A stretch of 51,881 bases of DNA from a virus. The notes beneath the pieces are model-generated. The model saw only the letters and a list, made by a program, of their open reading frames with translations, did no database searches and was not told where the DNA came from. This document shows positions 1-51,881 of the stretch, piece after piece. The stretch's first letter is position 1. Each line of letters begins with the position of its first letter. Position numbers and translations under genes: made by a program. The stretch lies in IMG/VR virus record IMGVR_UViG_3300043446_001974, positions 1-51,881 of that record; one strand, 5' to 3'.

Positions 1-2
1 AG

Positions 3-1730
3 ATTCCCAGTGAAGTTGGCGATATTTACAAGTTGATCAAAAAGGGTATATTAAGCGCATTTAGTATTGGGTTTAGGGTCAAGGATGCTGAGTATGAGCA
101 GGCCAGTGAAACCTTTATGATTAAAGACCTAGAACTACACGAAATCAGTGTAGTTAGTGTACCTGCAAATCAAAACACATTATTTAGTTTAGCCAAGGCA
201 TTTGATAGTGCCCAAGAGTTCGAGTTATTTAAACAGCAATTTGTCGATGTTAGCGAATCAGCTAAAGGGCTAGAGTCCTCTACAAACGCAAATAGCGAAA
301 CCAAAAAGGAATGGAACATGGATCCAAAAGAGTTAGAAAAATTATTGGCCGACGCTGCTGCTAAGGCCGCTGCTGAAACAGCACGCGCTGTTGTAGAGGC
401 TCAAACTAAAGCTGCTGAAGAGTTACAGCGCAAAGCTGATGAAGAAGCACAACTACAAGCTAAAATCAAAGCTGCTGTTAGCGCAGTTCAAACAGTTGAT
501 ACAGGTGCAGAAAAGCTATTAGCTGAAGTTGAAAAGCGTCTTAGCGAACAAGCTGACAGCCACAAGAGCGCCCTAGAAGGCCTAGAGAGTGCACTACGTG
601 AAAAAGCTGCTGAATTAGAGGCAATTCAAAAGAGCCGTATGCAGTTTAGCGAGCCACGTAACAGTGATGGTGCTACATATGCAGAAAAAGAAGCTGCTGT
701 ATTTATCAGCAAGATCACTAAAAAGCCTATCGAAGAAACCAAGTATGCCAAGAGCCTAGTACAAAAGTACGCTAGTGGCGGTACAGCTGGTGCTGCAGGT
801 AGTGGTGGTGGAGCAGGTGGTGCAGTTCGCCTACCAGGTCAAACTTGGGAACTAGAAGTTAGCACCAACATGGAAAACGAGATTCGTCGTCAGCTAGTTG
901 TTGCTGGTACAATCCGTCAGATCGCTATGCCACAGCCTTTTATGAAGCTGCCTATCAATCCAGATGCTGGTGCTGATGCAACCTGGGTAGCAAACAGTGA
1001 TTTTGGTGCTGCAGCTAGCAGTGGTACAGCTCGTACACATGCGCTAAAAGACATTGAAATCAGCAGCGCTAAGCTAGCAACCAAAGAGTACATCGCCTTT
1101 GAAGAAGAGGAAGATGGTCTTATCGCCCTAGTACCTATTATCCGTGACGCAATCACACGTCGTATGGCTAAGACACTAGACAAGTCTATGCTCCTAGGTA
1201 ACGACGTTGGTGCTACAACATATGCTGCCGGTATCAATGGTCTAGCATATTATGATGGTAGTGGTACTTCAAGTCCTACAGTTGCAGTTGGTGGTACAGG
1301 AGCAACAGGATTTACATTTGCTAAATTCCAAGCTGCTCGTCGTGCACTAGGTGTTTGGGGCTTAGAGCCTAGCGAACTAATCTGCTTTGTTAGCCAGGCC
1401 GCTTACTATGACTTACTAGAAGATGCTACTTTCCAGAGCACAGACAAGATCAGTGAGTCACGTAACACACTAATTACTGGTCAAGTTGGCCTAATCGCTC
1501 AAACTCCAGTTGTTGTTAGCGCACAAATGGCCGGTCTAGCTGCTAATGATGCACTAGCCGTTGTAGTTAACCCACGCAACTTCGTTGTTGGTAACCATCG
1601 TGCTATGCGTATCGACACAGATGATGAAGTCATCAACCAGCGTCGTGTTATCGTTGCTAGTATGCGTATCGCTATGAGCCGCTTAACAAGCAATGAAGGT
1701 AGTGGTGTTGTAACAGTTCGTTACGTTTAA
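3..1730 (+). CDS. Prohead protease fused to HK97-fold major capsid protein (5' end outside window)
   Basis: The frame is open from the left edge, so the gene starts upstream. The first ~70 residues are the C-terminal end of an HK97-type prohead protease (S78/U35 family): the GILSAFSIGFRV segment, which probably holds the catalytic serine, followed by ELHEISVVSVPAN. The chain runs on without a stop into an Ala/Glu/Lys-rich coiled coil (nt ~330-650), the likely scaffold or delta domain, then a Gly/Ala linker and an HK97-like capsid domain (nt ~840-1730). The protease normally cuts scaffold from capsid inside the prohead, so a fused arrangement is plausible as a self-processing polyprotein. An in-frame ATG at 318, seven bases after AAGGA, begins MDPKELEKLL and could give a separate 470-residue scaffold-capsid protein. 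Identity of both halves is well supported; which products are made is inference. Confidence 0.87.
   Translation: MPSEVGDIYKLIKKGILSAFSIGFRVKDAEYEQASETFMIKDLELHEISVVSVPANQNTLFSLAKAFDSAQEFELFKQQFVDVSESAKGLESSTNANSETKKEWNMDPKELEKLLADAAAKAAAETARAVVEAQTKAAEELQRKADEEAQLQAKIKAAVSAVQTVDTGAEKLLAEVEKRLSEQADSHKSALEGLESALREKAAELEAIQKSRMQFSEPRNSDGATYAEKEAAVFISKITKKPIEETKYAKSLVQKYASGGTAGAAGSGGGAGGAVRLPGQTWELEVSTNMENEIRRQLVVAGTIRQIAMPQPFMKLPINPDAGADATWVANSDFGAAASSGTARTHALKDIEISSAKLATKEYIAFEEEEDGLIALVPIIRDAITRRMAKTLDKSMLLGNDVGATTYAAGINGLAYYDGSGTSSPTVAVGGTGATGFTFAKFQAARRALGVWGLEPSELICFVSQAAYYDLLEDATFQSTDKISESRNTLITGQVGLIAQTPVVVSAQMAGLAANDALAVVVNPRNFVVGNHRAMRIDTDDEVINQRRVIVASMRIAMSRLTSNEGSGVVTVRYV
306..320 (+). 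promoter_or_regulatory. Internal ribosome binding site and start codon inside the protease-capsid frame
   Basis: AAGGA at 306-310 lies seven bases before an in-frame ATG at 318, exactly at the junction between the protease part and the coiled-coil scaffold part. The residues that follow (MDPKELEKLL) look like a natural capsid-protein N-terminus. This supports internal initiation of the scaffold-capsid product; it is inferred from position and spacing only. Confidence 0.55.
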
Positions 1731-1747
1731 TTAAACCTAAACTTAGG

Positions 1748-1800
1748 CAGGGTTCACATGAGCCCTGTCTCTAAAGCCTAGCGTGCTAGTCTTTAGAGAC
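1748..1800 (+). promoter_or_regulatory. Two stacked RNA hairpins between capsid and connector genes
   Basis: The first stem pairs CAGGGTTC (1748-1755) with GAGCCCTG (1760-1767) around an ACAT loop, with one G-U pair. The second pairs GTCTCTAAAG (1767-1776) with CTTTAGAGAC (1791-1800) and continues inward with CTAGC/GCTAG, leaving a two-base loop. There is no U-run, so a simple intrinsic terminator is unlikely. The second stem ends two bases before the AGGAGG of the connector gene. Likely roles are 3' protection of the abundant capsid mRNA, a processing site, or control of connector translation. Confidence 0.6.
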
Positions 1801-1812
1801 ACAGGAGGATTT

Positions 1813-2379
1813 ATGGCTGACCTAATTACTAGAGCAGAATATAAAAATTACTTGGGAATTAGCAGTAGCAATAAAGATACTGAAATCGATCTATTAATAC
1901 CCAAGGTTAGTCAGTTAGTAAAAACCTACTGCCGCAGAAATTTTACTGACTACTATGACGAAGCAAAAACAGAATACTTTGATGGTGGTTTTGATAAACT
2001 AATATTAAAAGAAACCCCAGTAAGTAATGTTACTCAAGTTAGTAAAAGTACTAATTATGGTCAAACATATACTAATCTGACTAAATTTACAGATTGGGTA
2101 CTAGACGGAGATTCAGTTAGAGCAATAAGTAATGGCGGCTGGTTTCAAGAGTATATGCGAGGCTATCGCGTAACCTATACAGCTGGATACGAAAACGTAC
2201 CAGATGATCTTAAACTAGCAGTTCTTGATCTTGTAGAATACTATTCAAAGAATAATAGCGCAGTACATGTTAATCGTGACGTAACACCTAATGTTACGCA
2301 AATACAGTATGTAGCCACTACAAACTTTCCAGCGCATATTAAGCGTGTATTAGATCAATATGTAGCGGATTATGCGTAA
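1813..2379 (+). CDS. Head-tail connector protein, HK97 gp6-like
   Basis: A 188-residue protein that would sit under the portal as part of the neck. The N-terminus (LITRAEYKNYLGI, then KDTEIDLLIPKVSQLVKTYCRRNF) is the helical pattern of the gp6-like connector family, and an ETPVSNVTQV stretch plus a VTYTAGYENVPDDLKLAVLDLVEYY segment match the middle and end of that family. Length is slightly above the usual 100-180. I place the start at ATG 1813 because AGGAGG at 1803-1808 is ideally spaced; the longer frame from 1783 would begin inside a strong hairpin. It overlaps the next gene by one base (TAATG). Good confidence in family, from motif pattern and position right after the capsid gene. Confidence 0.75.
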   Translation: MADLITRAEYKNYLGISSSNKDTEIDLLIPKVSQLVKTYCRRNFTDYYDEAKTEYFDGGFDKLILKETPVSNVTQVSKSTNYGQTYTNLTKFTDWVLDGDSVRAISNGGWFQEYMRGYRVTYTAGYENVPDDLKLAVLDLVEYYSKNNSAVHVNRDVTPNVTQIQYVATTNFPAHIKRVLDQYVADYA

Positions 2380-4013
2380 TGGCACTCTTTTTTAATTATG
2401 TAGATGAGCAGGTAGTTAAAAACCTACCGCATGAATTACTAAATCTAATAGGTAAATATAGATCTCGTAATAATGAATACGATGATATTAGATTGTATGA
2501 ACGTAAGACATTAAACTGGCGAACTATTATTGATAATACGTTTCCTAGTATGCTAGTTGTAGATTTTAACGATATTAGAAAAGAGTTAAAAAAATATAAC
2601 GACCTTGAAACAAATCTAAAGTCTGCTCTTAAACAAGACTATGACGAAAAAATATTAGCAAATTTTAAGGATACGAAATTAAGTGACCAAGAAATCAATC
2701 TAATATTAGATATTATTAAGGGAGCTATAGCAGTATTGCAAGCTGGTTGCACACCAAAAACTAATCAAGAGATTGTAATTGGTCTTGAAAATGCTTTATA
2801 TTTAGGCACAAGAACTGAAGGTAGTAATGTTGGTGCAAGTATAAAACTAACCTTGCGAGAACTTGGACTATCAAACTATGGTCGAGTATACCTTACAGAC
2901 TCAAGTTCTGATACTCGCAAATATTTTTTATTTTCTAATTTCGCGGTATTAAGCGACTATTTACGAGAACTACTAAAAGAAGAGATAAAGAAGCCTAGTT
3001 ATAAAAATCGCCTAACTAATAGCAAAAATGTATCAGAATTTTTACAGTTTGGACACGTAGCCGTTGGCTGGAGTGATAAAAAAGATACAGTTATTAGATT
3101 TAATAGCCCAAAGTTATTAAACATAATTTTTACAACACTAGCAAACTCAACTCAACAAACAGCGGCAGCTAATGCTACAAAACAAGCTGCACTACAGTTT
3201 GCGACTAATACTGACGTAATTAATGAATTTATTATTGTAGATAAAAATTTTGGCGAAAATGTTGCTGAAATGTTTATACGTCTTGGCGGAAATGTTGTAA
3301 AATTTGAAAATGCTTTAATTAATGAAAAGCGTGGTTTTATAGTTGAACGCAAAACTTTTATGCAAAGCAGCGCAGAAACTATGAAACGCTTATCCGCACA
3401 AATTAAAGGATTGCGTGGTGAGCTAGGTAATACAATTTCTAGACTACTTGTTAAAGGTAAAAGCAGTGATAGTTTGGTAGAACATATTGCAAAAGTTATA
3501 GCTGCAAAAATTATGGGCAAAACTGCCCCTAGAACTAAAACTAGTAGTAAAGCCACAAATAAAATAGTAAAAAAACGAGTAGCTCCAGTTATACAAGGAA
3601 TTGTAAATAAAGTAGTAGCCTTTAAAGCACCCCCAAAATTACCTGTTCCAAAAGTACCCGTAATAGATCAACAAGTTGCTGCAGAAAGTGCGCTAACATC
3701 ACTGCAAACTTTATTAAACAGTAATTTAGTTGAAACTGTTAAGCGTAATATGGGTCAGGGAAGTCGTAAAGATATATTAAATTTACGTAGTGGTAGATTT
3801 GCTGAAAGTGTTAAAATAGAGAGATTAACTCAAAGCAGAGCAGGAATGATTACTGCATTTTATAATTATATGCGAAACCCATATGCTACATTTAGCGAGG
3901 GCGGAAAACAAGAGCTACCACGCAGTAGAAATCCTAAACTGCTAATTTCACGATCTATTAGAGAAGTAGCAGCACAGGCCAAGATAACAAGATTAAGGGC
4001 TGTACTAATATGA
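2379..4013 (+). CDS. Putative neck / head-tail completion protein, unusually long
   Basis: A 544-residue protein in the slot where siphophages carry a short (100-170 residue) gp10-like neck or head-closure protein. I do not recognise the first ~430 residues; they are mixed helix/strand with several Lys-rich stretches and a helical segment near residues 330-350. The last ~110 residues contain LRSGRFAESVKI, a NPYATF segment and a closing helix (LLISRSIREVAAQAKI), a layout like the HK97 gp10/minor-tail family. The reading is therefore a neck protein with a large N-terminal addition. The start overlaps the connector stop (TAATG) and its end overlaps the terminator gene by ATGA, so these genes are probably translationally coupled. 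Function is inferred mainly from position. Confidence 0.5.
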   Translation: MALFFNYVDEQVVKNLPHELLNLIGKYRSRNNEYDDIRLYERKTLNWRTIIDNTFPSMLVVDFNDIRKELKKYNDLETNLKSALKQDYDEKILANFKDTKLSDQEINLILDIIKGAIAVLQAGCTPKTNQEIVIGLENALYLGTRTEGSNVGASIKLTLRELGLSNYGRVYLTDSSSDTRKYFLFSNFAVLSDYLRELLKEEIKKPSYKNRLTNSKNVSEFLQFGHVAVGWSDKKDTVIRFNSPKLLNIIFTTLANSTQQTAAANATKQAALQFATNTDVINEFIIVDKNFGENVAEMFIRLGGNVVKFENALINEKRGFIVERKTFMQSSAETMKRLSAQIKGLRGELGNTISRLLVKGKSSDSLVEHIAKVIAAKIMGKTAPRTKTSSKATNKIVKKRVAPVIQGIVNKVVAFKAPPKLPVPKVPVIDQQVAAESALTSLQTLLNSNLVETVKRNMGQGSRKDILNLRSGRFAESVKIERLTQSRAGMITAFYNYMRNPYATFSEGGKQELPRSRNPKLLISRSIREVAAQAKITRLRAVLI

Positions 4014-4450
4014 CTAAGCGAGTACAAATAGTACGAGCCCTTGCCGAAGCATTTAAAAATATAGACGGCACAGGCCCGTATACTACAAATTTACAAAATC
4101 AAAGTTTTTCCAAACTAAAGTTTTGGGATGAGGTAAATGATTTTCCTAGTGTATATTTAAGTCCAGGCACTGAAGTACGCGAATATCATCCAGCAGATTT
4201 TGCCTGGGGAATGTTAGGGGTATGTGTTAAAGTATATTGTAAAAGCGAAGACAATTCGCAAGAACAACTAGAGGCATTATTAGGGGACTTAGAAACTTGC
4301 ATTGATGCAAATCGTCAACTAATTTATGATGCAGATAAAAACTATGAAACAACAGAAATATTAATAGACTCAATAACTACGGACGAGGGCCTCTTAGCTC
4401 CCTATGCAGTTGGCGAGATTAACTTACAGGTTCGCTATCAGATCATGTAA
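4010..4450 (+). CDS. Tail terminator-like protein
   Basis: A 146-residue protein of the size and position of lambda gpU / HK97 gp10-type tail terminators, which cap the tail tube and dock it to the head. Visible features are an N-terminal helix (VQIVRALAEAFKNI), a DFPSVYLSPGTEVREY strand region, a central VCVKVYCKSEDN strand and an EQLEALLGDLETCID helix, ending in NLQVRYQIM. The order strand-strand-helix-strand agrees with the terminator fold. It starts inside the stop of the neck gene (ATGA) and is followed by the structured leader of the tail tube gene. Assignment rests on size, order and pattern rather than on a diagnostic motif. Confidence 0.6.
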   Translation: MTKRVQIVRALAEAFKNIDGTGPYTTNLQNQSFSKLKFWDEVNDFPSVYLSPGTEVREYHPADFAWGMLGVCVKVYCKSEDNSQEQLEALLGDLETCIDANRQLIYDADKNYETTEILIDSITTDEGLLAPYAVGEINLQVRYQIM

Positions 4451-4457
4451 GCAAACC

Positions 4458-4520
4458 GTGTTCACAAGGTCTAGTACAGATAAACGTCTAGTAGTGACTG
4501 GAGGAACACCTCTTGAGAGG
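4458..4520 (+). promoter_or_regulatory. Structured leader of the major tail protein gene
   Basis: In the 78-base gap before the tail tube gene, GTGTTC (4458-4463) can pair with GAACAC (4504-4509), and CCTCT (4509-4513) pairs with AGAGG (4516-4520). The second arm of the small hairpin contains the ribosome binding site GAGAGGA used for ATG 4529. Translation of this abundant protein could therefore be gated by RNA folding. Seen as complementarity only. Confidence 0.45.
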
Positions 4521-4528
4521 ATAAAAAG

Positions 4529-6034
4529 ATGAGTTTTAATTTACTTCGTAATAGTAGAGTATTCTTTACTACTGCAGTAGGAACAAGTGGTGCAGCTCTT
4601 GGTGTTGTAGGTGGTGCAGGCGCCCCTGCAATTAGTTCTACAAATACCAGAGAAATTCAAGTACTAGATGGTTTTGGCTTTAGTCAAAATACTACTAGTG
4701 AAACAGTTACACTAAATGAAACAGGTGATACGCCTGTTCGTGGACAGCGTAGTTTTAATACACAGTTAGATCCTGTTGATTTCAACATGACTACTTATAT
4801 TAGACCTAAAAGAGCTACAGCAGTTACTGGTGGTGCAATTGATGTTATTACTTTAAGTAGTACAACAAATACAAACTATAGTGCCGCTACTACTCAAATT
4901 ATAATTAGTCAGCCAACTACTGCTGGAGGTACTCAAGCAATATTACGGCCTATATTTACTGGTACAGCACTTACTGGTATTCAAAAAGTTAATGCAGGTA
5001 CAGGGTACAATGGTTCAGAACAGATATTAATTGTTGATACTGACGCCTCACCTACTGGTGAAACTGTTACAGCTGCTTTTACAACAACAGGTACCATAAG
5101 TACTTCTAGCAATAAAATTACTGCAGAAGAAAGTGTACTATGGAATGCTTTATTTGCAGTAGATCCTATCGGTGGAGCAGCCCCTGCTTGGGCAGAAACA
5201 TCGAACAGTGCAACTTGCGTAGCAACTAACAGTAACAAGCATCAGCTTCAGCGCTTTGGTTTAATTATTCTAATTGATACTGCTTGTTTTGTTATTGATG
5301 ACTGTGTATTAAACACAGCAACTATTGACTTTGGTATAGATGCAATTGCTAGTATTCAGTGGAGCGGCCAAGGTAAGGCTATTCGTCAGATAGCTGCGCC
5401 AGCAACTAGTGCAAGTGGAAGTTTTACTTATTCTGGCAGTGATACAGTTTCAACCGTATTATTTGGTGGCACTACTTATACAGAAAAAATTACTGATGCT
5501 GCATTTATTGCTAATAAATTAAGTGTAGTTAGATTACAAAGAAATCTAACTGGTAATGCTGCTGCTAATAGTAACGAATATTACAATTTACCATTAACAG
5601 GCGGAAATCTAACAATTAGTAATAATGTTAGCTATTTAACACCAGCTAATCTTGGTACAGTTAATACTCCTGTTACATATTTTGCTGGTACACGCGCTAT
5701 TAGTGGTAGTTTAACAGCATATTTACGTAGTGGTACCTCAGATGGTTCAAATAATACTACTAATCGTAAACAAACAGCGCAATTGCTAGGTGATATGCTT
5801 AATGCAAGTGCAACTGATGTAGATCCAGCATTTCGTATGCTTATAACTGTTGGTGGTAGTAATACTGATAAAGTTGAACTCAATATGCCTGGCGTAGTAT
5901 TAACTATTCCTACTATTGCTACGGAACAAGTTATTAGTACTACAATTAACTTTACAGCTCAAGGCGTTGATAGCGGCAGTAGTGACTTTAAACTTGAAAA
6001 TACCAACGAATTAGACGTTACATATTACGCATAA
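4529..6034 (+). CDS. Major tail (tube) protein with an inserted beta-rich domain
   Basis: Builds the tail tube. The N-terminal part holds a recognisable tube-protein stretch, VLDGFGFSQNTTSET, followed by GDTPVRGQRSFNT and LDPVDFNMTTYIRP, which is typical of long-tailed phage tube proteins. Residues ~113-195 are a Thr/Gly/Ala-rich insert with a VNAGTGYNGSEQILIV unit, like surface-exposed beta domains added to tube or fibre proteins. The remaining part (SFTYSGSDTVSTVLFG onward) is beta-rich and ends in FTAQGVDSGSSDFKLEN, again tube-like. At 501 residues it is longer than minimal tube proteins (~150-250), consistent with decoration domains on the outside of the tail. The start is ATG 4529 after GAGAGGA. 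A hairpin follows the stop. Confidence 0.75.
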   Translation: MSFNLLRNSRVFFTTAVGTSGAALGVVGGAGAPAISSTNTREIQVLDGFGFSQNTTSETVTLNETGDTPVRGQRSFNTQLDPVDFNMTTYIRPKRATAVTGGAIDVITLSSTTNTNYSAATTQIIISQPTTAGGTQAILRPIFTGTALTGIQKVNAGTGYNGSEQILIVDTDASPTGETVTAAFTTTGTISTSSNKITAEESVLWNALFAVDPIGGAAPAWAETSNSATCVATNSNKHQLQRFGLIILIDTACFVIDDCVLNTATIDFGIDAIASIQWSGQGKAIRQIAAPATSASGSFTYSGSDTVSTVLFGGTTYTEKITDAAFIANKLSVVRLQRNLTGNAAANSNEYYNLPLTGGNLTISNNVSYLTPANLGTVNTPVTYFAGTRAISGSLTAYLRSGTSDGSNNTTNRKQTAQLLGDMLNASATDVDPAFRMLITVGGSNTDKVELNMPGVVLTIPTIATEQVISTTINFTAQGVDSGSSDFKLENTNELDVTYYA

Positions 6035-6047
6035 AGTTTTATCAACC

Positions 6048-6068
6048 GGGGCTAGTTAAGCTAGCCCC
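6048..6068 (+). terminator. Hairpin after the major tail gene, likely attenuator
   Basis: GGGGCTAG (6048-6055) pairs perfectly with CTAGCCCC (6061-6068) around TTAAG. The following bases are AU-rich (ATTATTAATTATTT) but not a clean U-run. This GC-rich stem in AT-rich DNA would stop or slow part of the transcription, fitting high tube protein and low chaperone amounts. Confidence 0.6.
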
Positions 6069-6085
6069 ATTATTAATTATTTCAC

Positions 6086-6505
6086 ATGACAGATATTAGT
6101 TTAAAATCCCTATTAGTACCCTCTAAAAGCGTAGAGGTAGAGTTTCCTGGCATGCCGGGCTTTAAAATTGATGTAGCCTTTTTAAGCCGTGAAACACTTG
6201 TGAATATTCGCAAAAAAGCAACAAAGACTACATTTAAAAATCGTCAGCCTGTAGAAGAATTAAATGACGAACTATTCTTACAACTATATGTTGAAAATGC
6301 TGTACGTGGCTGGACAGGACTAAAAATTAGTTATCTCGAACAGTTAGCTCCAGTAGACGTTAGTAGCTTAAATCCTGACGATGAATTAAAATACAACGCA
6401 GAAAACGCTCTTTACTTAATGAAAAACAGCACTGATTTTGACAGTTTTATTAGCGAACAGGTTAGTGACTTGGGAAACTTTTCGAAGAGCAGCTTAAAGC
6501 GGTAG
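6086..6505 (+). CDS. Tail assembly chaperone, G-type (short form)
   Basis: A 139-residue cytoplasmic protein between the tube and tape-measure genes, the fixed place of tail assembly chaperones (lambda G, HK97 gp14). The chaperone holds the tape measure protein soluble and recruits tube subunits. The body is acidic and helical (VNIRKKATKTTF, ELNDELFLQLYVENAVRGW, YLEQLAPVDVSSL, YNAENALYLMKNSTDF). The reading frame ends at 6505, shortly after a slippery heptamer at 6472-6478, so that most ribosomes make this short form and a minority shift into the T part. No strong Shine-Dalgarno sequence is visible before ATG 6086, which may limit its output. Confidence 0.78.
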   Translation: MTDISLKSLLVPSKSVEVEFPGMPGFKIDVAFLSRETLVNIRKKATKTTFKNRQPVEELNDELFLQLYVENAVRGWTGLKISYLEQLAPVDVSSLNPDDELKYNAENALYLMKNSTDFDSFISEQVSDLGNFSKSSLKR

Positions 6506-6864
6506 AAGAACAAATACGTAACTATTTTGCTAATCAGCAAGTAGGTATGACAAAAGACACATACTTTGAAATGTGTGAATTATTAGGTAATACTCCTATA
6601 ACTAGCGAAATACCAGTAGACTTTGACGACTTCCCACTAGAAGTTCAGCAAGCATTTACAGTATATAGAATGTTACGTGATGACTGGGAAGGTTTTGGCG
6701 GAAACTACTTAGGAAAAAGCTTTGTAGGTTTAATAGAAATATTAGACTTTGCAGAAATAGACCAAGAAGATAGAAAATTAATATTGCTAATTATTAAAAT
6801 GATTGACAATATTAGAATAGATGAATTAGTTAAAAAACGCAAAAACGAAAAGCCTGCTGATTAA
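6086..6864 (+). CDS. Tail assembly chaperone, GT-type frameshift product
   Basis: The long chaperone form. Ribosomes reading TTG GGA AAC at 6470-6478 can slip back one base on G GGA AAC and continue in the -1 frame from 6478 (CTT TTC GAA GAG CAG). That frame is open through the ATG at 6547 to the stop at 6862-6864, giving about 259 residues. The T part (residues ~132-259) is acidic and helical: TKDTYFEMCELLGN, VDFDDFPLEVQQAF, YRMLRDDWEGFGG. In known phages T binds the tape measure. The T part has no ribosome binding site for ATG 6547, so I treat it as frameshift-dependent and not as its own gene. Confidence 0.78.
6472..6478 (+). other. Programmed -1 frameshift site (slippery heptamer GGGAAAC)
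   Basis: The heptamer G GGA AAC sits in the X XXY YYZ register of the G frame (codons TTG GGA AAC). After slippage both tRNAs can re-pair on GGG and AAA. It lies nine codons before the G stop and the -1 frame is open into the T part, as in lambda G/GT (GGGAAAG) and many long-tailed phages. Confidence 0.85.
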
Positions 6865-6882
6865 AAACTAGCAGGCTTTTTT
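6848..6882 (+). terminator. Intrinsic terminator after the chaperone gene
   Basis: AAAAGCCTGCT (6848-6858) pairs with AGCAGGCTTTT (6870-6880) around an 11-base loop and runs into six T. The stop codon of the T part lies in the loop region. It ends the head/tube transcription unit. Confidence 0.85.
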
Positions 6883-6902
6883 ATTACTCAAAATTTTTAC
6901 TA

Positions 6903-6931
6903 TTGACATTTTAAAACCCTTGTGGTATACT
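6903..6931 (+). promoter_or_regulatory. Sigma-70 promoter for the tape measure / tail tip operon
   Basis: TTGACA (6903-6908), a 17-base spacer and TATACT (6926-6931) form a near-consensus host sigma-70 promoter in the gap after a strong terminator. Predicted transcription start is near 6938, about 45 bases before the tape measure ATG at 6984, whose ribosome binding site is CTGGAG. Confidence 0.8.
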
Positions 6932-6983
6932 TGGTGTAATCTCGCTAAAAATATGCGACTAGAAAAATTGATCTGGAGTCACT

Positions 6984-9900
6984 ATGTCTAATAACATAGA
7001 TTTAAATATATCGGTACTCGATAAAGGTAATACCTTAAAACAGAGAAATGATGAAGCCGATAAACTTGGTAAGACAATAGAGCGTGTTAATCAGTTAACT
7101 GCAGGCAGGGGTACTAAATCTGGAGCGCAAGCTATGCGCCGAGCAGGATTTGATCCAGATGGAGGCGAAGTTGCTGATTATAATAGAGCCCGTGGTGCTG
7201 CTGGTGCCGGCGGGGCAAGTGCTCGTGATTTTGCAGATCAGGCTCGCGGCCTAGGTGGTTTAGTTAGACTCTATGCTACTTGGGCAGCAAATATATTTGC
7301 TGTAACTGCTGCATTTAATGCACTTCGTGATGCAATGCAAACTGAAGTTATGATGAAAAGCCTAAATCAACTAGGTGCTTCAACAGGCATAAGCTTAGGT
7401 GGTATTGCAAAAGAATTTGCTAACGCTACTGATGGTATGATTAGTTTACGTGAAGCTGCAGAAGCTACAGCTAAAGCTATGAGTAGTGGCATGACACGCG
7501 ATCAATTTTTACAATTAGGCCAAGTAGCTAAAGGTGCATCTCAAGCATTAGGCTTAAATATGAGCGATGCCGTTAGTAGACTAACTCGTGGTATTACAAA
7601 ATTAGAACCAGAATTATTAGACGAATTAGGCTTATTTACTAAAGTAGGAAAAGCTGCCGAAGACTATGCTCGTAAAGTTGGCAAAGCAGAAAGCCAATTA
7701 ACTGATTTTGAACGGCGTCAAGCTTTTGCTAATGCAGTTATTGCTGAGGGTCAGAAAAAGTTTGGGGACATAGCACAAACCGGTAATCCGTATGATCAAC
7801 TATTAGCAGAATTAAAGAATACTGCCCAAGATATTTTATCTGTTATAAATACCATAGTATCACCTATAGCAAAACTATTAGCTGATAATACTGGATTAAT
7901 TGGAGCAGCGATTTTAGGAGCTGCATATAAGATTACTAGGCAAGCATTGCCTGAATTAGCTAAATGGAATAAAGGTTTAAAAGATAGTGCTGATCAAGCT
8001 AAAGCTCGTGCAGGAGAAATTAACGAGCAATTTCAATTTGCATTTTCAAAGAAGGTAGCTAGTGGACTAGGAATACCAAACTTAGAAGCTAATGTAGCCG
8101 CAGCTAAAAAACAATTAAAAGATGCACAAGCAGAACTAGCAAAAGTTGCTAGTGGCGAAGGCATGGATAAGCGTGTTGCACAAAGCAAATGGTTTGGTAA
8201 AGCAACCAGCGAAGATGTTATTAATGAAAAATCTATAAGTAAGCTTAATGAGTTAAATGCTAAATATGCTAATGATGAAGCCGGAGCCAAACAAAAAGTT
8301 GCACAAGCAGCTCAAAAAGTACTAGATGCTCAAAAACAATTAGTAACAGCTAGTACTGCGTTAGAACAAAAAGATGAAAAATTACAGGACGTACTACAAG
8401 AACGTAGCAGACTACTATCTGGGTTATGGCAGCGCGAAGAAATACTGCGTAGAGCCAGAGCAAAAGCAGCAGATCTAGATATTAGAAGTCGTGTTGGAGA
8501 AAACGTAGATAAATTAGGTGTACTTGGCGGAATAGGTGAATTATATAAAGAAGCCCAAGCTAGTAAAGATTTAAGTAATCTTGGTAAGATTAGAACAGTT
8601 GGACTAGGTACTTTCCAAGCACTAGCTAGAGGGGCTGACATATTAGTAAGCTCACTATCACGAATAACTAGTTGGATAGCTGGAGCTTATATTGTATTTC
8701 AGCTATTGGACGGCATATTTAATTCAAATGCTAAACAAGTAAAAATATTAAGTAATTCCTTAGATCAATTAGAAGAAACAGCTAATACCTCTTTAGAAAC
8801 ACTACAAAAGTGGAGCGGAAGTATAAGCGCAGAAGCTGTTATAGCCAGAGCCAATAGTTTTGATGGATTAACTATAGCACTTAAAAATGTTAGTCAAGGT
8901 TTTGAAGAAGCTAGAAAGGCATCTGGATTATGGGATCGTTTTTGGGATGGCCTAGCAGAAATTACTCCATTTGTAGATAGTTTGCAAGAAAAAACTAGTA
9001 AACAGGTTGGAGCCGCTTTAGCACAAAGTATTAAAAATTTACCTGCTGGTCAAACTAAAAGTGAATTCCAAGCAAAACTAAGACAAATATTAGAAATCGA
9101 TCCTAAAAAAGCCTTAAATGCAGATACATTAATTGCAGCCCTAGAAAATATAGATAGCGGAAAAATTAAAGGTAAATTGAAAGAATTAGCAGAACAACAG
9201 TCTAATACTAATGAAAAATTTCAAGAAGCTAATGTATACTTAAAAGGTTTAAAAGATAGCGAAGAGCAGGCTGATAAAGCAATGACTAGTTTTATGAACA
9301 GTTTAAAGAACACCAGCCCATTAAGCCAATTTTTTGAAACTAGTATAAAATATAGTGTAGAATTATCGAAAGCACTTGGTGCTCTAGATTTTGACGCCGT
9401 TGCAGGCGCTATGGATAAATTGTCAAAAACAGATTTGTCTAGATTTGGCTCACAAGCACTAGCATTAAATGATCTTGCTAGAGAATTTAAAGATATACAA
9501 CCTAGATATGAACAAATTAGAAAAGTAGCAGAAGGAGCACAAGCTCAAGTTGATCAGCTTAAAAAGAGCTTTGATGGAACTTGGAGAGATGCAGGCGTTG
9601 CTCCAGCGATTAAAGAAAAATTAAAAGAACAGCAACAAATTCTCAATAATGCAAATCAGCAACTAGCGGATATAGAAGATAGAATATCACAAATTGCAAA
9701 TGCAGCAAAAGACCTCATTACTAAAAGTACTTTAGAACAAGTAAAATTAGCTACAAAAGAATTTGACTCAAAAATGCGGGAAATATCAAATAATACTTTA
9801 CGCGAAATTATGAGTAAAATACCTGTAACTACTGTAGAAGGAGTACGTTTAGAAACTGAACTAAATAAACGCCAAATAGATATTGAAACCGAAATGATAA

Positions 9901-12089
9901 AGAGCCAAGCAGCCTTAGGAGACTCAATAGATCTATTACGAATACAAATTAGTTTATCTAATGATATAGCCGAACGAGATAGATTAGATAGGACATTATT
10001 CAAAAGTGAAGCAACTCAAAAACGCATTCAAAATCTTGACAAGAAAATTGCCGTTGGTCAAAATGTAGAGCAGTTGATTTCTACTGGTACAAAAGATCAA
10101 TTAGAAGCTGCAGCCGCTGAATTACCAGGATTATTTAGTATTATTCAACGTAGACTATCAACTCAAGTTCGATTAGCGGGCCAAGAGCAAAAACGCGCAT
10201 TAAATGATTATACTAGTTTATTAAAAGAATTAGATATAACTGTTAAACAAGATTTAGATAGATTACGTTTTCAATTAGAATCTTTAAATCAAACTATCAG
10301 TACAATTGGCAGTGATACTCCTGAAAAATTATCGGCTCAAATAAATTTAACTAGATTTGCAGTTCAGCGTGAACGCGAGATAATTATACAAGAAGAAAAG
10401 AAATTATTAGATCAACAAGTGTTACAGCGTGATACTATGTTAAAACAGGCTAAAGACAGTAAAGCCCGTGGTCTAATTGAAGAAACTTTTGAGGCCAATA
10501 CTAATTTAATAAAAACCGAAGCAGATAGAAAGAAGCTTTTACTAGATCAAAAATCTATCTATAACGAGCAAGTTCGCGTTGCTGAACAAATAGAAATGGT
10601 TGAAAAGCGTTCACAAGAGTTAGCTATCAAACGTCTAGAAGCTCAAAAAACCGCTACACTAGGTTCAGGTATAGAAGCAGAAAAAGCAAGAGCAAGCTTA
10701 GAAGCTAAAATTAGAGATGCTCAAGATAAAATTGCAGCCGCTGCTGACAAGAAAGCCCTTAAACAGGCAGAAGATAGATTACAATCTTTTAGAGCCACTA
10801 TTATTAAAACGCAAGGTGATCAGCCATTAACTCCTGAACAAGACGCAACTCTAACAGAGCTAAGAAACCTTGTAGATAGTACCAAAGAATTAAACAAAGA
10901 ACAAGACGATTTAAGAAATACTATTAGTGGAGCTGCTGGAAAAGCTAGCGATTTTAACATTTCTTTAAAAGAAGCAGCTAATATTACAGCACAAATAAAT
11001 GCGCAACAAAATGCAGCTAGAATATTAGACGATCAGTATTTTCAAAAACGCATGTCTGGATTAGATTTTGAAAAACAAAGACTAGATATTTTAAATAGTT
11101 TAGGAATGTTAACTGCTGACGAGATAAAGCAACAGCAAGTAGGTTTAGAGATAAGACGCATCGAGTTAGATTTAGATCAAAATTTAGCTAATTTAGATAG
11201 AGAGCGTATTTTATTAACACGACAATTAACTGTGGCTAAATTAGAAGCAGGAGCTGCTGAAGGTAGAAACGTTAGTGGTGACGCAAGTGTAATTGCAGCT
11301 CAACAGGCAATCGACACACTAGACGCAAACCGTAGAAGTGCTATAAGCAGGGCTAGAGATGCAGTTGATATGGCAAGTAACCAGTTACTAATAAGTGACA
11401 GGTTTGAAAATTATGCAAAAGAGTTTAGAGAATTATTTGATGGTATGGCTGATTCTATTGTACAATTTTCTAAGACAGGTAAGTTTGAATTTAAGAGCTT
11501 AATAAATAGTTTCTTAGATGATATATTACGTTATGAATTACGACTACAGATGCATGCCTTATATGTTCAAACCTTGCGTCCTTTACTTAGCGGAGTGCTA
11601 AGTGCTTTAGGATTGGGCGGCAGCGCAATTAGTATAGGTGCTGGCAGTATAGGAGATAATGCTTATACTGATGTTAATGCAATGGGTAATGTATACGATG
11701 CAGGTTTACGCAAGTATGCCAAAGGCGGTATGTTTACTAACGATATAGTGGCTAGTCCTACTTTATTTAAGTACGCTAAAGGTGGTTTACCTGGTAGAGG
11801 ATTAGGTCTAATGGGAGAGGCAGGGCCAGAAGCTATTATGCCGCTAAGACGAGATAGTCAAGGTAATTTAGGTGTTATAGGAGCCCAACAAGGTAATGTA
11901 GAAATTGTTGTTAATAATTATACTTCACAGAAGGCAGAAACTAAGGAAACAGTTGATGCACGAGGTAATCGTAGAGTCGAAGTAGTTATTGGAGACATAG
12001 TAGCTGATCAAATGACATCCAATAATAGCAGCGTTCAACAAGCTATGTTAGCAGGATTTGGCGCCAAACCAAGAATGGTTAGGAGATAA
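6984..12089 (+). CDS. Tail tape measure protein
   Basis: Sets tail length and is packed inside the tube; during infection it may help DNA cross the inner membrane. The 1701 residues are mostly long helices with heptad-like patterns rich in Lys, Glu, Gln, Ala (for example residues ~370-480 and ~850-1500). Hydrophobic segments lie near residues 85-110, 290-312 and 560-580. The C-terminus has the lambda gpH-type ending: KYAKGGMFTND, a second KYAKGG, then LGLMGEAGPEAIMPLRRD and a short GNLGVIG strand. By the usual ~1.5 angstrom per residue rule the tail would be about 250 nm. ATG 6984 follows CTGGAG at a good distance. No peptidase or lysozyme domain was recognised within it. Confidence 0.92.
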   Translation: MSNNIDLNISVLDKGNTLKQRNDEADKLGKTIERVNQLTAGRGTKSGAQAMRRAGFDPDGGEVADYNRARGAAGAGGASARDFADQARGLGGLVRLYATWAANIFAVTAAFNALRDAMQTEVMMKSLNQLGASTGISLGGIAKEFANATDGMISLREAAEATAKAMSSGMTRDQFLQLGQVAKGASQALGLNMSDAVSRLTRGITKLEPELLDELGLFTKVGKAAEDYARKVGKAESQLTDFERRQAFANAVIAEGQKKFGDIAQTGNPYDQLLAELKNTAQDILSVINTIVSPIAKLLADNTGLIGAAILGAAYKITRQALPELAKWNKGLKDSADQAKARAGEINEQFQFAFSKKVASGLGIPNLEANVAAAKKQLKDAQAELAKVASGEGMDKRVAQSKWFGKATSEDVINEKSISKLNELNAKYANDEAGAKQKVAQAAQKVLDAQKQLVTASTALEQKDEKLQDVLQERSRLLSGLWQREEILRRARAKAADLDIRSRVGENVDKLGVLGGIGELYKEAQASKDLSNLGKIRTVGLGTFQALARGADILVSSLSRITSWIAGAYIVFQLLDGIFNSNAKQVKILSNSLDQLEETANTSLETLQKWSGSISAEAVIARANSFDGLTIALKNVSQGFEEARKASGLWDRFWDGLAEITPFVDSLQEKTSKQVGAALAQSIKNLPAGQTKSEFQAKLRQILEIDPKKALNADTLIAALENIDSGKIKGKLKELAEQQSNTNEKFQEANVYLKGLKDSEEQADKAMTSFMNSLKNTSPLSQFFETSIKYSVELSKALGALDFDAVAGAMDKLSKTDLSRFGSQALALNDLAREFKDIQPRYEQIRKVAEGAQAQVDQLKKSFDGTWRDAGVAPAIKEKLKEQQQILNNANQQLADIEDRISQIANAAKDLITKSTLEQVKLATKEFDSKMREISNNTLREIMSKIPVTTVEGVRLETELNKRQIDIETEMIKSQAALGDSIDLLRIQISLSNDIAERDRLDRTLFKSEATQKRIQNLDKKIAVGQNVEQLISTGTKDQLEAAAAELPGLFSIIQRRLSTQVRLAGQEQKRALNDYTSLLKELDITVKQDLDRLRFQLESLNQTISTIGSDTPEKLSAQINLTRFAVQREREIIIQEEKKLLDQQVLQRDTMLKQAKDSKARGLIEETFEANTNLIKTEADRKKLLLDQKSIYNEQVRVAEQIEMVEKRSQELAIKRLEAQKTATLGSGIEAEKARASLEAKIRDAQDKIAAAADKKALKQAEDRLQSFRATIIKTQGDQPLTPEQDATLTELRNLVDSTKELNKEQDDLRNTISGAAGKASDFNISLKEAANITAQINAQQNAARILDDQYFQKRMSGLDFEKQRLDILNSLGMLTADEIKQQQVGLEIRRIELDLDQNLANLDRERILLTRQLTVAKLEAGAAEGRNVSGDASVIAAQQAIDTLDANRRSAISRARDAVDMASNQLLISDRFENYAKEFRELFDGMADSIVQFSKTGKFEFKSLINSFLDDILRYELRLQMHALYVQTLRPLLSGVLSALGLGGSAISIGAGSIGDNAYTDVNAMGNVYDAGLRKYAKGGMFTNDIVASPTLFKYAKGGLPGRGLGLMGEAGPEAIMPLRRDSQGNLGVIGAQQGNVEIVVNNYTSQKAETKETVDARGNRRVEVVIGDIVADQMTSNNSSVQQAMLAGFGAKPRMVRR

Positions 12090-12091
12090 TT

Positions 12092-12454
12092 ATGGTAGGA
12101 TTACCTTGGGATTCTAGTTTACCACAAAGTCCTCAAAAAGACTTTCAAGAAACTATTGGTATAAATATAGTTAGAAGTAGTATGGACAGCGGACCCGCTA
12201 AACAGCGGGTTCGTGGTAAAAGACCCACACAATTATCGCTTAGTTTCATAATGACTACTACTCAAACAAATACATTAGAGTCTTTTATACTAAATACGTT
12301 AAAAGGCACAAAGAGATTTGATTTTACTCATCCTAGAACTGGAGCAGCAATAGAATGTAGAGTTGTTCCACAAGGGGATGGAGAATTTTATACTCTTACT
12401 TACAAAGCACCAGGATATTGGCAAGCCAACTTAAAGTTTGAAATATTACCATGA
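12092..12454 (+). CDS. Minor tail protein, lambda gpM-like
   Basis: A 120-residue protein of the distal tail that joins the tube end to the tip. The pattern PWDSSLPQSPQKDFQ at the N-terminus, RVRGKRPTQLSLSF, FILNTLKGTKRFDFTHPRTG and YKAPGYWQANLKFEIL fits the phage minor tail family of gpM. It follows the tape measure stop by two bases, with its ribosome binding site AGGAGA inside the end of the tape measure gene, and overlaps the next start by ATGA. Position (tape measure, M, L, K, I, J) matches lambda exactly. Confidence 0.8.
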   Translation: MVGLPWDSSLPQSPQKDFQETIGINIVRSSMDSGPAKQRVRGKRPTQLSLSFIMTTTQTNTLESFILNTLKGTKRFDFTHPRTGAAIECRVVPQGDGEFYTLTYKAPGYWQANLKFEILP

Positions 12455-13218
12455 GTAGATTAAATAGGTTATCAGCATCCGCTATTCGTTCTATGTTTTC
12501 GTCAGAAACAGATGAGAGCATAATTATGTTAATTGAAATAGAAGATCCAGTAACTAATACTGTTAGCGAAATGTTTGCTACTAGTGACGAAGTAGGATTA
12601 GTAAATATTACAAACTATAATATTGACGACAATCTTATATTTAGTAGTACATATGGTGGCTTAACTGCTGGTAGAACCTATTATGTTGTCAATATTAACT
12701 ATAGTACTAGTAGAGTTCAATTAAGTACGACTCCTAGAGGTTCTGCGGTTAATATTACTGCAACTGGTTCTGTATCTAATATTACAGTTAAGCGTGTAAT
12801 CAGAATTGCCGACTCATGGTTAGAGCGACTAGATTATACAACTACTGATGAAGTAATATACGGCGTAAAAAGCACTATTAGTGGTTTTGAGCGCCAATTT
12901 ATTTTTATACCAGTTGAAGTTCAACTGCCACAGGAGTCTGAAAGTGGCGAAACTAGTTGCAGACTGGTAGTTAACTATGTTACATCGGAAATGGTAGAGC
13001 TTATTAGATCATCATTAAATAAGCCTGCAAGTACAAAAATAGAATTAGTATTAAGTAGCTCACCCAATTATGTAGAAGCAGAATTTAGTAACTTTTTTAT
13101 AAGTAACGTAAGTTATAATGCTACTCAAATAACTTTTGAACTAAATATGATTAGTTATAGTAGAGAGCCGTTTCCAGCTTTTAATTTTACGCCAATTTAT
13201 TTTCCAGGACTATTTTAA
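12451..13218 (+). CDS. Minor tail protein, lambda gpL-like (DUF1833 type) with a domain insertion
   Basis: A 255-residue tip protein. The N-terminal LIEIEDPVTNTVSEMFATSD and the C-terminal half (SGFERQFIFIPVEVQLP, SEMVELIRSS, FELNMISYSREPFPAF) match the L-like/DUF1833 layout. Residues ~50-112 (GLTAGRTYYVVNINY, STTPRGSAVNITATG) look like an inserted small beta domain, often found in phage tip and fibre proteins. In lambda gpL binds an iron-sulphur cluster through cysteines; only one cysteine (in SCRLV) is visible here, so that property is not supported. Four-base overlap with the M-like gene; AATT and no clear Shine-Dalgarno before the next. Confidence 0.68.
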   Translation: MSRLNRLSASAIRSMFSSETDESIIMLIEIEDPVTNTVSEMFATSDEVGLVNITNYNIDDNLIFSSTYGGLTAGRTYYVVNINYSTSRVQLSTTPRGSAVNITATGSVSNITVKRVIRIADSWLERLDYTTTDEVIYGVKSTISGFERQFIFIPVEVQLPQESESGETSCRLVVNYVTSEMVELIRSSLNKPASTKIELVLSSSPNYVEAEFSNFFISNVSYNATQITFELNMISYSREPFPAFNFTPIYFPGLF

Positions 13219-13220
13219 TT

Positions 13221-16200
13221 ATGTATGATAAATATATTGGAATACCATATAAAGAAAACGGCAGAACAGATGACGGCTTAGACTGCTGGGGATTAGTACG
13301 CCTATTTTATAAGCAAGAATTTAATATAGATTTACCTAGTTATGAAGATGAATATGTTGGCAGCTACGACCCTAAAGTGCCGCAAACTATAAATTATTAT
13401 AAAGATAACTGGTCTAAAACAATGTCTCCTAAACTAGGAGACATTTGCTTGTTTAATATACTGGGCGAACCAACTCATGTTGGCGTATATTTTGAAAATA
13501 ACAAGTTTTTGCACGCTCGCGATGGCCATAGTACAGTTATTGAGTCATTATTACGACCAGCTTGGAAAAATAGGCTAGAAGGCATTTATAGCTATGCTCC
13601 AAAGAGTAGCATAATTCAATTAACTGGTAGCCCACATCCGTTTAAAACACACAGAATTTTAGATTATGCTGCCGCAGGTTTAACTGTAAAACAGTGCGTA
13701 GATTATATATGTGAAAAATATAAGGTTAGTGAGAAACTATTTAAACAAATAATTGTAGCTGTTGATGGCATAGCTGTACCAAAAGATCGTTGGCATTCTA
13801 CAATTTTATCAGCTGGTCAAACGGTTACCTATAAAACTATACCACAAGGTAGAAATGGTTTAAGAACTCTGCTATTTATAGCAATTGTAATATTTGCCAC
13901 TGAATATGCCCCTGAAGCAGCAAAAGCAATATTTGGAGCAGAAGTTGGTGCTAGTACATTTGCTATTGCAGCAACCAAGGTAGCTATTAGCGCCGCAGGT
14001 ATTGCACTAGTTAATGCTCTAGTACCTATTAGACCACCAAAGCTAGAAAATGCTGACACTGGCCGACAGTTAAATCTTTTTAATGGTGCTAGTAATAGAG
14101 CAAATCAATATGGATCTATACCAGTAGTATTGGGCAGAGTTCGTATGACGCCACCCCTAGGCAGTGTACCGTATATAGACACACAAACTACTACTAGCTA
14201 TATGAATCTACAATTAGTTTGGGGCTTTGGACCACTAAATGTAGACATGAATGAAATGTATATTGGTGCTAATAAGCTAGATTATTATTATCAAAGTAAT
14301 AACGCCGACGCTGTACCAAAACCAGTAACTATTGCTGGATATGTTAGTACTAGTGGTACAGAATCTGAAACAGATAAGATTACGGAGTTTAATAAGCTAT
14401 ATCCAAATATAGTAGAGCAGCAATTTAAAAATGTTGAACTAGAAAATGACGCTAGTGGTAACAATGAGGAAACCGTAACCTTTGTAGAAACACAGGCAAC
14501 TAGAGTACAAGCTATTGTTAGTTTCCCAGAAGGTTTAAGAAAAATTAGTACTAAAGACGGTAAGAGCAGTTCGTCCGAGGTAACTATTCAAGCTGTATTA
14601 GAGAAAGTTAGTGGTAGTGGTGCTACAATTGTTAATAATTGGACAAGCAATGTAGTATTTGAAGATACACTTACTGGTCAATCTGTAACAGAATATGATG
14701 CAGATGGCCAGGGTACAACATATAAATTATATCAAAAAACTGCATATTGCATAACGGAAAAAAATGGTATAAGAGCAATTAGAGGAGCTGTTAGTACTAC
14801 TAAAGGAAATCCTAATAGCACAATTATAGAATTATTAAAGCGCAATCAATTAAGCGAATTATTAAATATACAAAATAATTATTCTTTTGAGCCCGTAATA
14901 CCAGATGGTCATAAAGTTATTCGCACAGTTATAAACTACAACACCGAACCACTGGATATTACAGATGTTATAACAAGTAAATATATTTATAATGGCTGGT
15001 TATTTACTGCTACAGCCGTACAAGACATGGCGTATGATAGCAGTGGTCTTGCCCTTGGACCAACAGATACAGGCAGATGGAAAATTACTATTGGTCCTGG
15101 ATCATTAGGCAGTTTAAAATCAGGTGTAACTAGTGAACTAGCACCTACTGCTAGTGGTGGACTACCAAGCAGAATCACAGTTTGGACTAGCAGACAATTT
15201 ACCAACGTAATTAATACTACTAATAGTAGAGCTTGGGGGCCAACTACAGGAAATGATCAAACTTTTATGAATGCTTTTGCTGTATGGAAAGGCACTACTA
15301 ATACTTTTGATGAACAAATGGTTGTTAATTTTCCATATGAAGGCACTTATACTATTCAAGCTAGTATAGATAACTATGCTGGTCAAATAATAATTGGTGA
15401 TACAGTTATTAATATACCTGATAACTGTTATAGAGCTAAGACAACACTAGCATCCGGCAGTGCAGATTATATTACTACAGAATTTTTTAGTGCTGGCAAT
15501 AAAGTAGTTAGAGTAAAAGCTAGTAATAATGCTGATGAACAAACTGTTACTACTGCTGGTGGTAGTAATTGCGGAGTAGCTGTAAGAATACTGTTTATAC
15601 CAGATAATATAGTTAATTTTGTACCTGGAGCAAATTATATTACTCTAGGAGATAATGAATTTAGTAACTACAAAGATGGGTTTAATTATCCTATAACCTG
15701 GGATAATCTAGAACCAGGCCAGTACAGAGTAAAATTACGGCGTACAAGCACAAGCGATCCAGATCATCAAAACGATTATAGACATAACTTTAAGTCGCAA
15801 TTTTTATCAGCAGCAGCTTTTAAAACTGGTACAACAATAGCACCTCCACCAGGTATAGGAATTTGTAGAACTGGTATTGTTATTGAAAGTAGTGGCAAAG
15901 TTAATGGTAGTGTTGACGGCATAAATGCACTAGTGCAAACAAAAGGTCTAGATTATACAACTATTCCAGGTAGTACATCTAAGGGATGGATAGCAGATCA
16001 ATTAATAGATAATCCAGCTAGTTTATTTGTATATGTCTTAACACATCCTGCTAATGCCTATAGGGTAGACCCTAGCGATCCATGGAAATATATTGATAGC
16101 ACAGCAATTACAGAATGGCATCAGTATTGTGACACTCCAGTAGCAGGAGTTAGACCAAGGCTAACATATAATGGAGTAGTAACAGATACAACAAGTATAT

Positions 16201-17807
16201 TAAGTATACTTCAAGATATTTGTGCTGCTGGTATGGCTAGCCCTGTATTTATTGACGGTAAATGGTCTGTGGTTATCGATAAAGTTCGACCACATGTTAT
16301 ACAGCACTTTACACCACACAATAGTTGGGGATTTGAAGCAACAAAAAATTTACCAAAGTTACCTGATGCTTTTAGAATAAGTTTTCCTGATGAACGTAAT
16401 AGTTTTCAAACTACAGAAGTATTGGTAGCAAATTTCAATAAGACTGTTAACACTGCAAAAGTAATAGAAGAGTTACAGTTACCTGGCATAACAAAAATTG
16501 AGCAAGTTAGATACTTTGCACGTTGGCATTTTGCTCAGCTACAGTATCGTCCAGAAGTATTTACTATAAACACAGATTTTGAGTATTTGGTAAGTACCCG
16601 AGGCGATAGAGTAAAAGTTACACACGATATTCCTCTATGGGGAAATGGTAGCGGAAGAATACGCGAAATAAGTGCTAATAAATTAGTATTAACTTTAACA
16701 GAAGATATAATACTTGAAGCAGGTAAATCATATCAAATAAGAATTAGAACAGACAATATTTCAGCAACTATAGGTAGTGGTAGCATAGAGAGAACACTTA
16801 CAGCTATACCAACAACCGCATCATACAATACTATAACTTTAGGATCAGCAGTTGATAGTACAGTTAAGGTTGGTGACTTATTTATGTTAGGCGAAATTAA
16901 TAAAGTTAGTCAAGACTTATTAATTCAAAGCATAGAGACTACTAGTAATACTTCAGCTAAATTAACTTTAGTAGAATATACTGAAAGTTTATATAATTTT
17001 CCTTTTGATCCGTTTAATGATGCAACACCTTCTATGCCAAGTTATACACCCTTAATAACAAAGCGCATAGCTAGTGAAACTGTTCAAAATACTATTGTTG
17101 GCACACCTAAAATAATTAGCATGTCGAGTGATAGTTCTTTAAGCGAAGAAATTGCAACTGGTAGCTACCAGAATGTAACTATTGTTACTTGGGAAAATGC
17201 TGCAAATTTACCTGTAATAGCTGAGCAAGTAGAGTTTCAAGTTGTTCTAGGTAATGAGAGTTTTACTGACACTAAACAAGTAGGTGTTTATACTACAAGA
17301 AAAGATGCAGTAAGTATTACTATTAAAGGCCTAGAAACAGATAAAGTATATAAGGTACGAGCTAGATATAAGAATGGGTCAGGATCTATAGCAGGTCCAT
17401 GGGGTGATGAATTTGGTAGTACTATTACTGGTAAAACTACAAATAATTTTAATGTAACTGATGTAAGCATTACATTTCAAGATACATTTATTCGTGTAAA
17501 GCCAGTTCTTGTAGGCGTTACTGAACCAAAAGATTTCGAAACCTATGAATTTAGACTATATAAATATAATCCAACAAATGGAGATCCAGGAGATTTTTGG
17601 GATACGCCTATTACAAGCGATATTTTAGTTGCTCGTAACAAAACAGAAGGTGTGTTCAATCTACTAGATTTTAAACCTTCAAATAGTAATTTAGTCATTA
17701 GTTCTAGTGGTATTATCTATAAGATAGCATGCAGAAGTGTAAACAACACAAAAACATATAGTACACAAAGTGCTCTAGGTTCAATTTTGATAAAAACAAT
17801 TCAGTAG
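13221..17807 (+). CDS. Fused tail tip protein: NlpC/P60 peptidase (K) - gpI-like - central tip J
   Basis: A 1528-residue protein that joins three lambda tail proteins. Residues 1-125 are an NlpC/P60 peptidase with the DGLDCWGLV nucleophile (Cys22), His86 in THVGVYF and His98 in FLHA; it would cut peptidoglycan peptides during entry or tip maturation. Residues ~130-275 match gpI: a beta-grasp-like part followed by two hydrophobic segments (~214-235 and ~245-268). From ~280 the J part starts with NLFNGASNRANQYGSIPVVLGR, the standard gpJ opening, and continues to a fibronectin III-like region (~1294-1405) and a last beta domain. J forms the central hub and spike. Lambda keeps these as three genes. 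Overall identity is secure; exact domain borders are approximate. Confidence 0.88.
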   Translation: MYDKYIGIPYKENGRTDDGLDCWGLVRLFYKQEFNIDLPSYEDEYVGSYDPKVPQTINYYKDNWSKTMSPKLGDICLFNILGEPTHVGVYFENNKFLHARDGHSTVIESLLRPAWKNRLEGIYSYAPKSSIIQLTGSPHPFKTHRILDYAAAGLTVKQCVDYICEKYKVSEKLFKQIIVAVDGIAVPKDRWHSTILSAGQTVTYKTIPQGRNGLRTLLFIAIVIFATEYAPEAAKAIFGAEVGASTFAIAATKVAISAAGIALVNALVPIRPPKLENADTGRQLNLFNGASNRANQYGSIPVVLGRVRMTPPLGSVPYIDTQTTTSYMNLQLVWGFGPLNVDMNEMYIGANKLDYYYQSNNADAVPKPVTIAGYVSTSGTESETDKITEFNKLYPNIVEQQFKNVELENDASGNNEETVTFVETQATRVQAIVSFPEGLRKISTKDGKSSSSEVTIQAVLEKVSGSGATIVNNWTSNVVFEDTLTGQSVTEYDADGQGTTYKLYQKTAYCITEKNGIRAIRGAVSTTKGNPNSTIIELLKRNQLSELLNIQNNYSFEPVIPDGHKVIRTVINYNTEPLDITDVITSKYIYNGWLFTATAVQDMAYDSSGLALGPTDTGRWKITIGPGSLGSLKSGVTSELAPTASGGLPSRITVWTSRQFTNVINTTNSRAWGPTTGNDQTFMNAFAVWKGTTNTFDEQMVVNFPYEGTYTIQASIDNYAGQIIIGDTVINIPDNCYRAKTTLASGSADYITTEFFSAGNKVVRVKASNNADEQTVTTAGGSNCGVAVRILFIPDNIVNFVPGANYITLGDNEFSNYKDGFNYPITWDNLEPGQYRVKLRRTSTSDPDHQNDYRHNFKSQFLSAAAFKTGTTIAPPPGIGICRTGIVIESSGKVNGSVDGINALVQTKGLDYTTIPGSTSKGWIADQLIDNPASLFVYVLTHPANAYRVDPSDPWKYIDSTAITEWHQYCDTPVAGVRPRLTYNGVVTDTTSILSILQDICAAGMASPVFIDGKWSVVIDKVRPHVIQHFTPHNSWGFEATKNLPKLPDAFRISFPDERNSFQTTEVLVANFNKTVNTAKVIEELQLPGITKIEQVRYFARWHFAQLQYRPEVFTINTDFEYLVSTRGDRVKVTHDIPLWGNGSGRIREISANKLVLTLTEDIILEAGKSYQIRIRTDNISATIGSGSIERTLTAIPTTASYNTITLGSAVDSTVKVGDLFMLGEINKVSQDLLIQSIETTSNTSAKLTLVEYTESLYNFPFDPFNDATPSMPSYTPLITKRIASETVQNTIVGTPKIISMSSDSSLSEEIATGSYQNVTIVTWENAANLPVIAEQVEFQVVLGNESFTDTKQVGVYTTRKDAVSITIKGLETDKVYKVRARYKNGSGSIAGPWGDEFGSTITGKTTNNFNVTDVSITFQDTFIRVKPVLVGVTEPKDFETYEFRLYKYNPTNGDPGDFWDTPITSDILVARNKTEGVFNLLDFKPSNSNLVISSSGIIYKIACRSVNNTKTYSTQSALGSILIKTIQ

Positions 17808-17817
17808 GAATTTTAAT

Positions 17818-20800
17818 ATGGCATTAAGAATAAATCCTGGTTATAAGTCATTAAACTTATATTTTGACCAGCCAACTAATGCATATGATGTAGATGATGT
17901 AGACACTGGTGGAACTACACAAGTTACCCAAGTTGATATTCGTACTGATCTGCAAGGCTTAAAAGTGTGGATTCGCTCTACAAGTTGGGCAGGAGCAAGT
18001 CCTACAAGTGGTGAATTGTACTATGATGGCCCTTTTCAGGGCTATCTAGCTATAGATAAATTGACGCAAGGTAGCACTGATTTATTAGCAGATAATACAA
18101 CTTACTATATTAAATATGCTTTTATTAGTAAATTACAGACTACAGAATATACTATATTACCACTTACTTCTGGAAATCCCTCAGAAGCAACCGGTACAAC
18201 TTTAGACGTTACATCGCCTATAGTAGGATATTTAACTAGAGATCCTATTGAAATACCTACAGATTCTGACGGTAGTAATCCTGTGTATACTGGTGCTACT
18301 GGTACTTTTAAAGTCTATAGATATGGCCAAGATATAAGCACTAACGCAGCAGTAACCTATGCTATATCAACGGCTACAGGTGGCGTAACTGCAGCTTTTG
18401 GTACTGGTGCAAATAAAAATGTTTATAGTGTAACTGCTATTACTGACTTAACAGGTACTATTAAACTTACTGCTATATATACAGATCCACAAAATAATGC
18501 AAACACTATAACTATAGAACAAATACTAAATGTTAGTAAACGCAGGCCGGGCCAAACAGCACCACTAGTGGTGCTAACGGCCACAGGACAAGTGTTTGTG
18601 CTTACAGAGAATAGTAGCGGCAGTGCAAAAAATCCTAGTAGCATAAAACTAATAGCAACAGCTAGTAATGTTACTAATCCTACCTATACCTGGGTCCTAG
18701 ACCCAGATGGAACAAATACGCCTATAGTTGGCACAGGAGCAGGATATACTGGGGGATATTTAACAGGTACTAGCTTAAATACTAATAAAGATGAATTAAC
18801 TATTAACAGTAGTATATTTACCGGAGCTACACCGCAATTTAAACTATTTAGTGTTACTGTTGGTAGTAGTGTTGTTGGTAGCACCATTAGTGTAAGAGAC
18901 CGTATGAGTGTTTACTACTTAAAAGAAGGTAGCGATTCACTAGCAATGAGTCTAGTTAATGAAAATCAAACTGTTACACTAGATAAAACCGGCACAACAA
19001 TTAGCGGATTACCAATTGAAAGTGAAGCAGTAGTAGTAGAAGGTACAACACAAATTACTGCTCCAACTGTAACATTTGCAGTAAATAGTCAAAGTGGCTT
19101 TGGTGGTACACTAACTATTAATACTGCCGTAAATAATCCTGTTGCTGGTAAACCTGCTGGATATATACGTGCTACACAAATAACAGCTAATCAAGCTACT
19201 GCTACAATTACAGCAACAGTTGCTGGTACAACACTTAGTAAAGTATTAACTGTAAATCGCGTGCAAGATGGTGCTGATGGTACAAATATTGACGCACAGC
19301 TAACAAATGATTTTCATGCCATACCTACAGCTGCTGATGGCACTGGTGGGGTGTATACTGGTGCTAGTACTACTATAGAAGTATATAAAAATGGTGTACT
19401 ACAAACTAGTGGTTTTACATTTTATGTTAGTGATCTACAAAATATAAAGTATCGCGGAACTGGTGATACTAGTGATAGAACTGGTACTGGTGTAACTAAT
19501 GGGGCACTTACTGCTACTAGTGGTACAGCAATTGTTAATATTGTTGAGTTAAGTGCAGATAGTGGCTATGTAGACATTACAGCCAAGCAAACAACTGATG
19601 GTCAACTATTTACAGAACGCTTTAGTTTAAGTAGGAATAAAGCTGGTGTAATTGGTAAAGATGCTGTAATTTATGAAATAAAACCTAATGCTAAAGCTAT
19701 TAGTAAACAAAGTGCTGACGTTGGTACTGACGCAGTACATACTCCTAGTACATTAGTATTTAGCATATATAAAACAGTTGGAAACAACACGCCAGCACTA
19801 TTAACAGATCAAAGTTTATATTATATACAGTGGAATACTCCTGATATTGAACCAAGTAATACAGATGCATACGCAGTATTAGTACCTGTCACAGGCTTGA
19901 TTAGCGTTGTACTAGCTAATAGCTTAGATAGAACTAGTGTTAACCTCAAACTATTATACAAAAATGGTCAAAATAATTATACTCAGTTAGACAGGGAAGA
20001 AATACCAGTATTATTTAAAGGCGCCAAAGGTGACAGTGGAACCAGCGTAGACATTGTGTTTGCTAGAGGATCCTCCCCTCCAAGTTTAACTGGTACTGGT
20101 AATCCACCAAACGCATCGTGGTCAACAAGTGTAAGTACTGCGCCAGGCACTGGGCTATTGTGGTCAAGTACTGGTTATAGTAGTGATGGTGGTACTACTT
20201 GGAGCTGGGATACTGCTGTTCAAGTAGAAGGCGTAGATGGTAGTAATGGTGAAAGCATAGCTGAAATCAGTGCATTTACCAGAACTACTAGTAATTTAAG
20301 TTCTAGTACTATAAGCGGTGGCAGTTATGATTTTAGTAATAAAACATTAACTGTACCTACAGGCGGTAGTGTTACTTGGTATGCCGCTATTCCAACTGGT
20401 ACCGATCCACTTTGGGAAACTAGAACTACTGCTGCGGTTACAGCACCAACTACTGTTGATAGTACACTAAGTTGGTCAACCCCAGTAAAAGTTGCACAAA
20501 ATGGTAGTGATGCAAAAGTATTAAAACTTACAGCTGATAGTTATATATTTAGTGCAGATGCTAGTAATAGTATTAGTGGTTTTATTACTCTAACAGCAAA
20601 TAAACAAAATACAACAAACCAAGTAACCTGGAGTACTAGTCCTAGCGTTAGCTTATATAATGCTAGTACTGGTGGTAGTACGACTACTACAGGTGATATA
20701 GTATATTTAAGAGCCGCAGATTTTAGTACTAATACTAAGGTAACAATTACTGCTAGTATTACCGCCGATAGTTTAAGTGATTCAACAAGTATAGTTAGAA

Positions 20801-22020
20801 TCCCAGCAGGCGAAAATGCTGTTAATGTTGTATTTAGTAATCCTAGCCATCCGTTACCTACTAGTAGCGCAGGAGTTGTTAGTTCCTATGCAGGCAGTGG
20901 TACAACAATTCAAGTATATCAAGCTGGATCAGCAAGAACTATAACAGCAGTTACAGCTACTGGAACTGGAATAACTGCAGGTAGTATTAGTGGTTTAAAT
21001 TCCACCACTGTTACTATAGCTGATCATAGTGCACTTACAGCCACCTCTAGTGCCACAGTTAAATATGATATTACTTATACTAAACAAAATGGTAGCAGTG
21101 GTACTATATCAGATACACAAACAGTGTATAAAAATAAAGATGGATCTGCAGCAACTATAGCTGTAGGTACAGTAACTACAGGTGGAGCAGGCACAAGTGC
21201 AACTGTTACTAATATTGGTACATCTACTAATGCTACGTTAAACTTTACAATACCTCAAGGTAGTCAAGGAGTATCACCTAAGTTATTAACTGCTACAGCA
21301 ACTACAAATGCATTTATATATGATGCTATAGGTGGTAGTCCTTCACCAGTAAATTCTACAGTAACAATTACTCAACAAAATATTACTGGTACTTATTATT
21401 GGACTTCTACCATTGGAGTCACAGAAAGCAGTAGAACAAGCTCCAGTTCTAGCACATTTACATATAATTATACGCCTCAAAGTCTATTTGTAAATATGCC
21501 CCAAACAATAACTTTTAAAGCATATGATGCTAGTAGTGGAGGCAATTTATTAACTAGTACTAGCGTTACTATGACGGCTTCTAGAATAGGGGAACCAGGT
21601 ACCGGTACCAGTGGGGCAAGCGTTTTTAAAGCTTATACTAAAACAACTAGTAGCTCTATAGTTCCATCAAGAACAGCAACTACTACTAACGGTGCAGTAC
21701 CTACAGTACCTAACACACAGGCTTGGTGGACAGATCCGGGTAGTATTTCTCCAGCATTAACGGGCAGCGATGCTCAGTGGGAAGTAGATGGAACACAGGC
21801 TGCTGGAACCACTACAACTACTTGGGGTACTCCATATTTGAGTTATTTTAAAGTTGCTCAATTAAGTGCAATAGCTGCAGATATGGGAACTATTACTGCA
21901 GGTACTATTCAGTCAATATCTGCTGGAAATGGTTCAGTATATATTACTCCTAATGGTATGAAAGTATTAGACTCCGCAGGAAATGTTAGAGTTATAATCG
22001 GTAATTTATCAAATTGGTAA
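17818..22020 (+). CDS. J-like tail tip / receptor-binding protein with repeated Ig-like domains
   Basis: A 1400-residue beta-rich protein. Residues 1-120 look like a fibronectin-like attachment domain. At least three copies of one Ig-like unit are visible, beginning near residues 142, 498 and 1009: each has a PT-x-x-x-G, Y-x-G and T-x-x-VY core (for example GVYTGASTTIEVYKNG). Short collagen-like Gly linkers (GAKGDSG near 735, GVDGSNG near 805) separate blocks. The C-terminus, LSAIAADMGTITAGTIQ followed by a short beta domain, is the ending usually found at the C-terminus of J-type hub proteins. The protein could therefore be the distal half of a J that is split from the K-I-J gene upstream. 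AGGAA lies eight bases before ATG 17818. Confidence 0.75.
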   Translation: MALRINPGYKSLNLYFDQPTNAYDVDDVDTGGTTQVTQVDIRTDLQGLKVWIRSTSWAGASPTSGELYYDGPFQGYLAIDKLTQGSTDLLADNTTYYIKYAFISKLQTTEYTILPLTSGNPSEATGTTLDVTSPIVGYLTRDPIEIPTDSDGSNPVYTGATGTFKVYRYGQDISTNAAVTYAISTATGGVTAAFGTGANKNVYSVTAITDLTGTIKLTAIYTDPQNNANTITIEQILNVSKRRPGQTAPLVVLTATGQVFVLTENSSGSAKNPSSIKLIATASNVTNPTYTWVLDPDGTNTPIVGTGAGYTGGYLTGTSLNTNKDELTINSSIFTGATPQFKLFSVTVGSSVVGSTISVRDRMSVYYLKEGSDSLAMSLVNENQTVTLDKTGTTISGLPIESEAVVVEGTTQITAPTVTFAVNSQSGFGGTLTINTAVNNPVAGKPAGYIRATQITANQATATITATVAGTTLSKVLTVNRVQDGADGTNIDAQLTNDFHAIPTAADGTGGVYTGASTTIEVYKNGVLQTSGFTFYVSDLQNIKYRGTGDTSDRTGTGVTNGALTATSGTAIVNIVELSADSGYVDITAKQTTDGQLFTERFSLSRNKAGVIGKDAVIYEIKPNAKAISKQSADVGTDAVHTPSTLVFSIYKTVGNNTPALLTDQSLYYIQWNTPDIEPSNTDAYAVLVPVTGLISVVLANSLDRTSVNLKLLYKNGQNNYTQLDREEIPVLFKGAKGDSGTSVDIVFARGSSPPSLTGTGNPPNASWSTSVSTAPGTGLLWSSTGYSSDGGTTWSWDTAVQVEGVDGSNGESIAEISAFTRTTSNLSSSTISGGSYDFSNKTLTVPTGGSVTWYAAIPTGTDPLWETRTTAAVTAPTTVDSTLSWSTPVKVAQNGSDAKVLKLTADSYIFSADASNSISGFITLTANKQNTTNQVTWSTSPSVSLYNASTGGSTTTTGDIVYLRAADFSTNTKVTITASITADSLSDSTSIVRIPAGENAVNVVFSNPSHPLPTSSAGVVSSYAGSGTTIQVYQAGSARTITAVTATGTGITAGSISGLNSTTVTIADHSALTATSSATVKYDITYTKQNGSSGTISDTQTVYKNKDGSAATIAVGTVTTGGAGTSATVTNIGTSTNATLNFTIPQGSQGVSPKLLTATATTNAFIYDAIGGSPSPVNSTVTITQQNITGTYYWTSTIGVTESSRTSSSSSTFTYNYTPQSLFVNMPQTITFKAYDASSGGNLLTSTSVTMTASRIGEPGTGTSGASVFKAYTKTTSSSIVPSRTATTTNGAVPTVPNTQAWWTDPGSISPALTGSDAQWEVDGTQAAGTTTTTWGTPYLSYFKVAQLSAIAADMGTITAGTIQSISAGNGSVYITPNGMKVLDSAGNVRVIIGNLSNW

Positions 22021-22026
22021 AATAAA

Positions 22027-25000
22027 ATGGCACATGGTATTAAAGTATGGAATACGTATTCACAAAATGTATTTCCAAGTCCAACAAATATATATGCTTG
22101 GCTTAGTACAGCTACAACAAATGCTTGTACTTTTTCTGCTGATAGCTCTACAACTGGAGCTATCAGCGGAAGTGTGCCACTAAAAATGGTTGTAACTGGT
22201 AACGACCCATATATTGCATGCTATAATGGCAAAGAGTGGGATATTGATATAGCTAGCCAAGGTGAAACATGGACCCTAAGTTGTTATGTTAAGGCTAGCC
22301 AGGCTACTAATGGCGAATTATTTATTTTTGGCTCAAATAGTGCTGGCACTGTATTTACTGCTCCAACCGATTTTAGCTCTAACTGGGTAAATATAACTAC
22401 TACTTGGACCAGAGTTAGTTTTACCTATACCTTTACGCAAGCCAATACTCGCGGTATACAAATAAGGCTAGACGGCACACCAAGTGGTGGTAATGGAATT
22501 ACTATTTGGTTTGACGGATTACAACTAGAGCGTGCAGGCGCACCAACTACATTTAACAATCAACCAGCCGATGCCGTACTAGTAAATAATATGCTAGGAG
22601 GTAGAGTAGGCTACGCTGTTGCTACAGCTAGTTATGGCGTTACGCAAAGCTATGTATTTAACGATATACCAGGACATCAGTATGTTAAATATTTTGTACT
22701 ACAAGCAGGAGCGCATACTGTAAGTTTAACTACAGAAAATGGCTGTGCAAAACTTACTCTTACACATTTTTTGGTTAATTTTGGATTTACTCAAGATACT
22801 AGAGTAGCGGTATTTGCCACAAAAACTACTAATCCTACCTATGGCATAAGTGTAACTAATGCTGATGGAGAAATACTAGCTAGCACTAACTACCTAGTAC
22901 CAGTTTATCGTGGAAAAATAACTTTTCCAAGCAGCTATGAAAATCCTGGTAGTACGCTTATTAGACGACACTTTCAAACAGTTAGTCTAGGAGATAGCAA
23001 TAGCTATAAGTTAATATTTTATACTATACCAGAAAGTACTAATGTTTGGTTTACTGGTGATACATTTATTGATTCAGGTAGTAGTAGTTATACAGTTAAT
23101 ACCTATTATACTGTTAGCTCTGGTAGCTTTGGCTCATATAGCTTAGCTGAAGGCTTTGTATTTCAGTTAAATAATTTAACAACTGATTTAAGTACTCATA
23201 CTTATGGAGTTAGACTATATAATACACAGAGTCCACAACGACTAACACTAGACAGTGGCTCAAAACACTTAAATTTAAAAGGTGATTGGTGGAGTATTGA
23301 CTATGATCCTACTACTGAACAAAGCCATACTGGATATCGGGCTGGAGCCGTGCAAACATTAGATGCGTCTAATAATGTTATACTTAGCGGCGGACAAACA
23401 GCAGGATTTAGCGCGTATACAGCTGTAAGTATTCCGCAATATATTAAGTATACCAGTACTCGACGAAACGCAGGCGAAAATCTGTGGCAGATTAATTTAC
23501 GTCAAGGATACTACAGACGCCAGGGTACTAACATGTACACTAAAGCATTTACTAGAGTTGTAGGCTATGAAGATGGTTACGTTGATTTTGACTATGGCAA
23601 CTATGGTATACAATATGGTAATAAAGCCTTTGTACTAGATACAAAATTATTAGGCGGAGCAGGCACAGGTGGTAGTGGCGCAACCGGGTTTGTTGCTAGT
23701 ATTAGCGAAGGCTCAACTGGCACTAAAACTTGTACTTATGATAGCAGCTTTGCAAGTAATTGTACTAGCAGCAGAGATTATACTGCTAATACTAGTAATA
23801 CTAGTGGTCCGGTTACTTATCGCTGGCACTTTGGCATTGACGCTAGCACAGGTGCATATATAGATTCACAGGACGGCATTACATTTCAAAACAATGATTA
23901 TACTAGCGCAACTACTACACTAACACGAACAGCAGCTACAGGCACAACTGCAAATGCTGTATTATTTTGTGCTGTAACTAATCAAGGTGTAACAGTTAGT
24001 ACTAGTATTAGTGTACAATTTACATTTACAGCAGTAGCAGCAACCACAACTATTACAGCATTTATTGATACTAATTACACTACATCTAGTAGCACCTTTA
24101 ACGAAGGTACAACAATTTATTTTAGAGTAAATACTACAAATGTTCCTAGTGGTACCTATTATTGGACCTTAAACCAAGTAAATAGCCAACCTGTTACAGC
24201 AGATTTTACAAACATAACAAATCCTAGTCCTAATGGTAGTTTTTCTATAAATTATGGTGTAGGTTATTTTAATCTAGCTATTAGGGCAGATGAATTAAGT
24301 GAAGGTAATGAAACGTTTACTATACAGATTAAGAGTGGTAGTGCTACTGGAACTAATGTTGGCAACCCCAGCGGCGTCATAACCATAGTAGATACTAGTA
24401 CAGAAGGTAGTGACTACCTTTTATACTTTTCACCTACTGATGGTAATACTATAAATGGCGGAACTAGTAAAAGCTTAATATTTGAATATATTGGCGCTCA
24501 AAGTTTAGCTGCATTGCCAACGTTTAGTATTAGCAGCGATAATGCTAACCTAACACTTAGCCCTACTAGTGGCACATTAAATGAAGGTGGTAGTTTTGAA
24601 GGAGGGGTTTATTTTCCATCATTTTATAAAACTATAACCGCAACCGCTGCTAATATTAGTAGCGGAAATGTACTAGCAACTGTTACGGCTAGAAGCCCCA
24701 ATGGTGGAACAATCAGAAAAACAAAAGCTATTACTATACAAGATGTAGTAAGACCCTCTGTTACAATTAGTGCAGCTAGCACTAGTGTACAAATAAATAA
24801 TACAACTACTATTACTATTACATTTAGCAAAAGTGTTACAGGATTTACTAGTGGTGAAGTTACTACTAGTATTGGCACACTTAGTAGCTTTAGTGGTAGT
24901 GGTACTACTTATACTTGCACATTTACTGCACCTGGTAGTGGTGGAACCGCAAATATAAATGTAGCTGAAAATGTTGCACAAGATGCAAACGGTAATTTAA

Positions 25001-27432
25001 ACACTGCAGCAACACAAGTACAAATCACCGTTACTACTCCTACATTTTATAGCTATCCAACAATTAGTAATTTATCAGTATCACCAAGCTACACTGCTGC
25101 ATTTAATGAAACTACTAGAACAAATATAACCTGGACATTTGACGTAACTGATAATGCATATAGCTACAACCAACGCTATATAGACGGTACTAGTGGTGGT
25201 GCATTTATAGGTGCTAAGTGCTATTGGGCCGTTGAAGGCGGCGCAGGAACAAGTGGTGATGACTTTACAGGAAATATATCTGGCGAAATTACAAGCATAG
25301 ACGGAACTGTAAGTCGCAGTGTTAGTGTAGTTATAAAAGGTGATCAAACTACTGAAGGAACCACTGTATTTAGAATTAATTTTTATAGAAATGGTGCTTA
25401 TGTAGGTACTCCTTTTTATACAACAGAATTTTATGATATAGCTGATACTAGTACTGGTAATGAGAGTATATCTTTAGCTAGCACTAGCTGGATAGCCGGA
25501 ACTGGTACAACCTTAAGCGCTACAGGAACTCCTAGTACTACTTTTAATTATAGTATCGATGCTCAAGGAGCTAGTCCTAGCTACAATCTAGGGCCACTAT
25601 CACTAAATAGTAGCGGTCAATATTCTGCTCCATTTGGCAGTGGTGTTGCTGCAGGCAGTTATACTTTAAATGTTAGATTTACTGCTGGCAATCAACAAAC
25701 TAGATCACAAAACTTTACCGTTAGTGCTGCTAGCTTTGACTTAGCAAGTGTAGCTGTATATCAGCTAGATGAAAGTAATAATATAATAGGTACTACTAAT
25801 ACAATAGTTGCTGGTAATAAGTATAAAATTTTAGCTACTACAAATGGTGTAACTAGAGCTAGTGATACTAACATTAAAATAGTCTTAAATCAAGTATACC
25901 CTGGAGGAGGGGGTGGTACCAATTGGTTAGAAGGAGACTATACATATCCTCAACCTAATAGTGGTCAGCCACACCTAATAGTAATTGCAGCAGGTGCAAC
26001 TACTGGAGAATTTATTGGTAGGCTTGGACCAGAACAAGGTAATCGAACAGGTACTGTTACAATTAGTGGGGGAACTGGAGCTCCTGCTGTAACAAGCAGA
26101 TCAGCAACTATTACTTTTACAGGTAATAAGAAAATAACAGGTTATTTGACTAGTGATAACTCCCAAACTGTGGTACCTACTAGCAGCGGTGTTGCAGGAG
26201 TTATTGTAGATAACGTTGCTTGGTTTACTTTTACAGTAACTAGTGGATCAGGTAGCTATACAATTGATACTAATAATAGTCAAGTACTTAGTAGTGTAAG
26301 TGCACCAGACACAGAAATAGCAGTATATAATATTACTGGAGCAAGAATTGGTAATAATGATGATATTGGTACGCCAAACTATAGAAGTTCTGTTACAGTT
26401 AGTTTAACAAATGGTCAAACTTATTGGGTAGGTATAGCACATTATAATTGGATACCTGCAAGTAGTGGCTGGACTATAGGCGAAACTAATCCAAGTAATA
26501 CGTTAAGTTCAATGCAAGAGATAAGACTATCTATAGCTCCTGGTAGTACTACAAGTAGTCCTTATAGCCCACCTAGTAGTGATACAACCCCTCCAACAAT
26601 GACTATTACTGGTAGTACATCTGTTACAGCGGCAACAACTATAACATTTACAAGTAGTGAATCTACTAGTAATTTTGCATTAGCTGATATAGGTGGAACA
26701 GGTGCAGCATATTTATCAAATTTTAGTGGTAATGGTACTACATATACGGCTACTTATACGCCACCTAGTAATGCTAGTGGTAGTCATACGTTTAGTGTAG
26801 CTGCCAATGCCTTTACGGATGCTGCTGGCAACGGTAATACTGCATCAAATACTTTAACGGTTAGTTATAACACTGTTACTGGAGGCGGAGCAGCTCAATG
26901 GTATGCATTAGTTAGTAATACTGGCGAGCAAAATGGTACTACTAGCGCTGGACTAATAAATCAATGGTATAAAAGAAGCGTTGTCAGTTTTGTATATAGT
27001 GCTGCTGAAATAACTGCTGCAACTGGAAAAAGCAGCGGAACTATTCAACAAATACGATTTTATATTACTGGTGCTGCTCAAAACAACCCATTCCCAAGCT
27101 ATACTATTGGTATGAAAAATATTACTACTTCAGAATATATTAATCCAGGTGCTAGTGGTTGGACAACTGTAAGTGCTGCTCAAGATAGAACATTTAATAC
27201 TACAGGCTATTATACTGTTGATATAGCTGATTTTAGCTGGACAGGAAATAACTTAGCTTTTGTTATGGCCTGGGGAGCAGTCTCAAACTATAGTCAAAGT
27301 GGTCAATCTAGGATTAATAGCAGCAGCGGCTATCTGTTCTATAGTCAAACCGATAATGCTGGTACTTATACTATTTTTGATACTACAGTAAGTAGCGGAG
27401 CTATTAGACCTATAATTGAAATTTATATTTAG
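22027..27432 (+). CDS. Giant multi-domain tail adhesin (CBM-like, Calx-beta-like, Ig-like)
   Basis: An 1801-residue beta-rich protein, probably a receptor-binding fibre or tip adhesin. Residues ~1-185 resemble a carbohydrate-binding module of the CBM4/9 type (ETWTLSCYVKAS, TRVSFTYTFTQANTRGIQIRL, WFDGLQLERAGAPT). Residues ~672-790 look like a Calx-beta domain (STFNEGTTIYFRV, LSEGNETFTIQIKSGS). Two bacterial Ig-like domains of one type lie at ~905-1003 and ~1518-1617 (ITFSKSVTGF with DANGN; ITFTSSESTSNF with DAAGN). The end (~1624-1801) is a separate beta-sandwich-like domain. Acidic turns in the Calx-beta and Ig parts suggest calcium binding. No chaperone or peptidase motif was seen. The gene has only a weak ribosome binding site and may be coupled to the gene before. 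Confidence 0.72.
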   Translation: MAHGIKVWNTYSQNVFPSPTNIYAWLSTATTNACTFSADSSTTGAISGSVPLKMVVTGNDPYIACYNGKEWDIDIASQGETWTLSCYVKASQATNGELFIFGSNSAGTVFTAPTDFSSNWVNITTTWTRVSFTYTFTQANTRGIQIRLDGTPSGGNGITIWFDGLQLERAGAPTTFNNQPADAVLVNNMLGGRVGYAVATASYGVTQSYVFNDIPGHQYVKYFVLQAGAHTVSLTTENGCAKLTLTHFLVNFGFTQDTRVAVFATKTTNPTYGISVTNADGEILASTNYLVPVYRGKITFPSSYENPGSTLIRRHFQTVSLGDSNSYKLIFYTIPESTNVWFTGDTFIDSGSSSYTVNTYYTVSSGSFGSYSLAEGFVFQLNNLTTDLSTHTYGVRLYNTQSPQRLTLDSGSKHLNLKGDWWSIDYDPTTEQSHTGYRAGAVQTLDASNNVILSGGQTAGFSAYTAVSIPQYIKYTSTRRNAGENLWQINLRQGYYRRQGTNMYTKAFTRVVGYEDGYVDFDYGNYGIQYGNKAFVLDTKLLGGAGTGGSGATGFVASISEGSTGTKTCTYDSSFASNCTSSRDYTANTSNTSGPVTYRWHFGIDASTGAYIDSQDGITFQNNDYTSATTTLTRTAATGTTANAVLFCAVTNQGVTVSTSISVQFTFTAVAATTTITAFIDTNYTTSSSTFNEGTTIYFRVNTTNVPSGTYYWTLNQVNSQPVTADFTNITNPSPNGSFSINYGVGYFNLAIRADELSEGNETFTIQIKSGSATGTNVGNPSGVITIVDTSTEGSDYLLYFSPTDGNTINGGTSKSLIFEYIGAQSLAALPTFSISSDNANLTLSPTSGTLNEGGSFEGGVYFPSFYKTITATAANISSGNVLATVTARSPNGGTIRKTKAITIQDVVRPSVTISAASTSVQINNTTTITITFSKSVTGFTSGEVTTSIGTLSSFSGSGTTYTCTFTAPGSGGTANINVAENVAQDANGNLNTAATQVQITVTTPTFYSYPTISNLSVSPSYTAAFNETTRTNITWTFDVTDNAYSYNQRYIDGTSGGAFIGAKCYWAVEGGAGTSGDDFTGNISGEITSIDGTVSRSVSVVIKGDQTTEGTTVFRINFYRNGAYVGTPFYTTEFYDIADTSTGNESISLASTSWIAGTGTTLSATGTPSTTFNYSIDAQGASPSYNLGPLSLNSSGQYSAPFGSGVAAGSYTLNVRFTAGNQQTRSQNFTVSAASFDLASVAVYQLDESNNIIGTTNTIVAGNKYKILATTNGVTRASDTNIKIVLNQVYPGGGGGTNWLEGDYTYPQPNSGQPHLIVIAAGATTGEFIGRLGPEQGNRTGTVTISGGTGAPAVTSRSATITFTGNKKITGYLTSDNSQTVVPTSSGVAGVIVDNVAWFTFTVTSGSGSYTIDTNNSQVLSSVSAPDTEIAVYNITGARIGNNDDIGTPNYRSSVTVSLTNGQTYWVGIAHYNWIPASSGWTIGETNPSNTLSSMQEIRLSIAPGSTTSSPYSPPSSDTTPPTMTITGSTSVTAATTITFTSSESTSNFALADIGGTGAAYLSNFSGNGTTYTATYTPPSNASGSHTFSVAANAFTDAAGNGNTASNTLTVSYNTVTGGGAAQWYALVSNTGEQNGTTSAGLINQWYKRSVVSFVYSAAEITAATGKSSGTIQQIRFYITGAAQNNPFPSYTIGMKNITTSEYINPGASGWTTVSAAQDRTFNTTGYYTVDIADFSWTGNNLAFVMAWGAVSNYSQSGQSRINSSSGYLFYSQTDNAGTYTIFDTTVSSGAIRPIIEIYI

Positions 27433-27525
27433 ATCGACAAATCTACCCCGACCTGGCGACCGAATCCACTAAACTGATTTGGAAATTACACATCGAGTCG
27501 GCAAAAAACACAACAAGTGCTAGTC

Positions 27526-27563
27526 AATACCCTGCTCAATATTGCTTGAGCAGGGTATTTTTT
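27526..27563 (+). terminator. Intrinsic terminator after the adhesin gene
   Basis: AATACCCTGCTCAA (27526-27539) pairs perfectly with TTGAGCAGGGTATT (27546-27559) around TATTGC, followed by a T-run to 27563. A 14-base-pair stem with U-tract is a strong rho-independent terminator and closes the tail tip operon. Confidence 0.9.
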
Positions 27564-27567
27564 CTAG

Positions 27568-27596
27568 TTGACAAGCTCTTGCTCTTGTGTTATAAT
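27568..27596 (+). promoter_or_regulatory. Consensus sigma-70 promoter upstream of the fibre block
   Basis: TTGACA (27568-27573), 17 bases, TATAAT (27591-27596): a perfect consensus for both hexamers and spacer. It starts five bases after the terminator's T-run. Transcription would begin near 27603, giving a ~115-base leader before the gene at 27719. Confidence 0.85.
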
Positions 27597-27630
27597 ATAC
27601 AAGTGTTAGAAAAGGTTTAAATATTTTTAC

Positions 27631-27701
27631 TTGACAATAGCAGTGCCTATAATTATTAGGCAGTAGCTAGGTCCATTCATAACTAGTTATAAACCACTGC
27701 C
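27631..27701 (+). promoter_or_regulatory. Second -35-like element, 19-bp dyad and mutually exclusive leader stems
   Basis: A second TTGACA (27631-27636) has only weak -10 partners 16-17 bases downstream. These overlap a dyad, TGCCTA (27644-27649) facing TAGGCA (27657-27662). In the RNA from the first promoter, GCAGTG (27640-27645) can pair with CACTGC (27695-27700), while GGCAGT (27659-27664) can pair with ACTGCC (27696-27701), so the pairings compete. An operator or an RNA switch is possible; neither is proven. Confidence 0.4.
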
Positions 27702-27718
27702 AATGGAGAGGAGCTACA

Positions 27719-28063
27719 ATGGTTGAGGTAGAAAATCATAGTCTGGTACAAACCATTAGTGTAGCAGCTATGGCAATAATTGCATTATCAGTAGGTGTGC
27801 AAAAGCTACTAAAAGATTGGCGAAGTACTGATGCAGAAACTAGTGTAATCAAAATGATGCACGAAGAATTAGAACGTATGGGCCAACAGAATAGTAAACT
27901 TACTGAAGAATTGACTAAATTACAGTTAGATATAGTTGAATTAAATAATCAACTAACTAAGTTAAATATTGAAAATAACAAGTTGCAGGAAGAAATTGCT
28001 GCACTTACTACAGAGCTAAACAGTTTTAAGAAACTGGCAGCGCTTAGAAAGATTAAGGTGTAA
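27719..28063 (+). CDS. Membrane-anchored coiled-coil protein
   Basis: A 114-residue protein with one hydrophobic segment near residues 10-32 (VQTISVAAMAIIALSVGVQKLL) followed by a long leucine-zipper-like coiled coil (~45-105; repeated LxxLxxE/NxxL spacing). I do not recognise the family. It is the first gene after the strong promoter at 27568, with GGAGAGGAGC before ATG 27719, so it should be well expressed late. Possible roles are a holin- or pinholin-like membrane protein, or a membrane-tethered chaperone for the fibre proteins that follow. Its architecture resembles the proteins at 43131 and 45489. Only the topology is seen; the role is open. Confidence 0.55.
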   Translation: MVEVENHSLVQTISVAAMAIIALSVGVQKLLKDWRSTDAETSVIKMMHEELERMGQQNSKLTEELTKLQLDIVELNNQLTKLNIENNKLQEEIAALTTELNSFKKLAALRKIKV

Positions 28064-28064
28064 A

Positions 28065-28661
28065 ATGCAACCAGCTAGAATTAATTTTAAAATTTACGAG
28101 GGTAGTACTTTTACCGAAACTTTTAGATGGGAAGCTCAAAACAAAGGTTATGCACAAATTAATGGGATTACTAAAGCTGCCCCATGTGTAATTACTACTA
28201 CAAGTAATCATTCCATTCCTGTAGGTTGGAGAATACAAGTTTCTGGTGTTAGTGGTATGAAGGAAATTAATCAGGTTGGTGATGATTATTATATAGTTAC
28301 TGCAACAACATCAAACACTTTAACAATAAACCAATTAAATAGTACAGGATTTAGTCAGTATACTAGTGGTGGAATTATAACCTATAATACGCCTGTTAAT
28401 TTATCTGTATACTCTGCTGTACTGCAAATCAGACCAACATTAGATAGTGATACTGTAATTTTACAATTAACTAGCGCAGGCGGTGGTGGCATAAGCATCA
28501 ATACAGTAGATAGTACGATAAGTATTTTAATACCGGCTTCAGTTACTAGAGATTTTGATTTTGTTTCAGCAGTATATTCAATGGAATTAACTGATACTAG
28601 CGGGGTCGTAATACCTTTCTTAACAGGTACAGTAACATTAGTTAGGGAGATAGTACGATGA
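28065..28661 (+). CDS. Tail tip / fibre-attachment protein with E1-FCCH-like insert
   Basis: A 198-residue beta-rich protein. The N-terminal strand region is interrupted at ~27-110 by a small domain of the kind often annotated as E1-FCCH-like in phages (ITKAAPCVITTTSNHSIP, VGWRIQVSGVSGMKEIN, TSNTLTINQLNSTGFSQY). The framing part continues with YSAVLQIRPTLDSDTVILQL and ends in YSMELTDTSGVVIPFL plus GTVTLVREIV, a pattern I associate with BppU-like N-terminal attachment domains of fibre proteins. It would anchor fibres on the baseplate. One base separates it from the gene before, and it overlaps the next by ATGA, so these are one translation unit. Confidence 0.55.
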   Translation: MQPARINFKIYEGSTFTETFRWEAQNKGYAQINGITKAAPCVITTTSNHSIPVGWRIQVSGVSGMKEINQVGDDYYIVTATTSNTLTINQLNSTGFSQYTSGGIITYNTPVNLSVYSAVLQIRPTLDSDTVILQLTSAGGGGISINTVDSTISILIPASVTRDFDFVSAVYSMELTDTSGVVIPFLTGTVTLVREIVR

Positions 28662-28924
28662 GTACAGAAGTAGTAGTAACTGATAAAAATAATACGGTTA
28701 TTATAGATAGAAGTCAGGCACAGGTTGTAAGAGAGGTAGTTCAATCTAATATTGTACTAGCTGGTATGATAGGACCGATGGGACCTAGTGCATTAAGTGC
28801 ATTTACAGATGTTAATGCAACCAATTTACAGAACGGAAGTTTATTAGTATATAATACTGCTACTACTAAATGGACGGCTACTACAACACTAGAACAGCAA
28901 ATTATTGAAGCTGGTCAGTATTAA
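28658..28924 (+). CDS. Small collagen-like fibre-associated protein
   Basis: An 88-residue protein. The N-terminus (STEVVVTDKNNTVIIDRSQ) is a beta segment, followed by a hydrophobic VLAGMIGPMGPSALSAF stretch with a short Gly-x-x collagen-like motif, and a C-terminal NGSLLVYNTATTKWTATTTL unit that is common in trimeric phage fibres, ending in EQQIIEAGQY. Such small proteins often sit between the attachment protein and the fibre gene. Overlaps the preceding gene by four bases; AAAGGAAAA precedes the following ATG. Exact role unknown. Confidence 0.55.
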   Translation: MSTEVVVTDKNNTVIIDRSQAQVVREVVQSNIVLAGMIGPMGPSALSAFTDVNATNLQNGSLLVYNTATTKWTATTTLEQQIIEAGQY

Positions 28925-28935
28925 AGGAAAATAAT

Positions 28936-30564
28936 ATGGCTGCTATTTTAAGAATTAAACGTAGTGAGGTAAGTGGAAATCCAGCCGTATTAGCTGCTGG
29001 TGAACTTGCATACTCTGGTCTTACCGACAATGGATCAAATGGTGGTGATAGGTTATATGTTGGTTTAGGTGTAGAAACTGGCGGTAATGCTGTTAATCAC
29101 ATTGTTATTGGTGGTAAATATTTTACGGATATGTTAGATCATACCCGTGGTGTACTTACTGCTAATAGCGCTTTAATTACTGATGTAAATAGTAAATTAA
29201 ATAATATCAAAATTGATAATATTGATATTGATGGCAATACAATTAGCAGTACTGATATTAATGGAAATATTGTATTTTCCCCAAATGGTACAGGTTATGT
29301 TAGTATAGCTGGTACTAACGGATTAGTAATACCAAGTGGTACAACAGCTCAGCAAGGCCCAGCAGTTACTGGTAGTATTAGATTTAATACTACCAGTAGT
29401 CAATTTGAAGGCTATAGTGGTAGCAACTGGGCTAGCTTGGGTGGTGTTAGAAGTGTTGATGGATTAACTTATATTACGGCTGAAAATACACCAGGACTAT
29501 CAGACGATACAATAAGATTTTATACAAATGGTAGTTTATCTGCTTATCTTAATACTGGACTATTTAGAGTAGGTACAGCAATTCAAGTAAAAATAGATAA
29601 TACCACCGCTTCGACAACTTATGCAACAGGAGCTTTGGTTGTTGATGGTGGTGTTGGCATTGCAGGGGCTGTTAATTTAAATAATGTATTAAATATAGCT
29701 GGTAATTTAGCAGTAAATACTAATAAATTCGCTGTAGATGCTACTAGTGGGAATACTATTGTTGCGGGAACCTTTAGTAGTACAGGCGATTTGGCAGTAA
29801 ATACAAATAAATTTACCGTAGCAGCAAGTAGTGGAAATACCGCTATTGCCGGTACTCTAAGTGTTACTGGTACAACTAGCCTAACTGGTAATTTAGCTGT
29901 AAATACTGATAAGTTTACTGTAAATGCTACTAGTGGGAATACTATTGTTGCTGGAACGCTTACAGTAAATGGAAATACAACTATAGTTGGTGATTTAACT
30001 GTACAAGGTACAACTACTACCGTTAATTCGACCGCTGTAGCTATTAGTGATATTAACTTAACATTAGCAAAAGATGCTACAACTGCCGCACAAGCAAATG
30101 GTGCAGGTTTAACAATATCTGGTGCTAATGCAACATTTACATATGTTTCCACAACTGATACCTGGAATTTTAATAAAGATATTGTAGCACCTAATTTTAC
30201 AGGAGCAGTAACTGGTAATGCCAGTACCGCCACAAAATGGCAAACAGCTCGTGATTTAAGCCTAACCGGTGATGCAACAGCAACTTTAGTTGGCGTAGAT
30301 GGTACAGCAAATGTAAGTGCTGCATTAACATTTGCTACAGTTAATGCTAATGTTGGAACATTTGGAAATAGTGTTACTGTTCCTACATTTACTGTAAATG
30401 ATAAAGGCTTGGTTACCGCAGCGAGTCAAACAGCTATACCTATCGCTACTGCTGCAACTACTGCTGGCAGTGCAACAAAAGGTTTGGTTAGTTTTTATAG
30501 TACTGATTTTGATGTTACAAGCGGATTTGTATCTATTAAACAAATAGATGGCGGAACTTACTAG
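28936..30564 (+). CDS. Tail fibre protein with tandem repeats
   Basis: A 542-residue fibre. The first ~60 residues (ILRIKRSEVSGNPAVLAAGELAYS, then DRLYVGLG) form the small N-terminal beta domain shared with the major tropism determinant type and many fibres. Residues ~255-345 hold three copies of a GNLAVNTNKF-x-V-x-A-x-SGNT-x-x-AGT unit. Downstream lie TLTVNGNTTIVGDLTVQGTT and TARDLSLTGDATATL, modules also present in the fibre at 31719 and in T4-like distal fibres. The repeats suggest a trimeric beta-helical shaft. ATG 28936 follows AAAGGAAAA. A 9-bp AT-rich hairpin lies after the stop. No chaperone-type auto-cleavage domain was recognised at the C-terminus. Confidence 0.75.
   Translation: MAAILRIKRSEVSGNPAVLAAGELAYSGLTDNGSNGGDRLYVGLGVETGGNAVNHIVIGGKYFTDMLDHTRGVLTANSALITDVNSKLNNIKIDNIDIDGNTISSTDINGNIVFSPNGTGYVSIAGTNGLVIPSGTTAQQGPAVTGSIRFNTTSSQFEGYSGSNWASLGGVRSVDGLTYITAENTPGLSDDTIRFYTNGSLSAYLNTGLFRVGTAIQVKIDNTTASTTYATGALVVDGGVGIAGAVNLNNVLNIAGNLAVNTNKFAVDATSGNTIVAGTFSSTGDLAVNTNKFTVAASSGNTAIAGTLSVTGTTSLTGNLAVNTDKFTVNATSGNTIVAGTLTVNGNTTIVGDLTVQGTTTTVNSTAVAISDINLTLAKDATTAAQANGAGLTISGANATFTYVSTTDTWNFNKDIVAPNFTGAVTGNASTATKWQTARDLSLTGDATATLVGVDGTANVSAALTFATVNANVGTFGNSVTVPTFTVNDKGLVTAASQTAIPIATAATTAGSATKGLVSFYSTDFDVTSGFVSIKQIDGGTY
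29701..29960 (+). repeat. Three tandem repeats in the fibre gene
   Basis: The units beginning near 29701, 29785 and 29886 encode the same ~28-34 residue motif. The first and third share an identical 28-base stretch (29738-29765 and 29924-29951), so the duplication is recent or kept similar by gene conversion. Confidence 0.75.
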
Positions 30565-30572
30565 TAAAAATG

Positions 30573-30594
30573 AATAGAATTTTTTAATTCTATT
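30573..30594 (+). other. AT-rich hairpin between two fibre genes
   Basis: AATAGAATT (30573-30581) pairs with AATTCTATT (30586-30594) around a TTTT loop. It is too AT-rich and lacks a following U-run for a firm terminator call; mRNA stabilisation or partial termination is possible. Confidence 0.4.
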
Positions 30595-30615
30595 AAAACC
30601 TTTTTAGGAAAAAAC

Positions 30616-31005
30616 ATGTCAGAGGTAATTTTAAAACGAAGTTCCGTAGCTGGAAAAATACCTACTGTAAATGATTTAGTATTTGGTGAATTAGCAATAA
30701 ACTATAAAGACGGCAAACTATATTTTAAAACAGCCGGAGATCCTAATGCTAGTCCACCAGTACCACCATCTATAGCAAGTTTTACTTCTTCATTAGCTGG
30801 TTCAGTAAGTAGCGTAGTTGGATTAACGGGCGATATTAGTGCTCAAAATATAGTTAGTGCCATATCAACATCTTTTAAAACTATTAATAATCAAAGTATT
30901 ATAGGTAGCGGTAATTTAATTGTATCTGGTATGTATAATGCTGATGGAGGTTTTCCTGATACTATTTATGGTGGGACTGTACCGTTAGATGGGGGTGGAG
31001 TATGA
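30616..31005 (+). CDS. Small fibre protein with tropism-determinant-like N-terminus
   Basis: A 129-residue protein. The N-terminus (EVILKRSSVAGKIPTVNDLVFGELAINYKDGKLYFK) is the compact beta domain found at the start of many phage fibres (R-x-x-xxG-x-P-x-x-x-x-L-x-x-GE-x-x-x-N-x-x-D-x-x-x-Y). The rest contains VSSVVGLTGDISAQNI and a Gly-rich end. It is an adaptor rather than a complete fibre by its size. ATG 30616 follows TTAGGAAAA. It overlaps the next gene by ATGA. Confidence 0.65.
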   Translation: MSEVILKRSSVAGKIPTVNDLVFGELAINYKDGKLYFKTAGDPNASPPVPPSIASFTSSLAGSVSSVVGLTGDISAQNIVSAISTSFKTINNQSIIGSGNLIVSGMYNADGGFPDTIYGGTVPLDGGGV

Positions 31006-31697
31006 GTGTACAAATACAACTAAGACGCGGTACAGCTAGTCAGTGGTCAACTACTAATCCAATATTAGCACAAGGTGAAGTTGGATTTGAAACCGATACT
31101 GGTAAAGTAAAAATTGGTAATGGCACTAATACGTGGACTAGCCTAAATTATTTTTCAGGATTAAGTGTATCAGACGTAAGATCTTATTTTAGCCAAGGCA
31201 CTGGTGTAACTATAGTTAATGGTCAAATAAGTATAGGCCAAGCTGTAGGTACTAATAATAATGTTGTTTTTAACACAGTGCAACATAATGGCTTAGCATT
31301 TACTAGTGGCACAAATATAGATCAACTTTTAACTTTTACAAAAAGTCTTACGCTTACTACCGATTGGCAAGATACAGGTATTAAAAATACAGATTTAGCC
31401 ACTGGAAGTTATATAGTTCAGTTATATGCTAACGATTTAAGTGCTGGTGGTACAAATATAAATGAATATTATAGTGGTACAATGAGTTGGTATAGTGGAG
31501 CAACAGATAGTTCACTAGAATTACCAACTGATGAAATTGTTTTACATAGAGCTGGTGGTAGTGGAAGTGCTGGACTCTATTTGCGGACATATAGATCGCC
31601 GTCTAATAATGCAGATGCTTTGAAATTACAAATTTATAGTAATCAAGCAAATGCTTCTTCGGCAAATTATATTTTTAAATTCAGACGTTTAATCTAA
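31002..31697 (+). CDS. Tail fibre / tip protein with tropism-determinant-like N-terminus
   Basis: A 231-residue protein. Its first ~50 residues (VQIQLRRGTASQWSTTNPIL, then AQGEVGFETDTGKVKIGNG) are the same attachment-type domain as in the two genes before, here with the RRGTASQW form common in phage fibres. The remaining part is beta-rich and ends in an aromatic/Arg-rich strand (ANYIFKFRRLI). It may be a small receptor-binding tip or decoration. Its stop codon is inside an 18-base perfect palindrome that precedes the next gene. Confidence 0.65.
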   Translation: MSVQIQLRRGTASQWSTTNPILAQGEVGFETDTGKVKIGNGTNTWTSLNYFSGLSVSDVRSYFSQGTGVTIVNGQISIGQAVGTNNNVVFNTVQHNGLAFTSGTNIDQLLTFTKSLTLTTDWQDTGIKNTDLATGSYIVQLYANDLSAGGTNINEYYSGTMSWYSGATDSSLELPTDEIVLHRAGGSGSAGLYLRTYRSPSNNADALKLQIYSNQANASSANYIFKFRRLI

Positions 31698-31706
31698 TTA
31701 GATTAA
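31689..31706 (+). promoter_or_regulatory. 18-bp perfect palindrome before a fibre gene ribosome binding site
   Basis: TTAATCTAA (31689-31697) followed by its exact complement TTAGATTAA (31698-31706). It covers the stop of the preceding gene and touches CAGGAG, the ribosome binding site of ATG 31719. It could be an operator or a cruciform/hairpin affecting translation. Confidence 0.5.
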
Positions 31707-31718
31707 CAGGAGTTAATA

Positions 31719-33089
31719 ATGGCATTTAAAATTAAAGATGGCGTACAAGTCGGTACAACTAATGTATTTAATAATGCAGGTACACTACTAGTAAACGCTC
31801 CAACAGCTACTAAACTATTAACAGCTAGAGATTTAAGCTTAACAGGTGATGCTACAGCTACTCTATCTGGTTTTGACGGCAATGCAAATGTAAGTGCAGC
31901 CGTAACTTTAGCAACTGTTAATTCAAATACAGGTAGTTTTGGTAGTTCAAGCGCAATTCCTGTAATTACAGTTAATGCAAAAGGTTTAATAACTGCCGTT
32001 AGTACAGCATCTATTAGTACTACACTTAATACGGCAGGTTCTAGTGGAACCGGTAGCGTTGCATTATCAAATCAAACACTAACAATTAGTGGTGGAACTG
32101 GTGTAACTACAACTGCTACTAATCAAAGCATATCAATTGCAATTGGACAAGCTGTAAATACTACTAGTAATGTTACTTTTAACGACTTAGTAGTTAATGG
32201 TAACTTAACAGTTAATGGGACTACTACAACAATTAATTCAACTGTAGTCAGCGTTGACGATATTACATTTGAACTGGGTTCTGTAGCATCACCAACAGAT
32301 GTTACTGCTAACGGCGGTGGTATTGTTCTAAAAGGTGCTACAGACAAGACTATTACTTGGTCATCAGTTGGTTGGACATCAAGTGAAGACTTTAACCTTG
32401 TTACTGGCAAACAGTTTAAAATTAATGGTACAAATGTACTAAGTGCTACAACACTAGGTTCCAGCGTTATAAATTCTAGCTTGACTAGCGTTGGTACAAT
32501 TGGTACCGGTACCTGGCAGGGTACAGTAATAGCACCAACTTATGGTGGTACAGGTGTTAATAATGGAAGCAGTACACTAACATTAGCAGGTAATGTTACG
32601 CATGCAGGTGCTTTTACACAAACATTTACTGCTACAGCTAATACTAGTGTTACACTACCATCAAGTGGTATACTTGCTACACTAGCAGGTACTGAAACGT
32701 TAACAAATAAAACTTTAAGTGCTCCAACTATTCGCAGCGCATATAGCTTGGCTAATTCTGGAGGCACACTCTATGCTGCAGTCAATATTGATACAGCAAT
32801 AGTTGGTAGTACTACAGCAACAGCAATAGATACTTTTAGTGCAACAACATTTAGATCTGCCAAATTTATTGTACAAATAACACAGGGTAGTAGTTATCAA
32901 GTTTCAGAAGTATTAGTTGTGCATAATGGTACTACTACAACTATGACAGAATATGGCGTACTAGAAACAGGTAGTTCATTAGGTACTCTATCGACAGATA
33001 TAAGCGGCGGTAATATTAGACTATTAGTGACAATGGGTAGCGCAACTAGCTCAACTATTGTTGTTTATAGACAAGCACTTTACGCATAA
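31719..33089 (+). CDS. Tail fibre protein sharing modules with the upstream fibre
   Basis: A 456-residue fibre. The N-terminus (FKIKDGVQVGTTNVFN) is a short attachment strand, followed by TARDLSLTGDATATLSG and TVNAKGLITAVS, then LTVNGTTTTINSTVVSVDDI. These modules match those in the fibre at 28936, showing duplication or domain swapping. Residues ~250-330 hold TLGSSVINSSLTSVGTIG and GTWQGTVIAPTYGGTG, repeats typical of structural fibres of aquatic phages. The C-terminal ~110 residues (TLYAAVNIDTAIVGS to YRQALYA) look like a distinct beta domain, likely the exposed tip. CAGGAG precedes ATG 31719. Confidence 0.72.
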   Translation: MAFKIKDGVQVGTTNVFNNAGTLLVNAPTATKLLTARDLSLTGDATATLSGFDGNANVSAAVTLATVNSNTGSFGSSSAIPVITVNAKGLITAVSTASISTTLNTAGSSGTGSVALSNQTLTISGGTGVTTTATNQSISIAIGQAVNTTSNVTFNDLVVNGNLTVNGTTTTINSTVVSVDDITFELGSVASPTDVTANGGGIVLKGATDKTITWSSVGWTSSEDFNLVTGKQFKINGTNVLSATTLGSSVINSSLTSVGTIGTGTWQGTVIAPTYGGTGVNNGSSTLTLAGNVTHAGAFTQTFTATANTSVTLPSSGILATLAGTETLTNKTLSAPTIRSAYSLANSGGTLYAAVNIDTAIVGSTTATAIDTFSATTFRSAKFIVQITQGSSYQVSEVLVVHNGTTTTMTEYGVLETGSSLGTLSTDISGGNIRLLVTMGSATSSTIVVYRQALYA

Positions 33090-33124
33090 CATATAATTAA
33101 TGTGATCGTGGATAGGGAAACGAT

Positions 33125-35359
33125 ATGGCTAATGAGTTTAAGATTAAAAATGGTGCTATAGCACCTAAAATCGAAATTACAGACCTAACAGCAAGCACTA
33201 GTAAAACTACTGGTGCTGCTATTATTAGTGGTGGATTAGGTGTTGGTGGCAGTATATATGCTGGTAATATTTACTCTAATGGAATACAATTAACTAGTGG
33301 TGGCAGTGCAACCACATATAGTATCAGTGCAGAAACAACAACAGGCGGTGTTAATCTAAGATTAACAGGCAGCGATGCTACTACAGATGATGTTAAATTG
33401 GCTGCTGGTAGTAATATCACACTGACAAGAACAGATGCCAGTACAGTTACTATTGCTAGTTCAGGTGGAAGTGGTGGTAGTACAGATTTAAGTAGTCTTA
33501 CACAAGACATTTTACCAGCATTTGATAATATTTATGATATAGGATCAGCTACTAAGGCTTGGAATGATGTATATACTCAAAATTTATATACAAAACAAAC
33601 TTTAAATATTGGCAAGTCAACAGTTACTAGTCCTGCAGCAGGAGTTATCTATACTACAGCAGATCTTATAGCCGGCGGATTATTAGTAGATAAACTATTG
33701 TTAACTGATAATATTATTCTGCCTGATAGCTCAACAGCTATTCAATACCTAGGTAATAAAGGCGTAGCTGTTATTAGTGGTAACTTAGATATTCAAGGTG
33801 ATTGGTTAAAGTTACCTGTTGTTGAAAGTGTCAGTACTACAGTTGGTTCTTTCTATAATGTAGATGCATATTCTGCAACAAACTTTCTTACTACAACATC
33901 TTTGCTAGATAGCAATGCTTATTACGATTATTCTAAAGTAGTTAATCATAAATCAACTGGTAAATATATAGTATATGTACATCCAAAAACGGGAACAGAT
34001 ACCAGTCTACCACTTATCCGTAGACTTAATTCAGATGGAACATTAGATACTACTTTTTCTTTTGCTTGGAATAATGCTAATACTAATAAAATTATAACAG
34101 ATTTTACTGTAATTAATTATACAGGCAACGGTAATGATGGTAAAATTATGGTTCTTTGGAAAATTAATGGCGGTAACATCAGGGGAGCAAGTAGATTTAA
34201 TACTGATGGATCAGAAGATACAACATTTCCAACAACTTTTAATTCTGGAATTAGCGGAATAGGAACTTATCAATACTTTCATAGAATAGCAGAATTATCG
34301 AACGGCAATTTCGTAATAGGTATAACACATTACGGTAATGGTTATGGAAACATAGGGTGGTGGGGTACAGAATTTACCTCAAATGTAGTTATATTTAATT
34401 CTAGTCTAAGTGATATAGTGGTTCAAGCACCGGTTTGCGGCTCTGATAAATATGGTAATGTTTGGAGTATAGTACCGTATAACGATGGTACTAATAAATT
34501 TTTAGTTTCTGCTACACATGCCTACAGTGGGGCTGGACCCGCCTCGATAGCTCGCTATAACATGAATGGAACATTAGATACTTCTTTTAGTTATAATACA
34601 GGGGCATATACTATAGGGTCGTCCACGATTTATAAATTAAGAATAGCACCTGACGGTAGTATATTTGCAATAGGAAATTTTTGGTATACCGGCATCCATA
34701 GCGTAGACTACACTTGGCCTGCTACCTATGGTAGCAATTATAGTGATATATATAATAATTTTCGTGACGATATTATTAAACTAAATAGTTCTGGAGTGCT
34801 TCAATCAACACCAATTGTAAATTTTTCTGAATTAAGAGATTGGAACAGAGTTAGATTTTCAGCCGCGCCCCCCTACAATCTAGCTTTTGAAGACGGTAGA
34901 GACGCTATGTACATTGATGATATTATTTTCGAACCTACTGGAAAAATAATATTTGCAATAAGCCCAAATACGGCTAAATCTGATGCAACTGGTACTATAA
35001 GTCTTATTGATGGCATAGTTATATACAATGCTGACGGAACATTAGATAAAACGCGTACGCTTACTGGATTGCCAACGGTTACTAGTTATGAATCGTGGGT
35101 TGAGAATTATCATTACCCACCACACATTCTGTATTATTTATCTAATAATAAGATTTTATATATTAGATTTGACTCGAAGTTTAACTTTACTGGCTGGTAT
35201 ATACTAACCAAAGGACTAGGGCAAAAAGGTACTACCATTACGACTACAGTTAAACCACTAACTACTGGTCAAACTGGGATGCTTAGATATAATAAAGATA
35301 CTGCATCTTTACAGCTATATAATGGAACTAAGTGGGCAAATATTAGCGTTCAATCCTGA
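33125..35359 (+). CDS. Tail fibre with delta-60-type repeat propeller
   Basis: A 744-residue fibre. Residues 1-170 are a standard fibre attachment and shaft region (FKIKNGAIAPKIEI, then GGLGVGGSIYAGNIYSNG, and AFDNIYDIGSATKAWNDVY). Residues ~295-645 contain at least five divergent copies of a N-x-DG-x-x-D-x-x-F motif, near 298 (LNSDGTLDTTF), 356 (FNTDGSEDTTF), 476 (YNMNGTLDTSF), 551 (LNSSGVLQS) and 633 (YNADGTLDKT). This is the delta-60 repeat, which folds into beta-propellers in bacterial surface proteins. The C-terminus returns to a fibre-type unit (GMLRYNKDTASLQLYNGTKW). The propeller probably binds the host surface. AGGG lies ten bases before ATG 33125. Confidence 0.75.
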   Translation: MANEFKIKNGAIAPKIEITDLTASTSKTTGAAIISGGLGVGGSIYAGNIYSNGIQLTSGGSATTYSISAETTTGGVNLRLTGSDATTDDVKLAAGSNITLTRTDASTVTIASSGGSGGSTDLSSLTQDILPAFDNIYDIGSATKAWNDVYTQNLYTKQTLNIGKSTVTSPAAGVIYTTADLIAGGLLVDKLLLTDNIILPDSSTAIQYLGNKGVAVISGNLDIQGDWLKLPVVESVSTTVGSFYNVDAYSATNFLTTTSLLDSNAYYDYSKVVNHKSTGKYIVYVHPKTGTDTSLPLIRRLNSDGTLDTTFSFAWNNANTNKIITDFTVINYTGNGNDGKIMVLWKINGGNIRGASRFNTDGSEDTTFPTTFNSGISGIGTYQYFHRIAELSNGNFVIGITHYGNGYGNIGWWGTEFTSNVVIFNSSLSDIVVQAPVCGSDKYGNVWSIVPYNDGTNKFLVSATHAYSGAGPASIARYNMNGTLDTSFSYNTGAYTIGSSTIYKLRIAPDGSIFAIGNFWYTGIHSVDYTWPATYGSNYSDIYNNFRDDIIKLNSSGVLQSTPIVNFSELRDWNRVRFSAAPPYNLAFEDGRDAMYIDDIIFEPTGKIIFAISPNTAKSDATGTISLIDGIVIYNADGTLDKTRTLTGLPTVTSYESWVENYHYPPHILYYLSNNKILYIRFDSKFNFTGWYILTKGLGQKGTTITTTVKPLTTGQTGMLRYNKDTASLQLYNGTKWANISVQS

Positions 35360-35394
35360 TAATTAATAGTTTAAAATATTAAAAGAATGTATAT

Positions 35395-36951
35395 ATGTTA
35401 TTAGAAGAAAATCTATCTATAATTCCTAATAAATTATGGCAAACATGGAGTACGTATGATTTACCAATAAGTTTAAAAAACCAATCTTATTCTTGGTATA
35501 CAAGTAATCCGCAACTAGAAAAAAGTTTATTCAATGATAATGATTGTTCTAAATTTATTAAAGAACATTTTGGTGAATATATACATAAGTTATATCTTGC
35601 TCTTCCACAACCAATTATGCGTGCAGATTTTTGGAGAATAGCAGTAGTATATATTTATGGCGGATATTACTCAGATTTAGATATAACTTGTAATGAATCC
35701 TTACAAGATTTAGTTAAAGGCACACCAAAAGCTGTTTTTGTAAAAGAACTTGATAATATTTCAAATTTCTTTTTTGGAGCCATACCTAATCATCCGGTAA
35801 TAAAATTAACTTTAGACTATATGATAGAGGAATCAAAAGCTATAGTTAATAAAGATGTACAAAGCTTTGGTATGCATAATTTACATCGTGCTGTAAGAGA
35901 ATACTATAAAATACAAGAAACTAACTATATTTCAGATAATAATGTTGCGTTTTTAAATAATGAAGAATTAAAAACGCAAGAAAAATTTATACATTATGGT
36001 GCTAGTTTACATAATGATGATTCAGGCTATCTATCTTGGAGAAAATCTGCGCATTTTATGAACAAAGAAAGAATGGAATCTGAAAACATATTATTCTTTA
36101 CTACATTTAATAAAAACGGTTATGATCTATATGGTAATCGGTGGATTGAAACTTTTATACCACTAGCAAATTATTATAATAAATTTAAAGCAAAAATATA
36201 TTACGAAGGCTTCACTCCTAAAATAGAACATCCTAGCATAACTTGGATTAAATATGAAGATGCTATTATAGAACATGCTGAGTGGAAAAACAATTATATT
36301 ACACGTAATAATCATAGCGACTATGTTAAAAGTATGACAATACGGTTTAGTCATAAAGCTTTCGTTATTCAGCATGTACTAGATAATAATATAGATGACT
36401 ATTTGATTTGGTTAGATGGTGATTGCTTATTTAAAAATGCAGATTATACGCATTTTCCTAAAAACATTATTGCTGATAAATTTTTAGCTTGTCAGGTTGA
36501 AAGTAATCATGATTTAAATCATATAGAATCAGGTATACTAATTTTTAATGGTAAACATACTGATAAAACTAAATTTAATCAAGAATTTAAAAACTGGTAT
36601 AAAGTTGATAATATATTACCTATGGGTCAACCTTATGATGGATTTCTAATTTTTAAATCTCTATTAACATCTGGATTAGACTACATTGATTTAAATAAGG
36701 ATTATGGTAAAGGTGGCATACAAAGTGATCCAAATATGACATTTTGTCATCCTGAAATAAAAAATAAATTTTTACATAATATTGGCTGGACTGGTAAAAC
36801 TCAATATGATAATTGGCATTTTATATATCAAAGAGATGATATATATCAGAAAATGAAAGTTGTTTTATTTGGAAACTCTGAAGGCGATATGCTTGACAAA
36901 AAACAACAAGCATTTAACAAGCTAGAAAAATTAAAAAGTTTAAGACAATGA
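35395..36951 (+). CDS. Two-domain glycosyltransferase (sugar-binding DXD type plus second GT-A domain)
   Basis: A 518-residue cytoplasmic enzyme. The N-terminal half has the IPNKLWQTW opening, a MRADFWRIAVVYIYGGYYSDLD core and the DXD pair Asp94/Asp96, the signature of the Gly_transf_sug/OCH1-like family. The second half (from ~225) begins again like a GT (ENILFFTTFNKNGYDLYGNRW) and carries LIWLDGDCLF with Asp341/Asp343, a second metal-binding DXD, plus a late His/Trp-rich region. So two nucleotide-sugar transferases are fused. It lies right after the fibre block and overlaps the next GT gene by ATGA. Targets may be virion fibres or a host glycan. Ribosome binding site is weak (AAAAGA). Confidence 0.75.
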   Translation: MLLEENLSIIPNKLWQTWSTYDLPISLKNQSYSWYTSNPQLEKSLFNDNDCSKFIKEHFGEYIHKLYLALPQPIMRADFWRIAVVYIYGGYYSDLDITCNESLQDLVKGTPKAVFVKELDNISNFFFGAIPNHPVIKLTLDYMIEESKAIVNKDVQSFGMHNLHRAVREYYKIQETNYISDNNVAFLNNEELKTQEKFIHYGASLHNDDSGYLSWRKSAHFMNKERMESENILFFTTFNKNGYDLYGNRWIETFIPLANYYNKFKAKIYYEGFTPKIEHPSITWIKYEDAIIEHAEWKNNYITRNNHSDYVKSMTIRFSHKAFVIQHVLDNNIDDYLIWLDGDCLFKNADYTHFPKNIIADKFLACQVESNHDLNHIESGILIFNGKHTDKTKFNQEFKNWYKVDNILPMGQPYDGFLIFKSLLTSGLDYIDLNKDYGKGGIQSDPNMTFCHPEIKNKFLHNIGWTGKTQYDNWHFIYQRDDIYQKMKVVLFGNSEGDMLDKKQQAFNKLEKLKSLRQ

Positions 36952-37601
36952 AGATATATATTATAAGTATGCCAAGTCATTTTCATAGACGAAATAGTAT
37001 TATTGATCAGCTTAAAAAATTTTCAATTAACAATTATCAATTCATTGATGGTGTTGATGTAGAAACAACTAATGTACCTATAGATTTAGAAGCATTTAAG
37101 TTAAATCGAGGCAGAATCCCTGTACCACAAGAATTAGGATGCTATGCAGCCCATGGCAATGCATTAAAAGAAATAATAGCCAGTAATCAACATGGGTTTG
37201 TTTTAGAAGATGATGCAATTTTATATGATGATTTTTTAGACTTATATAGTAATCTTCCACCAAATTTTGATTTTGATATAATATTTCCTTATCACGCGTC
37301 AAGTTTTATTGGACAGCCAGAGAAAATGTTTGTGCCTATAGAAAAACAACATGTATTTACTAATATTGATTATAACAGCTGGATAACTGTTGCTTATGTA
37401 GTATCTTTTAATTTTGCTAAAAAATTATATGAAAACTTGTATCCAATGACTGACGTAGCCGATGCTTGGAACCACAAATATACAGATAAATTTTTTGCAA
37501 CAGGCAATTCATACGTGCAACACGGCTACTTTGAATCTTCAATGGCAAATAGGGACTCAAATTCTCCGTATTTTGGAACTCATATTTTTGGCAGAGGATA
37601 A
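36948..37601 (+). CDS. Glycosyltransferase family 25 (LPS type)
   Basis: A 217-residue enzyme. The start (KIYIISMPSHFHRRNSI, then NYQFIDGVD) and ELGCYAAHGNALKEII followed by FVLEDDAIL are the standard GT25 signature; the acidic metal-binding site is Glu87-Asp88-Asp89. Family members add galactose or related sugars to lipooligosaccharide or, in other branches, to proteins. It is coupled to the two-domain GT by a four-base overlap, so both probably act in one glycan. No membrane segment is visible. Assignment to the family is firm; acceptor and donor are unknown. Confidence 0.82.
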   Translation: MKIYIISMPSHFHRRNSIIDQLKKFSINNYQFIDGVDVETTNVPIDLEAFKLNRGRIPVPQELGCYAAHGNALKEIIASNQHGFVLEDDAILYDDFLDLYSNLPPNFDFDIIFPYHASSFIGQPEKMFVPIEKQHVFTNIDYNSWITVAYVVSFNFAKKLYENLYPMTDVADAWNHKYTDKFFATGNSYVQHGYFESSMANRDSNSPYFGTHIFGRG

Positions 37602-37617
37602 AAATTTATAAAATAGT

Positions 37618-37665
37618 ATTTAAAATTATAGTATAGTAATTTTAAATTGGTTCTTATGCTATAAT
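37618..37665 (+). promoter_or_regulatory. Lysis gene promoter with a 30-bp inverted repeat over its -35 region
   Basis: An extended -10 (TG at 37657-37658, one base, TATAAT at 37660-37665) lacks a good -35. Upstream, ATTTAAAATTA (37618-37628) faces its exact complement TAATTTTAAAT (37637-37647) across eight bases. The right arm covers the expected -35 (37637-37642), so a dimeric regulator bound here could block or replace -35 recognition. Confidence 0.6.
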
Positions 37666-37682
37666 AGATGTTTAGGAAAGCA

Positions 37683-38237
37683 ATGTTTATATTAAATTTT
37701 ATACCAGACTGGTTCTTTCCACTGTTAGCCACAGCTTGTGTACTATTATTTTTTGTAACCAGATTCTTTGCACATTTAATACCACAAGCTAAGGTTATAC
37801 ACTATAGCTGTATACCACTATTTGCAATTACAGTATTTTTTATGGGTGCAAACTGGAATAACAACTACTGGCAGGATAAACTGGCGGCTGAAACTGCTAA
37901 GGTGGAACAGGCAGCTAAGCAGCAAGAGCTGGCTAATCAAGAACTAAAGGTGGAGCGAGAAGCCAAACTGCAACAACTTAAGGAGTCGGCAGAGCGTGAG
38001 CGTCAACAAAATAAGCGGTTTATTGAAGTGTTAAAGTCCAAGGACGCTACAGTTCAAAATGTATTAGCAACGCTTAGTAAAGCTGAGCAGGATAAGTATG
38101 CTGCACTAGGCGAAAAGGATAAAGCTGCGGCTAATAAAAAGCTAGAAGATGTATTAGCAAATGCTAAAAATTGTCCTACAGTGCCTGAACTTTACATAGA
38201 GCGGTTAAACAATACTGCTAAGGGTGTTAAGCAATGA
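37683..38237 (+). CDS. Inner-membrane spanin-like protein (i-spanin candidate)
   Basis: About 184 residues. Two hydrophobic segments (FFPLLATACVLLFFVTRFF and IPLFAITVFFMGA) at the N-terminus are followed by a long charged coiled coil (~58-150) and a short tail with NCPTVPELYIERLNNTAKG, a motif placed like that in phage i-spanins. With the lipoprotein that follows it would fuse inner and outer membranes at lysis. I start at ATG 37683, after AGGAAAG; the ATG at 37668 is only three bases after the -10 box and would lie before the transcript start. Stop and next start overlap (ATGA). A two-segment anchor is less common than the single one of lambda Rz, so topology needs care. Confidence 0.62.
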   Translation: MFILNFIPDWFFPLLATACVLLFFVTRFFAHLIPQAKVIHYSCIPLFAITVFFMGANWNNNYWQDKLAAETAKVEQAAKQQELANQELKVEREAKLQQLKESAERERQQNKRFIEVLKSKDATVQNVLATLSKAEQDKYAALGEKDKAAANKKLEDVLANAKNCPTVPELYIERLNNTAKGVKQ

Positions 38238-38494
38238 AATATCTAACATTACTACTAGCAATGCCACTAGCCGGTTGCATACAAACTTTTAAACTGAATC
38301 CGCCCTGGCCACAGGTACCTGATCCGGCTATGCTAAAGCAGTGTGAAGTGTTAAAAACTATAGACACACAAGATGTAAGCATGGCAGAACTTGTAGACCT
38401 AGTACAACAAAACTATCAGCTATATCACCTTTGTAAACTAAGTAACGATAGCTGGGTTAAGTGGTATAATACTCACTGGAAAAAGGACAAGTAA
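38234..38494 (+). CDS. Outer-membrane lipoprotein, o-spanin candidate
   Basis: An 86-residue lipoprotein. The signal peptide MKYLTLLLAMPLAGC ends in a clear lipobox (LAGC, lipidated Cys15). A Pro-rich stretch (LNPPWPQVPDPAML) follows, as in Rz1, then a helix with VQQNYQLYHLCKLSNDSW and a Trp/Tyr-rich end. It would anchor in the outer membrane and bind the coiled coil of the i-spanin. It overlaps that gene by four bases and the endolysin by one (TAATG), a compact lysis unit. Compared with lambda the two spanin genes are adjacent, not nested. Confidence 0.68.
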   Translation: MKYLTLLLAMPLAGCIQTFKLNPPWPQVPDPAMLKQCEVLKTIDTQDVSMAELVDLVQQNYQLYHLCKLSNDSWVKWYNTHWKKDK

Positions 38495-39108
38495 TGGAAT
38501 TAACACTCGACCAACTTAAGCAGGTTATACCAAAAAATCAATATGTTAGCTATTGGCACCACGCACTAGAACAACTATTACCACAATATGAAATAAATAC
38601 ACCAGATCGCATAGCTGCTTTTTTAGCGCAGTGTGCGCATGAATCGGGTGGATTTGTGTTTATCAAAGAAAATCTTAACTATAAGTGGCAAAGCTTACGT
38701 AAAGTATTTGCCAAGTATTTTCCAACGGATGCATTGGCGCAACAATATGAAAAGCAACCGCAAAAAATTGCTAATCGTGTATATGCAAGCCGCATGGGCA
38801 ATGGGCCTGAAGAATCGGGTGATGGTTGGCGTTTTTGTGGGCGTGGATTAATACAGGTAACTGGGCGTGATAACTACAGCTGGTTCGCCGCTAGCCTACA
38901 GATTAGCCCGGAAGAAGCGTCCGAGTATATGGAAACCTTTGAAGGTGCAGCACAAAGTGCTTGCTGGTTTTGGGAATCAAATAATCTCAATCAGTGGGCG
39001 GATAAGCAGGATATTTTAACACTAACTAAGCGTATTAATGGCGGTACGATTGGTTTAGAGGATAGGAAAAAACATTACGAACATTGTTTACATGTCTTAG
39101 CACATTAA
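38494..39108 (+). CDS. Endolysin, glycoside hydrolase family 19
   Basis: A 204-residue peptidoglycan glycosidase (chitinase-like fold). The catalytic acid Glu50 lies in AHESGGF and the second Glu59 in ENLNY. The ANRVYASRMGN and GWRFCGRGLIQVTGRDNY stretches are the usual GH19 landmarks. No signal peptide or membrane segment is visible, so it needs a holin to reach the wall. Length fits the single-domain GH19 endolysins of Gram-negative phages. The start overlaps the o-spanin stop. Function assignment is firm. Confidence 0.92.
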   Translation: MELTLDQLKQVIPKNQYVSYWHHALEQLLPQYEINTPDRIAAFLAQCAHESGGFVFIKENLNYKWQSLRKVFAKYFPTDALAQQYEKQPQKIANRVYASRMGNGPEESGDGWRFCGRGLIQVTGRDNYSWFAASLQISPEEASEYMETFEGAAQSACWFWESNNLNQWADKQDILTLTKRINGGTIGLEDRKKHYEHCLHVLAH

Positions 39109-39132
39109 TACGCTCTTTGCCAGGAGACTAAT

Positions 39133-40599
39133 ATGCGTAAAATATTAGCCTTTTTAGTACTGCTCGCAGCTACAGCTAGCTGGGCACAAAACACTAGTAC
39201 ACAGTCTACCACGAGTGGAACAACTACTAGCACTACCAACCCTATCAACCAAGGTGCTTATGACAGCAAAAGCCTTGTAGATACCAACAGTACTAGCAAT
39301 AGTACAAGCAGCGTTACTACCAATAATGTTTCAACCAGTACTAGTAATAATATTAATACTAGTACAGTAAATAGTACTAGCACAAATACTAATAATAATG
39401 TTAATACTAGTACTGCAACTAGCACTAATGTTAATACAAATAATAATATACAAAGTGGTACAGTTACTAATAATAACAACAATGTTATGAGTGGTGCTGT
39501 AACTTATACAAATAATAATATAAATAGTGGCACCCAAACATTTAATAATAACAATACAAGTACTGCTACTAATACTAACATTAATCAAAATACAAGTTCC
39601 AGCACTAGCACTGCAACAAATATTAATACAAATAATAATATTAACACTGGTACTATGACATACAATAATAATAACTTGAGTACAACTAATAACGTTAATA
39701 CAAATAATAATATTAATAGTGGCACTCAAACGTTTAATAATAACAATGTTTCTACAAGTTCATCTGTTTCCCAAAATATTAATACTAATAATTCTACTAG
39801 TGTAAACACTAACAATAATATTAATACTGGAACAATGAACTATAACAACAATAATGTAAATAATAGTACCAGTGTTAACACTAATAACAATATTAATACT
39901 GGTACTATGACCTATAATAACAATAACACCAACTCTACCACAAGTACTAATCAAAATACAAACTATAATGTGAGTGTTACAGATAATAAGAATACTAATG
40001 TTAATAACAGCACATCAAACAATACTAACATGAATATTCAAACTGGTGATATGACAAATCGTAATATCAACCAAACTACTGCAACAACAAATAATGTTAA
40101 TGTAAACCAAAGCTCTAGCTATAGTAACAGCAATAGTAATAGTACACAAGTTATTAGTACAGATAATATAAACAAAAATGTTAATGAAACTAATATTACG
40201 CAGCGTGTAATTCAGCCACCGCCTACTGCAATAGCACCAGCAATGATGAGTGGAGGTGGACAGGATTTGTGTACTACAGGTTCGTCAGGTGCAGTACAAA
40301 CACAGATTGTAGGTATGTCACTAGGCGGTACACAACGTGACTTAAACTGCGAAAGACTAAAGTTATCAAAAACCTTATTTGACATGGGCATGAAAGTAGC
40401 AGCAGTAGCTACAATGTGTCAAGACAGGCGAGTGTTTGAGGCAATGATGGCAGCAGGAACTCCTTGTCCTTACGAAGGTCAGATTGGTGATAAAGCTCGT
40501 GAGCTGTGGGCAACAAATCCAGGTAAAATACCACAATACGACTATAGAACAGAAACTGAGGTGCCTAAAGCACATAAACATGCAAGTTGGTTTCGATGA
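39133..40599 (+). CDS. Secreted Asn/Thr/Ser-repeat protein with conserved C-terminal domain
   Basis: A 488-residue exported protein. A signal peptide (MRKILAFLVLLAATASWA) precedes ~330 residues made almost only of Asn, Thr and Ser, with at least five copies of a VNTNNNINTGTMTYNNNN-like unit (~90-270). The C-terminal ~120 residues are ordinary protein: a Pro-rich hinge (VIQPPPTAIAPAMM), Cys-containing QDLCTTGSSGAVQTQ, DLNCERLKLSKTLFDMGMK and a CPYEGQIGDKARELW end. The repeats suggest a beta-solenoid or amyloid-like rod carrying a folded cap. CAGGAG precedes ATG 39133. It overlaps the next gene by ATGA, so the two probably work together. Function unknown; location in the periplasm or outside is inferred from the signal peptide. 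Confidence 0.6.
   Translation: MRKILAFLVLLAATASWAQNTSTQSTTSGTTTSTTNPINQGAYDSKSLVDTNSTSNSTSSVTTNNVSTSTSNNINTSTVNSTSTNTNNNVNTSTATSTNVNTNNNIQSGTVTNNNNNVMSGAVTYTNNNINSGTQTFNNNNTSTATNTNINQNTSSSTSTATNINTNNNINTGTMTYNNNNLSTTNNVNTNNNINSGTQTFNNNNVSTSSSVSQNINTNNSTSVNTNNNINTGTMNYNNNNVNNSTSVNTNNNINTGTMTYNNNNTNSTTSTNQNTNYNVSVTDNKNTNVNNSTSNNTNMNIQTGDMTNRNINQTTATTNNVNVNQSSSYSNSNSNSTQVISTDNINKNVNETNITQRVIQPPPTAIAPAMMSGGGQDLCTTGSSGAVQTQIVGMSLGGTQRDLNCERLKLSKTLFDMGMKVAAVATMCQDRRVFEAMMAAGTPCPYEGQIGDKARELWATNPGKIPQYDYRTETEVPKAHKHASWFR
39400..40090 (+). repeat. Asn-rich coding repeats
   Basis: Imperfect repeats of AATAATAAT/AACAACAAT-type codons encode the Asn ladder. Several units share the order ACT/AAT..AATAATATTAATACTGG. 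Codons for Asn alternate AAT and AAC, which avoids long pure runs. Confidence 0.7.
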
Positions 40600-43028
40600 A
40601 AGATAAGTTAATAGTTTGGTCTATACTAGCTACATTAATGATTATAGCTATACTGCCTGGATTTTCCTATGGCCAAACGTCACCCAACACGCCCAGTGGT
40701 TATAGCATTGACAGTGTCACTGGTAATCTTATACTCAACGGGTCGGTGACATCGGCCACAGGTTGGTCCAGCACCACCGGTAGTCCAAGTTGGACACCAA
40801 ATGGTGCACCATTGGGAAGTTTTGATCCTGCCGATGGATACACCTTTAGTTATATTCCAGAATCACTGGGACAGGCAGGAATTAGTCTTGGCAGTTTTAA
40901 TCATGGATACTTAAATTCTAATGCTGTGTTTGTCACAGGATTTAGCTATGGGTTAACTTATCGGTTTCCTTGTGCTAATAGCATAGGCACTAACTGTGAT
41001 GGCACTAGTAAAACTGCTGCTCCGGCCAATCCCACTCAAGACAACTTAAGAGTAGAAGTAGGATATTATCCTAGCACAGGTAGCCCTACATTTTATGTTC
41101 ATCAACTTGGATTAAAAAATATAAATGATGGTAATCCTGCTTATAATCCAAATTGGCAAACACTAGCAGAAACAGTCACCTTTGCAGGTGCTAAACCATT
41201 GGCTCAGGCTGGCTCTGTGAACTATGAAATCATAGGTAGTGATGCCGGGGGTTGGGCTTGTTTGAATGGCCAGTGTTATGGTCCGCAAGTTAAAAATGCC
41301 TACATAAGGGCAAATTACAGTGTGGATCCCTGTATTCTTAACACTGCCTTTAGTCCCAACTGTCCAGGATTTAATAATGTTATTCAAGGAGTTCAAAGTC
41401 CCGTATATTGGCATAGTTACAACATAGCGCAACGTTTACCCCACATAGGAGGGGGTGTTCAACTGCATGGATTTGATTATGGATTTAACTGGTCAAACTT
41501 TGGCTCTTGCTATAACACATTTTTGTTTTGGTGTACCGATTGGCGTACAGATGGTGGCGGTACAGTAAACTTTAGGGTAACTGACAGCGCAAATAACATT
41601 CTGTATTCTGATAGCAGATACAGAGAAGGCAATAATGCCAGTGGTAGTTATAGTAATAGATTTCTTTTTACAGAAACTAGAAATAGTTTAGACATGGGCA
41701 ACGTAAGTTGGTGGGTTAGTGGAAGTTGGAATAACTTTAGTGCAGCAGGTTGGACTAGACCTATATGGACTCCGGACCCTTGTTATTTCAATGGATTGTA
41801 TAGTCCTAATTGTACAAACTTTAAAGAAACTTTAACAGAAGTTATTGCAGACATTAAAGCACAGCAAGAAAAGATTGCAGCTTTAAATTCTTCAAGTACA
41901 TTAGTAACACCTACAGGGTCAGTTACTGTAACATTAAATGATGTTAATTCTATCAATCCATCAGTGACTGTTACTACTAATAACGAGACAACACAACAAA
42001 ACAATAGGTCTGGTGTATCACAAACTCAAACTTTAGTATCTACAGAAATACCTGCAGTAGTTACAAGAAATGCTAATCAAAATGCAAGATCATTATTACA
42101 AGCACAACGTGTTATTGTTGAAGCTAATCAAACAGCTAGTTCATCTGTAAAAGAAGCTGAAAGTATTCCAAATAATAATGTTCAAACAAATATAGCTTCA
42201 AGTATGGGTACACAAGAAAATGAACAATCAAGTACAGCAAGTGTTCAAGTAAATAGAATAAACCAATCTAATATTACAAGTTCTATTGCTCAGCGATTTA
42301 CTCAATCCACTCAACAAATAGCAACTACTAATAGAGAAGAGTTACCTATACAAACAATATCGGCTACGTCCATAACCATAGAATCAGCAGCACAAATACT
42401 AATGCCAAATGCTATGTTTAAATCAGTAGAACTAGCAGTTGCTTTACCAAACTTACCGCCTGTAAATCCAACAAGAATTCAAGAAGAAAAACAAGAACAA
42501 TCACTTACATTTAGTAGTCAGGAACAACCATCAGTATTTGTACAACCAATTGCACCACCAGATATACAACAGGCATATGCCGCACCTTCTATCGTTACAC
42601 TACCACTACAAGCACCAACAAATCTAATAGAAAGTCCGGTGCAAATACTATCTCAACCAGTTGCACCAGTGGCAGTAACAGAAGCGGAACAGCCGCAACA
42701 ACAAATAAACTTTACTGCTGATAAGACCAATCCTATTAGTGATATTATTGAAAGTAAACCTGTAGTTGCAGAGCAAAGAACAGAAGCTAAGTTACCAGCA
42801 GTAAATGCTAGTGCTCAAAATAATGATGTTGCTGGCGGTGTTAGCATTAACAGTATAGCAGTTGTACCCGTAGGTTTCAACACCTATACCATAGCATTAG
42901 CAGACGCTAGTTTTTATCAGCCCAAGGAAATTTATCGTAATCAACGTACCATAGACAACAGACGCGCACTGCAAAACTTACGCAGTGATCAGCTGCACGA
43001 GCAGATGATGAGCCAACAGTGGAGGTAG
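40596..43028 (+). CDS. Large secreted protein, unknown function
   Basis: About 810 residues. ATG 40596 overlaps the stop of the Asn-repeat gene (ATGA); the in-frame TTG at 40587 is a less likely start. A signal peptide or anchor (LIVWSILATLMIIAILPGFSYG) is followed by a folded, Trp/Gly/Cys-rich region (~20-410) with sandwich-like strands and paired CILNTAFSPNCPGF and CYFNGLYSPNCTNF motifs about 165 residues apart. Residues ~415-790 are Gln/Ser/Thr/Ala-rich and low in structure. The end (FYQPKEIYRNQRTIDNRRALQNLR) is a short conserved-looking helix. I do not recognise the family. The repeated C-x(3-7)-SPNC motif suggests disulphides and thus export. It may form one surface structure with the repeat protein before it. 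Confidence 0.55.
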   Translation: MKDKLIVWSILATLMIIAILPGFSYGQTSPNTPSGYSIDSVTGNLILNGSVTSATGWSSTTGSPSWTPNGAPLGSFDPADGYTFSYIPESLGQAGISLGSFNHGYLNSNAVFVTGFSYGLTYRFPCANSIGTNCDGTSKTAAPANPTQDNLRVEVGYYPSTGSPTFYVHQLGLKNINDGNPAYNPNWQTLAETVTFAGAKPLAQAGSVNYEIIGSDAGGWACLNGQCYGPQVKNAYIRANYSVDPCILNTAFSPNCPGFNNVIQGVQSPVYWHSYNIAQRLPHIGGGVQLHGFDYGFNWSNFGSCYNTFLFWCTDWRTDGGGTVNFRVTDSANNILYSDSRYREGNNASGSYSNRFLFTETRNSLDMGNVSWWVSGSWNNFSAAGWTRPIWTPDPCYFNGLYSPNCTNFKETLTEVIADIKAQQEKIAALNSSSTLVTPTGSVTVTLNDVNSINPSVTVTTNNETTQQNNRSGVSQTQTLVSTEIPAVVTRNANQNARSLLQAQRVIVEANQTASSSVKEAESIPNNNVQTNIASSMGTQENEQSSTASVQVNRINQSNITSSIAQRFTQSTQQIATTNREELPIQTISATSITIESAAQILMPNAMFKSVELAVALPNLPPVNPTRIQEEKQEQSLTFSSQEQPSVFVQPIAPPDIQQAYAAPSIVTLPLQAPTNLIESPVQILSQPVAPVAVTEAEQPQQQINFTADKTNPISDIIESKPVVAEQRTEAKLPAVNASAQNNDVAGGVSINSIAVVPVGFNTYTIALADASFYQPKEIYRNQRTIDNRRALQNLRSDQLHEQMMSQQWR

Positions 43029-43030
43029 CA

Positions 43031-43138
43031 GTGTTAACTATTGAAAATCCACAAGCATTATTGCATGTAATATTATTTATTATAGCTCTTTGGATACTAG
43101 CAACTAGTACTATTAAATCAGGAGACAGCGATGAGTGA
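43031..43138 (+). CDS. 35-residue membrane mini-protein
   Basis: GTG at 43031 is preceded by a full GGAGG (43021-43025) at ideal spacing. The frame gives a short N-terminus (LTIENPQA), one hydrophobic segment (LLHVILFIIALWILATSTI) and a short acidic tail, with its stop inside the next gene's start region (overlap 43131-43138). It is too short for most gene finders. The strong ribosome site and tight packing support that it is real. A pinholin, anti-holin or membrane partner of its neighbours is possible. Confidence 0.55.
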   Translation: MLTIENPQALLHVILFIIALWILATSTIKSGDSDE

Positions 43139-43784
43139 GGAAAAAGTAAACTTAGATAAAAAAGTTGACGAACTAGAAGCTGCAGCTAAAAAATATGCTA
43201 GTAAAGACACTGTTATTAGTGTAGGTGGTTATGATTTTACTCCTGCTAAATTAATGGTTGCGGCCACACTATTAAGCAGCGTACTAGGTGCACTATATGG
43301 TGCTTTTGAGGTTTACAAAGACTATATTGGCATGAAGAAAAAGATTGCCGAGTATGTAGCGCCTGATTTTAGTGAGTTTGATAAGCGGCTGGCAGTTATA
43401 GAGGAAAACTCTACAAAAACTGCTAGGGCTGTGCAGGAAGGATCGGATAAAACTGCTGAATATACACGCGATATTAAAAATGATCTTAAGGGTGATATAC
43501 GCAGACTTGAAAAGGTAGTTGAAGCAGTTGAATCTAGTAATAAGACACAGCAGCGTGAAATAGATAAAACTGTGCAGGAAATTAAGGTTGAAGTTCGTAG
43601 CATACAAAAAGCAGCAGATCAATCACTTAATGCTGCTACCAAAGAAATGAACAAGATGAGTGCAGATAATGCTAAGGCTATTGCTGCTAATAATCGTGAA
43701 GTAGATGCTAAACTTAAAGCCTTTGACAAGAAGATTAGTGAGGACTTAAAGAAAGCACTAGATAATCCACTGGCTAACAAATAG
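43131..43784 (+). CDS. Membrane protein with long coiled coil
   Basis: A 217-residue protein. A helical N-terminus (VDELEAAAKKYASKD) leads to one membrane segment at ~41-62 (PAKLMVAATLLSSVLGALYGAF), then a charged coiled coil of ~140 residues (EENSTKTARAVQEGSDKTAE to DKKISEDLKKALDN). AGGAGACAGCG precedes ATG 43131. I cannot assign a family. Together with the lipoprotein and holin-like genes that follow it forms a small envelope cluster; roles in lysis timing or as a scaffold across the periplasm are possible. Confidence 0.55.
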   Translation: MSEEKVNLDKKVDELEAAAKKYASKDTVISVGGYDFTPAKLMVAATLLSSVLGALYGAFEVYKDYIGMKKKIAEYVAPDFSEFDKRLAVIEENSTKTARAVQEGSDKTAEYTRDIKNDLKGDIRRLEKVVEAVESSNKTQQREIDKTVQEIKVEVRSIQKAADQSLNAATKEMNKMSADNAKAIAANNREVDAKLKAFDKKISEDLKKALDNPLANK

Positions 43785-43791
43785 GCGACAA

Positions 43792-44010
43792 ATGCGAATA
43801 TTATTATTAACATTACTATTAACTAGTTGCAGTGATATGTACAGGTATCCTTGCCAAAATCCGGATAACTGGGAACATAAGGTTTGCAAGCGACCATATT
43901 GTAGTGCAAACGGAACTTGTCCTGAAGATTTAACACCATATGAAAAAGACCTTGCAACAAACACTAATAAACCCTCAACCTCAGTTCAAGCACCAAAGGA
44001 TTGTAAATGA
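43792..44010 (+). CDS. Small Cys-rich lipoprotein
   Basis: A 72-residue lipoprotein. MRILLLTLLLTSC ends in a lipobox-like LTSC with Cys13 as the lipidated residue. The mature part holds five more cysteines and a MYRYPCQNPDNWEHKVCKRPYCSANGTC-type pattern (Cys spacing compact, here shortened), suggesting disulphides, then a disordered tail. Related-looking lipoproteins occur in uncultured aquatic phages. It overlaps the next gene by ATGA. It could be a second o-spanin-like or superinfection-exclusion protein. Confidence 0.58.
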   Translation: MRILLLTLLLTSCSDMYRYPCQNPDNWEHKVCKRPYCSANGTCPEDLTPYEKDLATNTNKPSTSVQAPKDCK

Positions 44011-44459
44011 TTAAAGATCTATGGGAAGGCCCGCGCTATACTGAAGACGAGCTAATGGCAAGGCTTAAATTTTTTATAGGTATGGTACTAGCACTAACAC
44101 TATTTGGTATCGTATTTGTAGTACTCTATAGCCTAATATTTGTAACACAGCCTATGAATGGTATTAGCCCTGTAGATAACAAGTTTTTTGAATTGATTAT
44201 TCCTATTGCTACTTTTTTAACCGGTACTCTTAGTGGTATTATGTTAGCCAGTGGTGACAAGGATGCTCAAAAAGCAGCCTTACAAGCTGCAAATAAAGGT
44301 TGGGATAAGACGCCAAGCCCACCACCTATGTCTACTCCTATGGTTACCCTAGGTAACAACGGTAGTATAAGCATAGCACCATCCACTGGTGGTAATCAAG
44401 TAACTGTTGGGTTTGGCGGTAAAGCCGCACCACCACAACAACCATTTCCAGAACTATAA
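44007..44459 (+). CDS. Holin-like protein with two membrane segments
   Basis: A 150-residue protein with a charged N-terminus, a first hydrophobic segment (FFIGMVLALTLFGIVFVVLYSLIFV, ~21-46), a short loop and a second (FFELIIPIATFLTGTLSGIMLAS, ~60-82), then a soluble Pro/Gly-rich tail. Two close membrane helices with a polar tail match class II holins and several phage membrane proteins. It is the best holin candidate in the window since the endolysin lacks its own export signal, though it is 5 kb from the endolysin. Overlaps the lipoprotein gene by four bases. Confidence 0.5.
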   Translation: MIKDLWEGPRYTEDELMARLKFFIGMVLALTLFGIVFVVLYSLIFVTQPMNGISPVDNKFFELIIPIATFLTGTLSGIMLASGDKDAQKAALQAANKGWDKTPSPPPMSTPMVTLGNNGSISIAPSTGGNQVTVGFGGKAAPPQQPFPEL

Positions 44460-44470
44460 TAGGAAACTAT

Positions 44471-44773
44471 ATGACTAAAATTTTATTAGCACTTGTAGCT
44501 TCAGCATTATTACTGCAACCAGCACTAGCTGCTGATCCAGTTAAAAAAGAAGAAAAAGCACCAGCTAAAGTAGAAGCTAAAAAGGATGAGCCGGCTAAGA
44601 AAGAAGAAAAGGCTCCTGCTAAAAAAGAAGAAGTTAAAAAACAAAAATCTTGTATTGATAAAGTAAAGGACGGTAAACCTGTTATTGGTAAAGATGGTAA
44701 GCCAGAGCAGGTGTGCAAGGAAGTTAAAGTTCATGAAAAATTAGACGGACATAAAGTACCTGATAAAAAGTAA
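44471..44773 (+). CDS. Secreted Lys/Glu/Pro-rich protein
   Basis: A 100-residue exported protein. Signal peptide MTKILLALVASALLLQPALA, followed by a low-complexity KKEEKAPAK-type stretch (residues ~24-57) and a short folded-looking end with two cysteines (SCIDKVKDG, EQVCKEVKVHEKL). The repeat resembles PAKKE linkers of envelope-spanning proteins. AGGAAAC precedes ATG 44471. Function unknown; location in the periplasm inferred. Confidence 0.55.
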   Translation: MTKILLALVASALLLQPALAADPVKKEEKAPAKVEAKKDEPAKKEEKAPAKKEEVKKQKSCIDKVKDGKPVIGKDGKPEQVCKEVKVHEKLDGHKVPDKK

Positions 44774-44794
44774 CTTTAACTACTAGGATATAAC

Positions 44795-45478
44795 ATGGCC
44801 AAAAGCAGTGCTAAAAAATTACGCAGTGTACAACCTAATAATGTTGTTCCCCTGGAAATAGGCTTTGAAAACGTAAAACCACTAAACTACATTCAAGGCG
44901 AATATTTACGGGCCATTCATGAAAATAGTATAATCTTTGGTATAGGTAGCGCAGGCACTGGCAAGACCTATATAGCAGCAACATATGCGGCTGGTGAATT
45001 ATTTCACCGCCGCGTTAAAAAGATTATATTAACTAGACCTAACATAGAAACTGGACGAGGATTAGGATTTCTACCAGGTACACTAGAAGAAAAATATGCA
45101 CCATACCTAGAACCATTTGACCAAATCTTTACCAATAGCCTAGGACGCGGATTCTATGAATATGCACTAAATAAAAATCAAATAATACCTAAACCGCTAG
45201 GATTTATGCGTGGAACTACTTTTGAAGATTGCGTAGTCTTACTCGACGAAGCACAAAATGCTACTAGGGATGAGATGAAAATGATCTTGTCACGCATTGG
45301 AAAAAATTGTAAAATAATAGTTAGTGGCGATCAAGAGCAAAGCGATATTAGCAACAGCGGACTTCTAGACGCCACCCAACGACTTGAGGGTATTGAGGAT
45401 ATTAGTGTTGTTCGTTTTCGTGATGAAGATATTGTTCGCAGTAAACTATGTAAACAAATAATTTTAGCATATAAGTAA
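44795..45478 (+). CDS. phoH: PhoH-like ATPase
   Basis: A 227-residue P-loop ATPase of the PhoH family, often carried by aquatic phages. Walker A is GSAGTGKT (51-58), followed by the family's ILTRPNIETGRGLGFLPG (79-95), Walker B VVLLDEAQN (147-155) and the sensor-like IIVSGDQEQSD. It is the single-domain, short form without the PIN domain of bacterial PhoH2. The biochemical role in phages (RNA metabolism or phosphate stress are proposed) is not settled. AGGAT precedes ATG 44795. It is followed by a small membrane protein and the cyclase in the same direction. Confidence 0.9.
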   Translation: MAKSSAKKLRSVQPNNVVPLEIGFENVKPLNYIQGEYLRAIHENSIIFGIGSAGTGKTYIAATYAAGELFHRRVKKIILTRPNIETGRGLGFLPGTLEEKYAPYLEPFDQIFTNSLGRGFYEYALNKNQIIPKPLGFMRGTTFEDCVVLLDEAQNATRDEMKMILSRIGKNCKIIVSGDQEQSDISNSGLLDATQRLEGIEDISVVRFRDEDIVRSKLCKQIILAYK

Positions 45479-45488
45479 AGGAACAGCT

Positions 45489-45677
45489 ATGGAAACTGTT
45501 ACAGATGCCGTAGGTAAATTATGGTTTTTAGGTGCTGGAATAGTTGCCATAGCTGCCTATGCTGTTACAATCAAAGTTAGATTAGACTACTTAGAAAAAA
45601 ATTATGACCGACAAATTACTGCACTTTGGGATCAAGTTAATAAACTCGTAAAAGACGTAAAACAGCATGGAAACTAA
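45489..45677 (+). CDS. Small membrane protein upstream of the cyclase
   Basis: A 62-residue protein with one membrane segment (LWFLGAGIVAIAAYAVTIKV, ~11-30) and a short helix (RLDYLEKNYDRQITALWDQVNKL). AGGAACAGCT lies before ATG 45489. It overlaps the cyclase gene by 11 bases, suggesting translational coupling. The helix could tether a partner to the membrane. No family recognised. Confidence 0.5.
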   Translation: METVTDAVGKLWFLGAGIVAIAAYAVTIKVRLDYLEKNYDRQITALWDQVNKLVKDVKQHGN

Positions 45678-46896
45678 GTTAGCCACAATAATTTGCAGTG
45701 ATGTTATTGGTTACAGCACACAAATGCAGCACGATGAAGCAGGTACATTGGCTAAACTAGACGCTTGTCGTGCAGTTATTGACCCACTAATAGGGGTGTA
45801 TAAAGGCAGATTATTTAACACAGGCGGAGATAGTGTACTCATAGAGTTTGCCAGTGCAGTTGATGCTGTGCGCTTTGGCACTGAAATGCAGCATAGAATA
45901 CAAAAGCTAAATAATGGATTACGTTGGCGTGTAGGTATGCATGTAGGTGAAGTATGGATTTATGGTACTAACTTAATGGGTGACGCAGTTAATCTAGCTG
46001 CTCGTACTGAAAGCTTAGCTGACTATGGCGGAGTAACAGTTACTGACGCCGTATACAGACTAGTTAATTCAAAAATAAAAGACCTTAAATTTATTAGTCG
46101 CGGTGTTCAAGAATTTAAGAATGTAGAGCCTATGGAGATCTGGAGTGTTGATATACCAGGTTGCGAGCCTAATCCACACTTAAATAAAACAACAAAAAAG
46201 CCTACGACAACTACTAAAAGTCATAATGAGTTAATTAGTGCAGTAGTTAATGATCAAGCAGCAAGAAATCGTACATTAAATGATGCTATAACTTTTAAAC
46301 ATGATGGTAGGTATGATGCGGCCACACGAGTATTAATGTGGAGAACCTATAAAGGTGACCAAAAAGCACTAGATGAATTAGTAAACCTACTACAAAAAGA
46401 CGCTGTGCCTCAGCAACTTAAACCATACGTTTATGCTGTTTTTAGAGAAATACACCAAAAAGTAACTAGCGATGTTGCACTAAAAATAGTAGAGCTAGTT
46501 AAGTCAGACAGTCACAGTCTAGCTATGCAATTTTTGCGACATGCTGCTAGGGTTAATGAACTGGCAAGTCAAAAATTGGCTGCTATGGTTTTTGACGACC
46601 CACTAAGCAGTCAAAGTGAGATAGAAGGTGTTATAGGAGATCTCAAAGAAAGTGCTATGAAACGTAACGTGCCTGCTATGTTAAATCTAGCAAAATACTA
46701 TACACAAACAGGTGATAAGAAAAACGCATTTCGTTGGTTATACGCAGCCCGTGCACAACATAATAGTGAGGCACAGAAATTATTAGAAGAACTTAACAAG
46801 ACTATAAGTAGGAGTGATTTTAATAATTATAAAACTGATGCAGATGCACTAGTTGACGAAATCAAGTTTATTGATGATAATCGTATGAGACAATAG
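45667..46896 (+). CDS. Class III nucleotidyl cyclase with C-terminal helical-repeat domain
   Basis: A 409-residue protein. Residues 1-165 are a class III cyclase domain of the type common in Proteobacteria: metal ligands Asp12 (ICSDVIGYS) and Asp55 (NTGGDSVLIEF), transition-state Asn109 and Arg113 (DAVNLAARTE). It should therefore be catalytically competent as a dimer. At the two positions that select adenine (Lys and Asp in adenylyl cyclases) it has Asn51 and Asn102, so the product cannot be named from sequence; similar residues occur, from memory, in a bacterial subfamily. Residues ~190-409 are helical repeats, the clearest unit being YYTQTGDKKNAFRWLYAA, Sel1-like. No membrane segment. Likely coupled to the small membrane protein before it. 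Cyclases are very unusual in phages. Confidence 0.82.
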   Translation: METKLATIICSDVIGYSTQMQHDEAGTLAKLDACRAVIDPLIGVYKGRLFNTGGDSVLIEFASAVDAVRFGTEMQHRIQKLNNGLRWRVGMHVGEVWIYGTNLMGDAVNLAARTESLADYGGVTVTDAVYRLVNSKIKDLKFISRGVQEFKNVEPMEIWSVDIPGCEPNPHLNKTTKKPTTTTKSHNELISAVVNDQAARNRTLNDAITFKHDGRYDAATRVLMWRTYKGDQKALDELVNLLQKDAVPQQLKPYVYAVFREIHQKVTSDVALKIVELVKSDSHSLAMQFLRHAARVNELASQKLAAMVFDDPLSSQSEIEGVIGDLKESAMKRNVPAMLNLAKYYTQTGDKKNAFRWLYAARAQHNSEAQKLLEELNKTISRSDFNNYKTDADALVDEIKFIDDNRMRQ

Positions 46897-46904
46897 GAAT
46901 TGTA

Positions 46905-47540
46905 ATGGCTAAAACATATAAACCAACAAGTGGTATGGCTAGTGCTGCCAGGCGAGCACTAAAATGGAAAAGCGAAGGAAAAGCTGGTGGTACACTAGTT
47001 GGCTTAGCCAGAGCTAATCAACTAAAAGATCGTGACCCACTAAGTGCAAGTGTAGTCCTACGCATGTACAGCTTTTTTAGTCGTCATGAGGTAGATAAAC
47101 GTGCTACTGGTTTTAACAGCGGTGAAGAAGGATTTCCCAGCAAAGGCCGTGTCGCTTGGGATCTTTGGGGTGGGGATGGTGGTTATAGCTGGAGTAGTGC
47201 TAAACGCAATCAAATCATGCGTGATCGTGAAGGTAAAGCACTACAATTAGTAAAGCTAACTGAAAAAGGTATGATCAGTGAACCATTGCGTATGATGGCA
47301 GCACAAGTGCTGGAAGATTATGCTAATCAAAATATCAGCGAAGACCTAGAAGCATTTGGTCAGTTTATGTATCATGCGGAACTGTTGCGTAACGATCACT
47401 TAGATATTTACCTGTTAGATCTATACCGTGTAGAACAACCTTATCGTGATATACTAGTTGAAGTATTTCACGAATTAGACAATATGCACGATCCTAATAA
47501 TGTAGACGAAGAAGATAGTAACCTGGATACACCAGTATAA
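46905..47540 (+). CDS. Conserved phage protein with SRHEVDK / GRVAWDLWGGD motif
   Basis: A 211-residue protein. The first half holds MASAARRALKWKSEGKAGG, then YSFFSRHEVDKRATGFNSGE and GRVAWDLWGGDGGYSW, a motif block I have seen in phage proteins of unknown function, some next to structural or protease genes. The acidic, invariant-looking His/Glu/Asp residues could form a metal or catalytic site. The second half is helical (EPLRMMAAQVLEDYA, FGQFMYHAELLRND). AGGAATTGTA precedes ATG 46905. No membrane segment. Function not known to me. Confidence 0.6.
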   Translation: MAKTYKPTSGMASAARRALKWKSEGKAGGTLVGLARANQLKDRDPLSASVVLRMYSFFSRHEVDKRATGFNSGEEGFPSKGRVAWDLWGGDGGYSWSSAKRNQIMRDREGKALQLVKLTEKGMISEPLRMMAAQVLEDYANQNISEDLEAFGQFMYHAELLRNDHLDIYLLDLYRVEQPYRDILVEVFHELDNMHDPNNVDEEDSNLDTPV

Positions 47541-47588
47541 TACGTTTTGAGATCGAATTAATAAATTATTAAAAAATAATGCTAATTT

Positions 47589-48389
47589 ATGAGTAGTGAA
47601 ATTAAAGATACAAGTTTGGTCATACAAACTGTATACAAACCAGAAGAAAATCTTGATTATATTAAAGATTGGTTAGTACATCATACAGCTATTGGGGTCA
47701 AACACTTTTATCTTTATGATAACGGTGGTGCGCATAATTATCCGGATCCTGATTACAATGTACCTTTACATTTAAACAAACACGGTACAGAATTTAAATA
47801 TACCGTAGAACAGGCCAGAGAACTTGAAGCAAAAATTCTTAGGAATTTTCCAGTAACTAAAATTATGTGGCAAAATAGAGATGCTAATGGTCAATTAATG
47901 TACAATCAACCAGAATCAATTGTACATTTTAAAAATATAGTAAATACTGGCTTGTGTGCTTTTATTGATATTGATGAATTTATTATCAAACGAGAAGATT
48001 TTAGGCCTTGTAGACTATATCAAAGAAAGTTTAAATCTCGAGTTTATTATAATAGTGTGTATGATTGTCGCGATGTGTGGGACATTGAAGATGCTAGTAA
48101 ATGGGGGCCAAAAGTAATTTTAGATATGGCTAATTTTCCTATTTTTACTCCAGGCTTACACGCACATGACATACATTTTAGATATTTAGATTTGCCTATA
48201 TCACAATCGTGGTTTAATCATTACAACCACACACTAAAAACACATTGGTATTTGTTGAATGTACAAAAAAATGACCACAATTTAGGTCCAATGATACAAA
48301 ATATTAAAGATACTACTGATACTACAGATATAGAAAAACATTTTAATTCTATATTTTGCCAAATAAATGATACAGGACTTATTAATTGA
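47589..48389 (+). CDS. Glycosyltransferase, GT92/GT2-like
   Basis: A 266-residue enzyme. The opening (SLVIQTVYKPEENLDYIKDWLVHHTAIGV, here shortened to IQTVYKPEENLDYIKDWL) and HFYLYDNGG are the start of the DUF23/GT92-like family; the metal site is Asp127/Asp129 in AFIDIDEFI. A HDIHFRYLDL segment with several His and a WFNHYNH segment follow, as in that family. No Shine-Dalgarno sequence is visible before ATG 47589. It ends in a four-base overlap (TTGA) with the next GT gene. Confidence 0.75.
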   Translation: MSSEIKDTSLVIQTVYKPEENLDYIKDWLVHHTAIGVKHFYLYDNGGAHNYPDPDYNVPLHLNKHGTEFKYTVEQARELEAKILRNFPVTKIMWQNRDANGQLMYNQPESIVHFKNIVNTGLCAFIDIDEFIIKREDFRPCRLYQRKFKSRVYYNSVYDCRDVWDIEDASKWGPKVILDMANFPIFTPGLHAHDIHFRYLDLPISQSWFNHYNHTLKTHWYLLNVQKNDHNLGPMIQNIKDTTDTTDIEKHFNSIFCQINDTGLIN

Positions 48390-49165
48390 AAGAAATAGCT
48401 AACTTTTTCTGGCATGGCGATTTAACTCTGTATGAGTATAAATGTATTGAGTCGTTTGTTAAACATAACTTTATTGTTAATGTTTGGTCTTATTCTGATT
48501 TAGAATTGCCTGCTGGTGCTAACTTATGTAATGCTGAAGAAATATTACCCAAAGATCATTTAACTAAATATAAACAAAAACATTTTTTAGACGTTAATAC
48601 ACCTGATGGAGTAGAATATACTAGTTTGGCAGCATTTTCTGATGCATTTAGATTTACTTTACTAAATATACAACCTGGTTGGTGGTTTGATTGTGATGTT
48701 TTTTGTTTAAAAGATCAAAATAATTTTAGCGAATTAAAAACCAATAAAAACATAGTTGCAGGCTTGATGTATAATTCTAAAGATAATGTATTTGACTGTG
48801 GTTGTGGAGTAATTTATTTTAAGGACCAAACAGTTAGTCAATTATTTTATGATGAATTACAAGCAAGGTGTATACAAAACAATTACATTTTTTCTGGCTG
48901 GGCCCATATTGGACCACATTTAATACATACTGTAATTAAAGAAAATAACTTTGTTAAAGAACTTTTTCCCGAAGAATATTTTTATGCGATAACTTGGACA
49001 GATTTAGATTTAATTATTAATCCTGCTCGTATTTTAGAAGCAAAAGAACAAATAAAAAACGCATATTGCCTTCACCTGTGGAATAGCCAACTATCACAAG
49101 TTTATAATATAAAACATTCCCGACCTGAAGACAATCTTCTAGCGGAACTTTTCTTTAAAAATTAA
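48386..49165 (+). CDS. Glycosyltransferase with DXD motif (capsule type)
   Basis: A 259-residue enzyme starting at TTG 48386. IANFFWHGDLTLYEYKCIESF at the N-terminus (WHG-x-x-L), AAFSDAFRFTLL and PGWWFDCDVFCLK with Asp102/Asp104 match the Gly_transf_sug / capsular polysaccharide family. A short C-rich stretch (FDCGCGVIYF) and a late HLWNSQ match the family's acceptor region. The rare start overlapping the previous stop suggests coupled translation. No membrane segment. Confidence 0.75.
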   Translation: MKEIANFFWHGDLTLYEYKCIESFVKHNFIVNVWSYSDLELPAGANLCNAEEILPKDHLTKYKQKHFLDVNTPDGVEYTSLAAFSDAFRFTLLNIQPGWWFDCDVFCLKDQNNFSELKTNKNIVAGLMYNSKDNVFDCGCGVIYFKDQTVSQLFYDELQARCIQNNYIFSGWAHIGPHLIHTVIKENNFVKELFPEEYFYAITWTDLDLIINPARILEAKEQIKNAYCLHLWNSQLSQVYNIKHSRPEDNLLAELFFKN

Positions 49166-49183
49166 TAAATAACAATAAATATA

Positions 49184-50032
49184 ATGAAATTTGATACTAA
49201 AAAGATTTTAATCACAGGTAGTTCGGGTTATATTGGCTCTCATTTAACAAAAATATTAATAGATAATAATAATATAACGGTTGATGGTTTAGATAACCGA
49301 CAACCTTTAATTCCAGTAACTAATTTTTTTAATCAGAACATAATAGAAGATACAAATTGGAATATTAATGAAGAGTATGATTGTGTTATCCATCTTGCAG
49401 CAGAGGTTTCTGTTGGAAGAAGTGTGGAAACACCTCTATTATATTATAAAACAAATATTTTAGGAACACTAAATGTTCTTAAAAAAATAAAAACCAAAAG
49501 ATTAGTTATAGCATCGACTGGTGCGGCAGACGGATTAAAAAGTCCTTATGGAATAAGTAAACGCGCCATGGAAGATATTGTTTTTGAATATTGTAAAGAC
49601 AGCAATTTACCATTTACTATCTTTAGATTTTATAATGTTATAGGTAGTGATAATATTCAACCTACAAATCCAGATGGTTTATTTGCTTCATTAATTCAAG
49701 CAACAAAAACCGGAAAATTTATAATTTTTGGTAATGATTATAACACTATTGATGGAACTTGTATCCGTGATTATTCACATGTTAACGAAATATGTAATGC
49801 CATTATACAAGCTATTTACGAATCTACAAATAAAGTTGAAAATTTAGGGCACGGCATTGGAACAAGTGTTAAAGAAATTGTAAAATTATTTAAAAAGGTT
49901 AATAAATCTAATTTTACAATTATATATGGTCCAAGACGCAACGGAGATATAGAAGTCAGCGTTTTAGAAAATCCGTCAAGATTTATGAAAAAAATGTATT
50001 CAATGGAAGAACTTTTAAAGGTAAAATTGTGA
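49184..50032 (+). CDS. NAD-dependent sugar epimerase/dehydratase (extended SDR)
   Basis: A 282-residue nucleotide-sugar enzyme. The Rossmann motif ITGSSGYIGSH (Gly12, Gly15, Gly18), YDCVIHLAAEVSVGRSVE, and the catalytic SPYGISK with Tyr122 and Lys126 after a Ser/Thr pair at 111-112 identify the UDP-glucose 4-epimerase-like group. It would make the activated sugar used by the two upstream transferases. The C-terminal half (ENLGHGIGTSVKEIVKLF, GPRRNGDIEVSV) matches galE-type enzymes, but it is ~50 residues shorter than typical GalE, so the exact reaction is open. No Shine-Dalgarno before ATG 49184; four-base overlap with the next gene. Confidence 0.8.
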   Translation: MKFDTKKILITGSSGYIGSHLTKILIDNNNITVDGLDNRQPLIPVTNFFNQNIIEDTNWNINEEYDCVIHLAAEVSVGRSVETPLLYYKTNILGTLNVLKKIKTKRLVIASTGAADGLKSPYGISKRAMEDIVFEYCKDSNLPFTIFRFYNVIGSDNIQPTNPDGLFASLIQATKTGKFIIFGNDYNTIDGTCIRDYSHVNEICNAIIQAIYESTNKVENLGHGIGTSVKEIVKLFKKVNKSNFTIIYGPRRNGDIEVSVLENPSRFMKKMYSMEELLKVKL

Positions 50033-50649
50033 AAAATGTATTAAAACAAACTTGGTGGGACGATAATTTAAATTCTAAAATGGATACGTTTTTGAATTGG
50101 ATTGGATCATCTGATGCCGAATCTAAGGTTTATTTTAGAAATTTTTTAAAAACTAATAAAATTACTTTTGATAAATGTTTAGACGTTGGTTGTGGGCCAG
50201 CAACTGAATTTTTTGGTTTTAAAAATGATAACATCAACATAGAATATACAGGCGTTGATTCAAGTTTAGTGCTTAACGAGATTAATATTAAAAAAAGTAT
50301 TCCAATGATTCAGGCAGAAGGACATTCAATTCCTGTTGATAATAATTCCTATGATTTAGTGTTTTCAAGACACGTATTAGAGCATCAGTTAGCATTTGAG
50401 CCTATTTTAGAAGAAATGATTCGAGTTTCTTCAAATTTAGCAACACACATATTTTTTATAAAACCAACTGATCTTCCTCAAGAATTTGTTGGGATAGAAT
50501 TGCAACAAGAGAATTTGTACCACAATAGATATAACATTAAAGATATTGAAAATTTTTTAATGTCTAATAAAAAAGTTAAGAGCTTTGAGTGGAGAGAAAT
50601 TAACGAGTTAGAAAATATTTTACTGGTATGGGTTAAAAATGGTGGATAA
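50029..50649 (+). CDS. SAM-dependent methyltransferase
   Basis: A 206-residue class I methyltransferase starting at GTG 50029. Motif I is CLDVGCGPATEFFGF (Asp52, Gly54, Gly56), an acidic YTGVDSS strand follows, and YDLVFSRHVLEHQ is the usual motif of the methyltransferase-11 type. As the last gene of a sugar cassette it probably methylates a sugar or the glycan, though a small-molecule target cannot be excluded. It overlaps the epimerase by GTGA. A short remnant-like frame follows. Confidence 0.8.
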   Translation: MKNVLKQTWWDDNLNSKMDTFLNWIGSSDAESKVYFRNFLKTNKITFDKCLDVGCGPATEFFGFKNDNINIEYTGVDSSLVLNEINIKKSIPMIQAEGHSIPVDNNSYDLVFSRHVLEHQLAFEPILEEMIRVSSNLATHIFFIKPTDLPQEFVGIELQQENLYHNRYNIKDIENFLMSNKKVKSFEWREINELENILLVWVKNGG

Positions 50650-50743
50650 AAACTTTTTTAATCAATATGTTGAAGTGGGCTCAGTCTACAAGTGGTTCCA
50701 AAACAAAGAAAATCTAATATTTAACGTGCCAAAATTTTATTAG
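50642..50743 (+). pseudogene. 33-residue frame after the sugar cassette, possible gene remnant
   Basis: GTG 50642 overlaps the methyltransferase stop and gives DKNFFNQYVEVGSVYKWF followed by QNKENLIFNVPKFY and a stop. The coupled start looks like that of the preceding genes, but the product is too short for an enzyme. It may be the head of a lost sugar-gene, or not translated. Confidence 0.3.
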
Positions 50744-50816
50744 AATAGGAATCTAAAATTGTATTAAATCAAAGCCTTGCCAAAACAATCGACTATTTTA
50801 GAACTATAATATAAAT

Positions 50817-50852
50817 AAAAAAGCCCAGTAGAGCAATCTACTGGGCTTTTTT
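50817..50852. terminator. Bidirectional intrinsic terminator
   Basis: AAAAAAGCCCAGTAGA (50817-50832) pairs fully with TCTACTGGGCTTTTTT (50837-50852) around a GCAA loop, a stable GNRA tetraloop. Both strands end in a U-run, so it stops the rightward sugar operon and the leftward nrdJ operon that meet here. Confidence 0.9.
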
Positions 50853-50853
50853 G

Positions 50854-51039
50854 TTATTTAACAATTTCTAAATTAGGAGTAGTAGTCTCACCATCTGATT
50901 GTGGCAGTTGTGGCTGCGCTTGTTCTTGCATCTTTTTAATTAATGGATTAGCAATTTTTGCTGGAAGTTCTTGTAAACCTGCTAAAATTGCGTTTGCTTC
51001 TGCAAATGTAAAGGTAAAATTTAATTCTATATTTTCCAT
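50854..51039 (-). CDS. Small conserved phage protein downstream of nrdJ
   Basis: A 61-residue protein. The N-terminus (ENIELNFTFTFAEANAILAGLQELPAKIANPLIKKMQ, of which NAILAGLQELPAK is the core) looks like small conserved proteins of aquatic phages with an NLIL-x-x-L-x-x-LP-x-K pattern; the tail is Gln/Pro-rich. ATG 51039 lies six bases after the nrdJ stop with no Shine-Dalgarno sequence, so reinitiation is likely. Its stop lies next to the terminator. Function unknown. Confidence 0.6.
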   Translation of the reverse strand: MENIELNFTFTFAEANAILAGLQELPAKIANPLIKKMQEQAQPQLPQSDGETTTPNLEIVK

Positions 51040-51045
51040 ATTAAT

Positions 51046-51881
51046 TTATTTTATAGGGCATGCGCCTGTTGAACAATCATCACCAATAATTTCATCAAAA
51101 CTGTTGGCACTTTCTAGGTTAATTGGTTTTAAATTATAAACGTAATCTTTGAATGTTTGCTCATCTACAACTTCTTGTGGAAGATATAAATAGCCTAAAT
51201 CTTGAGCTGTTTTAGTAGGATCAGTTCTATATATAAAACTAACACCTACATAACAATCCCAGTTGTTTAACAACCAGTCAATAATTTCTGATACTTCATT
51301 AGGATCGTAACTAATAGTTACACTAGTATTTTGTTGAGTCCAGCTAGTTTGTAGCAATTTATACCTATCTAGCTGTTGTACTGCACTTTCCAAGTTTACT
51401 TCTTTACCATTCTCTTTATGAAACGGCACATCTTTCCACTCTACCGGAAATGTTACTAGCACACCAGTAGGATCGGTAGGATGATTAATTACTTTGTAAT
51501 TAGCATCACGTAATAGCGGAATCATAGGGTCATAAGTACTAAATTGTACATTGTTGAAAATGTACTTGCCTAGTGGCTTATGTACGCCTTCAGTGCAATC
51601 CATGATCTTACTTAGTGTTCCGCTCGGTTTAACGCAAGTAACATTCTTAGGACGTGGTAATCCTAGTTCATCTGCCATACTAGTAGCAGCAGCTGTAGCT
51701 GTGCGCTTAAGATATTCATAGTCATAACTATTCATATCAGGACGCATAGCAATGCCTGTTAAACCAACCCCGCAGAGACGTAGGAAATAGTTGTTAAGGT
51801 GCCATGCTTCTTGTAAGATCCCGTCTTTAAGGTTAACACAGGTTTGACGATAATTTGCCCTGGCAGCCAGTCTGATCGCAT
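51046..51881 (-). CDS. nrdJ: Adenosylcobalamin-dependent ribonucleotide reductase, C-terminal part (5' end outside window)
   Basis: Class II reductase that converts ribonucleotides to deoxyribonucleotides using vitamin B12, independent of oxygen. The visible 277 codons hold NYRQTCVNLKDGIL, LRLCGVGLTGIAMRPDM, NVTCVKPSGTLSKIMDCTEG, the SWTQQNTSVTISYDP stretch and the C-terminal redox pair in DDCSTGACP. These match the NrdJ family common in aquatic phages. The frame is open to the right edge, so it is a larger gene cut by the window. It is the only metabolic gene on the minus strand and marks the replication/nucleotide side of the genome. No intein or frameshift is seen in this part. Confidence 0.9.
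   Translation of the reverse strand, partial: AIRLAARANYRQTCVNLKDGILQEAWHLNNYFLRLCGVGLTGIAMRPDMNSYDYEYLKRTATAAATSMADELGLPRPKNVTCVKPSGTLSKIMDCTEGVHKPLGKYIFNNVQFSTYDPMIPLLRDANYKVINHPTDPTGVLVTFPVEWKDVPFHKENGKEVNLESAVQQLDRYKLLQTSWTQQNTSVTISYDPNEVSEIIDWLLNNWDCYVGVSFIYRTDPTKTAQDLGYLYLPQEVVDEQTFKDYVYNLKPINLESANSFDEIIGDDCSTGACPIK

Follow-up and report, generated by a model that had tools for sequence, protein, structure and literature searches.

The cyclase gene and its surroundings

The window, that is the whole stretch of 51,881 nucleotides that was analysed, is a virus record with head, tail and endolysin genes. On its plus strand, at 45667..46896, an open reading frame of 409 aa with an ATG start encodes a class III nucleotidyl cyclase fused to a Sel1-like domain. 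The start of this gene is overlapped by 11 nt by the end of the w62 gene (45489..45677), which encodes a 62-aa protein with one transmembrane segment. The PhoH-like ATPase that lies upstream of w62 in window-type phages is found at 44795..45478 (PF02562, E 5e-67) and w211, the phage protein directly 3' of the cyclase in these phages (phrog_2859), at 46905..47540. Further upstream are the endolysin (38494..39108; phrog_181, E 5e-76), the small predicted lipoprotein w72 (43792..44010), whose lipobox was read by eye and which occurs near the cyclase in 27 loci, and the small membrane protein w150 that is paired with w72 (44007..44459; phrog_25359). It is possible that w72 serves as an outer-membrane spanin. 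All these genes are located on the plus strand.

Between the endolysin and w217 (39133-43028) two secreted-looking proteins of 488 and 813 aa are encoded, which have N-terminal signal-like segments and Asn/Thr/Ser-rich repeats. The first is conserved in 13 of the cyclase loci and the second in 16; both are surface- or amyloid-like by composition only. Four sugar genes (GT92-like, Gb3-synthase-like, an epimerase and a methyltransferase) occupy 47589-50649, between w211 and ribonucleotide reductase. As the reductase follows almost directly after w211 in the contigs L003, L014 and L016, the sugar genes of the window look like an inserted glycan cassette.

In the preliminary description of this DNA the open reading frame was presented as a phage-encoded class III cyclase with intact catalytic residues, Asn at both base-selecting positions and a fused Sel1-like helical-repeat domain. 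These readings were borne out. The protein matched PF00211 with 32.7 bits (E 7e-8), above the cut-off of 21.9. Its catalytic domain, delimited by residue alignment and structural match, comprises residues 1-164 (45667..46158). In the alignment the metal-binding Asp12 (codon at 45700-45702) and Asp55 (45829-45831) and the transition-state residues Asn109 (45991-45993) and Arg113 (46003-46005) are all present. The positions that are Lys and Asp in adenylyl cyclases are taken by Asn51 (45817-45819) and Asn102 (45970-45972), i.e. the canonical pair is absent. The structure model of the whole protein had a pLDDT of 89, and its catalytic half (model residues 1-164) has the cyclase fold, superposing on Ma1120, 3mr7 and Rv1900c with Z 24-25 and an rmsd of 1.6-1.9. 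Rv1900c was also the top Foldseek match of the model. A linker at about residues 173-182, disordered in the AlphaFold model, is followed by the C-terminal alpha-helical domain (residues 185-409; 46219..46893), which was delimited with AlphaFold models and Foldseek. Modelled alone, this half was predicted to be an alpha-helical repeat (pLDDT 92), and its top Foldseek matches were mostly Sel1-repeat proteins, the best with an E of 1.1e-3. 'Sel1-like' would seem a reasonable name for the domain, although a marginal one by score.

Conservation, phylogeny and phage backbones

Three scans of IMG/VR yielded about 50 further distinct uncultured phage contigs with full or partial orthologues of the cyclase. 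The viruses that carry the window-type enzyme are mostly from freshwater. No orthologue was found by tblastn among 50,697 named phage records with the window cyclase as query, and with a deep relative as query the named phages gave distant class III matches only. Conservation was assessed in an alignment of 45 sequences, 44 from phages and one from the bacterial L060, which are 30-95% identical to the window cyclase. D12, N51, D55, N109 and R113 are invariant in all 45, and N102 is conserved in at least 90% of them. The start codon is conserved among the orthologues and dN/dS amounts to 0.03-0.18 in both the cyclase and the C-terminal domain, which indicates strong purifying selection. Together these two observations rule out a chance reading frame or a gene in decay. 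From the conservation of its catalytic residues it is very likely that the protein is a catalytically active class III cyclase, as had been expected earlier, and by the rule of its family it would work as a head-to-tail homodimer. The loss of the canonical base-selecting pair would also agree with a catalytically silent protein that is kept for its helical domain as a scaffold or decoy. However, given the invariant metal and transition-state residues, and a cyclase domain that is under as strong constraint as the C-terminal domain, such a protein is highly improbable.

In a quick tree all window-type phage cyclases formed one phage-only clade (46 rows, SH-aLRT 99) that falls within the alphaproteobacterial cyclases. 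Its deeper position is uncertain, as the branches are long and the tree search was a quick one. The virus-labelled singletons L192-L198 were not counted as members of the phage clade: their cyclases fall with the bacterial ones, and they may be host DNA. One of these, L194, encodes at ~5998 a class III cyclase of 264 aa with Asp/Arg at the two base-selecting positions as well as a cyclase-like open reading frame of 1121 aa. Among the distinct virus-derived cyclase domains, Asn/Asn was found in 44 and Asn/Asp in 5. The phage members with Asn/Asp are L190 and a subclade with lysozyme-type cassettes.

The clade is distributed over different phage backbones. T4-type gp23 was present in seven cyclase records. 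The window itself encodes, besides a tape-measure protein and central tail fibre, a head protein related to those of large siphoviruses; this head protein was found in none of the other cyclase records, though the region may be missing from most of them. A third type combines tail-spike-like genes with the lysozyme cassette. The T7-type portal (PF12236) gave no match anywhere, the positive controls being likewise silent. The presence of one cyclase clade in such unlike backbones implies transfer between phages. L030 (399,796 bases, with gp23, terminase and cyclase) is either a very large T4-like phage or an assembly artefact, and in the T4-like members L028 and L008 coproporphyrinogen-oxidase-like (293 aa) and carbamoyltransferase-like (486 aa) genes, named by sequence reading, are situated near the cyclase.

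The lysis-gene neighbourhood

In 35 loci the cyclase is accompanied by w62, in three arrangements. The small gene lies upstream of the cyclase, overlapping or abutting it; or the two are convergent and 6 nt or about 200 nt apart; or w62 is found some 700 nt upstream, separated from the cyclase by two membrane-protein genes. A separate w62 scan revealed that in many cyclase-less phages w62 adjoins tm160, a 160-aa membrane protein, and a phage lysozyme (PF00959, E 5e-27). The cyclase was present in 31 of the 79 w62 neighbourhoods, some of which are cut by contig ends. No match of w62 was found in named phages or in Pfam, and it possibly represents an unrecognised holin-like family of lysis cassettes. 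In L233-L280 the members of this family are 55-62 aa long, have one transmembrane segment and are very conserved.

In L257 and L280 the genes are arranged as w62-hol66-tm160-lysozyme-p1180, and tm160 borders directly on lysozyme. L038, L039 and L048 have kept this order, except that the cyclase has its place between the latter two and overlaps the lysozyme start. A comparison of the cyclase-bearing with the cyclase-free type showed 97% identity for tm160 and 82% for lysozyme. This is a clean gain or loss of the cyclase within a lysis cassette. When a strict set of lysis-type genes was considered (w62, tm160, lysozyme and endolysin), one of these was at most five genes away from the cyclase in 33 of 49 loci. 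The T4-like members have other small membrane genes (tm95 and tm71) near the cyclase instead, and the deepest members with full flanks (L182, L184, L186 and L190) have no lysis neighbour. The 95-aa membrane protein tm95, which takes the place of w62 in the T4-like members, was not classed as a lysis protein, as it has no detectable homology to w62. Promoter-like and terminator-like sites around the cyclase gene were no more frequent than in shuffled sequences.

The position beside lysis genes implies that the cyclase is probably made late in infection. In several groups its strand is opposite to that of the lysis neighbours, and consequently it may have its own timing. Unrelated accessory genes are also commonly found in lysis cassettes. 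The cyclase could be a moron near lysis genes with a role unrelated to lysis, e.g. superinfection exclusion or metabolic reprogramming via the CRP of the host. Its accessory presence at one site, the frequent occurrence of the cyclase alone on the opposite strand and its spread over unlike backbones are in line with such a moron, whereas rearrangements have left its place beside w62 or lysozyme unchanged, and two groups show an overlap with the lysozyme or w62 gene. The kept position and the overlaps suggest coordinated expression, and a role unrelated to lysis is regarded as possible, if on the unlikely side. A late role via host receptors or lysis physiology is plausible from the gene position. 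A stricter version of this, in which a cyclic-nucleotide signal times or gates lysis, the cyclase and w62 are carried as a module between unlike phages and lysis is second-messenger-dependent, appears quite doubtful.

The product of the cyclase and its relation to known systems

The nearest cellular relatives are alphaproteobacterial cyclases that are about 43-46% identical over the catalytic domain. They were retrieved in an alignment-based genome scan, whereas a single-sequence scan gave no bacterial relative. The base-selecting pair in 108 of these bacterial relatives is Lys/Asp in 60, Asn/Asp in 22, Gly/Asn in 6 and Asn/Asn in 2, and altogether 24 of the 108 have Asn at the Lys position. 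Both positions thus drift in the bacterial relatives, which makes Asn/Asn unusual but not unique. Aligned with Rv1900c, N51 corresponds to the Asn in the NTAGDG motif of that enzyme, which we take to be N342; this residue is reportedly dispensable for adenylyl cyclase activity. No biochemically tested Asn/Asn cyclase, and with it no proven cAMP-maker of this kind, was found. The published curli-linked phage adenylate cyclases make a cAMP-type product the simplest guess, and the product is likely to be a purine cyclic nucleotide, mainly cAMP.

As no tested precedent of Asn/Asn was found, cGMP, pyrimidine or mixed products could also be formed. If the enzyme made mainly cGMP or several cNMPs, host signalling would be altered by a less specific signal. 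The non-canonical residues at both base-selecting positions fit this, and Rv1900c, which has Asn at the Lys position, possesses some guanylyl side activity. However, guanylyl cyclases typically have Glu at the Lys position (PMC4215837), where the window cyclase has N51, and no cGMP-binding protein is encoded. A mainly cGMP or mixed product is considered unlikely.

The Asn/Asn pair had also been connected with Pycsar defence, in which cyclases of this fold make cCMP or cUMP. This part of the preliminary description is not supported. The nearest bacterial relatives often have Asn at the Lys position and some have Asn/Asn, and the phage clade includes Asn/Asp members whose gene surroundings are of a like kind. 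The PADLOC PycC models gave only a partial match to the window cyclase (17.5 bits, residues 70-138). Since the non-Pycsar cyclases tested scored higher (3mr7 34-37 bits, two rhizobial-type cyclases 29-33 and a curli-type phage cyclase 90), this weak match looks generic. The pyrimidine-selecting residues were mapped by their spacing from the metal-binding Asps for two PycC clades, E and D (PMC11224242). The triad F100/R142/Q144 of the clade-E EaPycC is C10/N51/G53 in the window cyclase and the triad F60/K104/F109 of the clade-D AnPycC is C10/G53/L58, without a single residue match. None of 22 phage records, with sizes up to 400 kb, contained the cNMP-binding domain PF00027 while the controls were positive, although the records may be fragments and a diverged receptor could escape this search. 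An Apyc1-type metallo-beta-lactamase fold (PF12706) was found in none of 19 phage records. No PycC was among the 50 chains listed by VIA-align, which by itself excludes nothing. Production of cCMP or cUMP, by which the Pycsar system of the host would be flooded or mimicked, can appeal to a pair that is unlike the signatures of both adenylyl (Lys/Asp) and guanylyl cyclases (Glu/x) and to the weak PycC match. In addition to the replaced triads and the higher scores of the non-Pycsar cyclases, the similar gene setting of the Asn/Asp sister phages argues against it, and flooding a host system that triggers death or dormancy would harm the phage. Such a function is very unlikely. The other roles proposed in the preliminary description, that of a decoy or the exclusion of rival phages, are conceivable.

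The explanation that we prefer, with evenly balanced confidence, is an active cyclase of a phage-only family that makes mostly cAMP and is a late, lysis-side accessory acting on host receptors or lysis physiology. The family would be derived from alphaproteobacterial Sel1/TPR-linked cyclases and be kept as an accessory gene beside the lysis genes. In view of the absence of a recognisable phage-encoded cyclic-nucleotide receptor, the purine cyclic nucleotide, chiefly cAMP, should act on receptors of the host (CRP-family or similar). Alternatively, the Sel1-like domain might tie the cyclase to the membrane or to a lysis partner such as w62. Either way late host physiology or the timing of lysis would be altered.

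So far, the phage adenylate cyclases on record belong to curli modules of marine phages, and Wittmers-type pelagiphage work describes them as partners of the phage curli (T8SS) modules (PMC9599517). A phage cyclase as such is less new for that reason, but the window-type enzymes constitute a second, separate clade that is widespread in uncultured phages. Its presence among lysis genes raises the question whether a cyclic-nucleotide signal is involved in ending the infection or in steering CRP-type regulation of the host. The clade is also a natural experiment on what two Asn residues at the base-selecting positions do to cyclase specificity.

The two kinds of phage cyclase occur together in the estuarine contigs L182, L184 and L186, on the same strand. 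The second cyclase has 684 aa, a CHASE2-type sensor region and, as read, the canonical Lys/Asp pair (phrog_35576). In L182 and L184 (~3.8-7.2 kb) it is immediately followed by the window-type Asn/Asn cyclase, and in L186 (~3.1-7.2 kb) two small open reading frames lie in between. CsgG was found in these contigs only (the three sister records G013-G015) and not in the window; PstS was seen in L184. Relatives of the 684-aa cyclase are located at the end of the curli genes in Pelagibacter phage HTVC008M and Methylophilales phage Melnitz. The curli-linked cyclases of these phages and of pelagipodophages (PMC9599517) resemble the window cyclase in being phage-encoded class III enzymes of likely alphaproteobacterial origin that are exchanged between phage morphotypes. 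They differ in their N-terminal CHASE2-type sensor with transmembrane segments, whereas the catalytic domain of the window cyclase begins at residue 1, in their Lys/Asp pair (read in L182) as opposed to N51/N102, and in their curli neighbourhood. In the quick tree they formed a distant, separate branch.

The PycC of Pycsar has the class III cyclase fold in common with the window cyclase, which has other base-selecting residues, a weak profile match and no cNMP-binding effector as a partner. Rv1900c (LipJ of M. tuberculosis; 1ybt, 1ybu), a published adenylyl cyclase, shares the Asn at the Lys position but differs in the Asp at its second position, in a His that replaces the transition-state Asn, and in being fused to an alpha/beta-hydrolase. 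The alphaproteobacterial cyclase-TPR/Sel1 proteins (Microvirga, Bradyrhizobium and others), with the NTAGDS motif and 3mr7 as solved relative, have a helical-repeat C-terminus like the window cyclase, and many of them likewise carry Asn in place of the Lys. Their second position is mostly Asp instead of Asn102, their C-terminal regions are longer and different, and their genes are chromosomal or on plasmids.
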